Source of the DNA: Candidatus Hydrogenedentota bacterium
GTDB taxonomy: Bacteria > Hydrogenedentota > Hydrogenedentia > Hydrogenedentales > CAIZGN01
Length of the DNA: 44,338 nucleotides
Assembly: GCA_903932505.1 (NCBI GenBank)
Contig: CAIZGN010000416.1
Span: 1 to 44,338, forward strand
Direction: 5' to 3'
Part shown: one piece after another, positions 1 through 44,338 of the stretch
How the letters are laid out: each line of letters starts with the position of its first letter
Position numbering within the stretch: the stretch's first letter is position 1
Made by a program: the position numbers and the translations under genes
The notes under the pieces: model-generated
Told to the model about the DNA's origin: nothing
The model's input: only the letters and a program-made list of their open reading frames with translations
Databases searched by the model: none

Positions 1-252
1 ATGGACTGCGCGGACGAAGTCACCGGTTTGGCTGTGGGTAGGGGTTTTGTTCAAGCCTTTCTGTTTTCTTGGGGTTGGTTACCTGAGGCGTTGCCCCGGG
101 CTATTTCGTTTTGCCCCTTTGGGGCGGGGGCGGATGGTGGCTGTCAACTTCCTTGCATCCTTTGGCGTTTTTGTTGTATCGTGCCGTCTTGAATAATGGG
201 TTTCGGGGTCTATTTGACCCCACAAATGGTTTTTAACATTGGAGTTGCATCC
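1..252. other. Leader region upstream of the DUF1573 gene, no supported gene
   Basis: An open frame of 63 codons runs from base 1 to 192, but its product is low in recognisable features and no ribosome binding site can be seen because it begins at the window edge, so I do not call it. Bases 205-221 form a small hairpin (GGGGTC, 5-nt loop, GACCCC) about 30 bases before the downstream start codon. Another short GC hairpin lies near 114-126. No convincing promoter was found. Bases 12-33 resemble a stretch at 37202-37223. Confidence 0.5.
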
Positions 253-1605
253 ATGAAGGCAAGAACTCAGTCCAGTCTCTTTGCGATGGCGTTGGTCGCC
301 GTTGCCGTCCTCAGTCTAATGGTTCCGTGTGTTGCCCAACCCGCCGCTCCGGCTGCGGCTCCTGCGCCTGCTCCGGTAGCGGCTCCTGCGCCTGCTCCGG
401 CAGCGGTTCCTGCGCCCGCTCCGGCTGCGGCTCCTGCAGCGGTTCCCGCCTCTGCCCCGGCCTCTGCCCCGGCTGCCCCGGTCGGAGATCCGGGCAAGAT
501 CGTGTGTCCGGAAATAGAGTATGACTTTGGCAAAATGGACAACATTAAGAAAGTCGAGCACCAGTATGTGGTTCGCAACGAAGGCAAAGGCGAGCTGCTG
601 ATCAGTCAGGTGAAGGCCTCGTGCGGTTGCACGGCGGCGAAGTTGGACAAAGACCGCCTTGCGCCCGGCGAACAGACGAACATTAACGTGACCCTAGACT
701 TGCGCAATCGCAAAGGGTTGCAGAAGAAGACGATATCGGTGATGTCGAACGACCCCACGACCCCCACGCTTACGCTTCTCCTGCAGGGTGAGGCGGTGCC
801 GGTGGTGGCCGTTGAGCCTGAAATCCTGAACTTCGGCACGATTGCGGATGACGCGCCGGTGACGAAGACGGTCACCATTCGCTCGGCCAAGGATAATGTC
901 ACCTTCCACGTGAAGGGGGTGACCATGAAGAACAGCCAGCTGCAAATCGCCCTGCAGACGAAGGAAATTGAGCCGGGCAAATCGTATGAAATCACCGCCA
1001 CTACCCCCGGCGGCTTGAAGTCCGGCGGTTATGGCGGACAGATTGAGATCGAGACCGATTTCGCCGACAACCCCATCTTCCGCGTGACGGCCACGATGCG
1101 GGTACTGGGCGCTTTCGTGGTGACTCCGCAGCGGATCATGCTGCAGTCCAATCCCGATGCCCCCACCACCACGCAGCAGCTCATCACGGTTGCGCCGGGC
1201 CGGGTGAAGGGTTTTGAGATCACCGAGGTTGTGGTGCCCCTTCCCGCCATGAAATCAACCATGGAGCCCAAGCGTGCCGATACCGCCGTCATTCGCCTGA
1301 CCGATGTTCCGGTTTCCGATGAGCTTACGGGGAAGGAACTGATCATCAAGACCAATAACGCGGAGAATCCGGAAATTCGGATTCCCTTCCAGATTGTCAA
1401 AGGTGTTCGTCGCGGATCGCTGATTCCCAGCATGAGCGAAGGCCCCGGCTTGCATAAAGTACCAGGTGCGGAAGATATACGTTCCGGCATTGCTCCGAAT
1501 CTTACGTTGCCCGGGAAGATTGACCCCAAGAAGCTTAAAATTCCGCCGTCCGCCGCCCCCAAGAATCTTCCGCAGGAAGCCCCAAAGGTGGAACCCAAGA
1601 AGTAG
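253..1605 (+). CDS. Exported DUF1573 domain protein with Ala/Pro linker
   Basis: A 450-residue secreted protein of unknown function. Residues 1-28 are a signal peptide with probable cleavage after CVA; the Cys there is not in a lipobox context. Residues 30-76 are an Ala/Pro low-complexity linker built from short near-repeats (APAPAP, APVAAP). Residues 80-180 match the DUF1573 family, an Ig-like beta domain, with the diagnostic SCGCT motif at about residues 123-127 and the NEGKGELLI and SNDP motifs around it. At least one more Ig-like domain follows, and the C-terminus is Lys/Pro rich. The start at 253 is chosen over an in-frame ATG at 196 because GGAG lies 8 bases upstream and because it exposes the signal peptide. 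DUF1573 proteins are common in Bacteroidetes and PVC-like bacteria; the role is not established. The gene stands alone and ends at a strong terminator. Confidence 0.9.
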   Translation: MKARTQSSLFAMALVAVAVLSLMVPCVAQPAAPAAAPAPAPVAAPAPAPAAVPAPAPAAAPAAVPASAPASAPAAPVGDPGKIVCPEIEYDFGKMDNIKKVEHQYVVRNEGKGELLISQVKASCGCTAAKLDKDRLAPGEQTNINVTLDLRNRKGLQKKTISVMSNDPTTPTLTLLLQGEAVPVVAVEPEILNFGTIADDAPVTKTVTIRSAKDNVTFHVKGVTMKNSQLQIALQTKEIEPGKSYEITATTPGGLKSGGYGGQIEIETDFADNPIFRVTATMRVLGAFVVTPQRIMLQSNPDAPTTTQQLITVAPGRVKGFEITEVVVPLPAMKSTMEPKRADTAVIRLTDVPVSDELTGKELIIKTNNAENPEIRIPFQIVKGVRRGSLIPSMSEGPGLHKVPGAEDIRSGIAPNLTLPGKIDPKKLKIPPSAAPKNLPQEAPKVEPKK

Positions 1606-1632
1606 CGCTTAATAGCATAGCCTCCCCTCCAG

Positions 1633-1670
1633 CGCCTCGGTTCGTCTGCTCGAACCGGGGCGCGTTTTTT
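1633..1670 (+). terminator. Rho-independent terminator after the DUF1573 gene
   Basis: A 12-bp stem (CGCCTCGGTTCG / CGAACCGGGGCG, one G-T pair) with a 6-nt loop is followed by CG and six T residues. It sits 28 bases after the stop codon and before the end of the convergent gene at 1714, so it insulates the two. Confidence 0.9.
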
Positions 1671-1713
1671 GTGGCGGAGGGGCAGCCAATGCGCTTGTTG
1701 TGATGTTTTGGGA

Positions 1714-2565
1714 TTAGTGTACGAAGTCGCGCTGCTGGGCCTCGGTGAGCGCGGTGCTGAATCGCTCGCAACCTTCCGGGGATATCCGCTGTCGTAGTAA
1801 CAGGTCGAGCTCCTGCCAGTTGAACTTCAGTGAGGTCACGGCGGTAGTGGCGCGGGCGGTGGCGGTCCATGAGGCGTCGGGGTCGAAGGCCGGGAAGATG
1901 CCCAAGATATTGGGGGCTTGGACGGTGCTTCGGGTCTGCCCGCCACTGACCAATGCCACCCGGCCTTCCAGAAGGAGATAGCCGTGCCCACCGCACGTCT
2001 CGCCGTCGAGGAAGAGCGCGTTCCCCTCGTCGGTTTGCACCGGCTGGGCAAGCCAATGCAAAAGAATGCATATTTGGAGGCGAAGCTGATCGGGCAATCC
2101 CCGGAGCAGGGGCAGGTCGAGGAGAACTTCCTCGTGAAAGCGCTCCCAGACGCAGTGTTCGATCGCGGCCAGCAACAGGTGCTGCTCCTCTTCGCTCAGG
2201 GTTTCCTTGGCGCGGGCGTAGAGGGCGGGCCAAGTGAACTTGAGGGCCACCGCATCGTTTTCTGCGGTCACGGTGGCGGTTCGTTGGGCCACGGGGTTGA
2301 ACTGCTGCATTTCGCCGAGCAAGGAAGGGGCGGGCAGCGACAAAGGGCTTGCCCCGCTGCGTTCGACGGAAACCTGTCCTTGGACGAGGATGTACCCGGC
2401 GGTGCCACCCAGGGCACCCTCCTGAATAAGGACATCTCCCGCCTCAAGTTCGACAGAAGTCGCCAGTCCCACCATGAGGTTCGCGATTTTCTCTCTCGCC
2501 GATTCGGGGACCCGGGCCAATAGCGGCAGCGTGGCCACCTGTTTCAACCAAGCCGATGAAGCCAT
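1714..2565 (-). CDS. Protein with two cyclic-nucleotide-binding-like domains
   Basis: A 283-residue soluble protein with two CAP_ED/cNMP-binding-like beta-barrel domains, about residues 25-120 and 165-255. Each shows the typical pattern: a hydrophobic Leu-rich lead-in, a turn equivalent to L-x-x-G-D-V-L, a Gly-rich strand (YILVQGQVSV; GYLLLEGRVAL) and a LLGEM or ILGIFP strand. No helix-turn-helix, kinase, transporter or other output domain is present, so it is not a CRP-type regulator by sequence. The phosphate-binding cassette is not clearly canonical, so ligand binding is uncertain. The start at 2565 is preferred over upstream in-frame codons because GGGGAG lies 8 bases before it and the protein would otherwise begin with unstructured sequence. 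It is divergent from the AddA-type gene with 148 bases between them. Role unknown. Confidence 0.8.
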   Translation of the reverse strand: MASSAWLKQVATLPLLARVPESAREKIANLMVGLATSVELEAGDVLIQEGALGGTAGYILVQGQVSVERSGASPLSLPAPSLLGEMQQFNPVAQRTATVTAENDAVALKFTWPALYARAKETLSEEEQHLLLAAIEHCVWERFHEEVLLDLPLLRGLPDQLRLQICILLHWLAQPVQTDEGNALFLDGETCGGHGYLLLEGRVALVSGGQTRSTVQAPNILGIFPAFDPDASWTATARATTAVTSLKFNWQELDLLLRQRISPEGCERFSTALTEAQQRDFVH

Positions 2566-2697
2566 TACACATTCTCCCCGGCGCGCGACCCTGTTAGAGC
2601 AGTCCGGCCCGGCGCGCCACGACCTCCGTCCTGCACTTGCATCATAGCATGAGGCGGGGCATCTTCCAATCCTTTTTTTTCGGAGGGGCGTATGGGG

Positions 2698-2703
2698 TAG
2701 AAT
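2698..2703 (+). promoter_or_regulatory. Possible -10 element of the AddA-type gene, leaderless arrangement
   Basis: TAGAAT at 2698-2703 ends only 10 bases before the ATG at 2714. No Shine-Dalgarno sequence precedes that ATG. The usual -35 position is occupied by a T-run, so support rests on the -10 alone. If used, the mRNA would start within a few bases of the start codon. Confidence 0.3.
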
Positions 2704-2713
2704 CCTGTTCACT

Positions 2714-5700
2714 ATGGAAGCCACCAGCCAGCAACAGGAAGCGATATCGAATCTCTCAAGGCGTCTCTGTGTGGACGCGGGCGCGGGGTCGGGCAAGACC
2801 CGTGTGCTGGTGGAACGAATCGCGTATCTTGTCGAAAGCAAGAAGAGCTCACTGGAAGAAATCGTGGCGATCACCTTTACCGAAAAGGCGGCCTCCGAAA
2901 TGAAGGAGCGCTTGCGCCGCACCTTTCGGGAAAAGGCACCGGCCGGGGATCCCCAGGCGATGTCTATGTGGAGGGACCTCGAGCGTCGTGTTGAAACATC
3001 GCGTATTTCGACGATTCACTCATTTTGCGCTTCCATTCTCCGCGAGAACGCCGTCTGGCTGGGCTTGGATCCTGATTTTGCGATGCTCGACGATATTGAC
3101 AGTGGTACGATGCTGCGAGACACCGTGCGCAACACGTTCCTTGAGCTTCTTGAGGCCGGGCAGGCGGACGCTAAACTCCTCGCCGAAACCCTGCAATTGT
3201 CCGACATCGAGACGATGCTGGCACAACTGCTGACACAGCGCGATTCCATGGAACGCTGGGCCGAGGACGGCTATCCCTTTGGCGACCCGGTGGCCTTGCG
3301 ACAGCACTGGTATACGATGGCGTGCGCGGAGCGTCCGCTTCGAATGGTTCACATTGCGCATTCTCGGGCGACGCAGCGTTGTATTCGGGCCTTGGAGGAA
3401 TGCGGGGGCTATTGCGACGAGCCCGGGGAATCGCGGGAGTCCGCGCGTCGAGGCCTGCTGGAGGGGTTGTCGGCGGCTGCGGCCACTTGGGATCCCGCGA
3501 GTGTGGAGGCGGCCTTTCTCCGGGCGATACCTCCGTCCGGGGTGAGGGCGAATGGAAAAAAATGGGCTTCAGAAGAACACTATAAAGCTGCGGAGAAGGC
3601 CAACAAGACGGCGAAGGAATTGGCTGGAAAAGCGATCAAAGCGGTCACGTTGGTTGATGAGGTTGAGCAGGAGGCGGCTCTCCTGATTGGTGCGATGTAC
3701 AGCGTGTACGGTGAGGTTGAGCGCGCCTTCACTGCGGCCAAGCAATCCGCCAAGGCGCTCGACTTTGACGACCTCATTGTGAAGACCATTCAGGCGCTGG
3801 ATTCCAACGAAACCTTGCGGCAGAACGTGGCCTGCGGGATACGCTTTCTTCTCATCGATGAGTTTCAGGACACGGACGAGTCGCAACTTAAAATTGCACG
3901 ATTGCTGTCGGATGAGAAGCATGGGCCGGACTTGTTTATCGTGGGCGACGCGAAGCAATCGATTTACCTGTTCCGGGGCGCGGACGCGGAGATTTTTCAC
4001 GAGGCCAGTCGTGTGGCGGATCGCACCCTGCCACTGCAGGAAAATTTCCGCACCCTTCCTGATGTGCTGAACTTTGTGAACGATTTTTTCAGCGCCTCGG
4101 GTTTGCTTGATCGCGAAACCAAGTACGCGGGGATGAAGACCCATCGGCCAGCCACCGAGGAGGCCCGTGTGGAGTTCCTCAGTGTCGAAAGCACCGGCGC
4201 ACCGATGAACGCGGAAGAATATCGCCGTGCGGAGGCCGCGCTGATCGCGGAGCGCATCGGTGCCATGTGTTCCGGTTCCGGTGGCGTTGACATTTACGAT
4301 GGCGAGTCGAAAACATTCCGTCCAGCACGGTTCGGGGATGTCGCACTGCTTTTTGGGGTGATGTCCAACGTCTATATCTATGAGGAGGCGCTTCGACGCG
4401 CCGACATTCCGTATGTGTTGAGCGCGGGGAAGGGATTCTACACGCGGCAGGAGGTTCTCGACGTACGCAATGCGTTGAAAACCATCGCCGATCCCCTGGA
4501 TGACACGGCCCTCCTCGGATTTCTTCGCGGGCCGATGGGCAATCTTTCCGACTTGTCGATCCATCGGCTCTTGCACGGTCTTCCGCTTGCACGCGCATTT
4601 GCGGGGGATGATATCCCCGTGGAATTTCCGCAACCAGACGAGCTTCAGCGTGCGCGGCAACTCATTCGCGACTTGCGTGCGCACTGCGCGCGGCCTCTGC
4701 CGGAATTGCTGCACAAACTGATCGCGGAGACGGGCTTTGAGGCGGTGCTGCTGCCCCAGACGTTTGGATTGCAAAAAGTGGCGAACGTACGCAAACTATT
4801 GGCGCAAGCCTCGGAAATGTCGGGGAAGCGCGGGCGGGGTCTGCATGAGTTCATCGGCTATCTGGAGGAGGTGGGCTCAGAGGCGGTGCGCGAAGGCGAG
4901 GCGGTGGTACATCCGGAAGGCGGCGGCGCGGTCATTCTATTGACCGTGCACAAATCGAAGGGCCTCGAATTTCCCATTGTGTTCTTGCCGGACATGGGGC
5001 GGAGCGGGAGGAATCAGGGCGACAAGTCGCGGCTTGTGCTGCACCGGAAGCTGGGGTTAACGATCAAGGTGGCCGGACCGGATGGCGAGTCGGTTGCTCC
5101 TGTTGCGGCGGATTCCATCCGCCATCGGGTTGCTCGGGAGGAAGAAGCCGAGCGCGGAAGGCTACTGTATGTGGCCATGACGCGGGCCCGGGACTACTTG
5201 GCGCTTTGCGGACAGTCCCAACCGGGAAGCTGGTTTGAAACGATGGACGAGACCTTCGGGCTGTCGGCGAGTGGGCCCGGTTCGCTTATTAGCGGTTCCG
5301 GCTGGACCGCGACGGTGCATCGATCGACACCTGCTCCGGTTTCCGCTGTGAAGCGCAGTTCCTCAAGCATCCTGCCGGTTTTGGAAACCCTGATGGCTCG
5401 CGCGACACCCTTGCCGCCCACCGTCGCCGTTCGAAACACCTTTTCCATTTCGGCCCTTCTTGATTACATGGCCGACGGTCTTGATCTCGAGGAGGAGCGT
5501 GATTCGGGGAATCGCGGCGGGGTTCTGCAATCCACGGCTCGTATTGTAGCGGCTGCCCGCGGCAGCTTGGTACACCGCCTTTTTGAATTGTGGGACTTTG
5601 CGAAGGGGGAACCACCCGATTTGGATAGCCTTCTGCGGGAGTCCGGGATGCCGCTGCACGCGTGCGACCCATTGCGAGAGGGTCTGAGCGTCATTGCCGA

Positions 5701-6067
5701 GCGATTCAAGAAGGCTTCGCTGCACGCCCGCCTGGCTTCACAGATGCACCTTGAGCGAGAAGCCCCTTTTTTGCTGCGCCTTGATGATGCGCTGATCAGC
5801 GGAACCATCGATGCCGTGCTGGACGATGGTACGCTCGTGGATTACAAGACGGGGCGTCACGACCCGGACCGCCACGCCCGGTATGAGTGGCAGCTGTTGT
5901 TATACGCAACAGCGGTGCAGTCGCTCACGGGCCGAACCCCGACCGAGGGGCTTCTCTACTATGTGGACGAGGATCTGGTGCACCCGGTGGCCTTGGAATC
6001 GGCACAGGTGGCGTGGGCGATCCGGCACGCAGGGGAAGCTATTGCCGCGCTGCGCGCACGCCCCTAG
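2714..6067 (+). CDS. addA: AddA/RecB-type ATP-dependent helicase-nuclease
   Basis: A 1117-residue superfamily 1A DNA helicase fused to a C-terminal PD-(D/E)XK nuclease, the architecture of AddA, which resects double-strand breaks for recombination. Visible motifs, in order: Walker A GAGSGKT at 23-29; motif Ia AITFTEKAA near 55; Walker B LLIDEFQDTD near 379; motif III GDAKQSIYLFRGA near 413; motif V VHKSKGLEFP near 745; motif VI YVAMTRARD near 819. The nuclease core is at about 1030-1065, with GTIDAVLDDG, then LVDYKTGR and a downstream W-Q-x-x-x-Y. It is slightly shorter than typical AddA. The usual partner AddB is not adjacent, so it may be encoded elsewhere or the protein may act alone; RecB remains an alternative name. 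The neighbour downstream starts after 20 bases and may be co-transcribed. Confidence 0.88.
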   Translation: MEATSQQQEAISNLSRRLCVDAGAGSGKTRVLVERIAYLVESKKSSLEEIVAITFTEKAASEMKERLRRTFREKAPAGDPQAMSMWRDLERRVETSRISTIHSFCASILRENAVWLGLDPDFAMLDDIDSGTMLRDTVRNTFLELLEAGQADAKLLAETLQLSDIETMLAQLLTQRDSMERWAEDGYPFGDPVALRQHWYTMACAERPLRMVHIAHSRATQRCIRALEECGGYCDEPGESRESARRGLLEGLSAAAATWDPASVEAAFLRAIPPSGVRANGKKWASEEHYKAAEKANKTAKELAGKAIKAVTLVDEVEQEAALLIGAMYSVYGEVERAFTAAKQSAKALDFDDLIVKTIQALDSNETLRQNVACGIRFLLIDEFQDTDESQLKIARLLSDEKHGPDLFIVGDAKQSIYLFRGADAEIFHEASRVADRTLPLQENFRTLPDVLNFVNDFFSASGLLDRETKYAGMKTHRPATEEARVEFLSVESTGAPMNAEEYRRAEAALIAERIGAMCSGSGGVDIYDGESKTFRPARFGDVALLFGVMSNVYIYEEALRRADIPYVLSAGKGFYTRQEVLDVRNALKTIADPLDDTALLGFLRGPMGNLSDLSIHRLLHGLPLARAFAGDDIPVEFPQPDELQRARQLIRDLRAHCARPLPELLHKLIAETGFEAVLLPQTFGLQKVANVRKLLAQASEMSGKRGRGLHEFIGYLEEVGSEAVREGEAVVHPEGGGAVILLTVHKSKGLEFPIVFLPDMGRSGRNQGDKSRLVLHRKLGLTIKVAGPDGESVAPVAADSIRHRVAREEEAERGRLLYVAMTRARDYLALCGQSQPGSWFETMDETFGLSASGPGSLISGSGWTATVHRSTPAPVSAVKRSSSSILPVLETLMARATPLPPTVAVRNTFSISALLDYMADGLDLEEERDSGNRGGVLQSTARIVAAARGSLVHRLFELWDFAKGEPPDLDSLLRESGMPLHACDPLREGLSVIAERFKKASLHARLASQMHLEREAPFLLRLDDALISGTIDAVLDDGTLVDYKTGRHDPDRHARYEWQLLLYATAVQSLTGRTPTEGLLYYVDEDLVHPVALESAQVAWAIRHAGEAIAALRARP

Positions 6068-6087
6068 CCCCCAAGAAGAGGAAGAAA

Positions 6088-7344
6088 ATGAATATCACCA
6101 GAAATCCCGTTGTCTTCGTGCTGTCTGCCGTCATGTTGGTTTGGTTTTTGGGGTCTACCGTGGTGAGGGCCGAATCTCCTGCCATCGATATCCCTGGATT
6201 GAAGATGGTGAGCGAGAGCGACATGAACGGGCACAAGGTGCTGCGTTATGAACACAGCAGCATGGAGGAGTGGGGCTACCCGGTGCCACAGGACGATTGC
6301 TTTTATGTGGTGCCGCCCCTAAAGACGATGGCAAAGCCCCCGCTTTGTGTTGTGCTTCACTCGGCCGGAGGGAGCGGGAATGAGGCGCTGCCTTCCATCT
6401 GCAACCCGCACGACCGGGGTCTGTATGGGGACGACACCTACTGCGTGCTTTGCCTGGATTGCGCGAAGAACAAGAACGACTGGTGGTGGGGAATGGAAGA
6501 GATTGAAAGAAATCCTACGCTCTACCGGGCGTTGCTTTGCCCCACCGAAAAACGGGTCTTGTCCACGGTTGAATGGGCGATACGAACCTTCGACATCGAC
6601 CGCAATCGCGTCTATCTCAACGGCATCTCGATGGGCGGCAGCGGCAGCCTCGGTATCGGGGTGAACCACGGGGATGTCTTTGCGGCAGTTTCGGTAGTGG
6701 TGCCCGCAGGCGTCAAACACATTGAATTTCGGACCAAGGAGCAGAAGATTCCGGATCCGCCGCCCCTCTTCGACATTTCTTCGCACGTGGACGGCTGGTC
6801 GCTGGGACAGGAAAATCTTTTGAAGGCCTTCGAGGAGAACCAATACCCGATCGCGTTTGCGTGGGGAACCTTTGGCCATGTGGCGGATGTCCATGCGGCG
6901 CATCCGGCGGTCTATGAATTCCCGTGGCTTTCCATCCGGAAAAATGAGACCTATCCGGTGTTCACCCATGCGAGTACGGATCAGCATTATCCCGGACACA
7001 AGAATGAAACCGCCCCGGATCAGCAGGGACAAATCAACGGCTATTTCCGATGGAAAAACATCGAGGACAGCGAGAAGCGTCTTGTGATGGAATTGCGCTT
7101 GGTGAAGAAAGAGGAGCTCAAGCGTCCAGCTGACATTCCGGGCGAGTCCGTGGCCGACATTACGCCGAGACGCTTGCAGCAATTTGTCGTCCGGGCAGGT
7201 GTGGAATACTCGTGGTTCATTAAGAACGGAGATCAGGTGCTGCAGTCCGGTCATGCGAGTGCGGACGCAAAGGGATTGCTCACCGTGCCTGCCGCAAGAA
7301 TATCGGTGACACCAGTCCGGCTGGAAATCACCTCCGAGCGGTAA
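6088..7344 (+). CDS. Exported alpha/beta-hydrolase, prolyl-oligopeptidase/esterase-like
   Basis: A 418-residue exported hydrolase. Residues 1-28 are a signal peptide (hydrophobic core VFVLSAVMLVWFLG, cleavage near VRA). The central part has the alpha/beta-hydrolase pattern: strand LCVVLHSAGG (oxyanion-hole region), then NRVYLNGISMGGSGSL with nucleophile Ser in G-x-S-x-G at about residue 181. The later DVHAAHP region may supply the catalytic His. It resembles the exported plasmid-type esterases and peptidase S9-like proteins found among glycan utilisation genes; the substrate cannot be read from sequence. The start at 6088 follows GAGGAAG and replaces a longer open frame that overlaps the preceding gene in another frame. 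It is convergent with the LysM gene (12 bases between stops). Confidence 0.8.
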   Translation: MNITRNPVVFVLSAVMLVWFLGSTVVRAESPAIDIPGLKMVSESDMNGHKVLRYEHSSMEEWGYPVPQDDCFYVVPPLKTMAKPPLCVVLHSAGGSGNEALPSICNPHDRGLYGDDTYCVLCLDCAKNKNDWWWGMEEIERNPTLYRALLCPTEKRVLSTVEWAIRTFDIDRNRVYLNGISMGGSGSLGIGVNHGDVFAAVSVVVPAGVKHIEFRTKEQKIPDPPPLFDISSHVDGWSLGQENLLKAFEENQYPIAFAWGTFGHVADVHAAHPAVYEFPWLSIRKNETYPVFTHASTDQHYPGHKNETAPDQQGQINGYFRWKNIEDSEKRLVMELRLVKKEELKRPADIPGESVADITPRRLQQFVVRAGVEYSWFIKNGDQVLQSGHASADAKGLLTVPAARISVTPVRLEITSER

Positions 7345-7356
7345 GGCGGGCGACGT

Positions 7357-9408
7357 TTAACGATCCTTGCTTCGACTGGAACCGGTGGTCTTTGCCTTCT
7401 TGGCGGCTGCCGAGTCTTCGGGCACATATATGCGAAGACGGCGTCCGAAGCGGATATCGTTGTCCTTGAGGTTATTCCAAGCCTGCAGATCAGTGACGCG
7501 CACCCCGTATTCCTTGGCGATGGTGGTCAGGCTTTCCCCGCGCTGGATCGTGTGCCGGACGCGCACGGTGTTGGCGGGTTCTGCGATTTCTTTTTCGGCG
7601 GGTTCCGGGCTTGCGGCGGCATTCGGCGTCACGTTGGACGCTTCCTTGGTCTCCACCGGTGCTGCTGGCGCTGCCGGAGGTGTTTCAGCTTTCGGGGCTT
7701 CCGCCGGTGCTTGCGCGGCCGGGGGAGCGGGCGGCAATGTGGGCAATACCGTCACAGCGGGGGCGTCTCCGGACTTTGCCGGTGTCGGCGCAGGTGCTTC
7801 CGGCTTCTTGGACTCGGCCGGTGCTGCTTCTTTCGGCTTTTCTTCCGCTTTTGGGGCCGCAGCTTCGGGTTTTGGGGTCGCTTCCGGATCCGCCTTCACC
7901 GGGGCTTTCTCCTCGGCCTTCGTGGATGCCTCGTCCTCGGCTTTTTCGGTGGCTTTTTTCTCTGTCACGCCCTCGCGTTCTGCGGGCCGGGGTCCTGATG
8001 TCGGATACCGGCCGTCGACTTGTGCCAGACGCTGATTCCAGGCTTGCAGACGTTCCTTACTGCGCAGCAATTCATCCACTCGGAGGGAGGCGACGGGTTC
8101 GGGGCGCGTTGCTTGGATGATGGCCGTGCAGACCGATGCGAGGGTGTCCGGCGTGGCCTGCGTCAGCAAGACACCGTCGCATCCGGCGGCCAGGGCCAGT
8201 ACCGTGTTCTTGGCCGGGGTATCCGCCTCAAGACCCGTTTCCGCCGACACATCATCGCCAAGGATCACGCCCGAGAAGGTCATCTGTGTCCGCACCAAAT
8301 CGCGGATGAGTATGGCGGACTGCATGGCGGGGCGGTCGGGGTGTTGGCTGTCCAACAGAGGCACGGCAATCCGGCCTGCAATCAGTCCTGGTGCCTGCGC
8401 CTGGGTGGCGGCATCAAAGGGGTACATCAGTTTGGCGAGATTCGGGAATTCCTTTTCGCCCAGCACCATCTTGCCATCGGTGTGTTTTGCCGCCGCCGCG
8501 CCGGGATAATACTTGGGCACGGCGATAATACCTTCGCCGCACAGCGACTGCACAAAGGGTATGCCCAGCTGCACCACGCCATCCGGCGTGTCTGCGAAGG
8601 TTCGATTGCGCCATTCTTTGGGGGCGTCGCCTTCTTTGTACACGTCCAGTACCGGCCCCAGAATCACGCCGATGCCGTTGGAAAGCGCGGCCTTGGCGTA
8701 TTGTTTGGCGCAATCACGAATGGCCTTGGGGCTGTCCTTCCCACTGTCCTTTTCCGCCAGACTCTTTTCCGCCAGCGCGCGAACAAACGGGGTTTTCTTC
8801 AGTCGCAGGGGGTTCAATTCGTCGGAATCGCCACCCTCTTGGGCAATGGCGATGAGCGGGCCTTGGCTTATGCGGGTGCCAAGACCTGCCGCTTCCTTGA
8901 TGGTTATCACCAGTTGGCGGGTCTGTGCTTCATCCGTGATATTGGCGGCGCGCAACACGACCCCGCCCGGCTTGAAATGCGCGATCATCTGGAGGGTCTC
9001 AGGGGAAAGCGCCGTGCCCTCAACACCGATGAAGAGATGCCGCGCGGGCCACAAACCCTCCACATCGGCTGGATCCTCCATCGGGGTCTCCGCAGGTGCG
9101 GGAGGCGTCGGGGGGGCTGCAGGTTCCGGGGGTGCTGGCGTGGCGGCTTCAGGTGCGGGGGGGGGCACTGCTGGTGCCGCTGGGGAAACCTCCGGTGCGG
9201 GTGCCGGTGGTGGTGTCGGTACGGCGGCCGTCTCCACAGGGGTTGGGGTTTCCGGTGTGGCTTCGTTCACCGGAGTCTTGGCGGATTTGGAGAAATCCGT
9301 TTCCATCACGGCGAAAAAGGCATAGCTCAAGGTGATTCCGATACCGATTCCGAGCATAAACACGGAGGCGGCGGAATGTCGTTTCTTGGACGGACGCATG
9401 GGTCGCAT
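7357..9408 (-). CDS. GH3-like (NagZ-type) domain with C-terminal LysM, membrane-anchored
   Basis: A 683-residue envelope protein. After MRPMRPSKKRH comes one transmembrane helix (about residues 14-35), then a Pro/Ala linker to residue 120. Residues 125-465 resemble the GH3 beta-N-acetylhexosaminidase barrel, with PLIAIAQEGG in place of the usual substrate strand, NGIGVILGPVLDV, and FSGVILGDDV carrying the expected nucleophile Asp near 385. The GH3/NagZ signature KH(F/W)PGHG is degenerate here (KYYPGAAAA near 297-305), so catalysis is doubtful. A Lys/Glu/Ala/Pro linker of about 150 residues leads to a LysM peptidoglycan-binding domain (about 615-665: GESLTTIAKEYGV, LQAWNNL). The start at 9408 follows GGAG at 8 bases; upstream in-frame ATGs lack a site. 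It probably binds the cell wall, with either a hydrolytic or a purely binding role. Confidence 0.78.
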   Translation of the reverse strand: MRPMRPSKKRHSAASVFMLGIGIGITLSYAFFAVMETDFSKSAKTPVNEATPETPTPVETAAVPTPPPAPAPEVSPAAPAVPPPAPEAATPAPPEPAAPPTPPAPAETPMEDPADVEGLWPARHLFIGVEGTALSPETLQMIAHFKPGGVVLRAANITDEAQTRQLVITIKEAAGLGTRISQGPLIAIAQEGGDSDELNPLRLKKTPFVRALAEKSLAEKDSGKDSPKAIRDCAKQYAKAALSNGIGVILGPVLDVYKEGDAPKEWRNRTFADTPDGVVQLGIPFVQSLCGEGIIAVPKYYPGAAAAKHTDGKMVLGEKEFPNLAKLMYPFDAATQAQAPGLIAGRIAVPLLDSQHPDRPAMQSAILIRDLVRTQMTFSGVILGDDVSAETGLEADTPAKNTVLALAAGCDGVLLTQATPDTLASVCTAIIQATRPEPVASLRVDELLRSKERLQAWNQRLAQVDGRYPTSGPRPAEREGVTEKKATEKAEDEASTKAEEKAPVKADPEATPKPEAAAPKAEEKPKEAAPAESKKPEAPAPTPAKSGDAPAVTVLPTLPPAPPAAQAPAEAPKAETPPAAPAAPVETKEASNVTPNAAASPEPAEKEIAEPANTVRVRHTIQRGESLTTIAKEYGVRVTDLQAWNNLKDNDIRFGRRLRIYVPEDSAAAKKAKTTGSSRSKDR

Positions 9409-9489
9409 GTTCCTATCTCCCTGGGGCTGGTCGCTGTGCTGTAAAGTATGCAAGGACATATGGCTGTTCTTCACACATCGGGCTCTTTG

Positions 9490-9519
9490 ATACTACTGGC
9501 TGTGTGTCTGATTTATCAA
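9490..9519 (-). promoter_or_regulatory. Putative sigma-70 promoter of the GH3-LysM gene
   Basis: On the minus strand TTGATA (9519-9514), an 18-base spacer and TAGTAT (9495-9490) match five and four of the six consensus bases. The predicted start of transcription lies about 75 bases before the start codon at 9408. Confidence 0.5.
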
Positions 9520-9795
9520 AACCACTACATCTTGGTTTTCTGGGGCGGCGTGAGTCCAAGAACCTCCCTCCCTTTAGAGTACGTCCAAGCACCGGATAGA
9601 ATCAAATTCGCCTTGAGTGCCCACTGAAAATCGGGTTAGAGAAAAATGAGAACCTGAAGGGATGATTTTTGTGCTCTTGGGTGTTACTCTCGAAACCATG
9701 CGTTGGTTGCGTTCGCCAGAGGCGGTTCGGGCCGGGCTTGGTAAGGATTGTTTGTGTTGAATGCGTGTTGAAGAACCAAAAAAGGAATTCCAGAG
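9520..9795. other. Intergenic region upstream of the feo operon
   Basis: About 280 bases with no supported gene. A tiny frame at 9699-9761 encodes 20 residues but has no ribosome binding site. I looked for a Fur-type GATAAT palindrome, which would be expected for iron regulation, and did not see a convincing one. No clear -35/-10 pair was found for the feo genes, so their promoter is unassigned. Confidence 0.5.
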
Positions 9796-10029
9796 ATGGT
9801 TGAGATACTTGTAGTTTCATTTGTGGTGGCACTTGCCGGGGGTATGGTTGTTCGGATGATTTCGCGGGACGTGGCTGCGGCCTCAGGAGGGTGTCAGAGT
9901 GCCTCGTGTGCCTGTGGCGGGTCGTCCGTGAAGGAATCTGCGCCTTCGGATGCCGTTTGCGGTTGTGCGGGTTCCGGTTGCTCCCAAGGGGATACCACGG
10001 AATCCTCCTGCGGTTGCGGTGGACGTTAA
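9796..10029 (+). CDS. FeoB-associated Cys-rich membrane protein
   Basis: A 77-residue protein with a single N-terminal membrane helix (about residues 3-24) followed by a tail with eight Cys residues arranged as C-x4-C-x-C and C-x-C pairs, ending CGCGG. This matches the small FeoB-associated Cys-rich membrane protein family usually found beside feoA and feoB; its role in ferrous iron transport is unproven, with metal handling or redox protection suggested by the cysteines. The start follows AAAGGAATTCCAGAG. Its stop codon overlaps the feoA start as TAATG, indicating translational coupling. It comes first in the operon here, whereas in many genomes it follows feoB. Confidence 0.82.
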   Translation: MVEILVVSFVVALAGGMVVRMISRDVAAASGGCQSASCACGGSSVKESAPSDAVCGCAGSGCSQGDTTESSCGCGGR

Positions 10030-10283
10030 TGACCCTTTTTGACATGGTGTCTGGTGATACGGGGCGCATTGTGCGCATATCCGGAGCAGGGCCCAAGGGC
10101 ATTCGGCAACGACTTCTGGATATGGGTGTGACACGCGGCACGGAAGTGCGCGTGGAACGTCACGCGCCCCTGGGCGATCCGGTGGAGATTTCGATCAAGG
10201 GCTACTGCCTTGCCTTGCGGATGCAGGAGGCTCAGGAGATTGAGGTCGAACCAATTTCCGGAGTGTGCGTTCCACCCGCCTAG
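10029..10283 (+). CDS. feoA: FeoA, ferrous iron transport accessory protein
   Basis: An 84-residue cytoplasmic SH3-like domain protein of the FeoA family. Family hallmarks are seen in G-x-x-(G)RIVRISG, then RQRLLDMGVTRGTEV and the C-terminal GDPVEISIKGYCLALR. FeoA modulates FeoB. The start codon at 10029 shares one base with the stop of the preceding gene (TAATG); longer frames extending upstream overlap the Cys-rich gene in another frame and are not credible. feoB starts 15 bases downstream. Confidence 0.93.
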   Translation: MTLFDMVSGDTGRIVRISGAGPKGIRQRLLDMGVTRGTEVRVERHAPLGDPVEISIKGYCLALRMQEAQEIEVEPISGVCVPPA

Positions 10284-10298
10284 AAAGCGGAAAAATTC

Positions 10299-12464
10299 AT
10301 GGTATCAACTTCCGCCCGAGAGAGCGCGTTGGCCCATCGGAACGCGGTAATCGCGCTTGCAGGAAACCCAAACGCTGGAAAAACGTCCACGTTTAACGCG
10401 CTCACCGGCGCGTTTCAACAGGTCAGCAACTACCCGGGCGTGACCGTGTCCATCAAGGAGGGAACCGCCCATCACGCGGGGGTAGATTACTCCATTGTCG
10501 ACCTGCCGGGGATCTATTCGCTCACGGCCTACTCGCAAGAGGAGATGGTGGCGCGCAATTTCATCCTCGATGGACAGGTCGATGTGGTGGTGGATGTTCT
10601 GGACTCGTCGAATCTGGAGCGCAATCTCTATCTGGCGGCCCAATTGCTTGAGATGCGCACGCCGATGGTGCTGGCGTTAAACATGATGGACATCGCCCAC
10701 AAGCGCGGAATCACTCTGGATGCCCGCGCCCTTTCGGTCCGAATCGGTGTGCCGGTGGTGGTTATTTCAGGGAATCGCGGCGAGGGTATGCCGGAGTTGC
10801 TGGCGGCGTGTGCCTCGGCCATTGCCGCCGGGCCACCGGAGGCTACCCATACCGTGGACTATGGCCACGAGGTGGAAGAGGCGATCGAGCGTCTCACGGC
10901 CGATGTGGCGGGTGTTGCGGAACTGGCTGCGCGATACGAACCACGCTGGCTGGCGGTCAAACTGGTGGAGAACGATGAGTCTGCGGGGGCGGTGGTGCAA
11001 CAACTGGGTGCGACGTTTCTGCTGGAACGTGCGCAAGCCGAAATGCAGGTCATTGAGCGGCACTACCATGAGGATGCCGCCACGGTCATCGCCGAACGTC
11101 GGTATGGCTTTGCGGCTGGTGCGACGCGAGACTGCACCCGTCCCACGGGCGAGGCCCGACAATTTGCCACGGAGCGTATCGACGCGGTGATGTGTCACCG
11201 GGTGCTGGGCCCGATTCTTCTTGTGGCGGTGGTGGCTTCGCTGTTTGTCTGGGTTTTCAAAATATCCGACGAGTGGGCGTGGATACCGTGGTTTGGCGGA
11301 TGGCTGAGTCCGACGGGTTGGATGGCCTGGTGCTTTGAGGAACTGGCCCAAGTTTGTGCGCCGCTGGAAAACGAAGCACCGATGTTGCATTCCCTCATTG
11401 CCCACGCATTGATCGGTGGCGTCGGCGGGGTGATGGAGTTCGTTCCGCTGATTTTTGTGATGTTCCTGTTCATCGCCGCCTTGGAAGACACCGGCTATGT
11501 GGCCCGGGTCGCCTTTATTCTGGATAAGGTGCTGCATATCTTTGGTATGCAGGGGAAGTCCATCATTGCGATGATTGTGTCGGGGGGCTTGGGGGCGGGT
11601 GGTTGCGCGGTGCCGGGCGTGCTGGCGACGCGTACCCTGCGCGAGGAGAAAGACCGGCTGGTCACCATGCTGGTGGTGCCCTTCATGAATTGCGGCGCGA
11701 AAATGCCTGTTTACGCGATGCTTATTGCCGCGTTCTTCCCGGCGCATCGCACCCCCGTCATGCTGGTGATGTGGCTACTGTCCTGGTGCGTGGCCCTGGG
11801 TGCCGCATGGTTTCTTCGCCACTACGTCATTCGCGGTGAGCAAACCCCGTTTGTGATGGAACTGCCGCCGTATCATATCCCGGTCTTGCGCAGTGTGGTG
11901 CTGCATGCGTGGGACCGCACCTGGATGTACGGGCGTAAGGCGGGCACTATTATCCTCTGCATCAGTGTGTTGATGTGGGCCTTGATGTACTTCCCGCAAC
12001 TCCCCGAAGACGCGGGGCTTCGCATGTCGCCCAACGAACGGGCGGCCGCCGGATTGGCCCACAGTTTCGCGGGTCGGGTGGGACAGGCAATGGCTCCGGT
12101 GAGTGAACTGGCTGGATTCGATTGGCAGACCAACATTGCCCTGATGGGCGGTTTTGCCGCCAAGGAAGTGGTGGTGGGGACGCTCGGCACTTCCTATTCC
12201 ATGGGCGAAATCGAGGCGAAGGAGGCCTCGCCGTTGTCTGAACGCTTGGCGAAAGACCCGGATTGGGATGCGGTTCGCGCGTTTGCAATGATGGTTTTCG
12301 TGATGATTTACGCCCCTTGCTTGGCCACTATGTCCGCCATCCGGCGTGAAAGCGGCTCTTGGAAATGGGCGCTATTCTCCACAGGCTTTAATACCGCCGT
12401 TGCGTTTGTGCTGGCGGTGGTGGTGTTTCAAACCGGGCGGGCGATGGGCCTTGGGCACTTGTAG
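10299..12464 (+). CDS. feoB: FeoB, GTP-dependent ferrous iron permease
   Basis: A 721-residue inner-membrane Fe(II) transporter. The N-terminal G domain shows G1 GNPNAGKT (22-29), the switch I region NYPGVTV, G3 DLPGIYSL and G4 NMMD, followed by the helical guanine-dissociation-inhibitor-like domain to about residue 280. The membrane part carries the two conserved FeoB gate/core segments: GGLGAGGCAVPGVLATRT with its Cys near residue 437, and the second repeat with PFMNCGAKMPVY. The KEVVVGTLG segment typical of the C-terminal core is also present. Length is normal for the family. It is third in the operon after the Cys-rich protein and feoA. Confidence 0.96.
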   Translation: MVSTSARESALAHRNAVIALAGNPNAGKTSTFNALTGAFQQVSNYPGVTVSIKEGTAHHAGVDYSIVDLPGIYSLTAYSQEEMVARNFILDGQVDVVVDVLDSSNLERNLYLAAQLLEMRTPMVLALNMMDIAHKRGITLDARALSVRIGVPVVVISGNRGEGMPELLAACASAIAAGPPEATHTVDYGHEVEEAIERLTADVAGVAELAARYEPRWLAVKLVENDESAGAVVQQLGATFLLERAQAEMQVIERHYHEDAATVIAERRYGFAAGATRDCTRPTGEARQFATERIDAVMCHRVLGPILLVAVVASLFVWVFKISDEWAWIPWFGGWLSPTGWMAWCFEELAQVCAPLENEAPMLHSLIAHALIGGVGGVMEFVPLIFVMFLFIAALEDTGYVARVAFILDKVLHIFGMQGKSIIAMIVSGGLGAGGCAVPGVLATRTLREEKDRLVTMLVVPFMNCGAKMPVYAMLIAAFFPAHRTPVMLVMWLLSWCVALGAAWFLRHYVIRGEQTPFVMELPPYHIPVLRSVVLHAWDRTWMYGRKAGTIILCISVLMWALMYFPQLPEDAGLRMSPNERAAAGLAHSFAGRVGQAMAPVSELAGFDWQTNIALMGGFAAKEVVVGTLGTSYSMGEIEAKEASPLSERLAKDPDWDAVRAFAMMVFVMIYAPCLATMSAIRRESGSWKWALFSTGFNTAVAFVLAVVVFQTGRAMGLGHL

Positions 12465-12493
12465 CGGGTGTGGCTGGTTATGTTCCGGCGATA

Positions 12494-12522
12494 TTGCGCA
12501 AGATGGCCGTGTTTGCTAGAAT
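12494..12522 (+). promoter_or_regulatory. Putative sigma-70 promoter of the HtrA-type gene
   Basis: TTGCGC (12494-12499), a 17-base spacer and TAGAAT (12517-12522) lie about 100 bases before the start at 12625. The -10 matches five of six consensus bases and the -35 three to four. Confidence 0.5.
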
Positions 12523-12624
12523 CCGCATGAGCGGCGAGATGCGGAGACGTTGTTGCCACACGGGGTGGTACCGGCGAAGCTTGGGAACCGTATGCGCCGA
12601 CCAACCCTCTTAAGGAATTCCTGC

Positions 12625-14664
12625 ATGCGTTACCGTGCTATGTATTGGGTGTGCGGTTTGGTGCTCATTTTGACGGGATCGAAGGCGCTGGCGCAGCCGA
12701 CCGTTCCAGAGACCTTGCGGGACGATGTGGAGCGGGCGGTGGGATTGGTCAAGCCCGCCCTCGTGCGCATTCATGTGGTGGATACTTTTTATCGCGAAGG
12801 CCGCGAAATGAAATCGGAGGCCTCGGGCAGCGGTGTAGTCATCACGCCCGAGGGGCATGTGGTCACGAATCACCATGTGGCGGGGCATGCCAAGCAATTG
12901 AAATGTACCTTTGCCGACAAGTCGGAGTATAACGCTGATTTGATTGGCTCCGACCCGCTGACGGACATCGCGGTGATCAAGATCCAAGCACCGGCGGGGC
13001 AGGTCTTTCCTGTGGCCTCTTTTGGCGACTCGTCGGCTGTGCGCACGGGGGATAATGTGCTGGCGATGGGGAGCCCCCTCGCGCTTTCGCAATCGGTGAC
13101 GCTGGGCATTGTGAGCAACACCGAAATGATCATGCCGGAATGGATTCAACGCTATGGCGGCATGCGGCAGGACGGGGAAAATGTGGGTGCGCTGGTGCGC
13201 TGGCTGGGTCATGACGCCGCCATTTACGGCGGAAATTCCGGTGGCCCGCTTGTCGATATCAAAGGTGCGATCATTGGCATCAACGAAATTGCGCTCGGGT
13301 TGAGCGGGGCCATTCCGGGAAATCTCGCGCGGGAAGTCGCGGGTGAACTGATGGCAAGCGGCAAGGTTCGGCGCGCATGGCTTGGGATTGAGGTGCAACC
13401 CCGGCTAAAGCACGACGCTGGACAATCCAAGGGTGTTCTCGTGGGCGGTGTGCTTCCCGACTCTCCGGCGCAACAGGCCGGGCTGCAATCGGGTGATGTG
13501 CTGCTGAGTCTTGCGGGCGAGCCCGTGGACGTGCAATTCGAAGAGCAGCTGCCGGATTTCAACCGCCGTACTTCGACCCTGCCCATCGGGCAGCCGGTCG
13601 AGCTGACGGTCATCCGGGGCGGCGCGGAAACCAAACTGACCGTTACCCCCATCGAGCGTGCCCCGCATGAGCTTAAGGAATACGAATTGAAGGAATGGGG
13701 GCTGACCGTTCGCGACCTCTCGTATATCATCGCGAAGGAAATGAAGCGTCCCAATACCGATGGCGTTCTGGTTACCTCGGTGCGACCGGGTGGCCCTGCA
13801 GGCGCGTCGAAACCCGCGATTTCGCCGGACGATGTGCTGGTTTCCGTGGACGGCAAGCCCATCAAGAGCGTGGCCGACATCAAGGCCGCCACGCTCGAGA
13901 TCAAGACGAAAGTGGCCGATGGCACTGTCCCCGTATTGACGGGTTTCGAACGCAAGACGGGGCAATTTGTGACGGTGGTGAAAGTGGGGGTGACCGACTT
14001 GACTGATCCCGGCCTGGAGGTCAAGAAGGCCTGGTTGCCGGTGGAAACCCAAGTCATCACGCGAGACATTGCCGAGCATCTAGGTGGCGACATCAAGGGC
14101 TTCCGGGTCACCCGCGTTTTTGCGGGGAGCAGTGCTGAAAAGGCGGGCTTGAAAGTCGGCGACCTGATTCTGGCCGTCGACAGCGAGCCCCTGACCGCGT
14201 CCGCACCCGAACACTACGAGGAATTGCCCGCGCTCATCCGCCAGTATCCCGTGGGCACGAAGGTGGAGTTGAGCGTGCGCCGTGAGGCGGAAAACCTGAA
14301 GGTGCCTGTGGAACTCGTGCGTGCGCCGGAACTTGAACGCGAAATGAAAAAGTACCGCGACGACAATTTTGAATTCACCGTGCGCGATATCACATTCTTT
14401 GATAAGGCCACGGAACAATGGAAGGATGACCAGCTTGGCGTACTGGTGGATCAGGTTAATCCCGGTGGCTGGGCATCGCTTGGCATGCTCAATGCGGCCG
14501 ACTTGATCCTCGAGGTGAACGGACAAGCGGTTCATAATGTCGAGGTGATGGAGGGTGTGATGAAGGACATAGGCGTGAAGCATCCGGTCGCGATCACTTT
14601 GAAAGTTCGTCGTGGTATCCATACCCTGTATATCGAATTGGAACCCCAGTGGGAAAAGGATTGA
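12625..14664 (+). CDS. HtrA/Deg-type periplasmic serine protease with four PDZ domains
   Basis: A 679-residue exported protease. Residues 1-24 are a signal peptide ending ALA. The trypsin-like domain (about 35-235) carries the triad His in TNHHVAG (near 83), Asp in DPLTDIAVIK (near 113) and Ser in GGNSGGPL (near 205), so it should be active. Four PDZ-like domains follow, at about 250-335, 365-440, 472-568 and 587-669; each has a carboxylate-loop-like GVLV or GFRV strand and a GDVLL, DDVLV, GDLIL or ADLIL strand. DegP has two PDZ domains, so four is unusual. The start at 12625 is chosen because AAGGA precedes it and it begins the signal peptide; an upstream in-frame ATG at 12550 does not. The esterase gene begins 4 bases after its stop. 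Confidence 0.88.
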   Translation: MRYRAMYWVCGLVLILTGSKALAQPTVPETLRDDVERAVGLVKPALVRIHVVDTFYREGREMKSEASGSGVVITPEGHVVTNHHVAGHAKQLKCTFADKSEYNADLIGSDPLTDIAVIKIQAPAGQVFPVASFGDSSAVRTGDNVLAMGSPLALSQSVTLGIVSNTEMIMPEWIQRYGGMRQDGENVGALVRWLGHDAAIYGGNSGGPLVDIKGAIIGINEIALGLSGAIPGNLAREVAGELMASGKVRRAWLGIEVQPRLKHDAGQSKGVLVGGVLPDSPAQQAGLQSGDVLLSLAGEPVDVQFEEQLPDFNRRTSTLPIGQPVELTVIRGGAETKLTVTPIERAPHELKEYELKEWGLTVRDLSYIIAKEMKRPNTDGVLVTSVRPGGPAGASKPAISPDDVLVSVDGKPIKSVADIKAATLEIKTKVADGTVPVLTGFERKTGQFVTVVKVGVTDLTDPGLEVKKAWLPVETQVITRDIAEHLGGDIKGFRVTRVFAGSSAEKAGLKVGDLILAVDSEPLTASAPEHYEELPALIRQYPVGTKVELSVRREAENLKVPVELVRAPELEREMKKYRDDNFEFTVRDITFFDKATEQWKDDQLGVLVDQVNPGGWASLGMLNAADLILEVNGQAVHNVEVMEGVMKDIGVKHPVAITLKVRRGIHTLYIELEPQWEKD

Positions 14665-14668
14665 AGTC

Positions 14669-15553
14669 ATGTCTGTTATTTTTAGAGTAGGAGTTGTCGC
14701 GATGATGGTTTGTGCAACGGTGGCGGGTGCCGCGCCTCAACCTTCGGGTCCCATGCCGCTGTGGACCGGTGCCGCGCCTGGTGCGGTGGGCGAGGGGGAT
14801 GGGCATACCCCCAGAATCGATTGTTTTCCCGCCTCGCCGCGATTTGCGACGGGTGCGGCCATTATCGTATGTCCTGGTGGCGGTTATGGCGGACTCGCCT
14901 GGGATTTTGAGGGACGCGATGTCGCGCAGTGGTTTGCTTCGCAAGGCGTGGCCGCCTTTGTGCTCACTTATCGCCATGCGCCCAATTACCATCACCCGAT
15001 TCCTCTCGGTGATGCCCAGCGTGCCATCCGCACGGTGCGCACCCGCGCGGAGGAATGGAAAGTCGATCCCAATCGCATCGGTATCCTCGGATTTTCCGCA
15101 GGAGGCCATCTGACGGCCACCACTGGCACCATGTACGACGCCGGAAATCCGCAGGCGACCGATCCCATTGATCGCGCCAGTTCCCGCCCCGATTACCTCG
15201 TGCTCATCTACCCAGTGATCACGATGACGGAAGACTTCGGGCATAAAGGGTCGCGCAATAATCTAATTGGTCCGGATGCGCCCGAAGCGCTTGCGCGATC
15301 GGTGTCTCCAGAGAAAACCGCCACCAAAGACACCCCGCCCGCGTTCATTGTCAGTTCATGGGAAGATGACGGCGTCCCCGCCCAAAACAGCATATCCTTC
15401 TTTCAAGCGCTGAAAGCAGCGGGCGTGCCCGCCGAAATGCACATCTTCGAAAAAGGCCCCCACGGTTTCGGCATGGGCATCAACGACCCAGTGTTATCCA
15501 CCTGGCCTTCCCATTGCATGGCTTGGTTGAAGACGCGGGGGATCGTGAAATAG
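14669..15553 (+). CDS. Exported alpha/beta-hydrolase, acetyl-esterase/BD-FAE-like
   Basis: A 294-residue hydrolase with a signal peptide (about residues 1-22, ending AGA). Hydrolase features in order: oxyanion strand CPGGGYGGL, YRHAPNYHHPIPLGDAQRAIR typical of polysaccharide acetyl-esterases, nucleophile Ser in GFSAGGHL (near 150), acid Asp in the SWEDDGVP region, and catalytic His in KGPHGFG. These are the hallmarks of the BD-FAE/acetyl xylan esterase-type family that removes acyl groups from polysaccharides; substrate is inferred only. The start follows AAGGA, located in the last codons of the upstream protease gene, so the two are probably co-translated. Confidence 0.85.
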   Translation: MSVIFRVGVVAMMVCATVAGAAPQPSGPMPLWTGAAPGAVGEGDGHTPRIDCFPASPRFATGAAIIVCPGGGYGGLAWDFEGRDVAQWFASQGVAAFVLTYRHAPNYHHPIPLGDAQRAIRTVRTRAEEWKVDPNRIGILGFSAGGHLTATTGTMYDAGNPQATDPIDRASSRPDYLVLIYPVITMTEDFGHKGSRNNLIGPDAPEALARSVSPEKTATKDTPPAFIVSSWEDDGVPAQNSISFFQALKAAGVPAEMHIFEKGPHGFGMGINDPVLSTWPSHCMAWLKTRGIVK

Positions 15554-15568
15554 AGCCACGCCCTGAAG

Positions 15569-15615
15569 GGGCGAAACAGGGCATTATATAGGCGATGAAT
15601 GTTTTTGTTTCGCCC
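15569..15615. repeat. Inverted repeat between convergent genes
   Basis: GGGCGAAACA (15569-15578) and its exact complement (15606-15615) flank a 27-base A/T-rich loop, in the 77-base gap between two converging stop codons. A second small hairpin CGCCC-TGAAG-GGGCG overlaps its left arm. It could act as a bidirectional transcription end, though there is no clean T-run. Confidence 0.55.
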
Positions 15616-15630
15616 TTCTTGGGTTATTGG

Positions 15631-17091
15631 TTATCGGACTTCGATTCGTGCCACTGTAATCCGTCCGAATCGTTTCGCGCTGTTTTGGGAGGCGGGGTCT
15701 TTGTTCAGGATATTTTCGAAGATACCGGTATCTTTGAAGTCGCGTGAGGTCTCGGACATGATCCAGTAGGTGCGGTTTGGCAGGCACTCGCTTTGCTTGA
15801 GGCTGGACACGACCTGCACCTCCCCTGGCGCGTTCAGACGAACCGTTTTCGAGGGGTCGAGCGGGGTTTTCCCCGGCAGGTAATGCGCCCAGGCCCAGAT
15901 GTGGCGGCCGGGAACCAAAACAATATCGCCGGGCTGTGCTTGTTCGTGTACATAGGCGGTAGCTTCCCGGTAGCCGTAGTCGGGCAGATAGCGCTGCTGT
16001 CGGACGCAGAGTGCGATCAGACATCCGGTCGTGATAATGGCCAGCGCGGCCAGCACCCGGCTATTCGTGCACTCTACAAGGCGACCGATTAGCAGGGCAA
16101 TCAATACGCATAAAAATGGAACGGTCCACGACACCGTGCGTTCGAGCCAGACGGGCTTGCTGACATAACTGAGGAGGATGCAGAACAAGAGCGGAGTCAC
16201 GATGAAGGAAAGTGCCATGTTCCCCGCCGGGCCGCGCTGGGGTCTCAATAAGATCCATGCGGAACTTATGAGCAGGATGGCCAGAATCCACCCGATCCTC
16301 GCAGGCACCCCGCCTTGATTTCCTAGGAGCAACGCGCCGAGGGTTTGGTTAATATCCGCAAAAGTGGGCACTACAGCATGACCGGCTCCCAGGCCGCTGG
16401 CATGTCGCAGCCACGGTATCAAGAGGATCATGCCCACCGTCTGAAAAACGCACCAGAGCAAAAATCGCGGCCATCGGGAAGGCATGTGCAGGAGCGTCAA
16501 GCAGGCGAAAACGGCTGTTGACCCGAAAATTAGAAAACCGGTTCCATGCGCGTAGCCCATCAGCACGCAGAGGGCCACGGCCACTACACCGGACAGGAGC
16601 CAAATCCGCCTTTCGTCCCGGTGAAAAAACGCATGCAGACTCAGCCATATCGCCACGACCAAGGTCATCATCAGCGCATACATGCGGGCCTGCTGACCGT
16701 AGCGCACGGCAAGCGGAGCCGCCGCGAACAACAGGGCCGCCGTCAAGGCCACGCCGCGCCCTTCAAAGATCCGGCGGACGGCAATGTAGACCATCCATAC
16801 CCCGAGCATTCCCCAGAAGACACTGTTGCCCCGTGTGCTTGCATCGGTGTCTCCGAACAAAGCCATCCAACTGTGGAGTTGGAGATAGTAGAGGGGTGGA
16901 TGCACATCCAAGTGCGCTACGGCGTCCAAGCCCTCGTAAACAGGCAGCGATGCAAACGCCAGCGTCTGGGCCTCGTCATATTCGAGGCTACGGGCGTTGA
17001 TGGTATAACCCCGCAAGATAACCGCTAAGGCCAGGCACAGCAACACCCCGAAGGTCTCATTCTTTCGAAGGGATATTTCGATTTTGTGCAT
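15631..17091 (-). CDS. GT39/ArnT-like polytopic membrane glycosyltransferase
   Basis: A 486-residue integral membrane protein of the dolichyl/undecaprenyl-phosphate-sugar transferase (GT-C, PMT/ArnT-like) type. The first periplasmic loop contains the catalytic acidic pair in SLEYDEAQT (D39, E40), followed by DVHPPLYY (62-69), the conserved HPPLYY motif of this family. About ten hydrophobic helices follow, then a C-terminal soluble domain of about 120 residues. It would transfer a sugar from a lipid carrier to a protein, lipid or glycan outside the membrane; the acceptor is unknown. The start at 17091 gives a short basic lead-in (MHKIEISLRKN) before the first helix; no strong ribosome binding site is visible. 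It begins 20 bases after the sulfatase stop, so translation may depend on that gene. Confidence 0.83.
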   Translation of the reverse strand: MHKIEISLRKNETFGVLLCLALAVILRGYTINARSLEYDEAQTLAFASLPVYEGLDAVAHLDVHPPLYYLQLHSWMALFGDTDASTRGNSVFWGMLGVWMVYIAVRRIFEGRGVALTAALLFAAAPLAVRYGQQARMYALMMTLVVAIWLSLHAFFHRDERRIWLLSGVVAVALCVLMGYAHGTGFLIFGSTAVFACLTLLHMPSRWPRFLLWCVFQTVGMILLIPWLRHASGLGAGHAVVPTFADINQTLGALLLGNQGGVPARIGWILAILLISSAWILLRPQRGPAGNMALSFIVTPLLFCILLSYVSKPVWLERTVSWTVPFLCVLIALLIGRLVECTNSRVLAALAIITTGCLIALCVRQQRYLPDYGYREATAYVHEQAQPGDIVLVPGRHIWAWAHYLPGKTPLDPSKTVRLNAPGEVQVVSSLKQSECLPNRTYWIMSETSRDFKDTGIFENILNKDPASQNSAKRFGRITVARIEVR

Positions 17092-17111
17092 TGAGCGGCT
17101 TTCAGGGTCGG

Positions 17112-18566
17112 TTATTTGTGCTTCACCGGTGCCGGATTGGGCAGCGGCATGTTGGCGTCCACTTCCTTCCGCCATCGTCGCAATTGTTCGAGCATCTGGT
17201 GGGTGCGGTCGGGCTCGGCCTCGGCGAGGTTGTGTACCTCACTGAGATCTTCCTTGAGGTTGTACAACTCAAGCTGCCCGGTTTCGTAGAACTCGATGAG
17301 TTTCCAGTCTCCAGCGCGCACCGCCCCGGCGGGACGGCCCCCCGAATTCGAGAAATGGGGGAAGTGCCAATAGAGCGCGTCTCGACCGAAGGTGGCATGA
17401 GGATCGCGCAATAAGCCGCCGAGGTTCCGGCCGTCGAGATCATGGACCCCGCCCTTTTCAGGATCGACCCCGCCTATCGCGCTGAAAGTCGGCAGGAAGT
17501 CGATGCTGCAAACCGGGGTGTCGCAGACGCCGCCCGGGTTGATTACCGACGGCCATGACACGATGAGTGGCTCGCGAATTCCGCCTTCGTACAGATAGCC
17601 CTTGCCCGCGCGCAGAGGCGCGTTGGAGGTGGGCGGGACAAATTTCTGGTTGCCTTCCAGCGAAGACAGCCCGCCGTTGTCGGAGAAGAACAGCACCAAG
17701 GTCTTATCCGCGATGCCGCAGCGCTGCAAGGTTTCCATGAGCCGCCCGATGCTCTCGTCTACAGACTCCACCATGGCGGCATAAACCGCGTTGGCCTGCC
17801 CGCCGGGCTGTGGCGGATGGGCTTCCAGCTTCGCCTCGTACTTCGCCACTTTGTCGGGCTTCGCTTCAAGGGGCATGTGCACGGAATAGTGACAGAAGTT
17901 GAGGAAGAACGGACGCTCCCGATTCTTCTCGATGAAACCGCAGGCAATATCCGTGAGGCGGTCGGCTAAGTATTGCCCTTCTGAGGTGCCCTCTATCGGG
18001 GGATTTTCTCCCCATTGCGGCCAGAAATAACTCTTGGGCTGGCCGATGGCGCAACCGCCCGCATTGAAATCAAAACCCTGGTCTTCCGGCCAATATCCCT
18101 TGCCACCCAGATGCCACTTGCCCACGTGGCCCGTGGTGTAACCCGCGCCACGCAGGAGTTCGGCTACCGTCACTTCTTCCAGCGCGAGCGCATCGGCATA
18201 GGGCGCGGGGCGCAGTGGCGAATCTTCGGGACTCTTTGCCCCCTTGAGGTAATCGGTGAGTTTGAGGCGCGCGGGATACTTGCCGGTCATGATGCTGGCG
18301 CGGGTCGGCGAGCACACGGGACAGGCGGCGTAGGCCTGAGTGAAGCGCATGCCCGAGGCGGCCAGCCGATCGATGTTCGGCGTTTCGTAGAGCGTCGTTC
18401 CGAAACAACCCACATCGGAATAGCCCAGGTCGTCGGTCAGGACGACGATAATATTCGGGCGTTGGTTCTTCGATACGCCTTCCGTCCAGGCTTGTTGCAT
18501 CGGGCTAGTCCCGGCGAGCGCCAGCGCACCGGCATACTTCAGAAATTCCCGGCGATCCATGGTCAT
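17112..18566 (-). CDS. Tat-exported type I sulfatase
   Basis: A 484-residue arylsulfatase-family enzyme. The N-terminus carries a twin-arginine signal (DRREFLKYAGALALAG, residues 4-19). Metal ligands D45 and D46 lie in VVLTDDLGYSDVG, and C85 in CSPTR (85-89) is the residue oxidised to formylglycine, with T-G-K-Y-P following. GKWHLGG, HYSVHMP and FFSDNGG supply the remaining conserved active-site residues. It should hydrolyse sulfate esters, probably on carbohydrates given its neighbours. The start at 18566 has AGAGGAG 9 bases upstream; an alternative ATG two codons later is possible. It heads a two-gene unit with the GT39-like gene and is divergent from the symporter. Confidence 0.93.
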   Translation of the reverse strand: MTMDRREFLKYAGALALAGTSPMQQAWTEGVSKNQRPNIIVVLTDDLGYSDVGCFGTTLYETPNIDRLAASGMRFTQAYAACPVCSPTRASIMTGKYPARLKLTDYLKGAKSPEDSPLRPAPYADALALEEVTVAELLRGAGYTTGHVGKWHLGGKGYWPEDQGFDFNAGGCAIGQPKSYFWPQWGENPPIEGTSEGQYLADRLTDIACGFIEKNRERPFFLNFCHYSVHMPLEAKPDKVAKYEAKLEAHPPQPGGQANAVYAAMVESVDESIGRLMETLQRCGIADKTLVLFFSDNGGLSSLEGNQKFVPPTSNAPLRAGKGYLYEGGIREPLIVSWPSVINPGGVCDTPVCSIDFLPTFSAIGGVDPEKGGVHDLDGRNLGGLLRDPHATFGRDALYWHFPHFSNSGGRPAGAVRAGDWKLIEFYETGQLELYNLKEDLSEVHNLAEAEPDRTHQMLEQLRRWRKEVDANMPLPNPAPVKHK

Positions 18567-18676
18567 GATTCGATACTCCTCTTACCGCGCACACAGTACC
18601 CTGTCGCCATGGTGGGCATCAAGTGGGCCAGGATTGTCAGACCAGAATGGGTGTCCAACGACCCTCATGGCGATTG

Positions 18677-18706
18677 TTGGAACTTTGTGAATGGCTCGGC
18701 TATACT
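18677..18706 (+). promoter_or_regulatory. Putative sigma-70 promoter of the symporter gene
   Basis: TTGGAA (18677-18682), an 18-base spacer and TATACT (18701-18706) lie about 55 bases before the start at 18763. The same two hexamers with the same spacing occur on the other strand at 42257-42286 upstream of dxs. Confidence 0.5.
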
Positions 18707-18762
18707 GCCGACTGCATTATTAGCAGCCAAGTTGGATCCCAATCGAAAACGGAGACGGAAAC

Positions 18763-20415
18763 ATGTCCACGCAATTCGGAACGCTCGACTGGTGTATTCT
18801 CATCGTGTACTTTGTGGCGATGGCCTCGGTGGGGCCGATTTTCGCGCGAATGAACAAGTCGACGGAGGGTTACTTTCTCGGCAACCGATCGTTTCCGTCA
18901 TGGTTGCTGGGGGTGGCGATGTTTGCGACGTCGATCAGTTCGGTGACGGTGGTGGCCTATCCGGCGGACGCGTACAAGACGGCGTATCTGCGGCTTCTGC
19001 CTGCTTTCATGTTGCCGTTCGGCATTTTCCTCGCCTCCAGAATTTTCCTTCCATTTTTTCGCCGGAGTCGGTGTACCTCGGCGTATGAGTACCTGGAGGG
19101 GCGCTTTGGATCGGGCGTGCGCACCTATGTGTCCACCGTGGTGGTATTTGGACAGGTGATGCGGATTGCCACGATTCTTTATCTTGTTTCGCTCGTGTTC
19201 AGGCAGATGACCGGTCAGGAACCGCTCATTTGTATTGTGATCGGCGGTATTGTGATCGGCACCTATACCACGCTCGGCGGTTTCAAGGCGATCGTATGGA
19301 CGCAGTTTGTGCAGGCCTTTCTGCTTTGGTTTGGCGCCATCACGTGCATCATTACCGTAATTCACGGCATCGATGGCGGACTTGGGACGGTGTACAAGGT
19401 CGCAATGGAAAACCACAAGTTCATGTTGGGCGACTTGGCGGATGTGAAGGATGCGGTGACAGGAGTGGTCACGAAACAGCTCGTGCCGGCTCCGTGGTTC
19501 TCGCTTCGAGACAAGGCGATTTTGTTGATGTTCGTGAACGGTCTGGCCGCGTGGCTTTTTGAGTACAGTGCGAACCAGAACGTGATTCAGAAATACGTTT
19601 CCGCGAAGAATCCGAAAGAGGCGACGCGTTCGATCTGGATCTGCTGCTGCCTCAGCGTTCCGGCGTGGACCTTCTTCATGTTTCTCGGCACCTGCCTCTT
19701 CGTCTATTTCCAGCAACATCCTGATCCCAAGGCGGCAGCCATTCTCGCGGGCACGGGCGGCATGAAGGCCGAGGAAATCCTCCCCTATTTTTGCGTGAAG
19801 GCGATTCCGACCGGTCTGGCGGGCATCGTAATCACCGGTATTCTCGCGGCGGCTATGTCCGCCTCAGCTTCCAGTGTTAACGCGATTTCCGCGATCTCCA
19901 TCACGGATATCTACAAGCCGTTTATCGCCAAGAATCGCGACGAGCGTCACTACGTCTTCGCGGCGCGGGTGATTTCCTTCGGGAGTTGCTTGCTCATGAT
20001 GGGTGGCGCGACCATGTTCTTGGTGCTCAATAATTCCACCCTGCAGGATCTCATCACCAAGCTGGGTTCACTCTTGGGGGGCGGTATTCTCGGTCTGTAT
20101 TTGCTGGGTTTCCTGACCAAGCGCGGCGGCGCGAAGTCGGTGGGCGTGGCCATCGCGTGTACGGTCTCATTTTCGATGTACATGGCGGCCAGCGAATGGA
20201 AATGGATCACGCCGGATACCTACATGGCTCTGGGTATTCCGGAAGGGATTTCCGGCTTCCTTGCGCGCCCCATCCACATCTACTACGTCGGCCTTTTCTG
20301 CCATTTGTTCATGTTCATAATTGCGTTCCTCGTCTCGTCCATCTTCGAGAAGGAACCCCGTGACCTCACCAATCTCACCCTGTGGACCACCCCCCGCGAG
20401 GAGGGAGAGGTCTAA
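18763..20415 (+). CDS. Sodium:solute symporter (SSS family)
   Basis: A 550-residue inner-membrane transporter with about 13 hydrophobic segments. Family features are GYFLGNRSFPSW in the first loop, the SISSVTVVAYPADAYK helix that contributes to the sodium and substrate site, GGFKAIVWTQFVQ, and the conserved helix AAAMSASASSVNAISA followed by DIYKPF. It imports a solute with Na+; substrates of the family include sugars, sialic acid and carboxylates, and this sequence does not decide between them. The start follows CGGAGACGGAAAC. It is divergent from the sulfatase, which suggests but does not prove uptake of a desulfated sugar. Confidence 0.93.
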   Translation: MSTQFGTLDWCILIVYFVAMASVGPIFARMNKSTEGYFLGNRSFPSWLLGVAMFATSISSVTVVAYPADAYKTAYLRLLPAFMLPFGIFLASRIFLPFFRRSRCTSAYEYLEGRFGSGVRTYVSTVVVFGQVMRIATILYLVSLVFRQMTGQEPLICIVIGGIVIGTYTTLGGFKAIVWTQFVQAFLLWFGAITCIITVIHGIDGGLGTVYKVAMENHKFMLGDLADVKDAVTGVVTKQLVPAPWFSLRDKAILLMFVNGLAAWLFEYSANQNVIQKYVSAKNPKEATRSIWICCCLSVPAWTFFMFLGTCLFVYFQQHPDPKAAAILAGTGGMKAEEILPYFCVKAIPTGLAGIVITGILAAAMSASASSVNAISAISITDIYKPFIAKNRDERHYVFAARVISFGSCLLMMGGATMFLVLNNSTLQDLITKLGSLLGGGILGLYLLGFLTKRGGAKSVGVAIACTVSFSMYMAASEWKWITPDTYMALGIPEGISGFLARPIHIYYVGLFCHLFMFIIAFLVSSIFEKEPRDLTNLTLWTTPREEGEV

Positions 20416-20435
20416 GAACCCCTTTGGGTTTACCG

Positions 20436-20478
20436 ATGAAAAAGAACGAGGCCCATGACGTTTCCGTCATGGGCCTCG
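20436..20478 (-). terminator. Strong terminator of the giant surface-protein gene
   Basis: A perfect 14-bp stem (CGAGGCCCATGACG and complement, 20447-20460 and 20465-20478) with a 4-nt loop is followed, on the minus strand, by TTCTTTTTC. It lies 31 bases after the minus-strand stop at 20509. The plus-strand symporter also ends into it, but no T-run follows in that direction. Confidence 0.9.
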
Positions 20479-20508
20479 AGTGTATTCGAGGGACTTTCGC
20501 CGCTTCGC

Positions 20509-23500
20509 TCAGCGCTGCTTACCCGCCCGGCGCTGGACGCTCCATTGGATCAGCAGCAGGATCATTGTGATAGTGGCCAGCCAGAGCATGTCGCCCGGGA
20601 AGGAGGCCATGTCTTCATCACCCGCACCGCACCACAGGAAACGACGCGCCTTGGCCGGTTCCCCTTCGCCCTCGCCTTCGTGCACAGTCTCGCCTTCGTG
20701 CACAGTCTCGCCTTCGTGCACAGTCTCGCCTTCGTGCACAGTCTCGCCTTCGTGCACAGTCTCGCCTTCGTGCACAGTCTCGCCTTCGTTCAACAGCTTC
20801 TCGGTGAGCGCAACCGTGATAGTGGCCTGCGCCCCGTCGTCCACATTCACCGGGGAAGTCACGGCCACAAACGTGGTGGCGTTCACGGTGAGGCTGTAGA
20901 CACCCGCGCCCACGGCAGGAAAGGCGTATACGCCGTTCTCGTTTTCCGTGAGGGCGGAATAGGAACCGGGTGCAAGCTGGACGGATGCGGTGGTGAGGCG
21001 TTTGAGACTTTTGGCATCGACCACAGCACAATAGATGGCCCCGGCGAGAATACCCGCATTTTTCTCGAGGAAAGGCTGGACATCTTCCTCCTTCACAACC
21101 TGTTCCTCATCCTTCATCTTAATCCTGAGCTGGATTTCGTCGTAGGTGTAGACGCCCCAGTCGTTGTTCTGCATTTTGAAATCGCTGTCGGTGTCATTGA
21201 TTACCGCCAATTCCCCCTCGGACTTTGCGTCAAATCGGAAGGTGTTCCATCCGCTGGCCGCCGAGGTTATGTCGCCTAGGCCGCCGGTGTCACCTGCCTT
21301 CGCGGCGGAGGCCTCGATCTCGATGCCTGTCTTTGAGAAGTGTTCGAAGATGCAGCGGCGTACTTTTGGGATTGAACCTTTGATGCGCAGGCAGGTCGCG
21401 AAGTTACTAAAGGTCACCTTCTCCAGCACGGTGTTCTTGGGCGCAGAACCCGACACTTCAACGCCGGTCTCAGGTACAAACAGTCCGCCGTCTAGTTTTG
21501 TGTTGCGGAGGATCATGGCCACATCCGCCAGCGTCACCAGCGGGGAGCTTGCATCAGCAGCCGCGATGGTGAGGCCGTCGACCGTGCAATTGGCCGCGCC
21601 GGTCAGGGTTCCTAGGATCTTGGCTTCGCCGGAAACTTGCGCGAGTGTCACGTAGGGGCTCAGCACCACGTTCTCCGCATAGGTGCCGGGACGCACCAAA
21701 ATGCGCACCGGACTGGCGGATTGTGCGGCTTTTCCGATCGCGAACTGGATGGTCTGGTAGGGATTGTCGAGTCCGCCCCGTCCGTCTCCATCCATACCCG
21801 CGACTGCGTCGACAAAGAGTACGGGCACGGGACTCATTGCATCGTCGGGCTTGGAACCTTGGAGGTATTCATCCAGATTCGACAATCCGTCGCCATCCGC
21901 ATCAAGACCGGCATCATTGACGAGCGGATTGAATTCATAACTCACTTCGTAGCCATCGGGCATCCCGTCGCCGTCCGAGTCGTTGTTTTTGGGATCGGTG
22001 CCCCACGCAAAGGTTTCCTTGCAGTCGCTCAATCCGTCATGGTCGCTGTCGATGCCCCCGCTGGAGTTTTCACAAGCAGACAGACAGGCCTCGGAGTTCC
22101 CGCTTGAGCATTGGGTCGTGAAACCCCACACGGGACCCCACGTTTCGCCCCCGCTGGTCCGGGCGACCACCTGCCAGCGGTAATACATACCCGGCGTGAG
22201 TGGCCCGGGGTCACACTCCAGCGAATCGGTACCCTGACATTTGAGGGCACCGTTGACATACACGTCGAAAACGGGGGCGCACTCCGTCCAACGCACCGTG
22301 GCGACATTGGAGTAGACCAAGGCTTCATTGCCACCGATAAAGGAAGCACGGATGCTGTCCAATCCCGCACCACCCTCGTCGGAGTAGGTGAAGCTGGCCC
22401 TACCGGAACTGTCGGTCATTACCGAATTGCTCAGGCCGGCATTGGATCCGGCAATCACCTGGAAGTTGATGAATTGACTGACCGCCGGGGCCCCAAGGGC
22501 ATCTGCGATGACCGCATTGACGGTATGATTCGAGCCGACTTGGCGAACGGAGGAGGACGGGCCCAATATGATGCCCTCGCCGAGTAGCGCGGTTCCGGAA
22601 AGCACGAAATACCCGAAGAAAATATTGTCATTTGTGGAGGGGTTGGATGTGCTAACCGTGATGGTGGTATCGGTGGGACTCAGCACCGGCAGGAGACTGT
22701 ACAACTCATCATCGTAGCGTGTGTCTGCATCGCCGATCATATTTGGGTCGACCGGGTTCGCGTTGGTATCATCCAGTCCGCCAACCGTTATGAGACCGCC
22801 GTCGGAGCAGACGCCATCGTCCTGACCGCCTGCCGAAGTGGACAAGCGCACACCCTGCACGTCCACGATACTGTATTGCGTGCTCGGGCACTGGTAGCTG
22901 TAAGAGATTCCCAAGCCCATGTCAGCCATGGCACCAGGCATGGCCGAATTGATGGGCTCGGCGAGCGTGATCTTAAAGGCATCTCCGAACACATCCTGCG
23001 CACCGAAGAGCAGGATGAGTGTGCGGTCGGCCAACTGAAGAGGATCGTCAAACACGACCACCAGAATCTCGCCGTCCACGTTGTAGGTGTTGGCTTCCGT
23101 GAAGGTGAAAGGAATGCGACCGGGGGGTGCCGCATCCACGATAGGCTTGAGTGTGCTGGTGAGGTCGGCAAGATAATTGTACGAGCCGATAGTGCTCGGA
23201 GTCGATGAGTTCCATGTAATGCCAACCGTTGGCGGGGAGATCGTCACCTCATTATCCGCGATGGGTACTGCGCTCTGACCCACGGAGGCGACGAGCACAT
23301 AGGCGGCACGCACGGTGGCGGAGGCGTTGGGCTTTTCCACTTCTGCGACATGGCTGACATCGTTCGATCCGGCACCATCGGCAGAGATAAAGAGTCGGCC
23401 TGTCGCTGAGAAGAAAGACGACAGCGAACTACCTGTTTTGGCTGCACCGAGTTTGGCCACGGTCGGGGTGGTCTCGCCGGGGGCGCAAGGCGTCCGGTCT

Positions 23501-26500
23501 GCCGCAACTGCAGCCGAGACGCGCTCGACATCGCCTGCGGATACCTGATGCGCTGCGCAGTACTGCGTGAAGGATGTTTCGTTCGCGGGTGTACTTGCGG
23601 AAATATCGCCGCTTTTTTCAGCGGCCCACGCACTCCAGCGCAGGATGGTGTTCGCGGGCACGTCCAACGTGCCATTGGCGGGACTGGGGACTTGGGCAAC
23701 AGAGGGGGAGGTACAACCCGCCTCGCCTTCCCCTTCGCACGGCGCGCAGTCCGATCCCACATTGACCCCCCGCCATTCGAGTGCGGGAATATACGAGCAG
23801 CATGAGAGCTGACTCAGTGGGCTACCATACACATACACAGAATCCTCGGCACCCAGTCCCTCGCTGGAGAGCAGCGGACTGAGGTCAGTGATGGGGTTGT
23901 AACACAAGTCAAACTCGTAGATGCTATACAGGCCCACAAGCGGCATGAGGTCCGAGATTTGATTCGATTCCGCATATAGATACTCCAGATTATACAAGGT
24001 GGCCAGCGGGCCGAGATTCGAGACGGAATTGCCCTCAATATCAAGGTCTCTGAGATTGAACAATCCACTCAACGGACTCAGGTCGCTGATGTTGTTGGAA
24101 TGCAGACTCAAGTAATACAGACTTACAAGTCCGGACAGGGGGCTTAGGTCGTAGACTAGATTGGAATCGACATCGAGATCGACGAGGTTCACCAAGTTGG
24201 ACACGGGCGCAAGATCGCTTACCTGGTTCGAGTACAAGTAGAGGTATTGGAGGGCGGTCATCCCCGACAGCGGCGTCAAGTCGGTGATATCGTTGTACTC
24301 AAGATTCAACTGGGTGAGGTTTATCGCATACTCGAGACCCGTAAGGTCGTAGATGCTCCATTCAGACAGGTCGAGGGAGGTGAGGGTAGCCAAGTCTGCG
24401 GGATAAATCGGGCCGATTATGTACAGCGCTTGTCGGAGGCCCGCTTCAAGGTTCGGGTCGGGAAAGACAATGCCATCGTTGGGGGCTTGATTGGCGATGT
24501 GGTCACCCGACTTGAGGTAGGTGCCGGGCGCATATACGGACAACGTTTGCGTGTACACGGAATTGATGGTGAGCAGATTGGAGGAAAGAGTACTGAGATC
24601 GAAATCTACCGTGTTGGGGAACGCGGCGGTTTCATCCAAGGGGATGTATATGTCCGCTACTTCATACAAGCCCAGCACGGTGACTTCAGCAAGGGTGGAC
24701 GATGCAGCCAGACCGTTGGTAAAATTACGGAATCCCCCAAAGGCCCGTGGCACCCACCAATCGGCGTTCGTGGGATCCGAAACCCAGGAAATCATCTGAT
24801 TGGGCACCCCGGTCAAGTCACTGTCGCCATAGTAATAAATATCAAGGGCATCAGTCTGCCCAAGAATCTTGGCCGTTGAGTTATCCACCCGGATCCATCC
24901 CCCCGAAGGTCCATTCTCAGGGTTACAATCGCATGACAAACTGGTTCGCGTGAGGCCCTCGCTCGTGGGCCATGAGGAAAGGCGCAGCGTATTCCCGTTT
25001 ATTGCATAAAAGCTGGCTTCGTTCGTCACCTCCCCGGGTACCCAGATGCCGTCACTGTTCATAATCTCCACTGTTTGAAGGCACAGCATCCGGTCGACTT
25101 CGGAGACCCAATCTGCGGTAAAGTTGCCGCGCCCCTTGGTGGTGCTTTCACCGACCTGCGCGAGAAGCGTAAATTGATCCCCGCAGAAACACAGATTCAC
25201 CCGGATCGGGGTCATCTGGTCATACCATTCCGCAGACCAGGTGCCCTGCAACGCCCCAGCTTCTTCCACATCGGGTTGGATAACGGTGCAATCGATCGGG
25301 CAGGGCCACCAGTTCACAAGGACGCCACTGCCCACGAGTGCCGGAATCACGTCATTTCTACTGTACAAATTCAACGGGTTGCAGGATACGTCCACCATGG
25401 TCAACGAGGAAAGGCCCTGCAGCGGCCCGAGGTTCGCGATGCTGTTCCCATACAGGTGCAGATTGGACAAGTTAATGCAATATTCAAGGCCCGTCAGATC
25501 GGTGACGCCACTATTGTCGAGGGAAAGGCTGATGATGCTCAGCAGGGACGCCGGACAAATCGGCTCCGTGGGGTTCGCGGTCTGGAGCCGAATCTCAGCC
25601 TCCAGGACGGGATCCGGGAAGCTCACCGGAAATCCATCACATGCCCCGAAAAGGGCTCCCGAAAAAACGGCGGGTTCTGTCCCCGGGCCCTGATAGTCCA
25701 CCCGGTCGATGGTGAAGGATCCAGTCGTGCTGTCGTCACTGCTCAGCGACAGGCCAAAGGAATCACCAATCGCCGCCAGACTGGTCACGTCGATGAAGCT
25801 CCCCTGCCAGAAATCCCCTGCCGTGCTCAAAAGAGAGTCGCAACACGCTTCGACGTTGAGTTGGGAGAAGTGTAGCCGAATGGCGGTGGCACCGGGCTTG
25901 GTGACCAGGCCGGTGAGCATTGAATTATTCGCATACGCAACCAAGCGATCCACCGGTTCACTTTGCCAGACGATTTCGCCTTCACCCTCAATGGGCGCGA
26001 GATCAGCCAGATGCGCGGTCGTCTTCGTGTATTGACCTGGCGTGTAGGCTGATACGACATCGGTGTAGACCGCGTTAATGGCGATCACGTTGGCAGCGAC
26101 CGTACTCAGATCGAAGTCGACGGAATTCGTGAAATAGGAACTCGGATCAAGCGGGAAATACGCGCCGGTTTCATAGGTACCCTTGATGGTGACGGTGGCA
26201 GTGGCGGATACCGCGCCCACCGTGTTGGCGAATTTCGTGAAGGTACCGAAGGCCCAGGGTTTCCACCAGTCCGGCGCGTTGGGGTCAGAAATCCAGGATA
26301 CCAGATAGTTGGAAATGCCGGTGAGGTCGCTGTCGCCATAGTAATAGATATCGAGCGCGTCGGTTTCCCCCAGCAGCTTGACAGGCGTTGTGCGTATCCA
26401 ACCACCGCTAATCGGGATTGCAAGCGGGTCCTGTACCTTCAAATAGGGATACCCGCCCGGTGCCATCGCCCACACCGTAGTGAAATCCCAAGCATAAAAG

Positions 26501-27324
26501 GTGCTTATATCTCTCATGCTCGCATCGTTGAGCCCCAGCCCCCCCGCCGATACGGTTTGGTGGCTTGTTTCTGCATTCCAATAGGACTCAAGAAATATGC
26601 CGCCCGAAGTCGCCCCGATCAACCCGCCCGAACCATTGAGTGAGCCCGTCACCAGCCCGGTGGCATAGCAGTTTACCACTGCGCCGGAATTGTTCCACCC
26701 AATCAATCCACCGACATAGTCGTTTCCATACACCGCCCCTATCGAATAACAGTTCTCAACCCCCCCGAGATAATTTTGACCGACTAAGCCACCCGACTGA
26801 GAGGTTGGGGCGTCTGCCCACACGGCTACGGCGGTAAAACAAGCTTCCAAGGTTCCACTGTTGCTACCGGCCAGTCCGCCAACATAGTCGCTGCCTGAGA
26901 CCGAGCCACCATCAAGCCCCAGTAAGCGCACACCTCCCCCGTCGCCTATTACTCCGAAAAGCCCCACATACGATTCAGAGGGTCGGTTAATCACCAATCC
27001 AGTGATACGGTATCCTCGTCCATCAAGCTGTCCCGTAAAGGGTTCGACCAAAGAGCCAATGGGGGCAAAGCCAGCCCCGGCGTTCCAGGTGGCGGTTGGA
27101 CTTGCGTCTATATTGTTATTTAGCGAATAATTCGCATTCAGTGGATAGGCTGGATCCTTCCCGATCTTCTGTAAATCGTCGATGCTGAACAAGGTAATCT
27201 GCGCTTTTGCCACCGGGCAAATACCGCAGAGCAAGATCAAGAGCAGCAGCCACCACTCCCGCCGTGCAAGCCGACCGCTACGGACAGACAAAAATTTTGT
27301 TAAGAAAAAAGCCGAAAAACGCAT
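20509..27324 (-). CDS. Giant modular surface protein: GLUG, LRR, split FN3, TSP3, beta-helix, C-terminal anchor
   Basis: A 2271-residue exported protein, probably at the cell surface. Residues 1-41 are a long signal peptide (basic lead-in, WWLLLLILLCGI, cleavage near AKA). Modules in order: GLUG-type Gly repeats (about 110-280); domain X1, unrecognised (about 305-444); EGEGE linker and a jelly-roll-like part; LRR block 1 (590-660); a lipocalin-like stretch; domain X2, similar to X1 (about 806-948); LRR block 2 with about eight 22-residue internalin-like repeats (968-1165); a fibronectin-like domain apparently interrupted by a ~445-residue insertion; TSP3-type calcium-binding DxDxDG repeats (1748-1825); a DUF1565-like right-handed beta-helix; a carboxypeptidase-regulatory-like domain; and six HEGETV-type repeats. 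The C-terminus has a Cys, a hydrophobic helix and RRAGKQR. The start at 27324 has GGAG 8 bases upstream. Likely adhesive; ligand unknown. Confidence 0.88.
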   Translation of the reverse strand: MRFSAFFLTKFLSVRSGRLARREWWLLLLILLCGICPVAKAQITLFSIDDLQKIGKDPAYPLNANYSLNNNIDASPTATWNAGAGFAPIGSLVEPFTGQLDGRGYRITGLVINRPSESYVGLFGVIGDGGGVRLLGLDGGSVSGSDYVGGLAGSNSGTLEACFTAVAVWADAPTSQSGGLVGQNYLGGVENCYSIGAVYGNDYVGGLIGWNNSGAVVNCYATGLVTGSLNGSGGLIGATSGGIFLESYWNAETSHQTVSAGGLGLNDASMRDISTFYAWDFTTVWAMAPGGYPYLKVQDPLAIPISGGWIRTTPVKLLGETDALDIYYYGDSDLTGISNYLVSWISDPNAPDWWKPWAFGTFTKFANTVGAVSATATVTIKGTYETGAYFPLDPSSYFTNSVDFDLSTVAANVIAINAVYTDVVSAYTPGQYTKTTAHLADLAPIEGEGEIVWQSEPVDRLVAYANNSMLTGLVTKPGATAIRLHFSQLNVEACCDSLLSTAGDFWQGSFIDVTSLAAIGDSFGLSLSSDDSTTGSFTIDRVDYQGPGTEPAVFSGALFGACDGFPVSFPDPVLEAEIRLQTANPTEPICPASLLSIISLSLDNSGVTDLTGLEYCINLSNLHLYGNSIANLGPLQGLSSLTMVDVSCNPLNLYSRNDVIPALVGSGVLVNWWPCPIDCTVIQPDVEEAGALQGTWSAEWYDQMTPIRVNLCFCGDQFTLLAQVGESTTKGRGNFTADWVSEVDRMLCLQTVEIMNSDGIWVPGEVTNEASFYAINGNTLRLSSWPTSEGLTRTSLSCDCNPENGPSGGWIRVDNSTAKILGQTDALDIYYYGDSDLTGVPNQMISWVSDPTNADWWVPRAFGGFRNFTNGLAASSTLAEVTVLGLYEVADIYIPLDETAAFPNTVDFDLSTLSSNLLTINSVYTQTLSVYAPGTYLKSGDHIANQAPNDGIVFPDPNLEAGLRQALYIIGPIYPADLATLTSLDLSEWSIYDLTGLEYAINLTQLNLEYNDITDLTPLSGMTALQYLYLYSNQVSDLAPVSNLVNLVDLDVDSNLVYDLSPLSGLVSLYYLSLHSNNISDLSPLSGLFNLRDLDIEGNSVSNLGPLATLYNLEYLYAESNQISDLMPLVGLYSIYEFDLCYNPITDLSPLLSSEGLGAEDSVYVYGSPLSQLSCCSYIPALEWRGVNVGSDCAPCEGEGEAGCTSPSVAQVPSPANGTLDVPANTILRWSAWAAEKSGDISASTPANETSFTQYCAAHQVSAGDVERVSAAVAADRTPCAPGETTPTVAKLGAAKTGSSLSSFFSATGRLFISADGAGSNDVSHVAEVEKPNASATVRAAYVLVASVGQSAVPIADNEVTISPPTVGITWNSSTPSTIGSYNYLADLTSTLKPIVDAAPPGRIPFTFTEANTYNVDGEILVVVFDDPLQLADRTLILLFGAQDVFGDAFKITLAEPINSAMPGAMADMGLGISYSYQCPSTQYSIVDVQGVRLSTSAGGQDDGVCSDGGLITVGGLDDTNANPVDPNMIGDADTRYDDELYSLLPVLSPTDTTITVSTSNPSTNDNIFFGYFVLSGTALLGEGIILGPSSSVRQVGSNHTVNAVIADALGAPAVSQFINFQVIAGSNAGLSNSVMTDSSGRASFTYSDEGGAGLDSIRASFIGGNEALVYSNVATVRWTECAPVFDVYVNGALKCQGTDSLECDPGPLTPGMYYRWQVVARTSGGETWGPVWGFTTQCSSGNSEACLSACENSSGGIDSDHDGLSDCKETFAWGTDPKNNDSDGDGMPDGYEVSYEFNPLVNDAGLDADGDGLSNLDEYLQGSKPDDAMSPVPVLFVDAVAGMDGDGRGGLDNPYQTIQFAIGKAAQSASPVRILVRPGTYAENVVLSPYVTLAQVSGEAKILGTLTGAANCTVDGLTIAAADASSPLVTLADVAMILRNTKLDGGLFVPETGVEVSGSAPKNTVLEKVTFSNFATCLRIKGSIPKVRRCIFEHFSKTGIEIEASAAKAGDTGGLGDITSAASGWNTFRFDAKSEGELAVINDTDSDFKMQNNDWGVYTYDEIQLRIKMKDEEQVVKEEDVQPFLEKNAGILAGAIYCAVVDAKSLKRLTTASVQLAPGSYSALTENENGVYAFPAVGAGVYSLTVNATTFVAVTSPVNVDDGAQATITVALTEKLLNEGETVHEGETVHEGETVHEGETVHEGETVHEGETVHEGEGEGEPAKARRFLWCGAGDEDMASFPGDMLWLATITMILLLIQWSVQRRAGKQR
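20671..20796. repeat. 18-bp tandem repeat inside the giant gene
   Basis: Six perfect consecutive copies of CTCGCCTTCGTGCACAGT (20671-20778) and a seventh diverged copy (20779-20796). On the coding strand they encode the hexapeptide HEGETV, just before the EGEGEP linker and the C-terminal anchor. Perfect identity means recent expansion and probably length variation between strains. Confidence 0.95.
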
Positions 27325-27417
27325 AATGATGGCTCCAAATAGTTGTCTCTTTGCGGTGCAAGATCCATCCGGGGGCGAAAACAATGGAACACACGACCCC
27401 AAAAGTTCACCTATCAT

Positions 27418-27447
27418 ACTATACCGCCCAAAGTGGGATTACGTCAA
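27418..27447 (-). promoter_or_regulatory. Putative sigma-70 promoter of the giant gene
   Basis: On the minus strand TTGACG (27447-27442), an 18-base spacer and TATAGT (27423-27418) match five of six consensus bases each. The transcript would have a leader of about 85 bases before 27324. Confidence 0.6.
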
Positions 27448-27593
27448 GGATAAAATGAAAATTGCAGAAAAAAGCAGGGAGTGGATGAATGGAGAAAGGC
27501 TGAGGTCTATCGGCCGTACGGCGTTGCAAAACCCGGATTTTGCCGGTCTCAAAAAAAAACGCCAGAAGAGAAGAACTTTCCGCGCGTTTAGGT

Positions 27594-27599
27594 TATAAT
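27594..27599 (+). promoter_or_regulatory. Possible -10 element upstream of the gcvH-like gene
   Basis: A perfect TATAAT lies 69 bases before the start codon at 27669, but the -35 position is poor. The rest of the 344-base divergent gap (27325-27668) holds the minus-strand promoter at 27418-27447 and a 47-codon frame at 27455-27598 that I do not call. Confidence 0.4.
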
Positions 27600-27668
27600 T
27601 GCACCCATAGGGTTGGCGCGTGAGTCCCTAGAATAACGCTGGCATGAAAGAGAAGGATACAAGCTACC

Positions 27669-28055
27669 ATGAATCCCGAGCGCTTGAGGTATACCGAAGA
27701 CCACGAATGGATCGGAGAACAGGACGGACTTTACGTGGTGGGAATCACGGACTTCGCCGAGGAACAACTCGGCAGTATCACCTATGTCGAATTGCCCGAG
27801 GAGGGGCGAGACCTGCATGCGGGCGAGGACGCGGGGTTGGTGGAGTCTGTGATGGAGGAACGCGACGTGTATGCGCCGGTTTCCGGCCGCGTCGTGGAAA
27901 TCAACCACGTCATAGAGGACTCGCCCGAAAAGGTGAATCAGGATCCGTATGGCAACGGCTGGTTCTTCAAGATGGAGGGGGTGAACCCCAGTGATGTGGA
28001 AGACCTCATGGATGTCCGCGCCTACCGCCTGTATTGCCTGGATAATGCGGATTGA
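27669..28055 (+). CDS. gcvH: GcvH-like protein lacking the lipoyl-lysine
   Basis: A 128-residue protein that matches glycine cleavage H protein along its whole length: YTEDHEW (8-14), VGITDFAEEQLG (24-35), YVELPEEG (39-46), VYAPVSGRVVEIN (67-79), and GNGWFFKM, then EDLMD near the C-terminus. H protein carries lipoate on a Lys in the motif ESVKA and shuttles aminomethyl groups between the P, T and L proteins. Here the motif reads ESVMEERDVYAP, with Met62 (ATG) where Lys (AAG) is expected; the following A-x-S is also changed to E-E-R. As written it cannot be lipoylated at the usual site. No other gcv gene is present. A lipoate-ligase homologue starts 33 bases downstream. The start follows GAGAAGGA at about 11 bases. 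A sequencing error is possible but would explain only the Met, not the adjacent changes. Confidence 0.88.
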   Translation: MNPERLRYTEDHEWIGEQDGLYVVGITDFAEEQLGSITYVELPEEGRDLHAGEDAGLVESVMEERDVYAPVSGRVVEINHVIEDSPEKVNQDPYGNGWFFKMEGVNPSDVEDLMDVRAYRLYCLDNAD

Positions 28056-28088
28056 TTTTCGACGATCCCCGCATGTGGTTCAACGGTC

Positions 28089-28817
28089 ATGATTCGCCTT
28101 CTTGATAGGTCGATGGCGGAGCCTGCGGAAAATCTGGCGCTGGACGAAGCCCTGCTGGAATCGGCCGGGCAGCCGGGTTGTGGGGGATGGCTGCGGTTTT
28201 GGGAGAGTCCTGTTTCTTTTGTGACGCTCGGGGTGTCTCAGGTCGCCGCGCAAGAGGCTCATCTGACGCATTGTTCGGAAGATGGCGTAGCGGTGCTGCG
28301 TCGTTGCAGCGCGGGCGGTTGCGTGTTGCAGGGGCAAGGGTCGTTGAATTATGCACTCGCCCTGCCATTCGAGCTGTTTCCGGTATTGCGGGGGTTGCAG
28401 GCTTCGTACACGCATATCCTCGGCAAGGTCGGCAATGCATTCGCAGCGTGCGGGATCAACCTGGCGCATCAGGGAATTTGTGACCTCGCCTTGGACGGGC
28501 GCAAGGTCTCGGGCAACGCGCAACGTCGCACCAAGGACGCTCTCCTGCATCACGGCACGCTGCTGTATCGCATGGATCACGATGCGCTGGAGCGCTATCT
28601 GCGCGAACCGGCAGAACGTCCCGCCTATCGTGGCGATCGGGGCCATCGCGATTTTGTCACGGTTCTGCCCTGCGATCCCAATGAAATCAAAGCGGCGATC
28701 ATCGTAGCGTTTGCGCCTTTGGACGCTGGGGCGATCGTTGAACCGGCCCTGATGGCCCGCACCCAAACCCTGGCCACTGAAAAATACCGGGATCCCCAGT
28801 GGAACTTCCGGCGGTGA
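28089..28817 (+). CDS. Lipoate-protein ligase A family protein
   Basis: A 242-residue member of the BPL_LplA_LipB fold. Recognisable elements: NLALDEALLE (15-24); RRCSAGGCVLQGQGSLNYAL (71-90), equivalent to the RRxSGGG lipoate/adenylate loop but with Ala for the second residue of the Gly run; and GRKVSGNAQRR (137-147) with the conserved Lys139, followed by LLHHGTLLY. The tail ERPAYRGDRGHRDFV is typical of a common bacterial LplA-like subfamily. It would attach lipoate or octanoate to a carrier domain. No separate LplB-like domain is fused. Its start has no strong ribosome binding site. It is coupled to the gcvH-like gene upstream (33-base gap) and followed after 14 bases by GH31, probably one transcript. 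Confidence 0.85.
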   Translation: MIRLLDRSMAEPAENLALDEALLESAGQPGCGGWLRFWESPVSFVTLGVSQVAAQEAHLTHCSEDGVAVLRRCSAGGCVLQGQGSLNYALALPFELFPVLRGLQASYTHILGKVGNAFAACGINLAHQGICDLALDGRKVSGNAQRRTKDALLHHGTLLYRMDHDALERYLREPAERPAYRGDRGHRDFVTVLPCDPNEIKAAIIVAFAPLDAGAIVEPALMARTQTLATEKYRDPQWNFRR

Positions 28818-28831
28818 GATAAGGAAAGCAA

Positions 28832-30577
28832 ATGATGATGCGAGGCCGTCTGCGCAAGACGAAGTGGTTGTTGGCGGGATTGGTTGTGCTGGCACTTGGT
28901 GCGTGGGGGTGGGTCTTGTATCCCTTTTGGGGCCTGCCGTTCAACGCCGAGCGGCATGGCGCGCCGCCAATCACACCGGCCTGGGCTTTGGAATGCTGGG
29001 TCTGGGAGGACGACGCAAACACGGCGGCTTCCACCCGAGAGTTGCTTGAGGACTACAAGAAGAACGATTTCCCCGTGCGCACCGTCTTGATTGACAGCCC
29101 GTGGTCCACCCGATACAACGATTTCGAGGTTGACCAGCAGCGCTTTCCTGATCCCGGTGCCTTTTTCCGGGGGCTGCAGGACGATGGCTATCGGGTCGTG
29201 CTGTGGATGACAAGCATGGTGAACAGCGAGAGCAAAGACACGGCCAAATCGGAAGATTCGGCGTGGTTTCAAAGCGCGGCCGACCAAGGCTTCCTCATCA
29301 ATTACGGAGAAAAAGTAAAATGGTGGAAGGGTCGCGGCGGTTCCATCGACTACGCCAATCCCGAGGCGATTAAGTGGTGGCGGGGCATGCAGAATCAGGT
29401 ATTGGAATGGGGGGTTGACGGCTGGAAACTGGACGGCACTGACCCCTATGCCCTGTCGTGGCTGGGGAAAATTCCGTTTCCCTATGTGCGCACCCACGAG
29501 GGGTGGATGAGCAGCCGCCGCTATGCGGATCACTATTACCGGGACGAATACCACCACGGCCTTGAGAAAAACCCGGAATTCATCACGCTGGCGCGGTCCA
29601 TCGATAGTCCCATGCCGTGGTCGCATCCTGAGGGCTATGCGCCAATTGACTCGGCACCCGTGACCTGGGTGGGGGACAACCAGCACACCTGGAACGATGC
29701 CGATCGGGGGTTGGAACGGGCCTTGAAGTGCATCTTGCGCAGCGCGGAACTCGGCTACAACGTCATCGGTTCGGATGTGGCGGGGTATCACGGCGCGGAG
29801 CCGATTCCGCCGGAGATTTACATACGCTGGGCGCAATTCTCCACGTTTTGCGGACTCTTCCTCAACGGTGGCCACGGCGAACGACGCATGAGCTTCCGAA
29901 GTCCGGAAGAACTGTCCGTCATCCGGAAATTCTCGTGGTTGCACACGGAGCTCGTGCCGTACATGTACAGCCATGGCGTGGAAGCGCACGAAGGGGCCAG
30001 GCCGCTCATGCGCCCGCTGAAGGGAGGCGACTATCACTATCTCTTCGGCAATGACTTTCTCGTCGCGCCCTTCCACGAACCGGGAACGCAACGCACCGTG
30101 CATTTGCCCGAGGGGGAGTGGCGCTATCTCTTCGACGACCGCGAACTGATCAGCGGGCCAACGGTGCTGACGCGGGACTTTTCCCTGCAGGAATTTCCGG
30201 TCTATGTGCGCGAAGGCGCGGTTATCCCCATGCGGATTTCGCGCGAATACACCGGCATCGGACAAAACGACTGGGAGGGTCAGGTTGTCTGGAACCTGTA
30301 TCCCAAAGGCAAGACCTCGTTCACCCTTCATCACCCTGATGAGTCCGGCATCATGATTGCCACCTGCGATGCGCTGGGCGCGCAAATTACCGTCACATTG
30401 GAGGGGGTGGTGACGCCGCATATTCTGCGCATTTATGCCGAGAAAAAACCATCGGGCATTGAGTGCAACGGAGCGATGCTCGAGGAAGGGAAAGACTGGG
30501 AGTATCGCGAGGCACAGCACCGGGTCATCGTGCGCTCCAAGGAAAAACGTTCCATGGTCTATGTGCTGCGGAACTGA
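28832..30577 (+). CDS. Membrane-anchored GH31 alpha-glycosidase
   Basis: A 581-residue glycoside hydrolase family 31 enzyme. The first 32 residues are a basic stretch and one hydrophobic helix, acting as an uncleaved anchor or signal peptide. The barrel starts at about residue 50 (WALECWVW), unusually early: the N-terminal beta-sandwich normally found before the GH31 barrel is absent. The catalytic nucleophile is D201 in GWKLDGTDP and the acid/base is D282 in VGDNQHT; IGSDVAGYHG and the downstream beta domain (YLFGNDFLVAPF, LPEGEWRYLF, FPVYVREGAVIPM) are also typical. Substrate specificity is unknown. The start follows AAGGAAAGCAA; three consecutive ATG codons leave one or two residues of doubt. 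Confidence 0.9.
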   Translation: MMMRGRLRKTKWLLAGLVVLALGAWGWVLYPFWGLPFNAERHGAPPITPAWALECWVWEDDANTAASTRELLEDYKKNDFPVRTVLIDSPWSTRYNDFEVDQQRFPDPGAFFRGLQDDGYRVVLWMTSMVNSESKDTAKSEDSAWFQSAADQGFLINYGEKVKWWKGRGGSIDYANPEAIKWWRGMQNQVLEWGVDGWKLDGTDPYALSWLGKIPFPYVRTHEGWMSSRRYADHYYRDEYHHGLEKNPEFITLARSIDSPMPWSHPEGYAPIDSAPVTWVGDNQHTWNDADRGLERALKCILRSAELGYNVIGSDVAGYHGAEPIPPEIYIRWAQFSTFCGLFLNGGHGERRMSFRSPEELSVIRKFSWLHTELVPYMYSHGVEAHEGARPLMRPLKGGDYHYLFGNDFLVAPFHEPGTQRTVHLPEGEWRYLFDDRELISGPTVLTRDFSLQEFPVYVREGAVIPMRISREYTGIGQNDWEGQVVWNLYPKGKTSFTLHHPDESGIMIATCDALGAQITVTLEGVVTPHILRIYAEKKPSGIECNGAMLEEGKDWEYREAQHRVIVRSKEKRSMVYVLRN

Positions 30578-30606
30578 ATCAAAAATCGAGTGAGGAGAAC
30601 CAGACT

Positions 30607-31521
30607 ATGTTCGTGTGCGCGATGATTGTGGGCGGGATGTTGCTGGGACAAGCGGCGGGCGCTCCTGCATTTCCAAAGGAACTCGTGGTCTTTCAACCTT
30701 ACGCGCAGAACCCGGTTTTTGAGGCCGCAGGACCCGGTCACTGGGATGAGGCGATCCGGGAGCGGGGCTGGATCCTGCACGAGGAGGACGGTTACCACCT
30801 GTGGTACACGGGATATAATCCGCCCGAAAGCAACACCAAGAGCCTCGGATACGCCACCTCGAAAGACGGCATCAATTGGGAGCGATATCCGGGGAACCCC
30901 GTGTTTTTCGGTGTATGGACCGAGGACATGATGGTAGTGAAGGAAAACGGAACCTACTACATGTTCGCGGAGGGGGCGAAGGATCGCGCGCATCTGCTCA
31001 CGTCCCCCGATCGCATTCACTGGACCGAGCAGGGGCCGCTGGATATTCGGAAAAACAACGGCGAGCCGATTGCGGCCGGTCCCTACGGAACGCCGGCTGT
31101 AATTTATGAAAACGGGGTATGGTCGCTGCTCTATGAACGCGATGATCTGGCCGTTTGGTTGGCCACATCCCGGGATCTCAAGGTTTGGACGAATGTGCAG
31201 GATGAGCCTGTCATTAAGCCGGGGCCGGATGCGTATGACAAGGTCATGATTGCCGTCAATCAGGTGGTGAAATACAAGGGCAGCTATTACGCCTATTACC
31301 ACGCGACCGGCACGGAAAAGGGCAGCAGGCGCTGGAGCATGAATGTCGCGGCTTCTCCGGATCTTCTGCATTGGACGAAGTACCCCGGGAATCCGGTGAT
31401 TCCACCGGATTATTCCAGTGGCATCCTGGTCAATGAAGGCACGGGGTTTCGCATGTATTGTATGCATCGGGCGGTGTCGATTTTTCTTGGGCCGGGGGAT
31501 TCCTTGCGGGTGGAGAAATAG
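30607..31521 (+). CDS. Exported five-bladed propeller glycosidase (GH43/GH130-like)
   Basis: A 304-residue exported protein with a short signal peptide (residues 1-18, MIVGGMLLGQAAGA). The body repeats the pattern YHLWYTGY, SLGYATSKDGINWERYPGNPVF, YYMFAEG, LLTSPDRIHWT, WSLLYERDD, LATSRDLKVWT, YYAYYHATG and VAASPDLLHWTKYPGNPV, which is the blade signature of five-bladed beta-propeller glycosidases and related proteins. Acidic residues in these blades would be catalytic, but I cannot assign them safely, nor choose between GH43-like and GH130-like. The start at 30607 has GAGGAG 9 bases upstream; a longer frame overlaps GH31 in another frame. It follows GH31 by 29 bases, likely the same operon. 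Confidence 0.82.
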   Translation: MFVCAMIVGGMLLGQAAGAPAFPKELVVFQPYAQNPVFEAAGPGHWDEAIRERGWILHEEDGYHLWYTGYNPPESNTKSLGYATSKDGINWERYPGNPVFFGVWTEDMMVVKENGTYYMFAEGAKDRAHLLTSPDRIHWTEQGPLDIRKNNGEPIAAGPYGTPAVIYENGVWSLLYERDDLAVWLATSRDLKVWTNVQDEPVIKPGPDAYDKVMIAVNQVVKYKGSYYAYYHATGTEKGSRRWSMNVAASPDLLHWTKYPGNPVIPPDYSSGILVNEGTGFRMYCMHRAVSIFLGPGDSLRVEK

Positions 31522-31531
31522 CGGGGGGGGA

Positions 31532-31645
31532 GGGCAGACAGGAATGTCTGCCCCACGTTGGGTGATGGGCGATGGGCAGACAGGAATGCTGCCCCACGTT
31601 GGGTGATGGGCGATGGGCAGACAGGAATGTCTGCCCCACTTTTGG
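31532..31645. repeat. 42-bp tandem repeat of hairpins
   Basis: Three tandem units start at 31532, 31574 and 31615. Each contains GGGCAGACA-GGAA-TGTCTGCCC, a 9-bp stem with a 4-nt loop, followed by CACGTTGGGTGATGGGCGAT. The middle unit has lost one base in the right arm, and the third ends in a diverged GGGTGGGG. It fills the gap between the propeller glycosidase stop and the corA promoter. It is not a CRISPR array because there are no variable spacers. Confidence 0.92.
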
Positions 31646-31655
31646 GTGGGGGGCG

Positions 31656-31686
31656 TGGACAATGTGCCTCTTGATTCTGCGATAAT
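31656..31686 (+). promoter_or_regulatory. Possible promoter of corA
   Basis: TGGACA (31656-31661), a 19-base spacer and GATAAT (31681-31686) lie about 40 bases before the corA start. The spacer is longer than ideal. Confidence 0.35.
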
Positions 31687-31727
31687 AGGCCTGCATGCAT
31701 TGGGAACGCCCTTGTTGGGAGGTGGTC

Positions 31728-32888
31728 ATGGCGAAGCGACACATACGAAAACCGAAAAGGCCGCATCGAGCGTACCGGCCGCACCACCATCATCTGGGTG
31801 TGGCGCCGGGCGCGCTCTTTGATGACCCCGATGCGCCCTTGCCGGTGATTTCCATCATGGGTTATAACGAGGACGGGTATGAGGAGGAACTCATTAGCGA
31901 AATCGAGTCACTCCCTTCCCTGTTGACACAGTGGCCCGTGGTGTGGGTGGATGTGCAAGGCCCGGGCAGCGCGCCGCTCATGCGCCGACTCGGAGAACTT
32001 TTCGATTTCCACCGGCTGGCGCTGGAAGATGTGCTGCACGGCCATCAAACGCCGAAGATCGAACCCTATGAAGATTTCCTGCTCATCGTCGCCAACGAGG
32101 TCTCGCAACCGCATCCGCTGCATACCACCCCCTTGTGTCTTTTTGTAAAACAGGGGCTCGTGCTGACCTTCCATCCCGAGGCGTCCAAAGCTGTGGATAC
32201 CCTGCGGGACCATGTGCGGGTGCCGCGTGGCCGCGTTCGTTTTATGGGCGCGGATTTTCTCGCCTATGCGGTGCTGGATCTGGTGGTGGACTTCTACTAT
32301 CCGGTGATGGATCACTTCAGCGATACCATCGAACTGTTGGAGGCGGAAGTCATTGAAACGGCCTCCACGCACACCGCCGCATCCATCCACGAAATGAAAC
32401 AGGATCTGCTCGCCCTGCGCCGACTCATATCGCCGTTGCGCGAATCCATCAATACCCTGATTCGGGATGGACATCCCGTGCTCACGGACGCCACGCGGGT
32501 TTTCCTGCGCGATTGTCACGACCACATGGTGCACGTGCTGGAGTTCATCGAAAGCTACCGCGAGATTCTCGGGGGCTTGCTCGATATTTACCTTTCCAGC
32601 GTGAGCAATCGCATGAACGAGGTCATGCGGGTGCTGACTGTCATCTCGACCATATTCATCCCGCTGACGTTTCTCGCGGGTTTGTACGGCATGAACTTTG
32701 ACGCAAGCGCATCGCCGTGGAACATGCCCGAATTACACTCCTACTGGGGTTATCCAGCGCTCATGCTGTTTCTCGCCTGCATTGCGGGGGGACAACTTTT
32801 CTTCTTCTGGCGGAAGGGGTGGATTGGCCCACAGCGGCATCACATGCTTCCCAAGCGCGAAGAAGAACCCAAGGATGACGCTCGATGA
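31728..32888 (+). CDS. corA: CorA-type magnesium/cobalt channel
   Basis: A 386-residue inner-membrane divalent cation channel. The N-terminal cytoplasmic domain carries the family pattern WVDVQGPGSAPLMRRLGELFDFHRLALEDVLHGHQTPKIE with YEDFLLIV. The long stalk helix (about 180-300) leads to two C-terminal membrane helices separated by the signature YGMNF (near 320). The N-terminus is His/Arg rich (HRAYRPHHHHLG). The start at 31728 is chosen because GGGAGG precedes it; an in-frame ATG at 31695 has none. The gene is preceded by the 42-bp repeats, so it probably starts a new transcript. Confidence 0.95.
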   Translation: MAKRHIRKPKRPHRAYRPHHHHLGVAPGALFDDPDAPLPVISIMGYNEDGYEEELISEIESLPSLLTQWPVVWVDVQGPGSAPLMRRLGELFDFHRLALEDVLHGHQTPKIEPYEDFLLIVANEVSQPHPLHTTPLCLFVKQGLVLTFHPEASKAVDTLRDHVRVPRGRVRFMGADFLAYAVLDLVVDFYYPVMDHFSDTIELLEAEVIETASTHTAASIHEMKQDLLALRRLISPLRESINTLIRDGHPVLTDATRVFLRDCHDHMVHVLEFIESYREILGGLLDIYLSSVSNRMNEVMRVLTVISTIFIPLTFLAGLYGMNFDASASPWNMPELHSYWGYPALMLFLACIAGGQLFFFWRKGWIGPQRHHMLPKREEEPKDDAR

Positions 32889-32894
32889 GCCTTC

Positions 32895-32911
32895 CAGGCC
32901 CGTCGGGCCTG
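32895..32911. other. Short perfect hairpin between corA and the PIG-L gene
   Basis: CAGGCCC-GTC-GGGCCTG is a 7-bp perfect stem with a 3-nt loop, 7 bases after the corA stop. No T-run follows, so it is at most a processing or weak stop signal. Confidence 0.5.
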
Positions 32912-32952
32912 ACAGACCGTGGAATACCAAATAATCACAGAAAGGTTGCACG

Positions 32953-33768
32953 ATGAAAACGAAATGGATTGGCCTGATGAGTGTGTTTTGTCTGCTTCTC
33001 GGACAATGGAGCTGGAGCGAAGAGGCTCCGCCGATTGAGCAGTGGAAAGACAAAACGGTACTGGTTTTTACGCCCCATCCCGATGACGAGACGCTGCAGT
33101 GCGCGGGAATTCTGTCGATGCTCACCTCGAACGGCAACAAGGTCATCGTTGGCATATATACCAATGACGACAAGGGTTCGCTCGACCTCGAAATGACCAG
33201 CGAACGCCTGGCACGCATACGCCGCGTTGAAGAGGAAGCCGCGTGCGCGGAACTCGGCATTCCGAAGGAAAACCTCGTCTGGTTTGGCTATGGCGACGGC
33301 AATCTGGAGTATGCCGACCCGCAGCGCCTGCGCGGTGAAGCCGCCCGCCTCATCAAGAAGTACCGACCCGACGCGATTTTCACGGTTGATCCCGGCAGCG
33401 ACTATGAACGCTGGCACAAGACGGATCACCGCATGGCCGCGTTCATCACGAAAGATGCCTTTATCGCCGCTGAGTGGCATCTCTATTATCCGCAGCAGTT
33501 GCTGGATGAAGGCCTGAAACCCTACCGAATTCCGATGGCCTATTATTACTACACAGACAAACCCAACTGCATCGTGGACATCACGAAGATCATCGACAAG
33601 AAGGTGAAGGCCGTTGCCAAGCATGTCAGCCAATTCCCGCCCTCCGTGGACAAGTACACGCCGGAGATGAGTCCGGAAGCCTACAACCAGATCAAGGTGG
33701 ATGTCGAGAAGGAAGCCAAGGACGGCGAACGTTTTGTGGAACGATTCCGCCGGGAGGTGGCACCTTGA
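32953..33768 (+). CDS. Exported PIG-L (LmbE-like) deacetylase
   Basis: A 271-residue zinc-dependent deacetylase of the PIG-L family, which removes acetyl groups from N-acetylglucosamine-type substrates. A signal peptide covers residues 1-22 (LMSVFCLLLGQWSWS). The metal motif PHPDDE is at about 41-46, and the third ligand region HKTDHR is near 155-160. Length is normal. The start follows AGAAAGG. An exported location fits removal of acetyl groups from envelope or imported glycans; the substrate is inferred. Confidence 0.9.
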   Translation: MKTKWIGLMSVFCLLLGQWSWSEEAPPIEQWKDKTVLVFTPHPDDETLQCAGILSMLTSNGNKVIVGIYTNDDKGSLDLEMTSERLARIRRVEEEAACAELGIPKENLVWFGYGDGNLEYADPQRLRGEAARLIKKYRPDAIFTVDPGSDYERWHKTDHRMAAFITKDAFIAAEWHLYYPQQLLDEGLKPYRIPMAYYYYTDKPNCIVDITKIIDKKVKAVAKHVSQFPPSVDKYTPEMSPEAYNQIKVDVEKEAKDGERFVERFRREVAP

Positions 33769-33825
33769 GGTGATGGGTGTGAGGGGGTGTGGGTGGTGAT
33801 CCACATCCCCCGGCGCTCCGCGCCA

Positions 33826-33847
33826 CCCCCTTCAAAGGGGGATTTTT
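33826..33847 (+). terminator. Rho-independent terminator after the PIG-L gene
   Basis: CCCCCT-TCAA-AGGGGG followed by ATTTTT, about 60 bases after the stop codon. Just upstream, GGCGC-TCC-GCGCC is another small hairpin. Confidence 0.7.
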
Positions 33848-34001
33848 GGGGCGCTTCGCGCTGTTCCCTTCGGGGAGTTTAGGGCACTTTGCGCCGTTCC
33901 CTTCGGGGAGTTTAGGGCACTTTGCGCCGTTCCCTACGGAGGGTTTGGTGTACTTCGCGCTGCTCCCTTCGGGGGGATTTTGGGTGTTTTGCGCTGCTTG
34001 G
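33838..34001. repeat. 33-bp tandem repeat upstream of rimO
   Basis: Units start at 33858, 33891, 33924, 33957 and 33991 (last partial), with a partial unit before. The consensus is GCGCYGTTCCCTTCGGGGAG followed by TTTAGGGCACTTT. The first two units differ at one base and the later ones are diverged; the fourth is 34 bp. Because 33 is a multiple of three, a frame of 73 codons (33789-34010) stays open across the array, encoding an 11-residue repeat, but it has no credible start signal. Confidence 0.88.
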
Positions 34002-34016
34002 TTGATTTGATACTGA

Positions 34017-34038
34017 ATCCCACCGCTAAGGGTGGGAT
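34017..34038 (+). promoter_or_regulatory. Hairpin just upstream of the rimO ribosome binding site
   Basis: ATCCCACC-6 nt-GGTGGGAT forms an 8-bp perfect stem ending about 5 bases before AAGGAT, the ribosome binding site of rimO. It could insulate or modulate translation start; this is inference only. Confidence 0.4.
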
Positions 34039-34054
34039 GGCACGAAGGATTTTC

Positions 34055-35395
34055 ATGCGCGTTGGATTGATTACGCTGGGCTGTGACAAGAACACGGTGG
34101 ACAACGAATACCTAGCCGGTATCCTTGAGGATCGGGGTTGCAAAGTGTGCGCCGAGCCTGAGGCGTTCAAAGGCCTTGAGGCCGTGGTCGTGACGACCTG
34201 TGGTTTTATCGGCGATGCGAAAAAGCAGTCCATTGATTGCATCGTGGGCCTGGCTGACAACAAGAATGCCGAGGGCTGGCCGAAGCGCATATTCGTGGCG
34301 GGGTGTCTCGCACAGAGGCACTCCGCTGATCTCCTTCGCGAGATCCCGGAAATTGACGGCATCGTGGGTGTGGGGCAGTTCGAGCAACTCGCGGACATGA
34401 TTCTCAAGGGTGCACCGGAGAGCAAGATCGCGGTGGAGAACACGCCCAAGGTGGACATCTATCGCTACATGCGGCGTCGTCGCCTAGATAAAGCGCCCTA
34501 TGCCTTTCTCAAGATTGCCGATGGCTGCAACCACCGTTGCAGCTTTTGTTCGATACCGCGCATGAAGGGCCGCTATCACAGCGTCGCGCCGGACATCCTG
34601 CTGCTGGAGGCGCAGGCGCTGCTGCGTCAGGGCGTGCGCGAAATCAATCTGGTTGCGCAGGATATCTCGGTGTATGGCCAGGACCGCCAGGATGGCTACG
34701 GCCTCGTGCGGCTTCTCAATGAATTGTGTGCACTCAAAGGCGATTTCTGGATTCGCTGTCTCTACTGCTATCCCGGCGGAGTCACCACGGAATTGTTGAA
34801 GACGATGGCGGAACAGCCGAAGATTGTCCCCTATCTCGATATCCCCCTGCAGCATTTTGATCTACCGGTATTGCGGGCCATGCGGCGGCCCGCACGCTCG
34901 ACTGCGGTGCCTCGCCTCCTTGCCAAAATTCGCGCGGCGGTTCCCGGCATCACGCTGCGCACCACCCTTATCGTCGGTTTTCCCGGCGAGACCCTCCAGG
35001 CCCATCGCTGCATGCTCGAAAACATTGAGGCTTTGCGCTTTGAGCGTTTGGGCGCGTTCATGTATTCGCAAGAGGAGGACACCGCCGCCAGCACTGCCCC
35101 GCGACAGGTCGGGGAGGCGACTAAAGTGCGCCGCTGGAATGCCGTGATGGAAACCCAGACCACGATTGCTGCGGAGTGGTGTGCGGGCCGGGTTGGAAGG
35201 GTCGAGCGGGTGCTTATCGAAGGTTACGATGAGGAACGCGGCCAGTACACGGCCCGAGGGGCCTCAGAAGCCCCCGAGATTGACGGGAGCGTGTTCGTCG
35301 AATCCGTCTCACCGCTTAAGACCGGCACCTTCGTGGACGTCGAAATCATCGACTCGGAAATCCACGATGTGGTCGGGCGCGTACTGAAGAAATAG
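34055..35395 (+). CDS. rimO: RimO, ribosomal protein S12 methylthiotransferase
   Basis: A 446-residue radical-SAM enzyme that methylthiolates the conserved Asp of ribosomal protein S12. The N-terminal UPF0004 domain holds the second cluster ligands in LGCDKN (C10), TTCGF (C46 region) and AGCLAQR (C80 region). The radical-SAM cluster motif CNHRCSFC is at about 157-164 with SIPRMKGRYHS after it, and YLDIPLQH and TTLIVGFPGET follow. A C-terminal TRAM domain completes the protein. LGCDKNxVD distinguishes RimO from MiaB. The start at 34055 follows AAGGATTTTC. It is convergent with the fucosidase (3 bases between stops). Confidence 0.95.
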   Translation: MRVGLITLGCDKNTVDNEYLAGILEDRGCKVCAEPEAFKGLEAVVVTTCGFIGDAKKQSIDCIVGLADNKNAEGWPKRIFVAGCLAQRHSADLLREIPEIDGIVGVGQFEQLADMILKGAPESKIAVENTPKVDIYRYMRRRRLDKAPYAFLKIADGCNHRCSFCSIPRMKGRYHSVAPDILLLEAQALLRQGVREINLVAQDISVYGQDRQDGYGLVRLLNELCALKGDFWIRCLYCYPGGVTTELLKTMAEQPKIVPYLDIPLQHFDLPVLRAMRRPARSTAVPRLLAKIRAAVPGITLRTTLIVGFPGETLQAHRCMLENIEALRFERLGAFMYSQEEDTAASTAPRQVGEATKVRRWNAVMETQTTIAAEWCAGRVGRVERVLIEGYDEERGQYTARGASEAPEIDGSVFVESVSPLKTGTFVDVEIIDSEIHDVVGRVLKK

Positions 35396-35398
35396 ACG

Positions 35399-36844
35399 CT
35401 ACTTCGTCTCAAGGTGCAGCGCGAACTCGGCGATGGCTGGACACGCGGCCGCCTTCACGATGCGCAGGCGCACCTTGTCGGTCGTGAGCGGTTCTCCACG
35501 CCACAGATGGCGATTGCCAATAGACGTGCCGTGGGCAAATTCCACCCACTTACCGTTCTCCCAGCGATCCACCGCCCACTCATCCACCCGAAGACCCAGA
35601 GGAAGGTACTCGCGCAAGCTCACAACGCTGAATTGCACGGGCCCGCCCAGCTCAAGGGTGAGTTCAGGGGTCAGCGTACTGTCGTCCGTGCACCAATAGG
35701 TGTTCCGGTCGCCGTCTAAGGTTCGGGTCGGCGCATACTGCGGGTCATTGCCCCGCGTGTTGCTGGCCGAGGCCTTTGCGCCCTGCGCGAGGTCTTTGGC
35801 GAAGGTGCCGTTGAGCCGACGACCGAATTCGCGCATGGAAGCCACGTCATTTTCGTGGATGCGCCCGCGTCGATCGGGAGGCAGGTTAAGCAGCAGGGAG
35901 GCACCGCGTCCCACAGACTCGAAATAGAGTTTCATGAGATTGTCGGGCGTGCGAACCTTGTCGTCCTCTTTCTTATGATAGAACCAACCCGGGCGAATGG
36001 ACACATCCACCTCGGCGGGTATCCATTGGGTACCGTTCCGGGTGCCGTTTTCGCCCTTCTCATACAGTGTGAGTCCGGGGCAGGGGGCTTTGCCATCGCG
36101 CCCTTCCGGCGTGTAAGTGGCCCAGCAGGGTTCGCCCGCATAGCCTTTTTCATTACCCACCCAGCGGATATCAGGACCGACATCGCTGAACATCATCGCT
36201 TGCGGCTGCAATTCGCGCACGATTTTCCAGGTCTCATCCCAGCCGTAATACGAGGACTGATCGATCTTGCGCGTTTCCTTCGCGCCGCCATACCAGCCGT
36301 CCCCGCCATTGGCCCCGTCGAACCAGACCTCAAAGATAGGCCCGTAGTTCGTCAGCAACTCGCGTAACTGCTGGCGGTAATAGTCCACATAGGCGGGACG
36401 ACCGTACTCCGCATGATTGCGATCCCACGGGGAGAGATACACGCCAAAGCGCAGTCCCGATTTTTCGCATGCCTGAGAAACCTCGCGCACCACGTCGCCC
36501 TTGCCATCCCGCCAAGGACTCTGGATCACGGAGTGATCCGTGAACTTGGACGGCCACAGGCAGAAACCGTCGTGATGCTTGCAGGTGAGGATCAGGCCCT
36601 TCATACCTGCATCGCGCGCAACCCCGGCAATCTGGTTGGCGTCAAAATCGGTGGGATTGAAAATCTCCGGGGACTCGTCCCCATACCCCCATTCCTTGTC
36701 CGTAAAGGTGTTGGTCGTGAAATGGACAAAGCCGCAGAACTCCAACGCATGCCATTGTAGCTGGCGTTCCGTGGGCAGGGTGCCATACGGTTGTGGCGGC
36801 GTCACGGACGCGGCAAGCAACAGGCTGAGGATGGCAATGGACAT
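35399..36844 (-). CDS. Exported GH29 alpha-L-fucosidase with F5/8 type C domain
   Basis: A 481-residue exported glycosidase. The signal peptide covers about residues 1-19. The GH29 barrel shows FCGFVHFTTNTFTDKEWGYG, LTCKHHDGFCLWPS, FGVYLSPWDRN and the nucleophile Asp in EVWFDGANG (near 175), then LLLNLPPDRRG. After residue 350 comes a discoidin/F5-8C-like carbohydrate-binding domain (ASNTRGNDPQYAP, TYWCTDD, ELTLELGGPVQFSVVSLREYLPLGLRV). It should release fucose from glycans. The start at 36844 gives a proper signal peptide; an upstream in-frame start at 36943 does not. A modest AAAGGG site precedes it. Confidence 0.93.
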   Translation of the reverse strand: MSIAILSLLLAASVTPPQPYGTLPTERQLQWHALEFCGFVHFTTNTFTDKEWGYGDESPEIFNPTDFDANQIAGVARDAGMKGLILTCKHHDGFCLWPSKFTDHSVIQSPWRDGKGDVVREVSQACEKSGLRFGVYLSPWDRNHAEYGRPAYVDYYRQQLRELLTNYGPIFEVWFDGANGGDGWYGGAKETRKIDQSSYYGWDETWKIVRELQPQAMMFSDVGPDIRWVGNEKGYAGEPCWATYTPEGRDGKAPCPGLTLYEKGENGTRNGTQWIPAEVDVSIRPGWFYHKKEDDKVRTPDNLMKLYFESVGRGASLLLNLPPDRRGRIHENDVASMREFGRRLNGTFAKDLAQGAKASASNTRGNDPQYAPTRTLDGDRNTYWCTDDSTLTPELTLELGGPVQFSVVSLREYLPLGLRVDEWAVDRWENGKWVEFAHGTSIGNRHLWRGEPLTTDKVRLRIVKAAACPAIAEFALHLETK

Positions 36845-36967
36845 GTCAAAACCCTTTCTTTGGGACTGGCAAATGGAGACACACTCCCCCCCGGGAAAGC
36901 CCGTGACAGACACACAGACCTGCGTGCGCCCGGACAGCCGCACTTGGAGACCACCTCGGGCGTAAGG

Positions 36968-37078
36968 CTACTTCTCTTTCTTCTTGTCGTTCTTGAGCTT
37001 TCGCTTTTCCATCAAAGTGAGTGCGGGCTTCTTTTGCACTTCTTTTTTGCCCTTGTCGCGTTTTCCCTTTTCAGCCAT
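36968..37078 (-). CDS. Small Lys-rich basic protein (36 residues)
   Basis: A 36-residue frame, MAEKGKRDKGKKEVQKK in its first half and PALTLMEKRKLKNDKKKEK in its second. It is dominated by Lys, Arg and Glu, with a single Pro hinge. An excellent AGGAG lies 8 bases upstream of the ATG. I recall, without a database check, that similar short KGxRDKG...EKRKxKK proteins are annotated as hypothetical in diverse bacteria. Such composition suggests nucleic acid or ribosome association, which is inference. It lies upstream of the fucosidase on the same strand, 123 bases before its start, and may be co-transcribed. Confidence 0.7.
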   Translation of the reverse strand: MAEKGKRDKGKKEVQKKPALTLMEKRKLKNDKKKEK

Positions 37079-37433
37079 GACGATTTCTCCTTGTTTGAGT
37101 ACGGGAAACCCGAAAGCGTCCCGCCTCCTGTATTCAGTCTGCCACAAGCCGCCAAGTTACGCAAGTTTCACCCAAACATAAGTACCCCCTATTTAGAGTG
37201 GGGGACGAAGTCACCGCTTTGGCTAACCCTCCATCACAAGCCAAACCCCAGAGTGCCATTACCGCCCAGCACCTTGGCGCACCACCCGCTTTCTTTGCCT
37301 TGCGAAGCCCTGAAGAATCCGTTATCATGGCGATGGGTGTTTGGATGCCCACTTTTCGACCGATCGTTTCGATGGGTTCGAAAAGCATCACCGTCTTGCT
37401 GCCGCAAGGCAGAAACAACCGGAGACCTTGTTC
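37079..37433. other. Intergenic region upstream of the MFS gene
   Basis: About 355 bases with no supported gene. It holds the ribosome binding site of the small protein on the minus strand, a short motif at 37202-37223 also seen near base 12, a putative promoter at 37300-37328, and an inverted repeat CTTTTCGA / TCGAAAAG between about 37351 and 37386 in the presumed leader of the MFS mRNA. Confidence 0.5.
37300..37328 (+). promoter_or_regulatory. Putative sigma-70 promoter of the MFS gene
   Basis: TTGCGA (37300-37305), a 17-base spacer and TATCAT (37323-37328), about 105 bases upstream of the start at 37434. Confidence 0.45.
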
Positions 37434-38783
37434 ATGCATGTTCCTGACGACAACGCGCGCAAAGTGAGTTCCGACGGCTACACGCCACCCGGCTATGGGC
37501 CGAATTACAAATGGCTCGTTGTGGCCATGTTGTGGTTCATCACGTTTTTCAATTATGCGGACCGTATGGCGTTGAGCGCGAACCTCAAGTTGATCAAGGA
37601 GCTGTTCAGCCTCGATGACACTTGGGCGGGCATGTTGTCTTCCGCTTTCGGCTATTCCTATGGTATGGCTGCGATTTTCGCGGGCTATATCGTGGACCGG
37701 GTCAAGCGCAAGAACGCGGTGCTGTTCGGACTGTCGATATGGAGCCTTATCTGCATGCTCATCGCCTCCTCGCAGGGCTTTTGGATGCTCTTCCTTTTCC
37801 TGGCCTTGGAAGGTCTCGGCGAGGCTTTCTATTTCCCAGCCGCCATGTCCATGGTGAGCGATTATCACGGCAAGAGCACACGTTCCCGTGCGATGGGCAT
37901 CAACCAGACTGGCGTCTATATCGGTACCATCGGCGGCACCTGTATTGCCGGTCTGATCGGCCAGTCGATGGGATGGCGCATTCCGTTTGTTCTCTTTGGT
38001 TCCTTGGGGATCTTATTGGCTTTGATTCTTTGGCGTTTTCTCATCGAACCGGATCGGGGTGCGGCGGATCTTATCGAATCCGGCAAGAAGAGCGATTCTT
38101 CACGTCGAAAAATTGGGTGGGGAGAATTTTTCCGTTTGTTCTTCGGCACACCGACCGCTGTCTTGCTCCTCATGGCCTTTTTCTTCGCGAATTGCGTTGC
38201 GGCGGTTACTCTGAGTTGGATGCCCACCTTCATTCTGGAGACCTTCTACGGCAACGAAACCAAAGGCTTGTTCATCGCAGGACTCGTGGCCACCTTGCCC
38301 CTGCAACTGGCCAGCATGATTGCGGCACCTACGGCGGGCCTTTGCGCGGACCGCGCGCGCGGCAAGACCTTGCGGGCCCGTCCGCTGGTGCAGCTTATCG
38401 GCTTGACCTGCGCGATTCCCTTTGTAATCTTGTGTGGCCAGGCCCCCACGGCCACTGTGGCCTTTCTAGCGCTGGCCGGTTGGGGCGTCTGCAAGGGTAT
38501 TTACGACTCCAACATCTTTGCTTCCGTGTATGACGTCATTCGCCCCGAAGCGCGTGGAATGGCTGCGGGAATCATGAACCTCTTCGCTTGGGCGGCAGCG
38601 GGTGTGCTGGCCCCCCCAGCCTTTGGCGCAATATCCAAGCACCTCGGCAAACCCATGACCATTTCGTGCTCGGCGATCCTGTATGTTGCGGCGGCCTTGC
38701 TGCTGTTTGTGGCGGTCACCCGGTTTGCCCCGCGCGATGTGGAGCGCATGCAGGCGCAACTGCGTGCGGAGGCGGGGGAATAG
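37434..38783 (+). CDS. MFS transporter (ACS/spinster-like)
   Basis: A 449-residue transporter with 12 hydrophobic segments in two halves. The first helix ends FFNYADRMALS, the NYxDR motif typical of the anion:cation symporter and spinster-like branches; the loop between helices 2 and 3 reads GYIVDRVKRKNAVLFG, the MFS signature. EALGEAFYFPAAMSMVSDYH-like sequence follows in helix 5 (here LEGLGEAFYFPA). A cytoplasmic loop with DRGAADLIESGKKSD separates the halves. Acidic sugars or carboxylates are typical substrates of the branch; none can be assigned here. The start at 37434 has GGAG 9 bases upstream. Confidence 0.92.
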   Translation: MHVPDDNARKVSSDGYTPPGYGPNYKWLVVAMLWFITFFNYADRMALSANLKLIKELFSLDDTWAGMLSSAFGYSYGMAAIFAGYIVDRVKRKNAVLFGLSIWSLICMLIASSQGFWMLFLFLALEGLGEAFYFPAAMSMVSDYHGKSTRSRAMGINQTGVYIGTIGGTCIAGLIGQSMGWRIPFVLFGSLGILLALILWRFLIEPDRGAADLIESGKKSDSSRRKIGWGEFFRLFFGTPTAVLLLMAFFFANCVAAVTLSWMPTFILETFYGNETKGLFIAGLVATLPLQLASMIAAPTAGLCADRARGKTLRARPLVQLIGLTCAIPFVILCGQAPTATVAFLALAGWGVCKGIYDSNIFASVYDVIRPEARGMAAGIMNLFAWAAAGVLAPPAFGAISKHLGKPMTISCSAILYVAAALLLFVAVTRFAPRDVERMQAQLRAEAGE

Positions 38784-38884
38784 CACTGCGGCACCAAAAA
38801 TTTTCAGATCCATTGCCTGTCTTCCGGTGATCGTTTTTTGTTCGGAGGCGCATATCCCCAACGGGGGCTAGGAAAGGGCGTATT

Positions 38885-40132
38885 ATGTTTCTCCGTGGGT
38901 TTCATGCAACGACAAGGTGCGGGTTGTGGGCAACCCTGACCCTCCTGTTTTGTTTCGGTGCTTCGTGCGCATTCGCCGCATCGGTATACGAGACCGATTG
39001 GGCCGCATTTTGCATCGAAGTGGACGGCACTTATCCCTTCTTTGATCTGAAGGGCAACCGCCCAGAATGGGAGTCGGCCAAAACCCGCATTTCAGAACAG
39101 ATGAAGAAGTGCGGGTCGGATTCCACTTTTCTGGGTCTCATTCAGGAAGCCATCCGCCCTTTGCATGACGCGCACATGGGACTGAGAGATCCGAAGGTGC
39201 CGATTCCCGCACCGCCCGCTGAGTATTTCCCCGGTTTGGCTTTCATGCCTGCTGTCGGGAATCGCGTGGTCCTCATGGGAATGTCTGATCGGTACAAGGG
39301 CACCTGCACGCCGGGCATGGTGTTGCTCAGCATCGACGGAGAGGATGCGCGAAAGGTTCTGGACGCAAACGCCAAGACTGTCTGGGATAAGGGCTATTGC
39401 TCAAGCATGCAGCGGGCGCGAATGCTGGCCTACCGGATTCCTATGTGCGGCGAAAAGGGCGCGAAGCATACCCTGGTTTTTCAGGGCAAGTCGGGCGAGA
39501 AGAAACTGGAGGTGACCTCTGACGAGGAGGCGCGCGGTTGGCCCCACACGTACAATTTTCCCTCGGGCTTGACACAGACGAACCGTTCCACGCTATTCGG
39601 CAAGCTGTCCGGCGGAACCGGCTACGTTTATCTGCGCACGGTGGACAAAGATACGGAGCCGATGCTCCGGCAGGCGCTGGAATCGAATGCGAACGCCAAG
39701 GGCTGGATCATCGACCTGCGCGGGAATGGCGGGGGTGGCTATGATATGAAGCTCATCGAATGCCTGAAAACGATCCCGCCGCCCGTGGTGGTGATCATTG
39801 ATGCGGGCTGCATGTCGGCAGGAGAGACGCTGGCGCGCGACATCGTACAGGCCACCCAGGCAAAGCTCCTCGGTTCGGTCACGGCGGGTGCGTCCAGCGC
39901 CAAACGGGTGTGGAAGTTTCCGTCCGGGGTGGCGTCGGTCGTCATGGCCACGCGCAGTCGTTCAGGCGTGGGCGACAAGCCGATCGAGTTTAATGGAGTC
40001 ACGCCGGACATTGAGGTGGAAGCCGTGCCGGAAGAAGTGGGCAAGGGCCAGAACTCCGAGATCCTCCGCGCGCTGGAATACCTTGCCCAGGGTGCATCGA
40101 CGGCTGCTGCTGCCCCCGCCGAAGGCGAGTGA
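38885..40132 (+). CDS. Exported S41-family (CtpA-like) peptidase
   Basis: A 415-residue exported protein with a signal peptide (about residues 1-32, ending AFA). Residues 35-95 are an N-terminal helical part with HDAHMGL. A reduced PDZ-like stretch (GMVLLSIDGEDARKVLD) follows, then the S41 core: GYVYLRTV, GWIIDLRGNGGGGYDM, and IIDAGCMSAGETLARDI, with the probable nucleophile Ser in the SAGE motif, and LLGSVTAGAS. The general base Lys is not assigned with confidence. The last residues, AAAAPAEGE, resemble the start of the EGEGE linker of the giant surface protein. The start follows AGGAAAGGG. Its stop is 2 bases from the convergent dxs stop. Confidence 0.85.
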   Translation: MFLRGFHATTRCGLWATLTLLFCFGASCAFAASVYETDWAAFCIEVDGTYPFFDLKGNRPEWESAKTRISEQMKKCGSDSTFLGLIQEAIRPLHDAHMGLRDPKVPIPAPPAEYFPGLAFMPAVGNRVVLMGMSDRYKGTCTPGMVLLSIDGEDARKVLDANAKTVWDKGYCSSMQRARMLAYRIPMCGEKGAKHTLVFQGKSGEKKLEVTSDEEARGWPHTYNFPSGLTQTNRSTLFGKLSGGTGYVYLRTVDKDTEPMLRQALESNANAKGWIIDLRGNGGGGYDMKLIECLKTIPPPVVVIIDAGCMSAGETLARDIVQATQAKLLGSVTAGASSAKRVWKFPSGVASVVMATRSRSGVGDKPIEFNGVTPDIEVEAVPEEVGKGQNSEILRALEYLAQGASTAAAAPAEGE

Positions 40133-40134
40133 CT

Positions 40135-42069
40135 CTACGGCGCGGTTTGCGGACAGCGGCGGGCGAGCAGGTTTCGGGCGGCCCGTGCAAGTCCGAGCGC
40201 ATCCAGACCGAAATCCGCCAGTTGCTCCGCTCGCGAACCCAGCACGGCATGGGTGTCGGGCAGGCCCACGCGCTGAATCGGGGTATTCTCGAGTCTTCCC
40301 GTGTCGGCCAGATATTCCAGAACCGCCGAACCAAAACCGCCCACGAGGGTGTTCTCTTCGGCCGTGATGATGGGGCGACCCGCCAAGGTGTCCAGCATGC
40401 CTGTGTCCAGCGGCTTTACCCATCGGGCATCCACAACGCCGATCTCCAGGCCCTCGGTCGCCAGTGCTTCCGCCGCCTCAAGGCAGGCGGCTAGGCACGG
40501 ACCCACCGCCAGAAATGTTGCATCGCCACCCGGCCGAAGCCGTTCGCTTCGGAGTATGACCCGGCCGTTTTCGTCGCCGATGATTGGACTTTTACCCCGG
40601 GCATAGCGCAGGGCCACTGGCCCCGGGTGATTCAGTGCCCAATCGAGCATCGGCCCCATGTCGGCGGCGTCGCGGGGTGAAGCGAGGACGAGCCCGGGCA
40701 CAGCGCGCATGAAACTGAGGTCGAAAATACCGTCGTGGGTGGGGCTATCCTCCCCGACGAGACCCGCGCGGTCGATAGCGAAAACCACGGGCAGTTTCTG
40801 GATGGCGGCGTCATGCACAACCTGATCATAGGCGCGTTGCAGGAAAGTCGAGTAGAGGGCGACCACCGGGCGCATGCCGCGCGCGGCAAGTCCCGCCGCA
40901 AAGGTGACGGCGTGTTGTTCGCAAATACCCACATCGAAAAAGCGGTTGGGGTAGTGCTGTTCAAACTCGGACAGGCCCGTGCCCTCGGGCATGGCGGCGG
41001 TAATGGCCACAATCCGCTCATCGCGGGCCGCCGCCTCTAGCAGCGCGCGCGAAAATGCTGCTGTGAAGGTCGGGGCGTGCCGGGTGCAGCCATTGGTCTG
41101 CAATAGCCCTTGGGAAGGAACCGGGTCGCCTTCCTGATCCGATTTCAGCACGGCAGCGCAGCGGCTCTTGACGGCCATGGGGGTCACGCCGTGATACTTG
41201 GAGGGATCCTCCTCGGCTTCCTTGAGGCCCTTGCCTTTTTCCGTGCGGCAATGCATGAGGATGGGGCCCTTCATGGTCTTGATGCTCGACAAGCACTCTA
41301 CCAAGAGGGGAAGATCATGGCCATCGATGGGGCCGAAATAATTGAAGCCGAATTCCTGAAACAGCCCGCCTTTGGTGATAAAACCCTTGACCGACTTTTC
41401 GAGGTCTTGAATGGTTTGGGTCATGCGGTCGCCGATGAGCTGTTTAACGTAACTACCCGCATCTTCTTTGGCGCGCTTGTAGGGACTTGCGGTGATGAGC
41501 CGGTTAAAATATCGGGACAAAGCACCCACATTGCGGGAAATGGACATTTCGTTGTCATTGAGGATGACCAGCATGTCCAGTCCGAGATGACCGGCGTGAG
41601 ACAGGGCCTCGAGTGCCATGCCACCTGTCATGGCACCATCGCCGATGACGGCGATGACGTGGTGGGCAAGCCCGAGTCGTTCCCGGGCGACTGCCATGCC
41701 CACCGCCGCCGAGATCGAGGTCGAGCTGTGGCCGGTACCAAAGGCATCAAACTCGCTTTCGGAGATTTTGGGGTAGCCGCTGATGCCCTCTCGCTTGCGA
41801 AGGGCGTAGAAGCGATCCCTGCGTCCGCCGAGCAGCTTGTGCGCGTAGCTTTGGTGGCCCACGTCCCAGATCAAGGGGTCTTTGCCAATGTCAAAGACGT
41901 GATGCAGGGCAATGGTCAATTCAACAACGCCCAAGGGCGAGGCCAAATGTCCGCCGTTGCGGTTTACGGTGTCTATGATGGTTTCGCGCAGTTCATGCGC
42001 CAATTGCTCCAATTGCGGGAGCGAAAGCGCCTTCACATCGGCGGGACTATGAATGCTATCGAGCAACAT
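40135..42069 (-). CDS. dxs: Dxs, 1-deoxy-D-xylulose-5-phosphate synthase
   Basis: A 644-residue thiamine-diphosphate enzyme that joins pyruvate and glyceraldehyde 3-phosphate in the first step of the non-mevalonate isoprenoid pathway. Visible features: NGGHLASPLGVVELT, WDVGHQSYAHK, the TPP motif GDGAMTGGMALEAL with NDNEMSIS, then the catalytic Glu and pocket in FFDVGICEQHAVTFAAGLA, and DRAGLVGEDSPTHDG. The start at 42069 (ATG) has AGGTGGAG directly upstream; a GTG at 42081 would lie inside that site and is less likely. Length is normal. No other isoprenoid gene is adjacent. Confidence 0.97.
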   Translation of the reverse strand: MLLDSIHSPADVKALSLPQLEQLAHELRETIIDTVNRNGGHLASPLGVVELTIALHHVFDIGKDPLIWDVGHQSYAHKLLGGRRDRFYALRKREGISGYPKISESEFDAFGTGHSSTSISAAVGMAVARERLGLAHHVIAVIGDGAMTGGMALEALSHAGHLGLDMLVILNDNEMSISRNVGALSRYFNRLITASPYKRAKEDAGSYVKQLIGDRMTQTIQDLEKSVKGFITKGGLFQEFGFNYFGPIDGHDLPLLVECLSSIKTMKGPILMHCRTEKGKGLKEAEEDPSKYHGVTPMAVKSRCAAVLKSDQEGDPVPSQGLLQTNGCTRHAPTFTAAFSRALLEAAARDERIVAITAAMPEGTGLSEFEQHYPNRFFDVGICEQHAVTFAAGLAARGMRPVVALYSTFLQRAYDQVVHDAAIQKLPVVFAIDRAGLVGEDSPTHDGIFDLSFMRAVPGLVLASPRDAADMGPMLDWALNHPGPVALRYARGKSPIIGDENGRVILRSERLRPGGDATFLAVGPCLAACLEAAEALATEGLEIGVVDARWVKPLDTGMLDTLAGRPIITAEENTLVGGFGSAVLEYLADTGRLENTPIQRVGLPDTHAVLGSRAEQLADFGLDALGLARAARNLLARRCPQTAP

Positions 42070-42256
42070 GCGTATCTCCACCTTTCAGGCGGATCCATAA
42101 AGCGCCACGTCCACATTGTGCAGGGGGGGCGTACGGGAAATTCTGGCGGAATCAGGGACGGTCGCGGATTCCCAAGAATCCTGACCGTGTTTGTTGAAGC
42201 GGTTCTCCGAGAGCAAACCTGTGTGCAAAGAGAAAACCTTTCCAACAATTGCAGCC

Positions 42257-42286
42257 AGTATACCATCTATCCGGTTTTCATTCCAA
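42257..42286 (-). promoter_or_regulatory. Putative sigma-70 promoter of dxs
   Basis: On the minus strand TTGGAA (42286-42281), an 18-base spacer and TATACT (42262-42257). Hexamers and spacing are identical to the symporter promoter at 18677-18706. Transcription would give a leader of about 180 bases. The -35 lies inside the first 141-bp repeat unit. Confidence 0.5.
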
Positions 42287-42550
42287 AATGGCGAGGTCAT
42301 CGGGGTTATGGGTGGTGGTTCAACCCCTTCGGGGTTGTCCATTTTTCAGGGAAACCGAGACCGTGGGTTTCACCCACGGCTATGGTTGTTTGGCCCCGTT
42401 GGGGCCGCTATCCGGTTGTCGTCCTAAAATAGCCGTGTCATCAGGGTTATGGGCGGTGGCTCAAGCTCTTGGGGGTTATCCACTTTTTCGGGAGACCGTG
42501 ACCGTGGGTTTCACCCACAGCTACAGTTGTTTAGCCCCGTTGGGGCCGTC
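42269..42550. repeat. 141-bp tandem duplication with three hairpins per unit
   Basis: Unit A is 42269-42409 and unit B 42410-42550, exactly 141 bp apart and clearly similar though diverged. Unit A contains three perfect hairpins with 3-nt loops: CAACCCC-TTC-GGGGTTG, CGTGGGT-TTC-ACCCACG and GGCCCC-GTT-GGGGCC. Unit B keeps the last two in slightly eroded form and has a degenerate first. No gene is supported in the repeat or in the flanks 42070-42268 and 42551-42742, apart from the dxs promoter and leader and the ribosome binding site of the phosphoesterase. Similar hairpin elements are, to my recollection, dispersed in PVC-like genomes. Confidence 0.9.
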
Positions 42551-42742
42551 TTGGCGAGGCACCGCCAGCGGGAAAGGGCGAGGATTTTCTTCTTTTTGCA
42601 GTCGGGGTAGAAATGTGGTACCGTAGTCTCGTACGACAGGATCTTGGAGGGGAGAGGAGTTCTCCTTCGCCCTCGGGTGCTGTTTGGTAAGTGCCTGTGC
42701 GGGTGGCGTTTCTAGAACGGTCGCCCGCGAAGGAATGTAGCG

Positions 42743-43645
42743 ATGTGGCGGTTTGCGCACCTGACAGATCCGCATCTTGCCAGTGACCGTGATGGCGTAT
42801 GGAACAACCGTTTTTTGTGTACCATGATGCCCGAGGTCATGGCATGCCTCAAGCGGGACTTGGCTCTTATGCAGCCCGATTTCATTTTGGCCACAGGCGA
42901 CATTTGCAGCCATCAGACCCGCGAGGCCATGTTTGAAGCGCGAGACATCATGGACACTCTCGGGATTAAGTATTATCCCATGGGCGGCAACCATGATTTC
43001 GTCAAGCAGCAGTCCCGCAGTTGGTTTCGCGAGGCGTTTGCCCCGCACCTGCCCCTTCCCCGAACTTTTTATTCGTTCAACCACAAGAATCTGCATTTTG
43101 TCGTGCTCGATCCCTGGTGGCTCTGGGCGGATGGCACCATCTGCGAGGAGGGGCAGCCAACTGTCGTCGCCGAGCTTGATATGACCCTGAAGGACGCCAG
43201 CTGGGTCGTTCCCCCTTTCCAATTGGAATGGATGGAGGAGGATCTGCTGCAGCATGCAGACCGGCCCGCCATTATTGCCATCCATGAACCCATTGTGCCA
43301 ACGCCAGCCCGGATGCAGCGCCCGAAGTACAACGAAAGTGGCGCCTTGGCCAACGGGGACATCATGCTCGACATATTCGAGCGGCATCCCAGGGTGAAAG
43401 CCGTTTTTTCAGGTCACATCCACATGCACTACATCGAGCGCGCCCGGAGCATCACGCAGGTCGTGACCTCCGCCCTGCCCGAGTTTCCCGTGGAATACCG
43501 AGAGGTCTGCGTCTACGAAGACCGTCTCGAAGTGCGGGCGAAAGCACTCAGCGATCCGTCCTTCGCGGAAAGAACCCTGATCCCCGGAAAGGAATGGACC
43601 CTAGGCACCCCCGAAGACCGCGAAACCGTGATTCCGCTGGACTAA
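42743..43645 (+). CDS. Calcineurin-like metallophosphoesterase
   Basis: A 300-residue soluble protein with the full dinuclear metal motif set of the calcineurin-like family: D-x-H in LTDPHLAS (near 9-11), GDICSH (near 52), GGNHDF (near 81), HEP (near 171) and GHIHMH (near 228). No signal peptide. It probably hydrolyses a phosphomonoester or phosphodiester, and the substrate is open; cAMP-type phosphodiesterases of the class share this layout. The start follows GAAGGAATG with 8 bases spacing. Its stop overlaps the convergent minus-strand stop. Confidence 0.9.
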   Translation: MWRFAHLTDPHLASDRDGVWNNRFLCTMMPEVMACLKRDLALMQPDFILATGDICSHQTREAMFEARDIMDTLGIKYYPMGGNHDFVKQQSRSWFREAFAPHLPLPRTFYSFNHKNLHFVVLDPWWLWADGTICEEGQPTVVAELDMTLKDASWVVPPFQLEWMEEDLLQHADRPAIIAIHEPIVPTPARMQRPKYNESGALANGDIMLDIFERHPRVKAVFSGHIHMHYIERARSITQVVTSALPEFPVEYREVCVYEDRLEVRAKALSDPSFAERTLIPGKEWTLGTPEDRETVIPLD

Positions 43646-44130
43646 GGGGTTGACGGTGGGGTTCCGCACCGAAATACCAGCACCATTTCCCCTCCATCGC
43701 GTTTGAGACCCCGCACGGCCGCCATTTCGCCGGGAGCCATGCGCAGTCGGGTGGTGAGCACGCGCACGGGTGGATCCCCCTGATTTTTCGCGGCCGCTTC
43801 CACCCACAACTCCAGACGGATCTGTCCACCGGCGTCCTGCCCCTTGAAGGTGACTGAAAGGGTGTAGCGGTCATCCAGCGGCATGGTTTTTGGGGTTTGA
43901 TGGTCGGAATTGGTCGACAATTCGCTGTTCATTCGACCGACCGCGCGGAAGGTGTTGAATGGCAGGTCGGTCAATGCTTTACAAATCGATTCCAATTGGC
44001 TGTCGAGGTAAGGGGTCGCACGGTTCTCCTGATTGGCCTGGACAGCCCACACCGAAAAGGAAACCGTCTTGGCGGCGGGAGCTTGCAGCACCGCCGTCGT
44101 CAGGAGCATCATCCAAGCGCCATAGAACAC
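43642..44130 (-). CDS. Exported protein of unknown function
   Basis: A 162-residue protein that I do not recognise. It starts with GTG at 44130, preceded by GGAAGGA at 7 bases. Residues 1-19 form a signal peptide (WMMLLTTAVLQAPA). The rest looks like a small beta-rich domain (VSFSVWAVQAN, RYTLSVTFKGQD, QIRLELWVEA, VRVLTTRLRMAPGEMAAVRGLKRDGGEMVLVFRCG), in which the last strands resemble type II/III secretion secretin-associated or LexA-independent pilus-type beta domains only loosely. It lies 30 bases downstream of the edge gene on the same strand, so the two are probably one operon. It overlaps the phosphoesterase stop by 4 bases. Confidence 0.65.
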   Translation of the reverse strand: MFYGAWMMLLTTAVLQAPAAKTVSFSVWAVQANQENRATPYLDSQLESICKALTDLPFNTFRAVGRMNSELSTNSDHQTPKTMPLDDRYTLSVTFKGQDAGGQIRLELWVEAAAKNQGDPPVRVLTTRLRMAPGEMAAVRGLKRDGGEMVLVFRCGTPPSTP

Positions 44131-44160
44131 GTTGTCTTCCTTCCTTCGCCCCTTACGCCG

Positions 44161-44338
44161 TTACAAATCATTGTTCTGCATCTTGACCTCGATGGTAACC
44201 ACGCCGTTCTTGGAGTTGTACCAATCCACGGTGGCATCCTTCAGGTCGGTGCCCACGTACTCGACTTCGGTGGCTTTGACAGGATCGGGGCCGCCCATGA
44301 ATATGTACGCCATGGCCAGCGCAGCGACCAAGGCCGCA
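44161..44338 (-). CDS. C-terminal part of a membrane protein, cut by the window edge
   Basis: An open frame runs from the right edge to TAA at 44161-44163 and gives 58 residues. It begins with a hydrophobic stretch (AALVAALAMAYIFMGG) followed by PDPVKATEVEYVGTDLKD and ATVDWYNSKNGVVTIEVKMQNNDL at the C-terminus. This looks like a one-helix protein with a small external beta domain. The 5' end is missing, so function cannot be assigned. The gap of 30 bases to the next minus-strand gene suggests a shared transcript. Confidence 0.6.
   Translation of the reverse strand, partial: AALVAALAMAYIFMGGPDPVKATEVEYVGTDLKDATVDWYNSKNGVVTIEVKMQNNDL

Follow-up and report, generated by a model that had tools for sequence, protein, structure and literature searches.

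The H protein of glycine cleavage (GcvH) accepts lipoate on a lysine, and without this lysine it accepts none at the known site. In microbial pathogens, an H-like protein, GcvH-L, is reportedly paired with the lipoate ligase LplA2 and with SirTM at loci without gcvT or gcvP, and is said to be lipoylated itself. LbpA, a GcvH homologue acting outside glycine cleavage, belongs to sulfur oxidation, is encoded near an LplA-family gene and is the substrate of its dedicated ligase (Cao et al. 2018, PMC6067878). In Thermoplasma acidophilum, the catalytic domain of the ligase LplA is a separate small protein, with the accessory domain LplB as its partner.

Here we analyze a contig of 44,338 nucleotides from a Candidatus Hydrogenedentota bacterium (hereafter, the window), in which a GcvH-like protein without the lipoyl lysine is encoded directly ahead of an LplA-family ligase. 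We refer to this gene as gcvH*, to its product as H*, and to the second GcvH of the same genome, encoded on contig C616, as the C616 H protein. No literature match, by title or abstract, was found for a GcvH lacking its lysine or for a replaced gcv operon. A sequence-only reading of the window had left two explanations for the pair: a non-canonical role, such as a scaffold or an LplB-like helper of the ligase, or an H-like protein that is a decoy or in decay.

The lipoyl site of H*

The gcvH* gene (27669–28055, forward strand) encodes a 128-residue protein, identified as the native H-protein orthologue by family models, tree position and fold model. It scores 130.5 bits over its whole length with PF01597 (GCV_H; cut-off 22.2) and 141 bits with the TIGR00527 gcvH equivalog model (cut-off 115.85). 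Its lipoyl segment reads ESVMEERD, where most relatives have ESVKAASD. VMEER replaces VKAAS (the codons for VMEERD being GTG ATG GAG GAA CGC GAC), such that the altered lipoyl hairpin (27852–27863, forward strand) carries Met62-Glu63-Glu64-Arg65 where relatives carry Lys-Ala-Ala-Ser. The sequence-only reading had correctly recognized a full-length GcvH frame with ESVKA replaced and Met at codon 62, but misplaced the Met codon at 27873–27875, which is codon 69 (Ala); it lies at 27852–27854.

We compared H* with its counterparts in 68 genomes of the phylum including its own, which is the only member of its family. All 58 orthologous GcvH recovered from the other genomes have the lipoyl Lys, each followed by Ala, and the GcvH lipoyl segments listed from other phyla have the Lys too. 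The alignment thereby establishes, at the level of sequence, that this genome alone has lost it. This is the very pattern that the earlier reading had named as telling against its proposal, and it refutes a conserved non-canonical H-ligase pair, though not a lineage-specific one; decoy, decay and lineage-specific repurposing remain. Since four adjacent codons depart from the consensus, a single base-calling error does not explain the change, as had been argued from the start. A local template switch was also considered as their source and rejected, as similar sequence is absent from the window.

With Met62 in place of Lys, lipoylation at the usual site is impossible, in line with the earlier claim, and H* would provide neither glycine cleavage service nor a lipoyl relay. 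In the E. coli H protein, Ser-67 is a residue of the lipoate-arm cavity, and Arg at this position lowered glycine cleavage activity (PMC7733448). Arg65 of H* aligns with Ser-67, a correspondence that fits a loss of carrier function by H*.

Other H-like proteins were seen along the way. In two genomes, a further type of GcvH-domain protein has HHGDRK or HHGDRH at the position of ESVKA (L193:1486-1782 and L194:1491-1799, in G041 and G047). This protein too has an H fold that lacks the usual lipoyl site; it adjoins multihaem (CxxCH) and sensor-kinase-like proteins, and the G047 protein has an N-terminal hydrophobic segment. Five loci (L189, L190, L191, L192 and L195, in G034, G036, G024, G035 and G037) encode a second GcvH-like protein with an EGFKAVSDIY-type motif, in which the Lys is present; in G034 this gene is followed by one for a metallochaperone-like GTPase. 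A GCV_T domain also occurs in a 1192-residue open frame (G000:C362:12216-13004, L005), which possibly encodes a dimethylglycine/sarcosine dehydrogenase-like protein.

Conservation, rate and predicted fold of H*

Across the 34 columns conserved in at least 90% of relatives, H* differs at four (K62M, A63E, A64E and L82I), and outside the hairpin only one of 31 strongly conserved sites is altered (L82I, a conservative change). Counted by residue class, it departs at 5 of 48 columns, namely Ser36 (27774–27776, forward strand; Asp or Glu in 58/58 relatives), Met62, Glu63, Glu64 and Lys88 (27930–27932, forward strand; Leu, Ile or rarely Arg in relatives); the relatives average 0.36 such departures and never exceed 3. 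Given the loss of the Lys, the probability that both neighboring Ala would be hit among so few other changes is ~0.006, a post hoc figure that assumes independent sites. The H* end branch is the longest among the native GcvH rows (0.72), from a genome that is alone in its family. The GcvH:LplA distance ratio is 0.85 for the H* pair and 0.88 ± 0.08 in relatives, indicating that the H* gene overall has not accelerated relative to lplA. In the AlphaFold model (mean pLDDT 95.1), H* is predicted to keep the H-protein fold intact, and its nearest solved structures are H proteins (TM 0.93 to 1onl); together with the family scores, the model bears out the earlier statement that the H fold is conserved.

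H* does not look like a product of ordinary decay, since most of its conserved-site departures sit in the lipoyl hairpin. Its intact sites, normal rate and hairpin clustering make long free drift a poor fit. The pattern fits either a recent loss, perhaps through one complex mutation, or a relaxed hairpin in a protein whose fold is still used.

One way to keep H* at work would be attachment elsewhere, whereby it would serve as an acyl carrier or glycine-cleavage H protein through another lysine (Lys88 or Lys101) or some other attachment. Lys88 is seen in no relative at that position, which would suit this reading, but it falls in a helix of the model rather than in the hairpin, ordinary H proteins all have Lys101, and the genome has a complete canonical system on C616. 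We regard such a carrier as barely credible.

A second way would be repurposing: the H fold would be kept to dock on LplA, LipA, LipB or GcvT/GcvP, either as a dead-end pseudosubstrate or as a regulator, with Met in the place of the acceptor Lys. The retained fold and non-hairpin conserved sites, the normal rate relative to LplA and the concentration of changes in the acceptor hairpin all speak for it. Met in place of Lys is, moreover, known to inhibit a lysine-modifying enzyme from H3K27M, a dominant inhibitor (PMC7518889), which serves here as an analogy only. Against it, the pattern comes from a single genome, the docking is putative, Glu63 and Glu64 change the surface beside the acceptor site, and the changes could stem from one recent complex mutation. 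We hold repurposing in this broad sense to be possible, if somewhat doubtful; its specific form, in which H* would be a natural Lys-to-Met pseudosubstrate, a docking partner occupying or regulating the adjoining ligase, seems unlikely to us.

The adjoining ligase and other lipoylation enzymes

The lplA gene (28089–28817, forward strand) lies 33 bases downstream of gcvH* on the same strand, and encodes a 242-residue lipoate ligase family catalytic domain (PF21948, 118.8 bits), whose orthologues end the gcv operon of relatives. The catalytic domain (PF21948/PF03099) and the catalytic Lys place it in the LplA family, and Lys139 (codon 28503–28505, forward strand) is invariant in 43 aligned relatives, which upholds the earlier report of an intact Lys139 motif in an LplA-family neighbor. 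No match to the fused LplB accessory domain PF10437 was found in the 242 residues; the LplA proteins of relatives are of about the same length and accompany a normal GcvH. On the question of LipM-type octanoyltransfer, matches to the NCBIfam GcvH acyltransferases were weak (~20 bits). In the window LplA, two residues that never vary among the relatives are replaced: Val46 by Thr and, in the LQGPGSLN loop, Pro83 by Gln.

A PF03099 search returned the window gene only, as though it were the sole ligase of the genome; this idea was dropped when a PF21948 search found a second LplA/LipB-family gene, which reads as LipB. LipA is present elsewhere in the genome (340 bits, above cut-off), as are two 2-oxoacid dehydrogenase E2 genes. 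Given LipA, the LipB-like gene and the E2 genes, the window lplA has other possible clients.

An ancestral five-gene operon in the phylum

Of the 68 genomes of the phylum, 60 carry lplA. It shares a contig with gcvH in 33 relatives, where ~2.8 kb separates the two and the gene order is gcvT-gcvH-gcvPA-gcvPB-lplA, one contig stopping short of gcvT; this recurring order establishes the operon as ancestral on sequence grounds. Thirty-five loci of relatives cover the stretch ahead of gcvT, and 33 of them have a ZMP/ZTP riboswitch there. Because it precedes gcvT, glycine cleavage and the operon-end lplA are probably under purine/one-carbon control in the phylum. In one genome (L179:6301-6346, G051), an Acido-Lenti-1 RNA match (54.3 bits; gathering 37) lies just upstream of the gcv operon, and in another (G049:C14:4623-5311, L177) lplA is broken by an in-frame TAA.

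The adjacency of gcvH* and lplA is therefore inherited from the five-gene operon and does not speak for a new role as scaffold or LplB-like helper, which the sequence-only reading had raised for the pair; it also weakens the case for a repurposed H*. New in this genome is that the locus has lost gcvT, gcvPA, gcvPB, the riboswitch and the lysine. That the gcvH* frame stayed intact despite deletions on both sides, as the first gene ahead of lplA, is a further point for repurposing. As for lplA, its retention without gcvH is possible, as illustrated by G041 (L215, C80), where it lies alone between unrelated genes with no gcv gene adjoining; a search of the G041 genome did not find a canonical GcvH.

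The gcvH* leader (27418–27668, forward strand) holds neither a gcvT remnant nor a ZTP riboswitch; in the window, remains of gcvT or gcvP next to gcvH* were looked for and not found, and no ZMP/ZTP riboswitch turned up. By eye, a TATAAT is seen in the leader at 27594–27599, while a good -35 box is absent. Also judged by eye, one flanking ORF has a GH31-like product and another a large product that looks secreted, and no sirtuin or macrodomain was recognized among neighboring ORFs. The secreted-looking protein (20509–27417, reverse strand) has 2302 residues, with leucine-rich-like repeats; at its end, ETVHEG repeats lead up to a hydrophobic C-terminal segment.

A second glycine cleavage system in the same genome

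The earlier reading had suggested searching the genome for a lysine-bearing gcvH and for gcvT and gcvP, and these were found together on C616 as a complete gcvT-gcvH-gcvPA-gcvPB operon, whose H protein has the normal ESCKAA lysine motif and which holds the genome’s only GDC-P family match. The C616 gcvPA shares 69-71% identity with the Phycisphaerae nearest to it, as opposed to mostly 50-56% with its own phylum; for gcvT, identity is 50-55% to the closest outside operons versus 34-43% in the operons of relatives. In a 128-row GcvH tree, the window GcvH falls within the native clade (99/92 support), and the C616 GcvH within a Phycisphaerae-type clade (100/96). No ZTP riboswitch was found in the C616 stretch scanned.

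The contig itself appears native. It carries the genome’s only match for glucose-6-phosphate isomerase (PGI), 79% identical to the phylum, and, ~2 kb upstream of gcvT, a Tex gene that is 59% identical to its nearest relatives (compared within the phylum); the contig agrees with the window in base composition and in tetranucleotide profile. Identities, tree and composition together establish a foreign-type operon on a native-looking contig, as far as sequence can tell. They bear on the reading that all this is an artefact of assembly or binning, whereby the hairpin sequence would be wrong, or C616 would be foreign and H* the host’s only H protein. The assembly has 740 contigs and an estimated contamination of 4.91%, which leaves some room for this. 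Yet four adjacent codons are altered in frame with no stop, and PGI, Tex and composition link C616 to the phylum and to the genome, making a contaminant contig unlikely. We consider an artefact, in either form, quite improbable.

A probable operon replacement and its remnant

Taken together, these results lead us to an account that we consider probable as a whole: gcvH*-lplA is what remains of a native gcv operon that was replaced by horizontal transfer. The native state would have been riboswitch-gcvT-gcvH-gcvPA-gcvPB-lplA. A complete gcvT-gcvH-gcvPA-gcvPB operon, now on C616, would then have been gained from a Phycisphaerae-like donor, and the native gcvT, gcvPA, gcvPB and riboswitch deleted afterwards, an order of events that we infer. 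The lplA gene would have been retained for lipoylation, in company with LipB and LipA. Once dispensable as aminomethyl carrier, the native H protein would have lost its Lys and hairpin sequence (VKAAS to VMEER), with the H work of glycine cleavage falling to the C616 H protein.

As for H* itself, we favor an unemployed, still foldable relic, having lost its Lys recently or through a single complex mutation, over the repurposed docking or pseudosubstrate protein; the chances of the relic reading being right we judge to be about even. What weight remains beyond these two goes to an artefact and to other roles.

The locus offers a natural experiment on how the rest of an operon fares once a copy gained by horizontal transfer has taken over: the ligase stays, the carrier loses its modification site and the fold remains. 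Were H* functional, it would be a pseudosubstrate of a lipoylation enzyme, and to our knowledge pseudosubstrate regulation of such an enzyme has not been reported. The locus also holds a warning for annotation, as gcvH* exceeds the GcvH equivalog cut-off and yet no working H protein is possible.

Comparison with known systems

Compared with GcvH as defined by TIGR00527 and PF01597, H* is alike in length, predicted fold, nearly all conserved non-hairpin positions and tree orthology to native gcvH. It is unlike it in having Met-Glu-Glu for Lys and two Ala, and in the loss of gcvT/gcvP and the riboswitch from its locus; both gcvT and gcvP lie on C616, beside the other gcvH. Family score and fold are thus those of a functional GcvH, whereas the lipoyl Lys of ESVKA and the linkage are not.

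The LbpA system likewise places a GcvH homologue outside glycine cleavage near an LplA-family gene. LbpA is modified by its ligase, however, whereas H* has no Lys to modify and its pairing is a gcv operon remnant; no shdr-type linkage was seen by eye among neighboring ORFs, setting the locus apart from LbpA/sHdr. GcvH-L shares the pairing of an H-like protein with a ligase, but reportedly retains the lipoylation that H* lacks, and its structure (5a35) is only 21% identical to H* in the structure match. Like the T. acidophilum LplA, the window LplA is a catalytic domain in a small protein of its own, and 2ars and 3r07 are among its PDB sequence matches, but its neighbor has a GcvH fold, in contrast to the LplB accessory domain of the archaeal pair. 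The locus corresponds to a remnant left by xenologous replacement, in that the native orthologue is left behind and an imported complete copy is present in the same genome.
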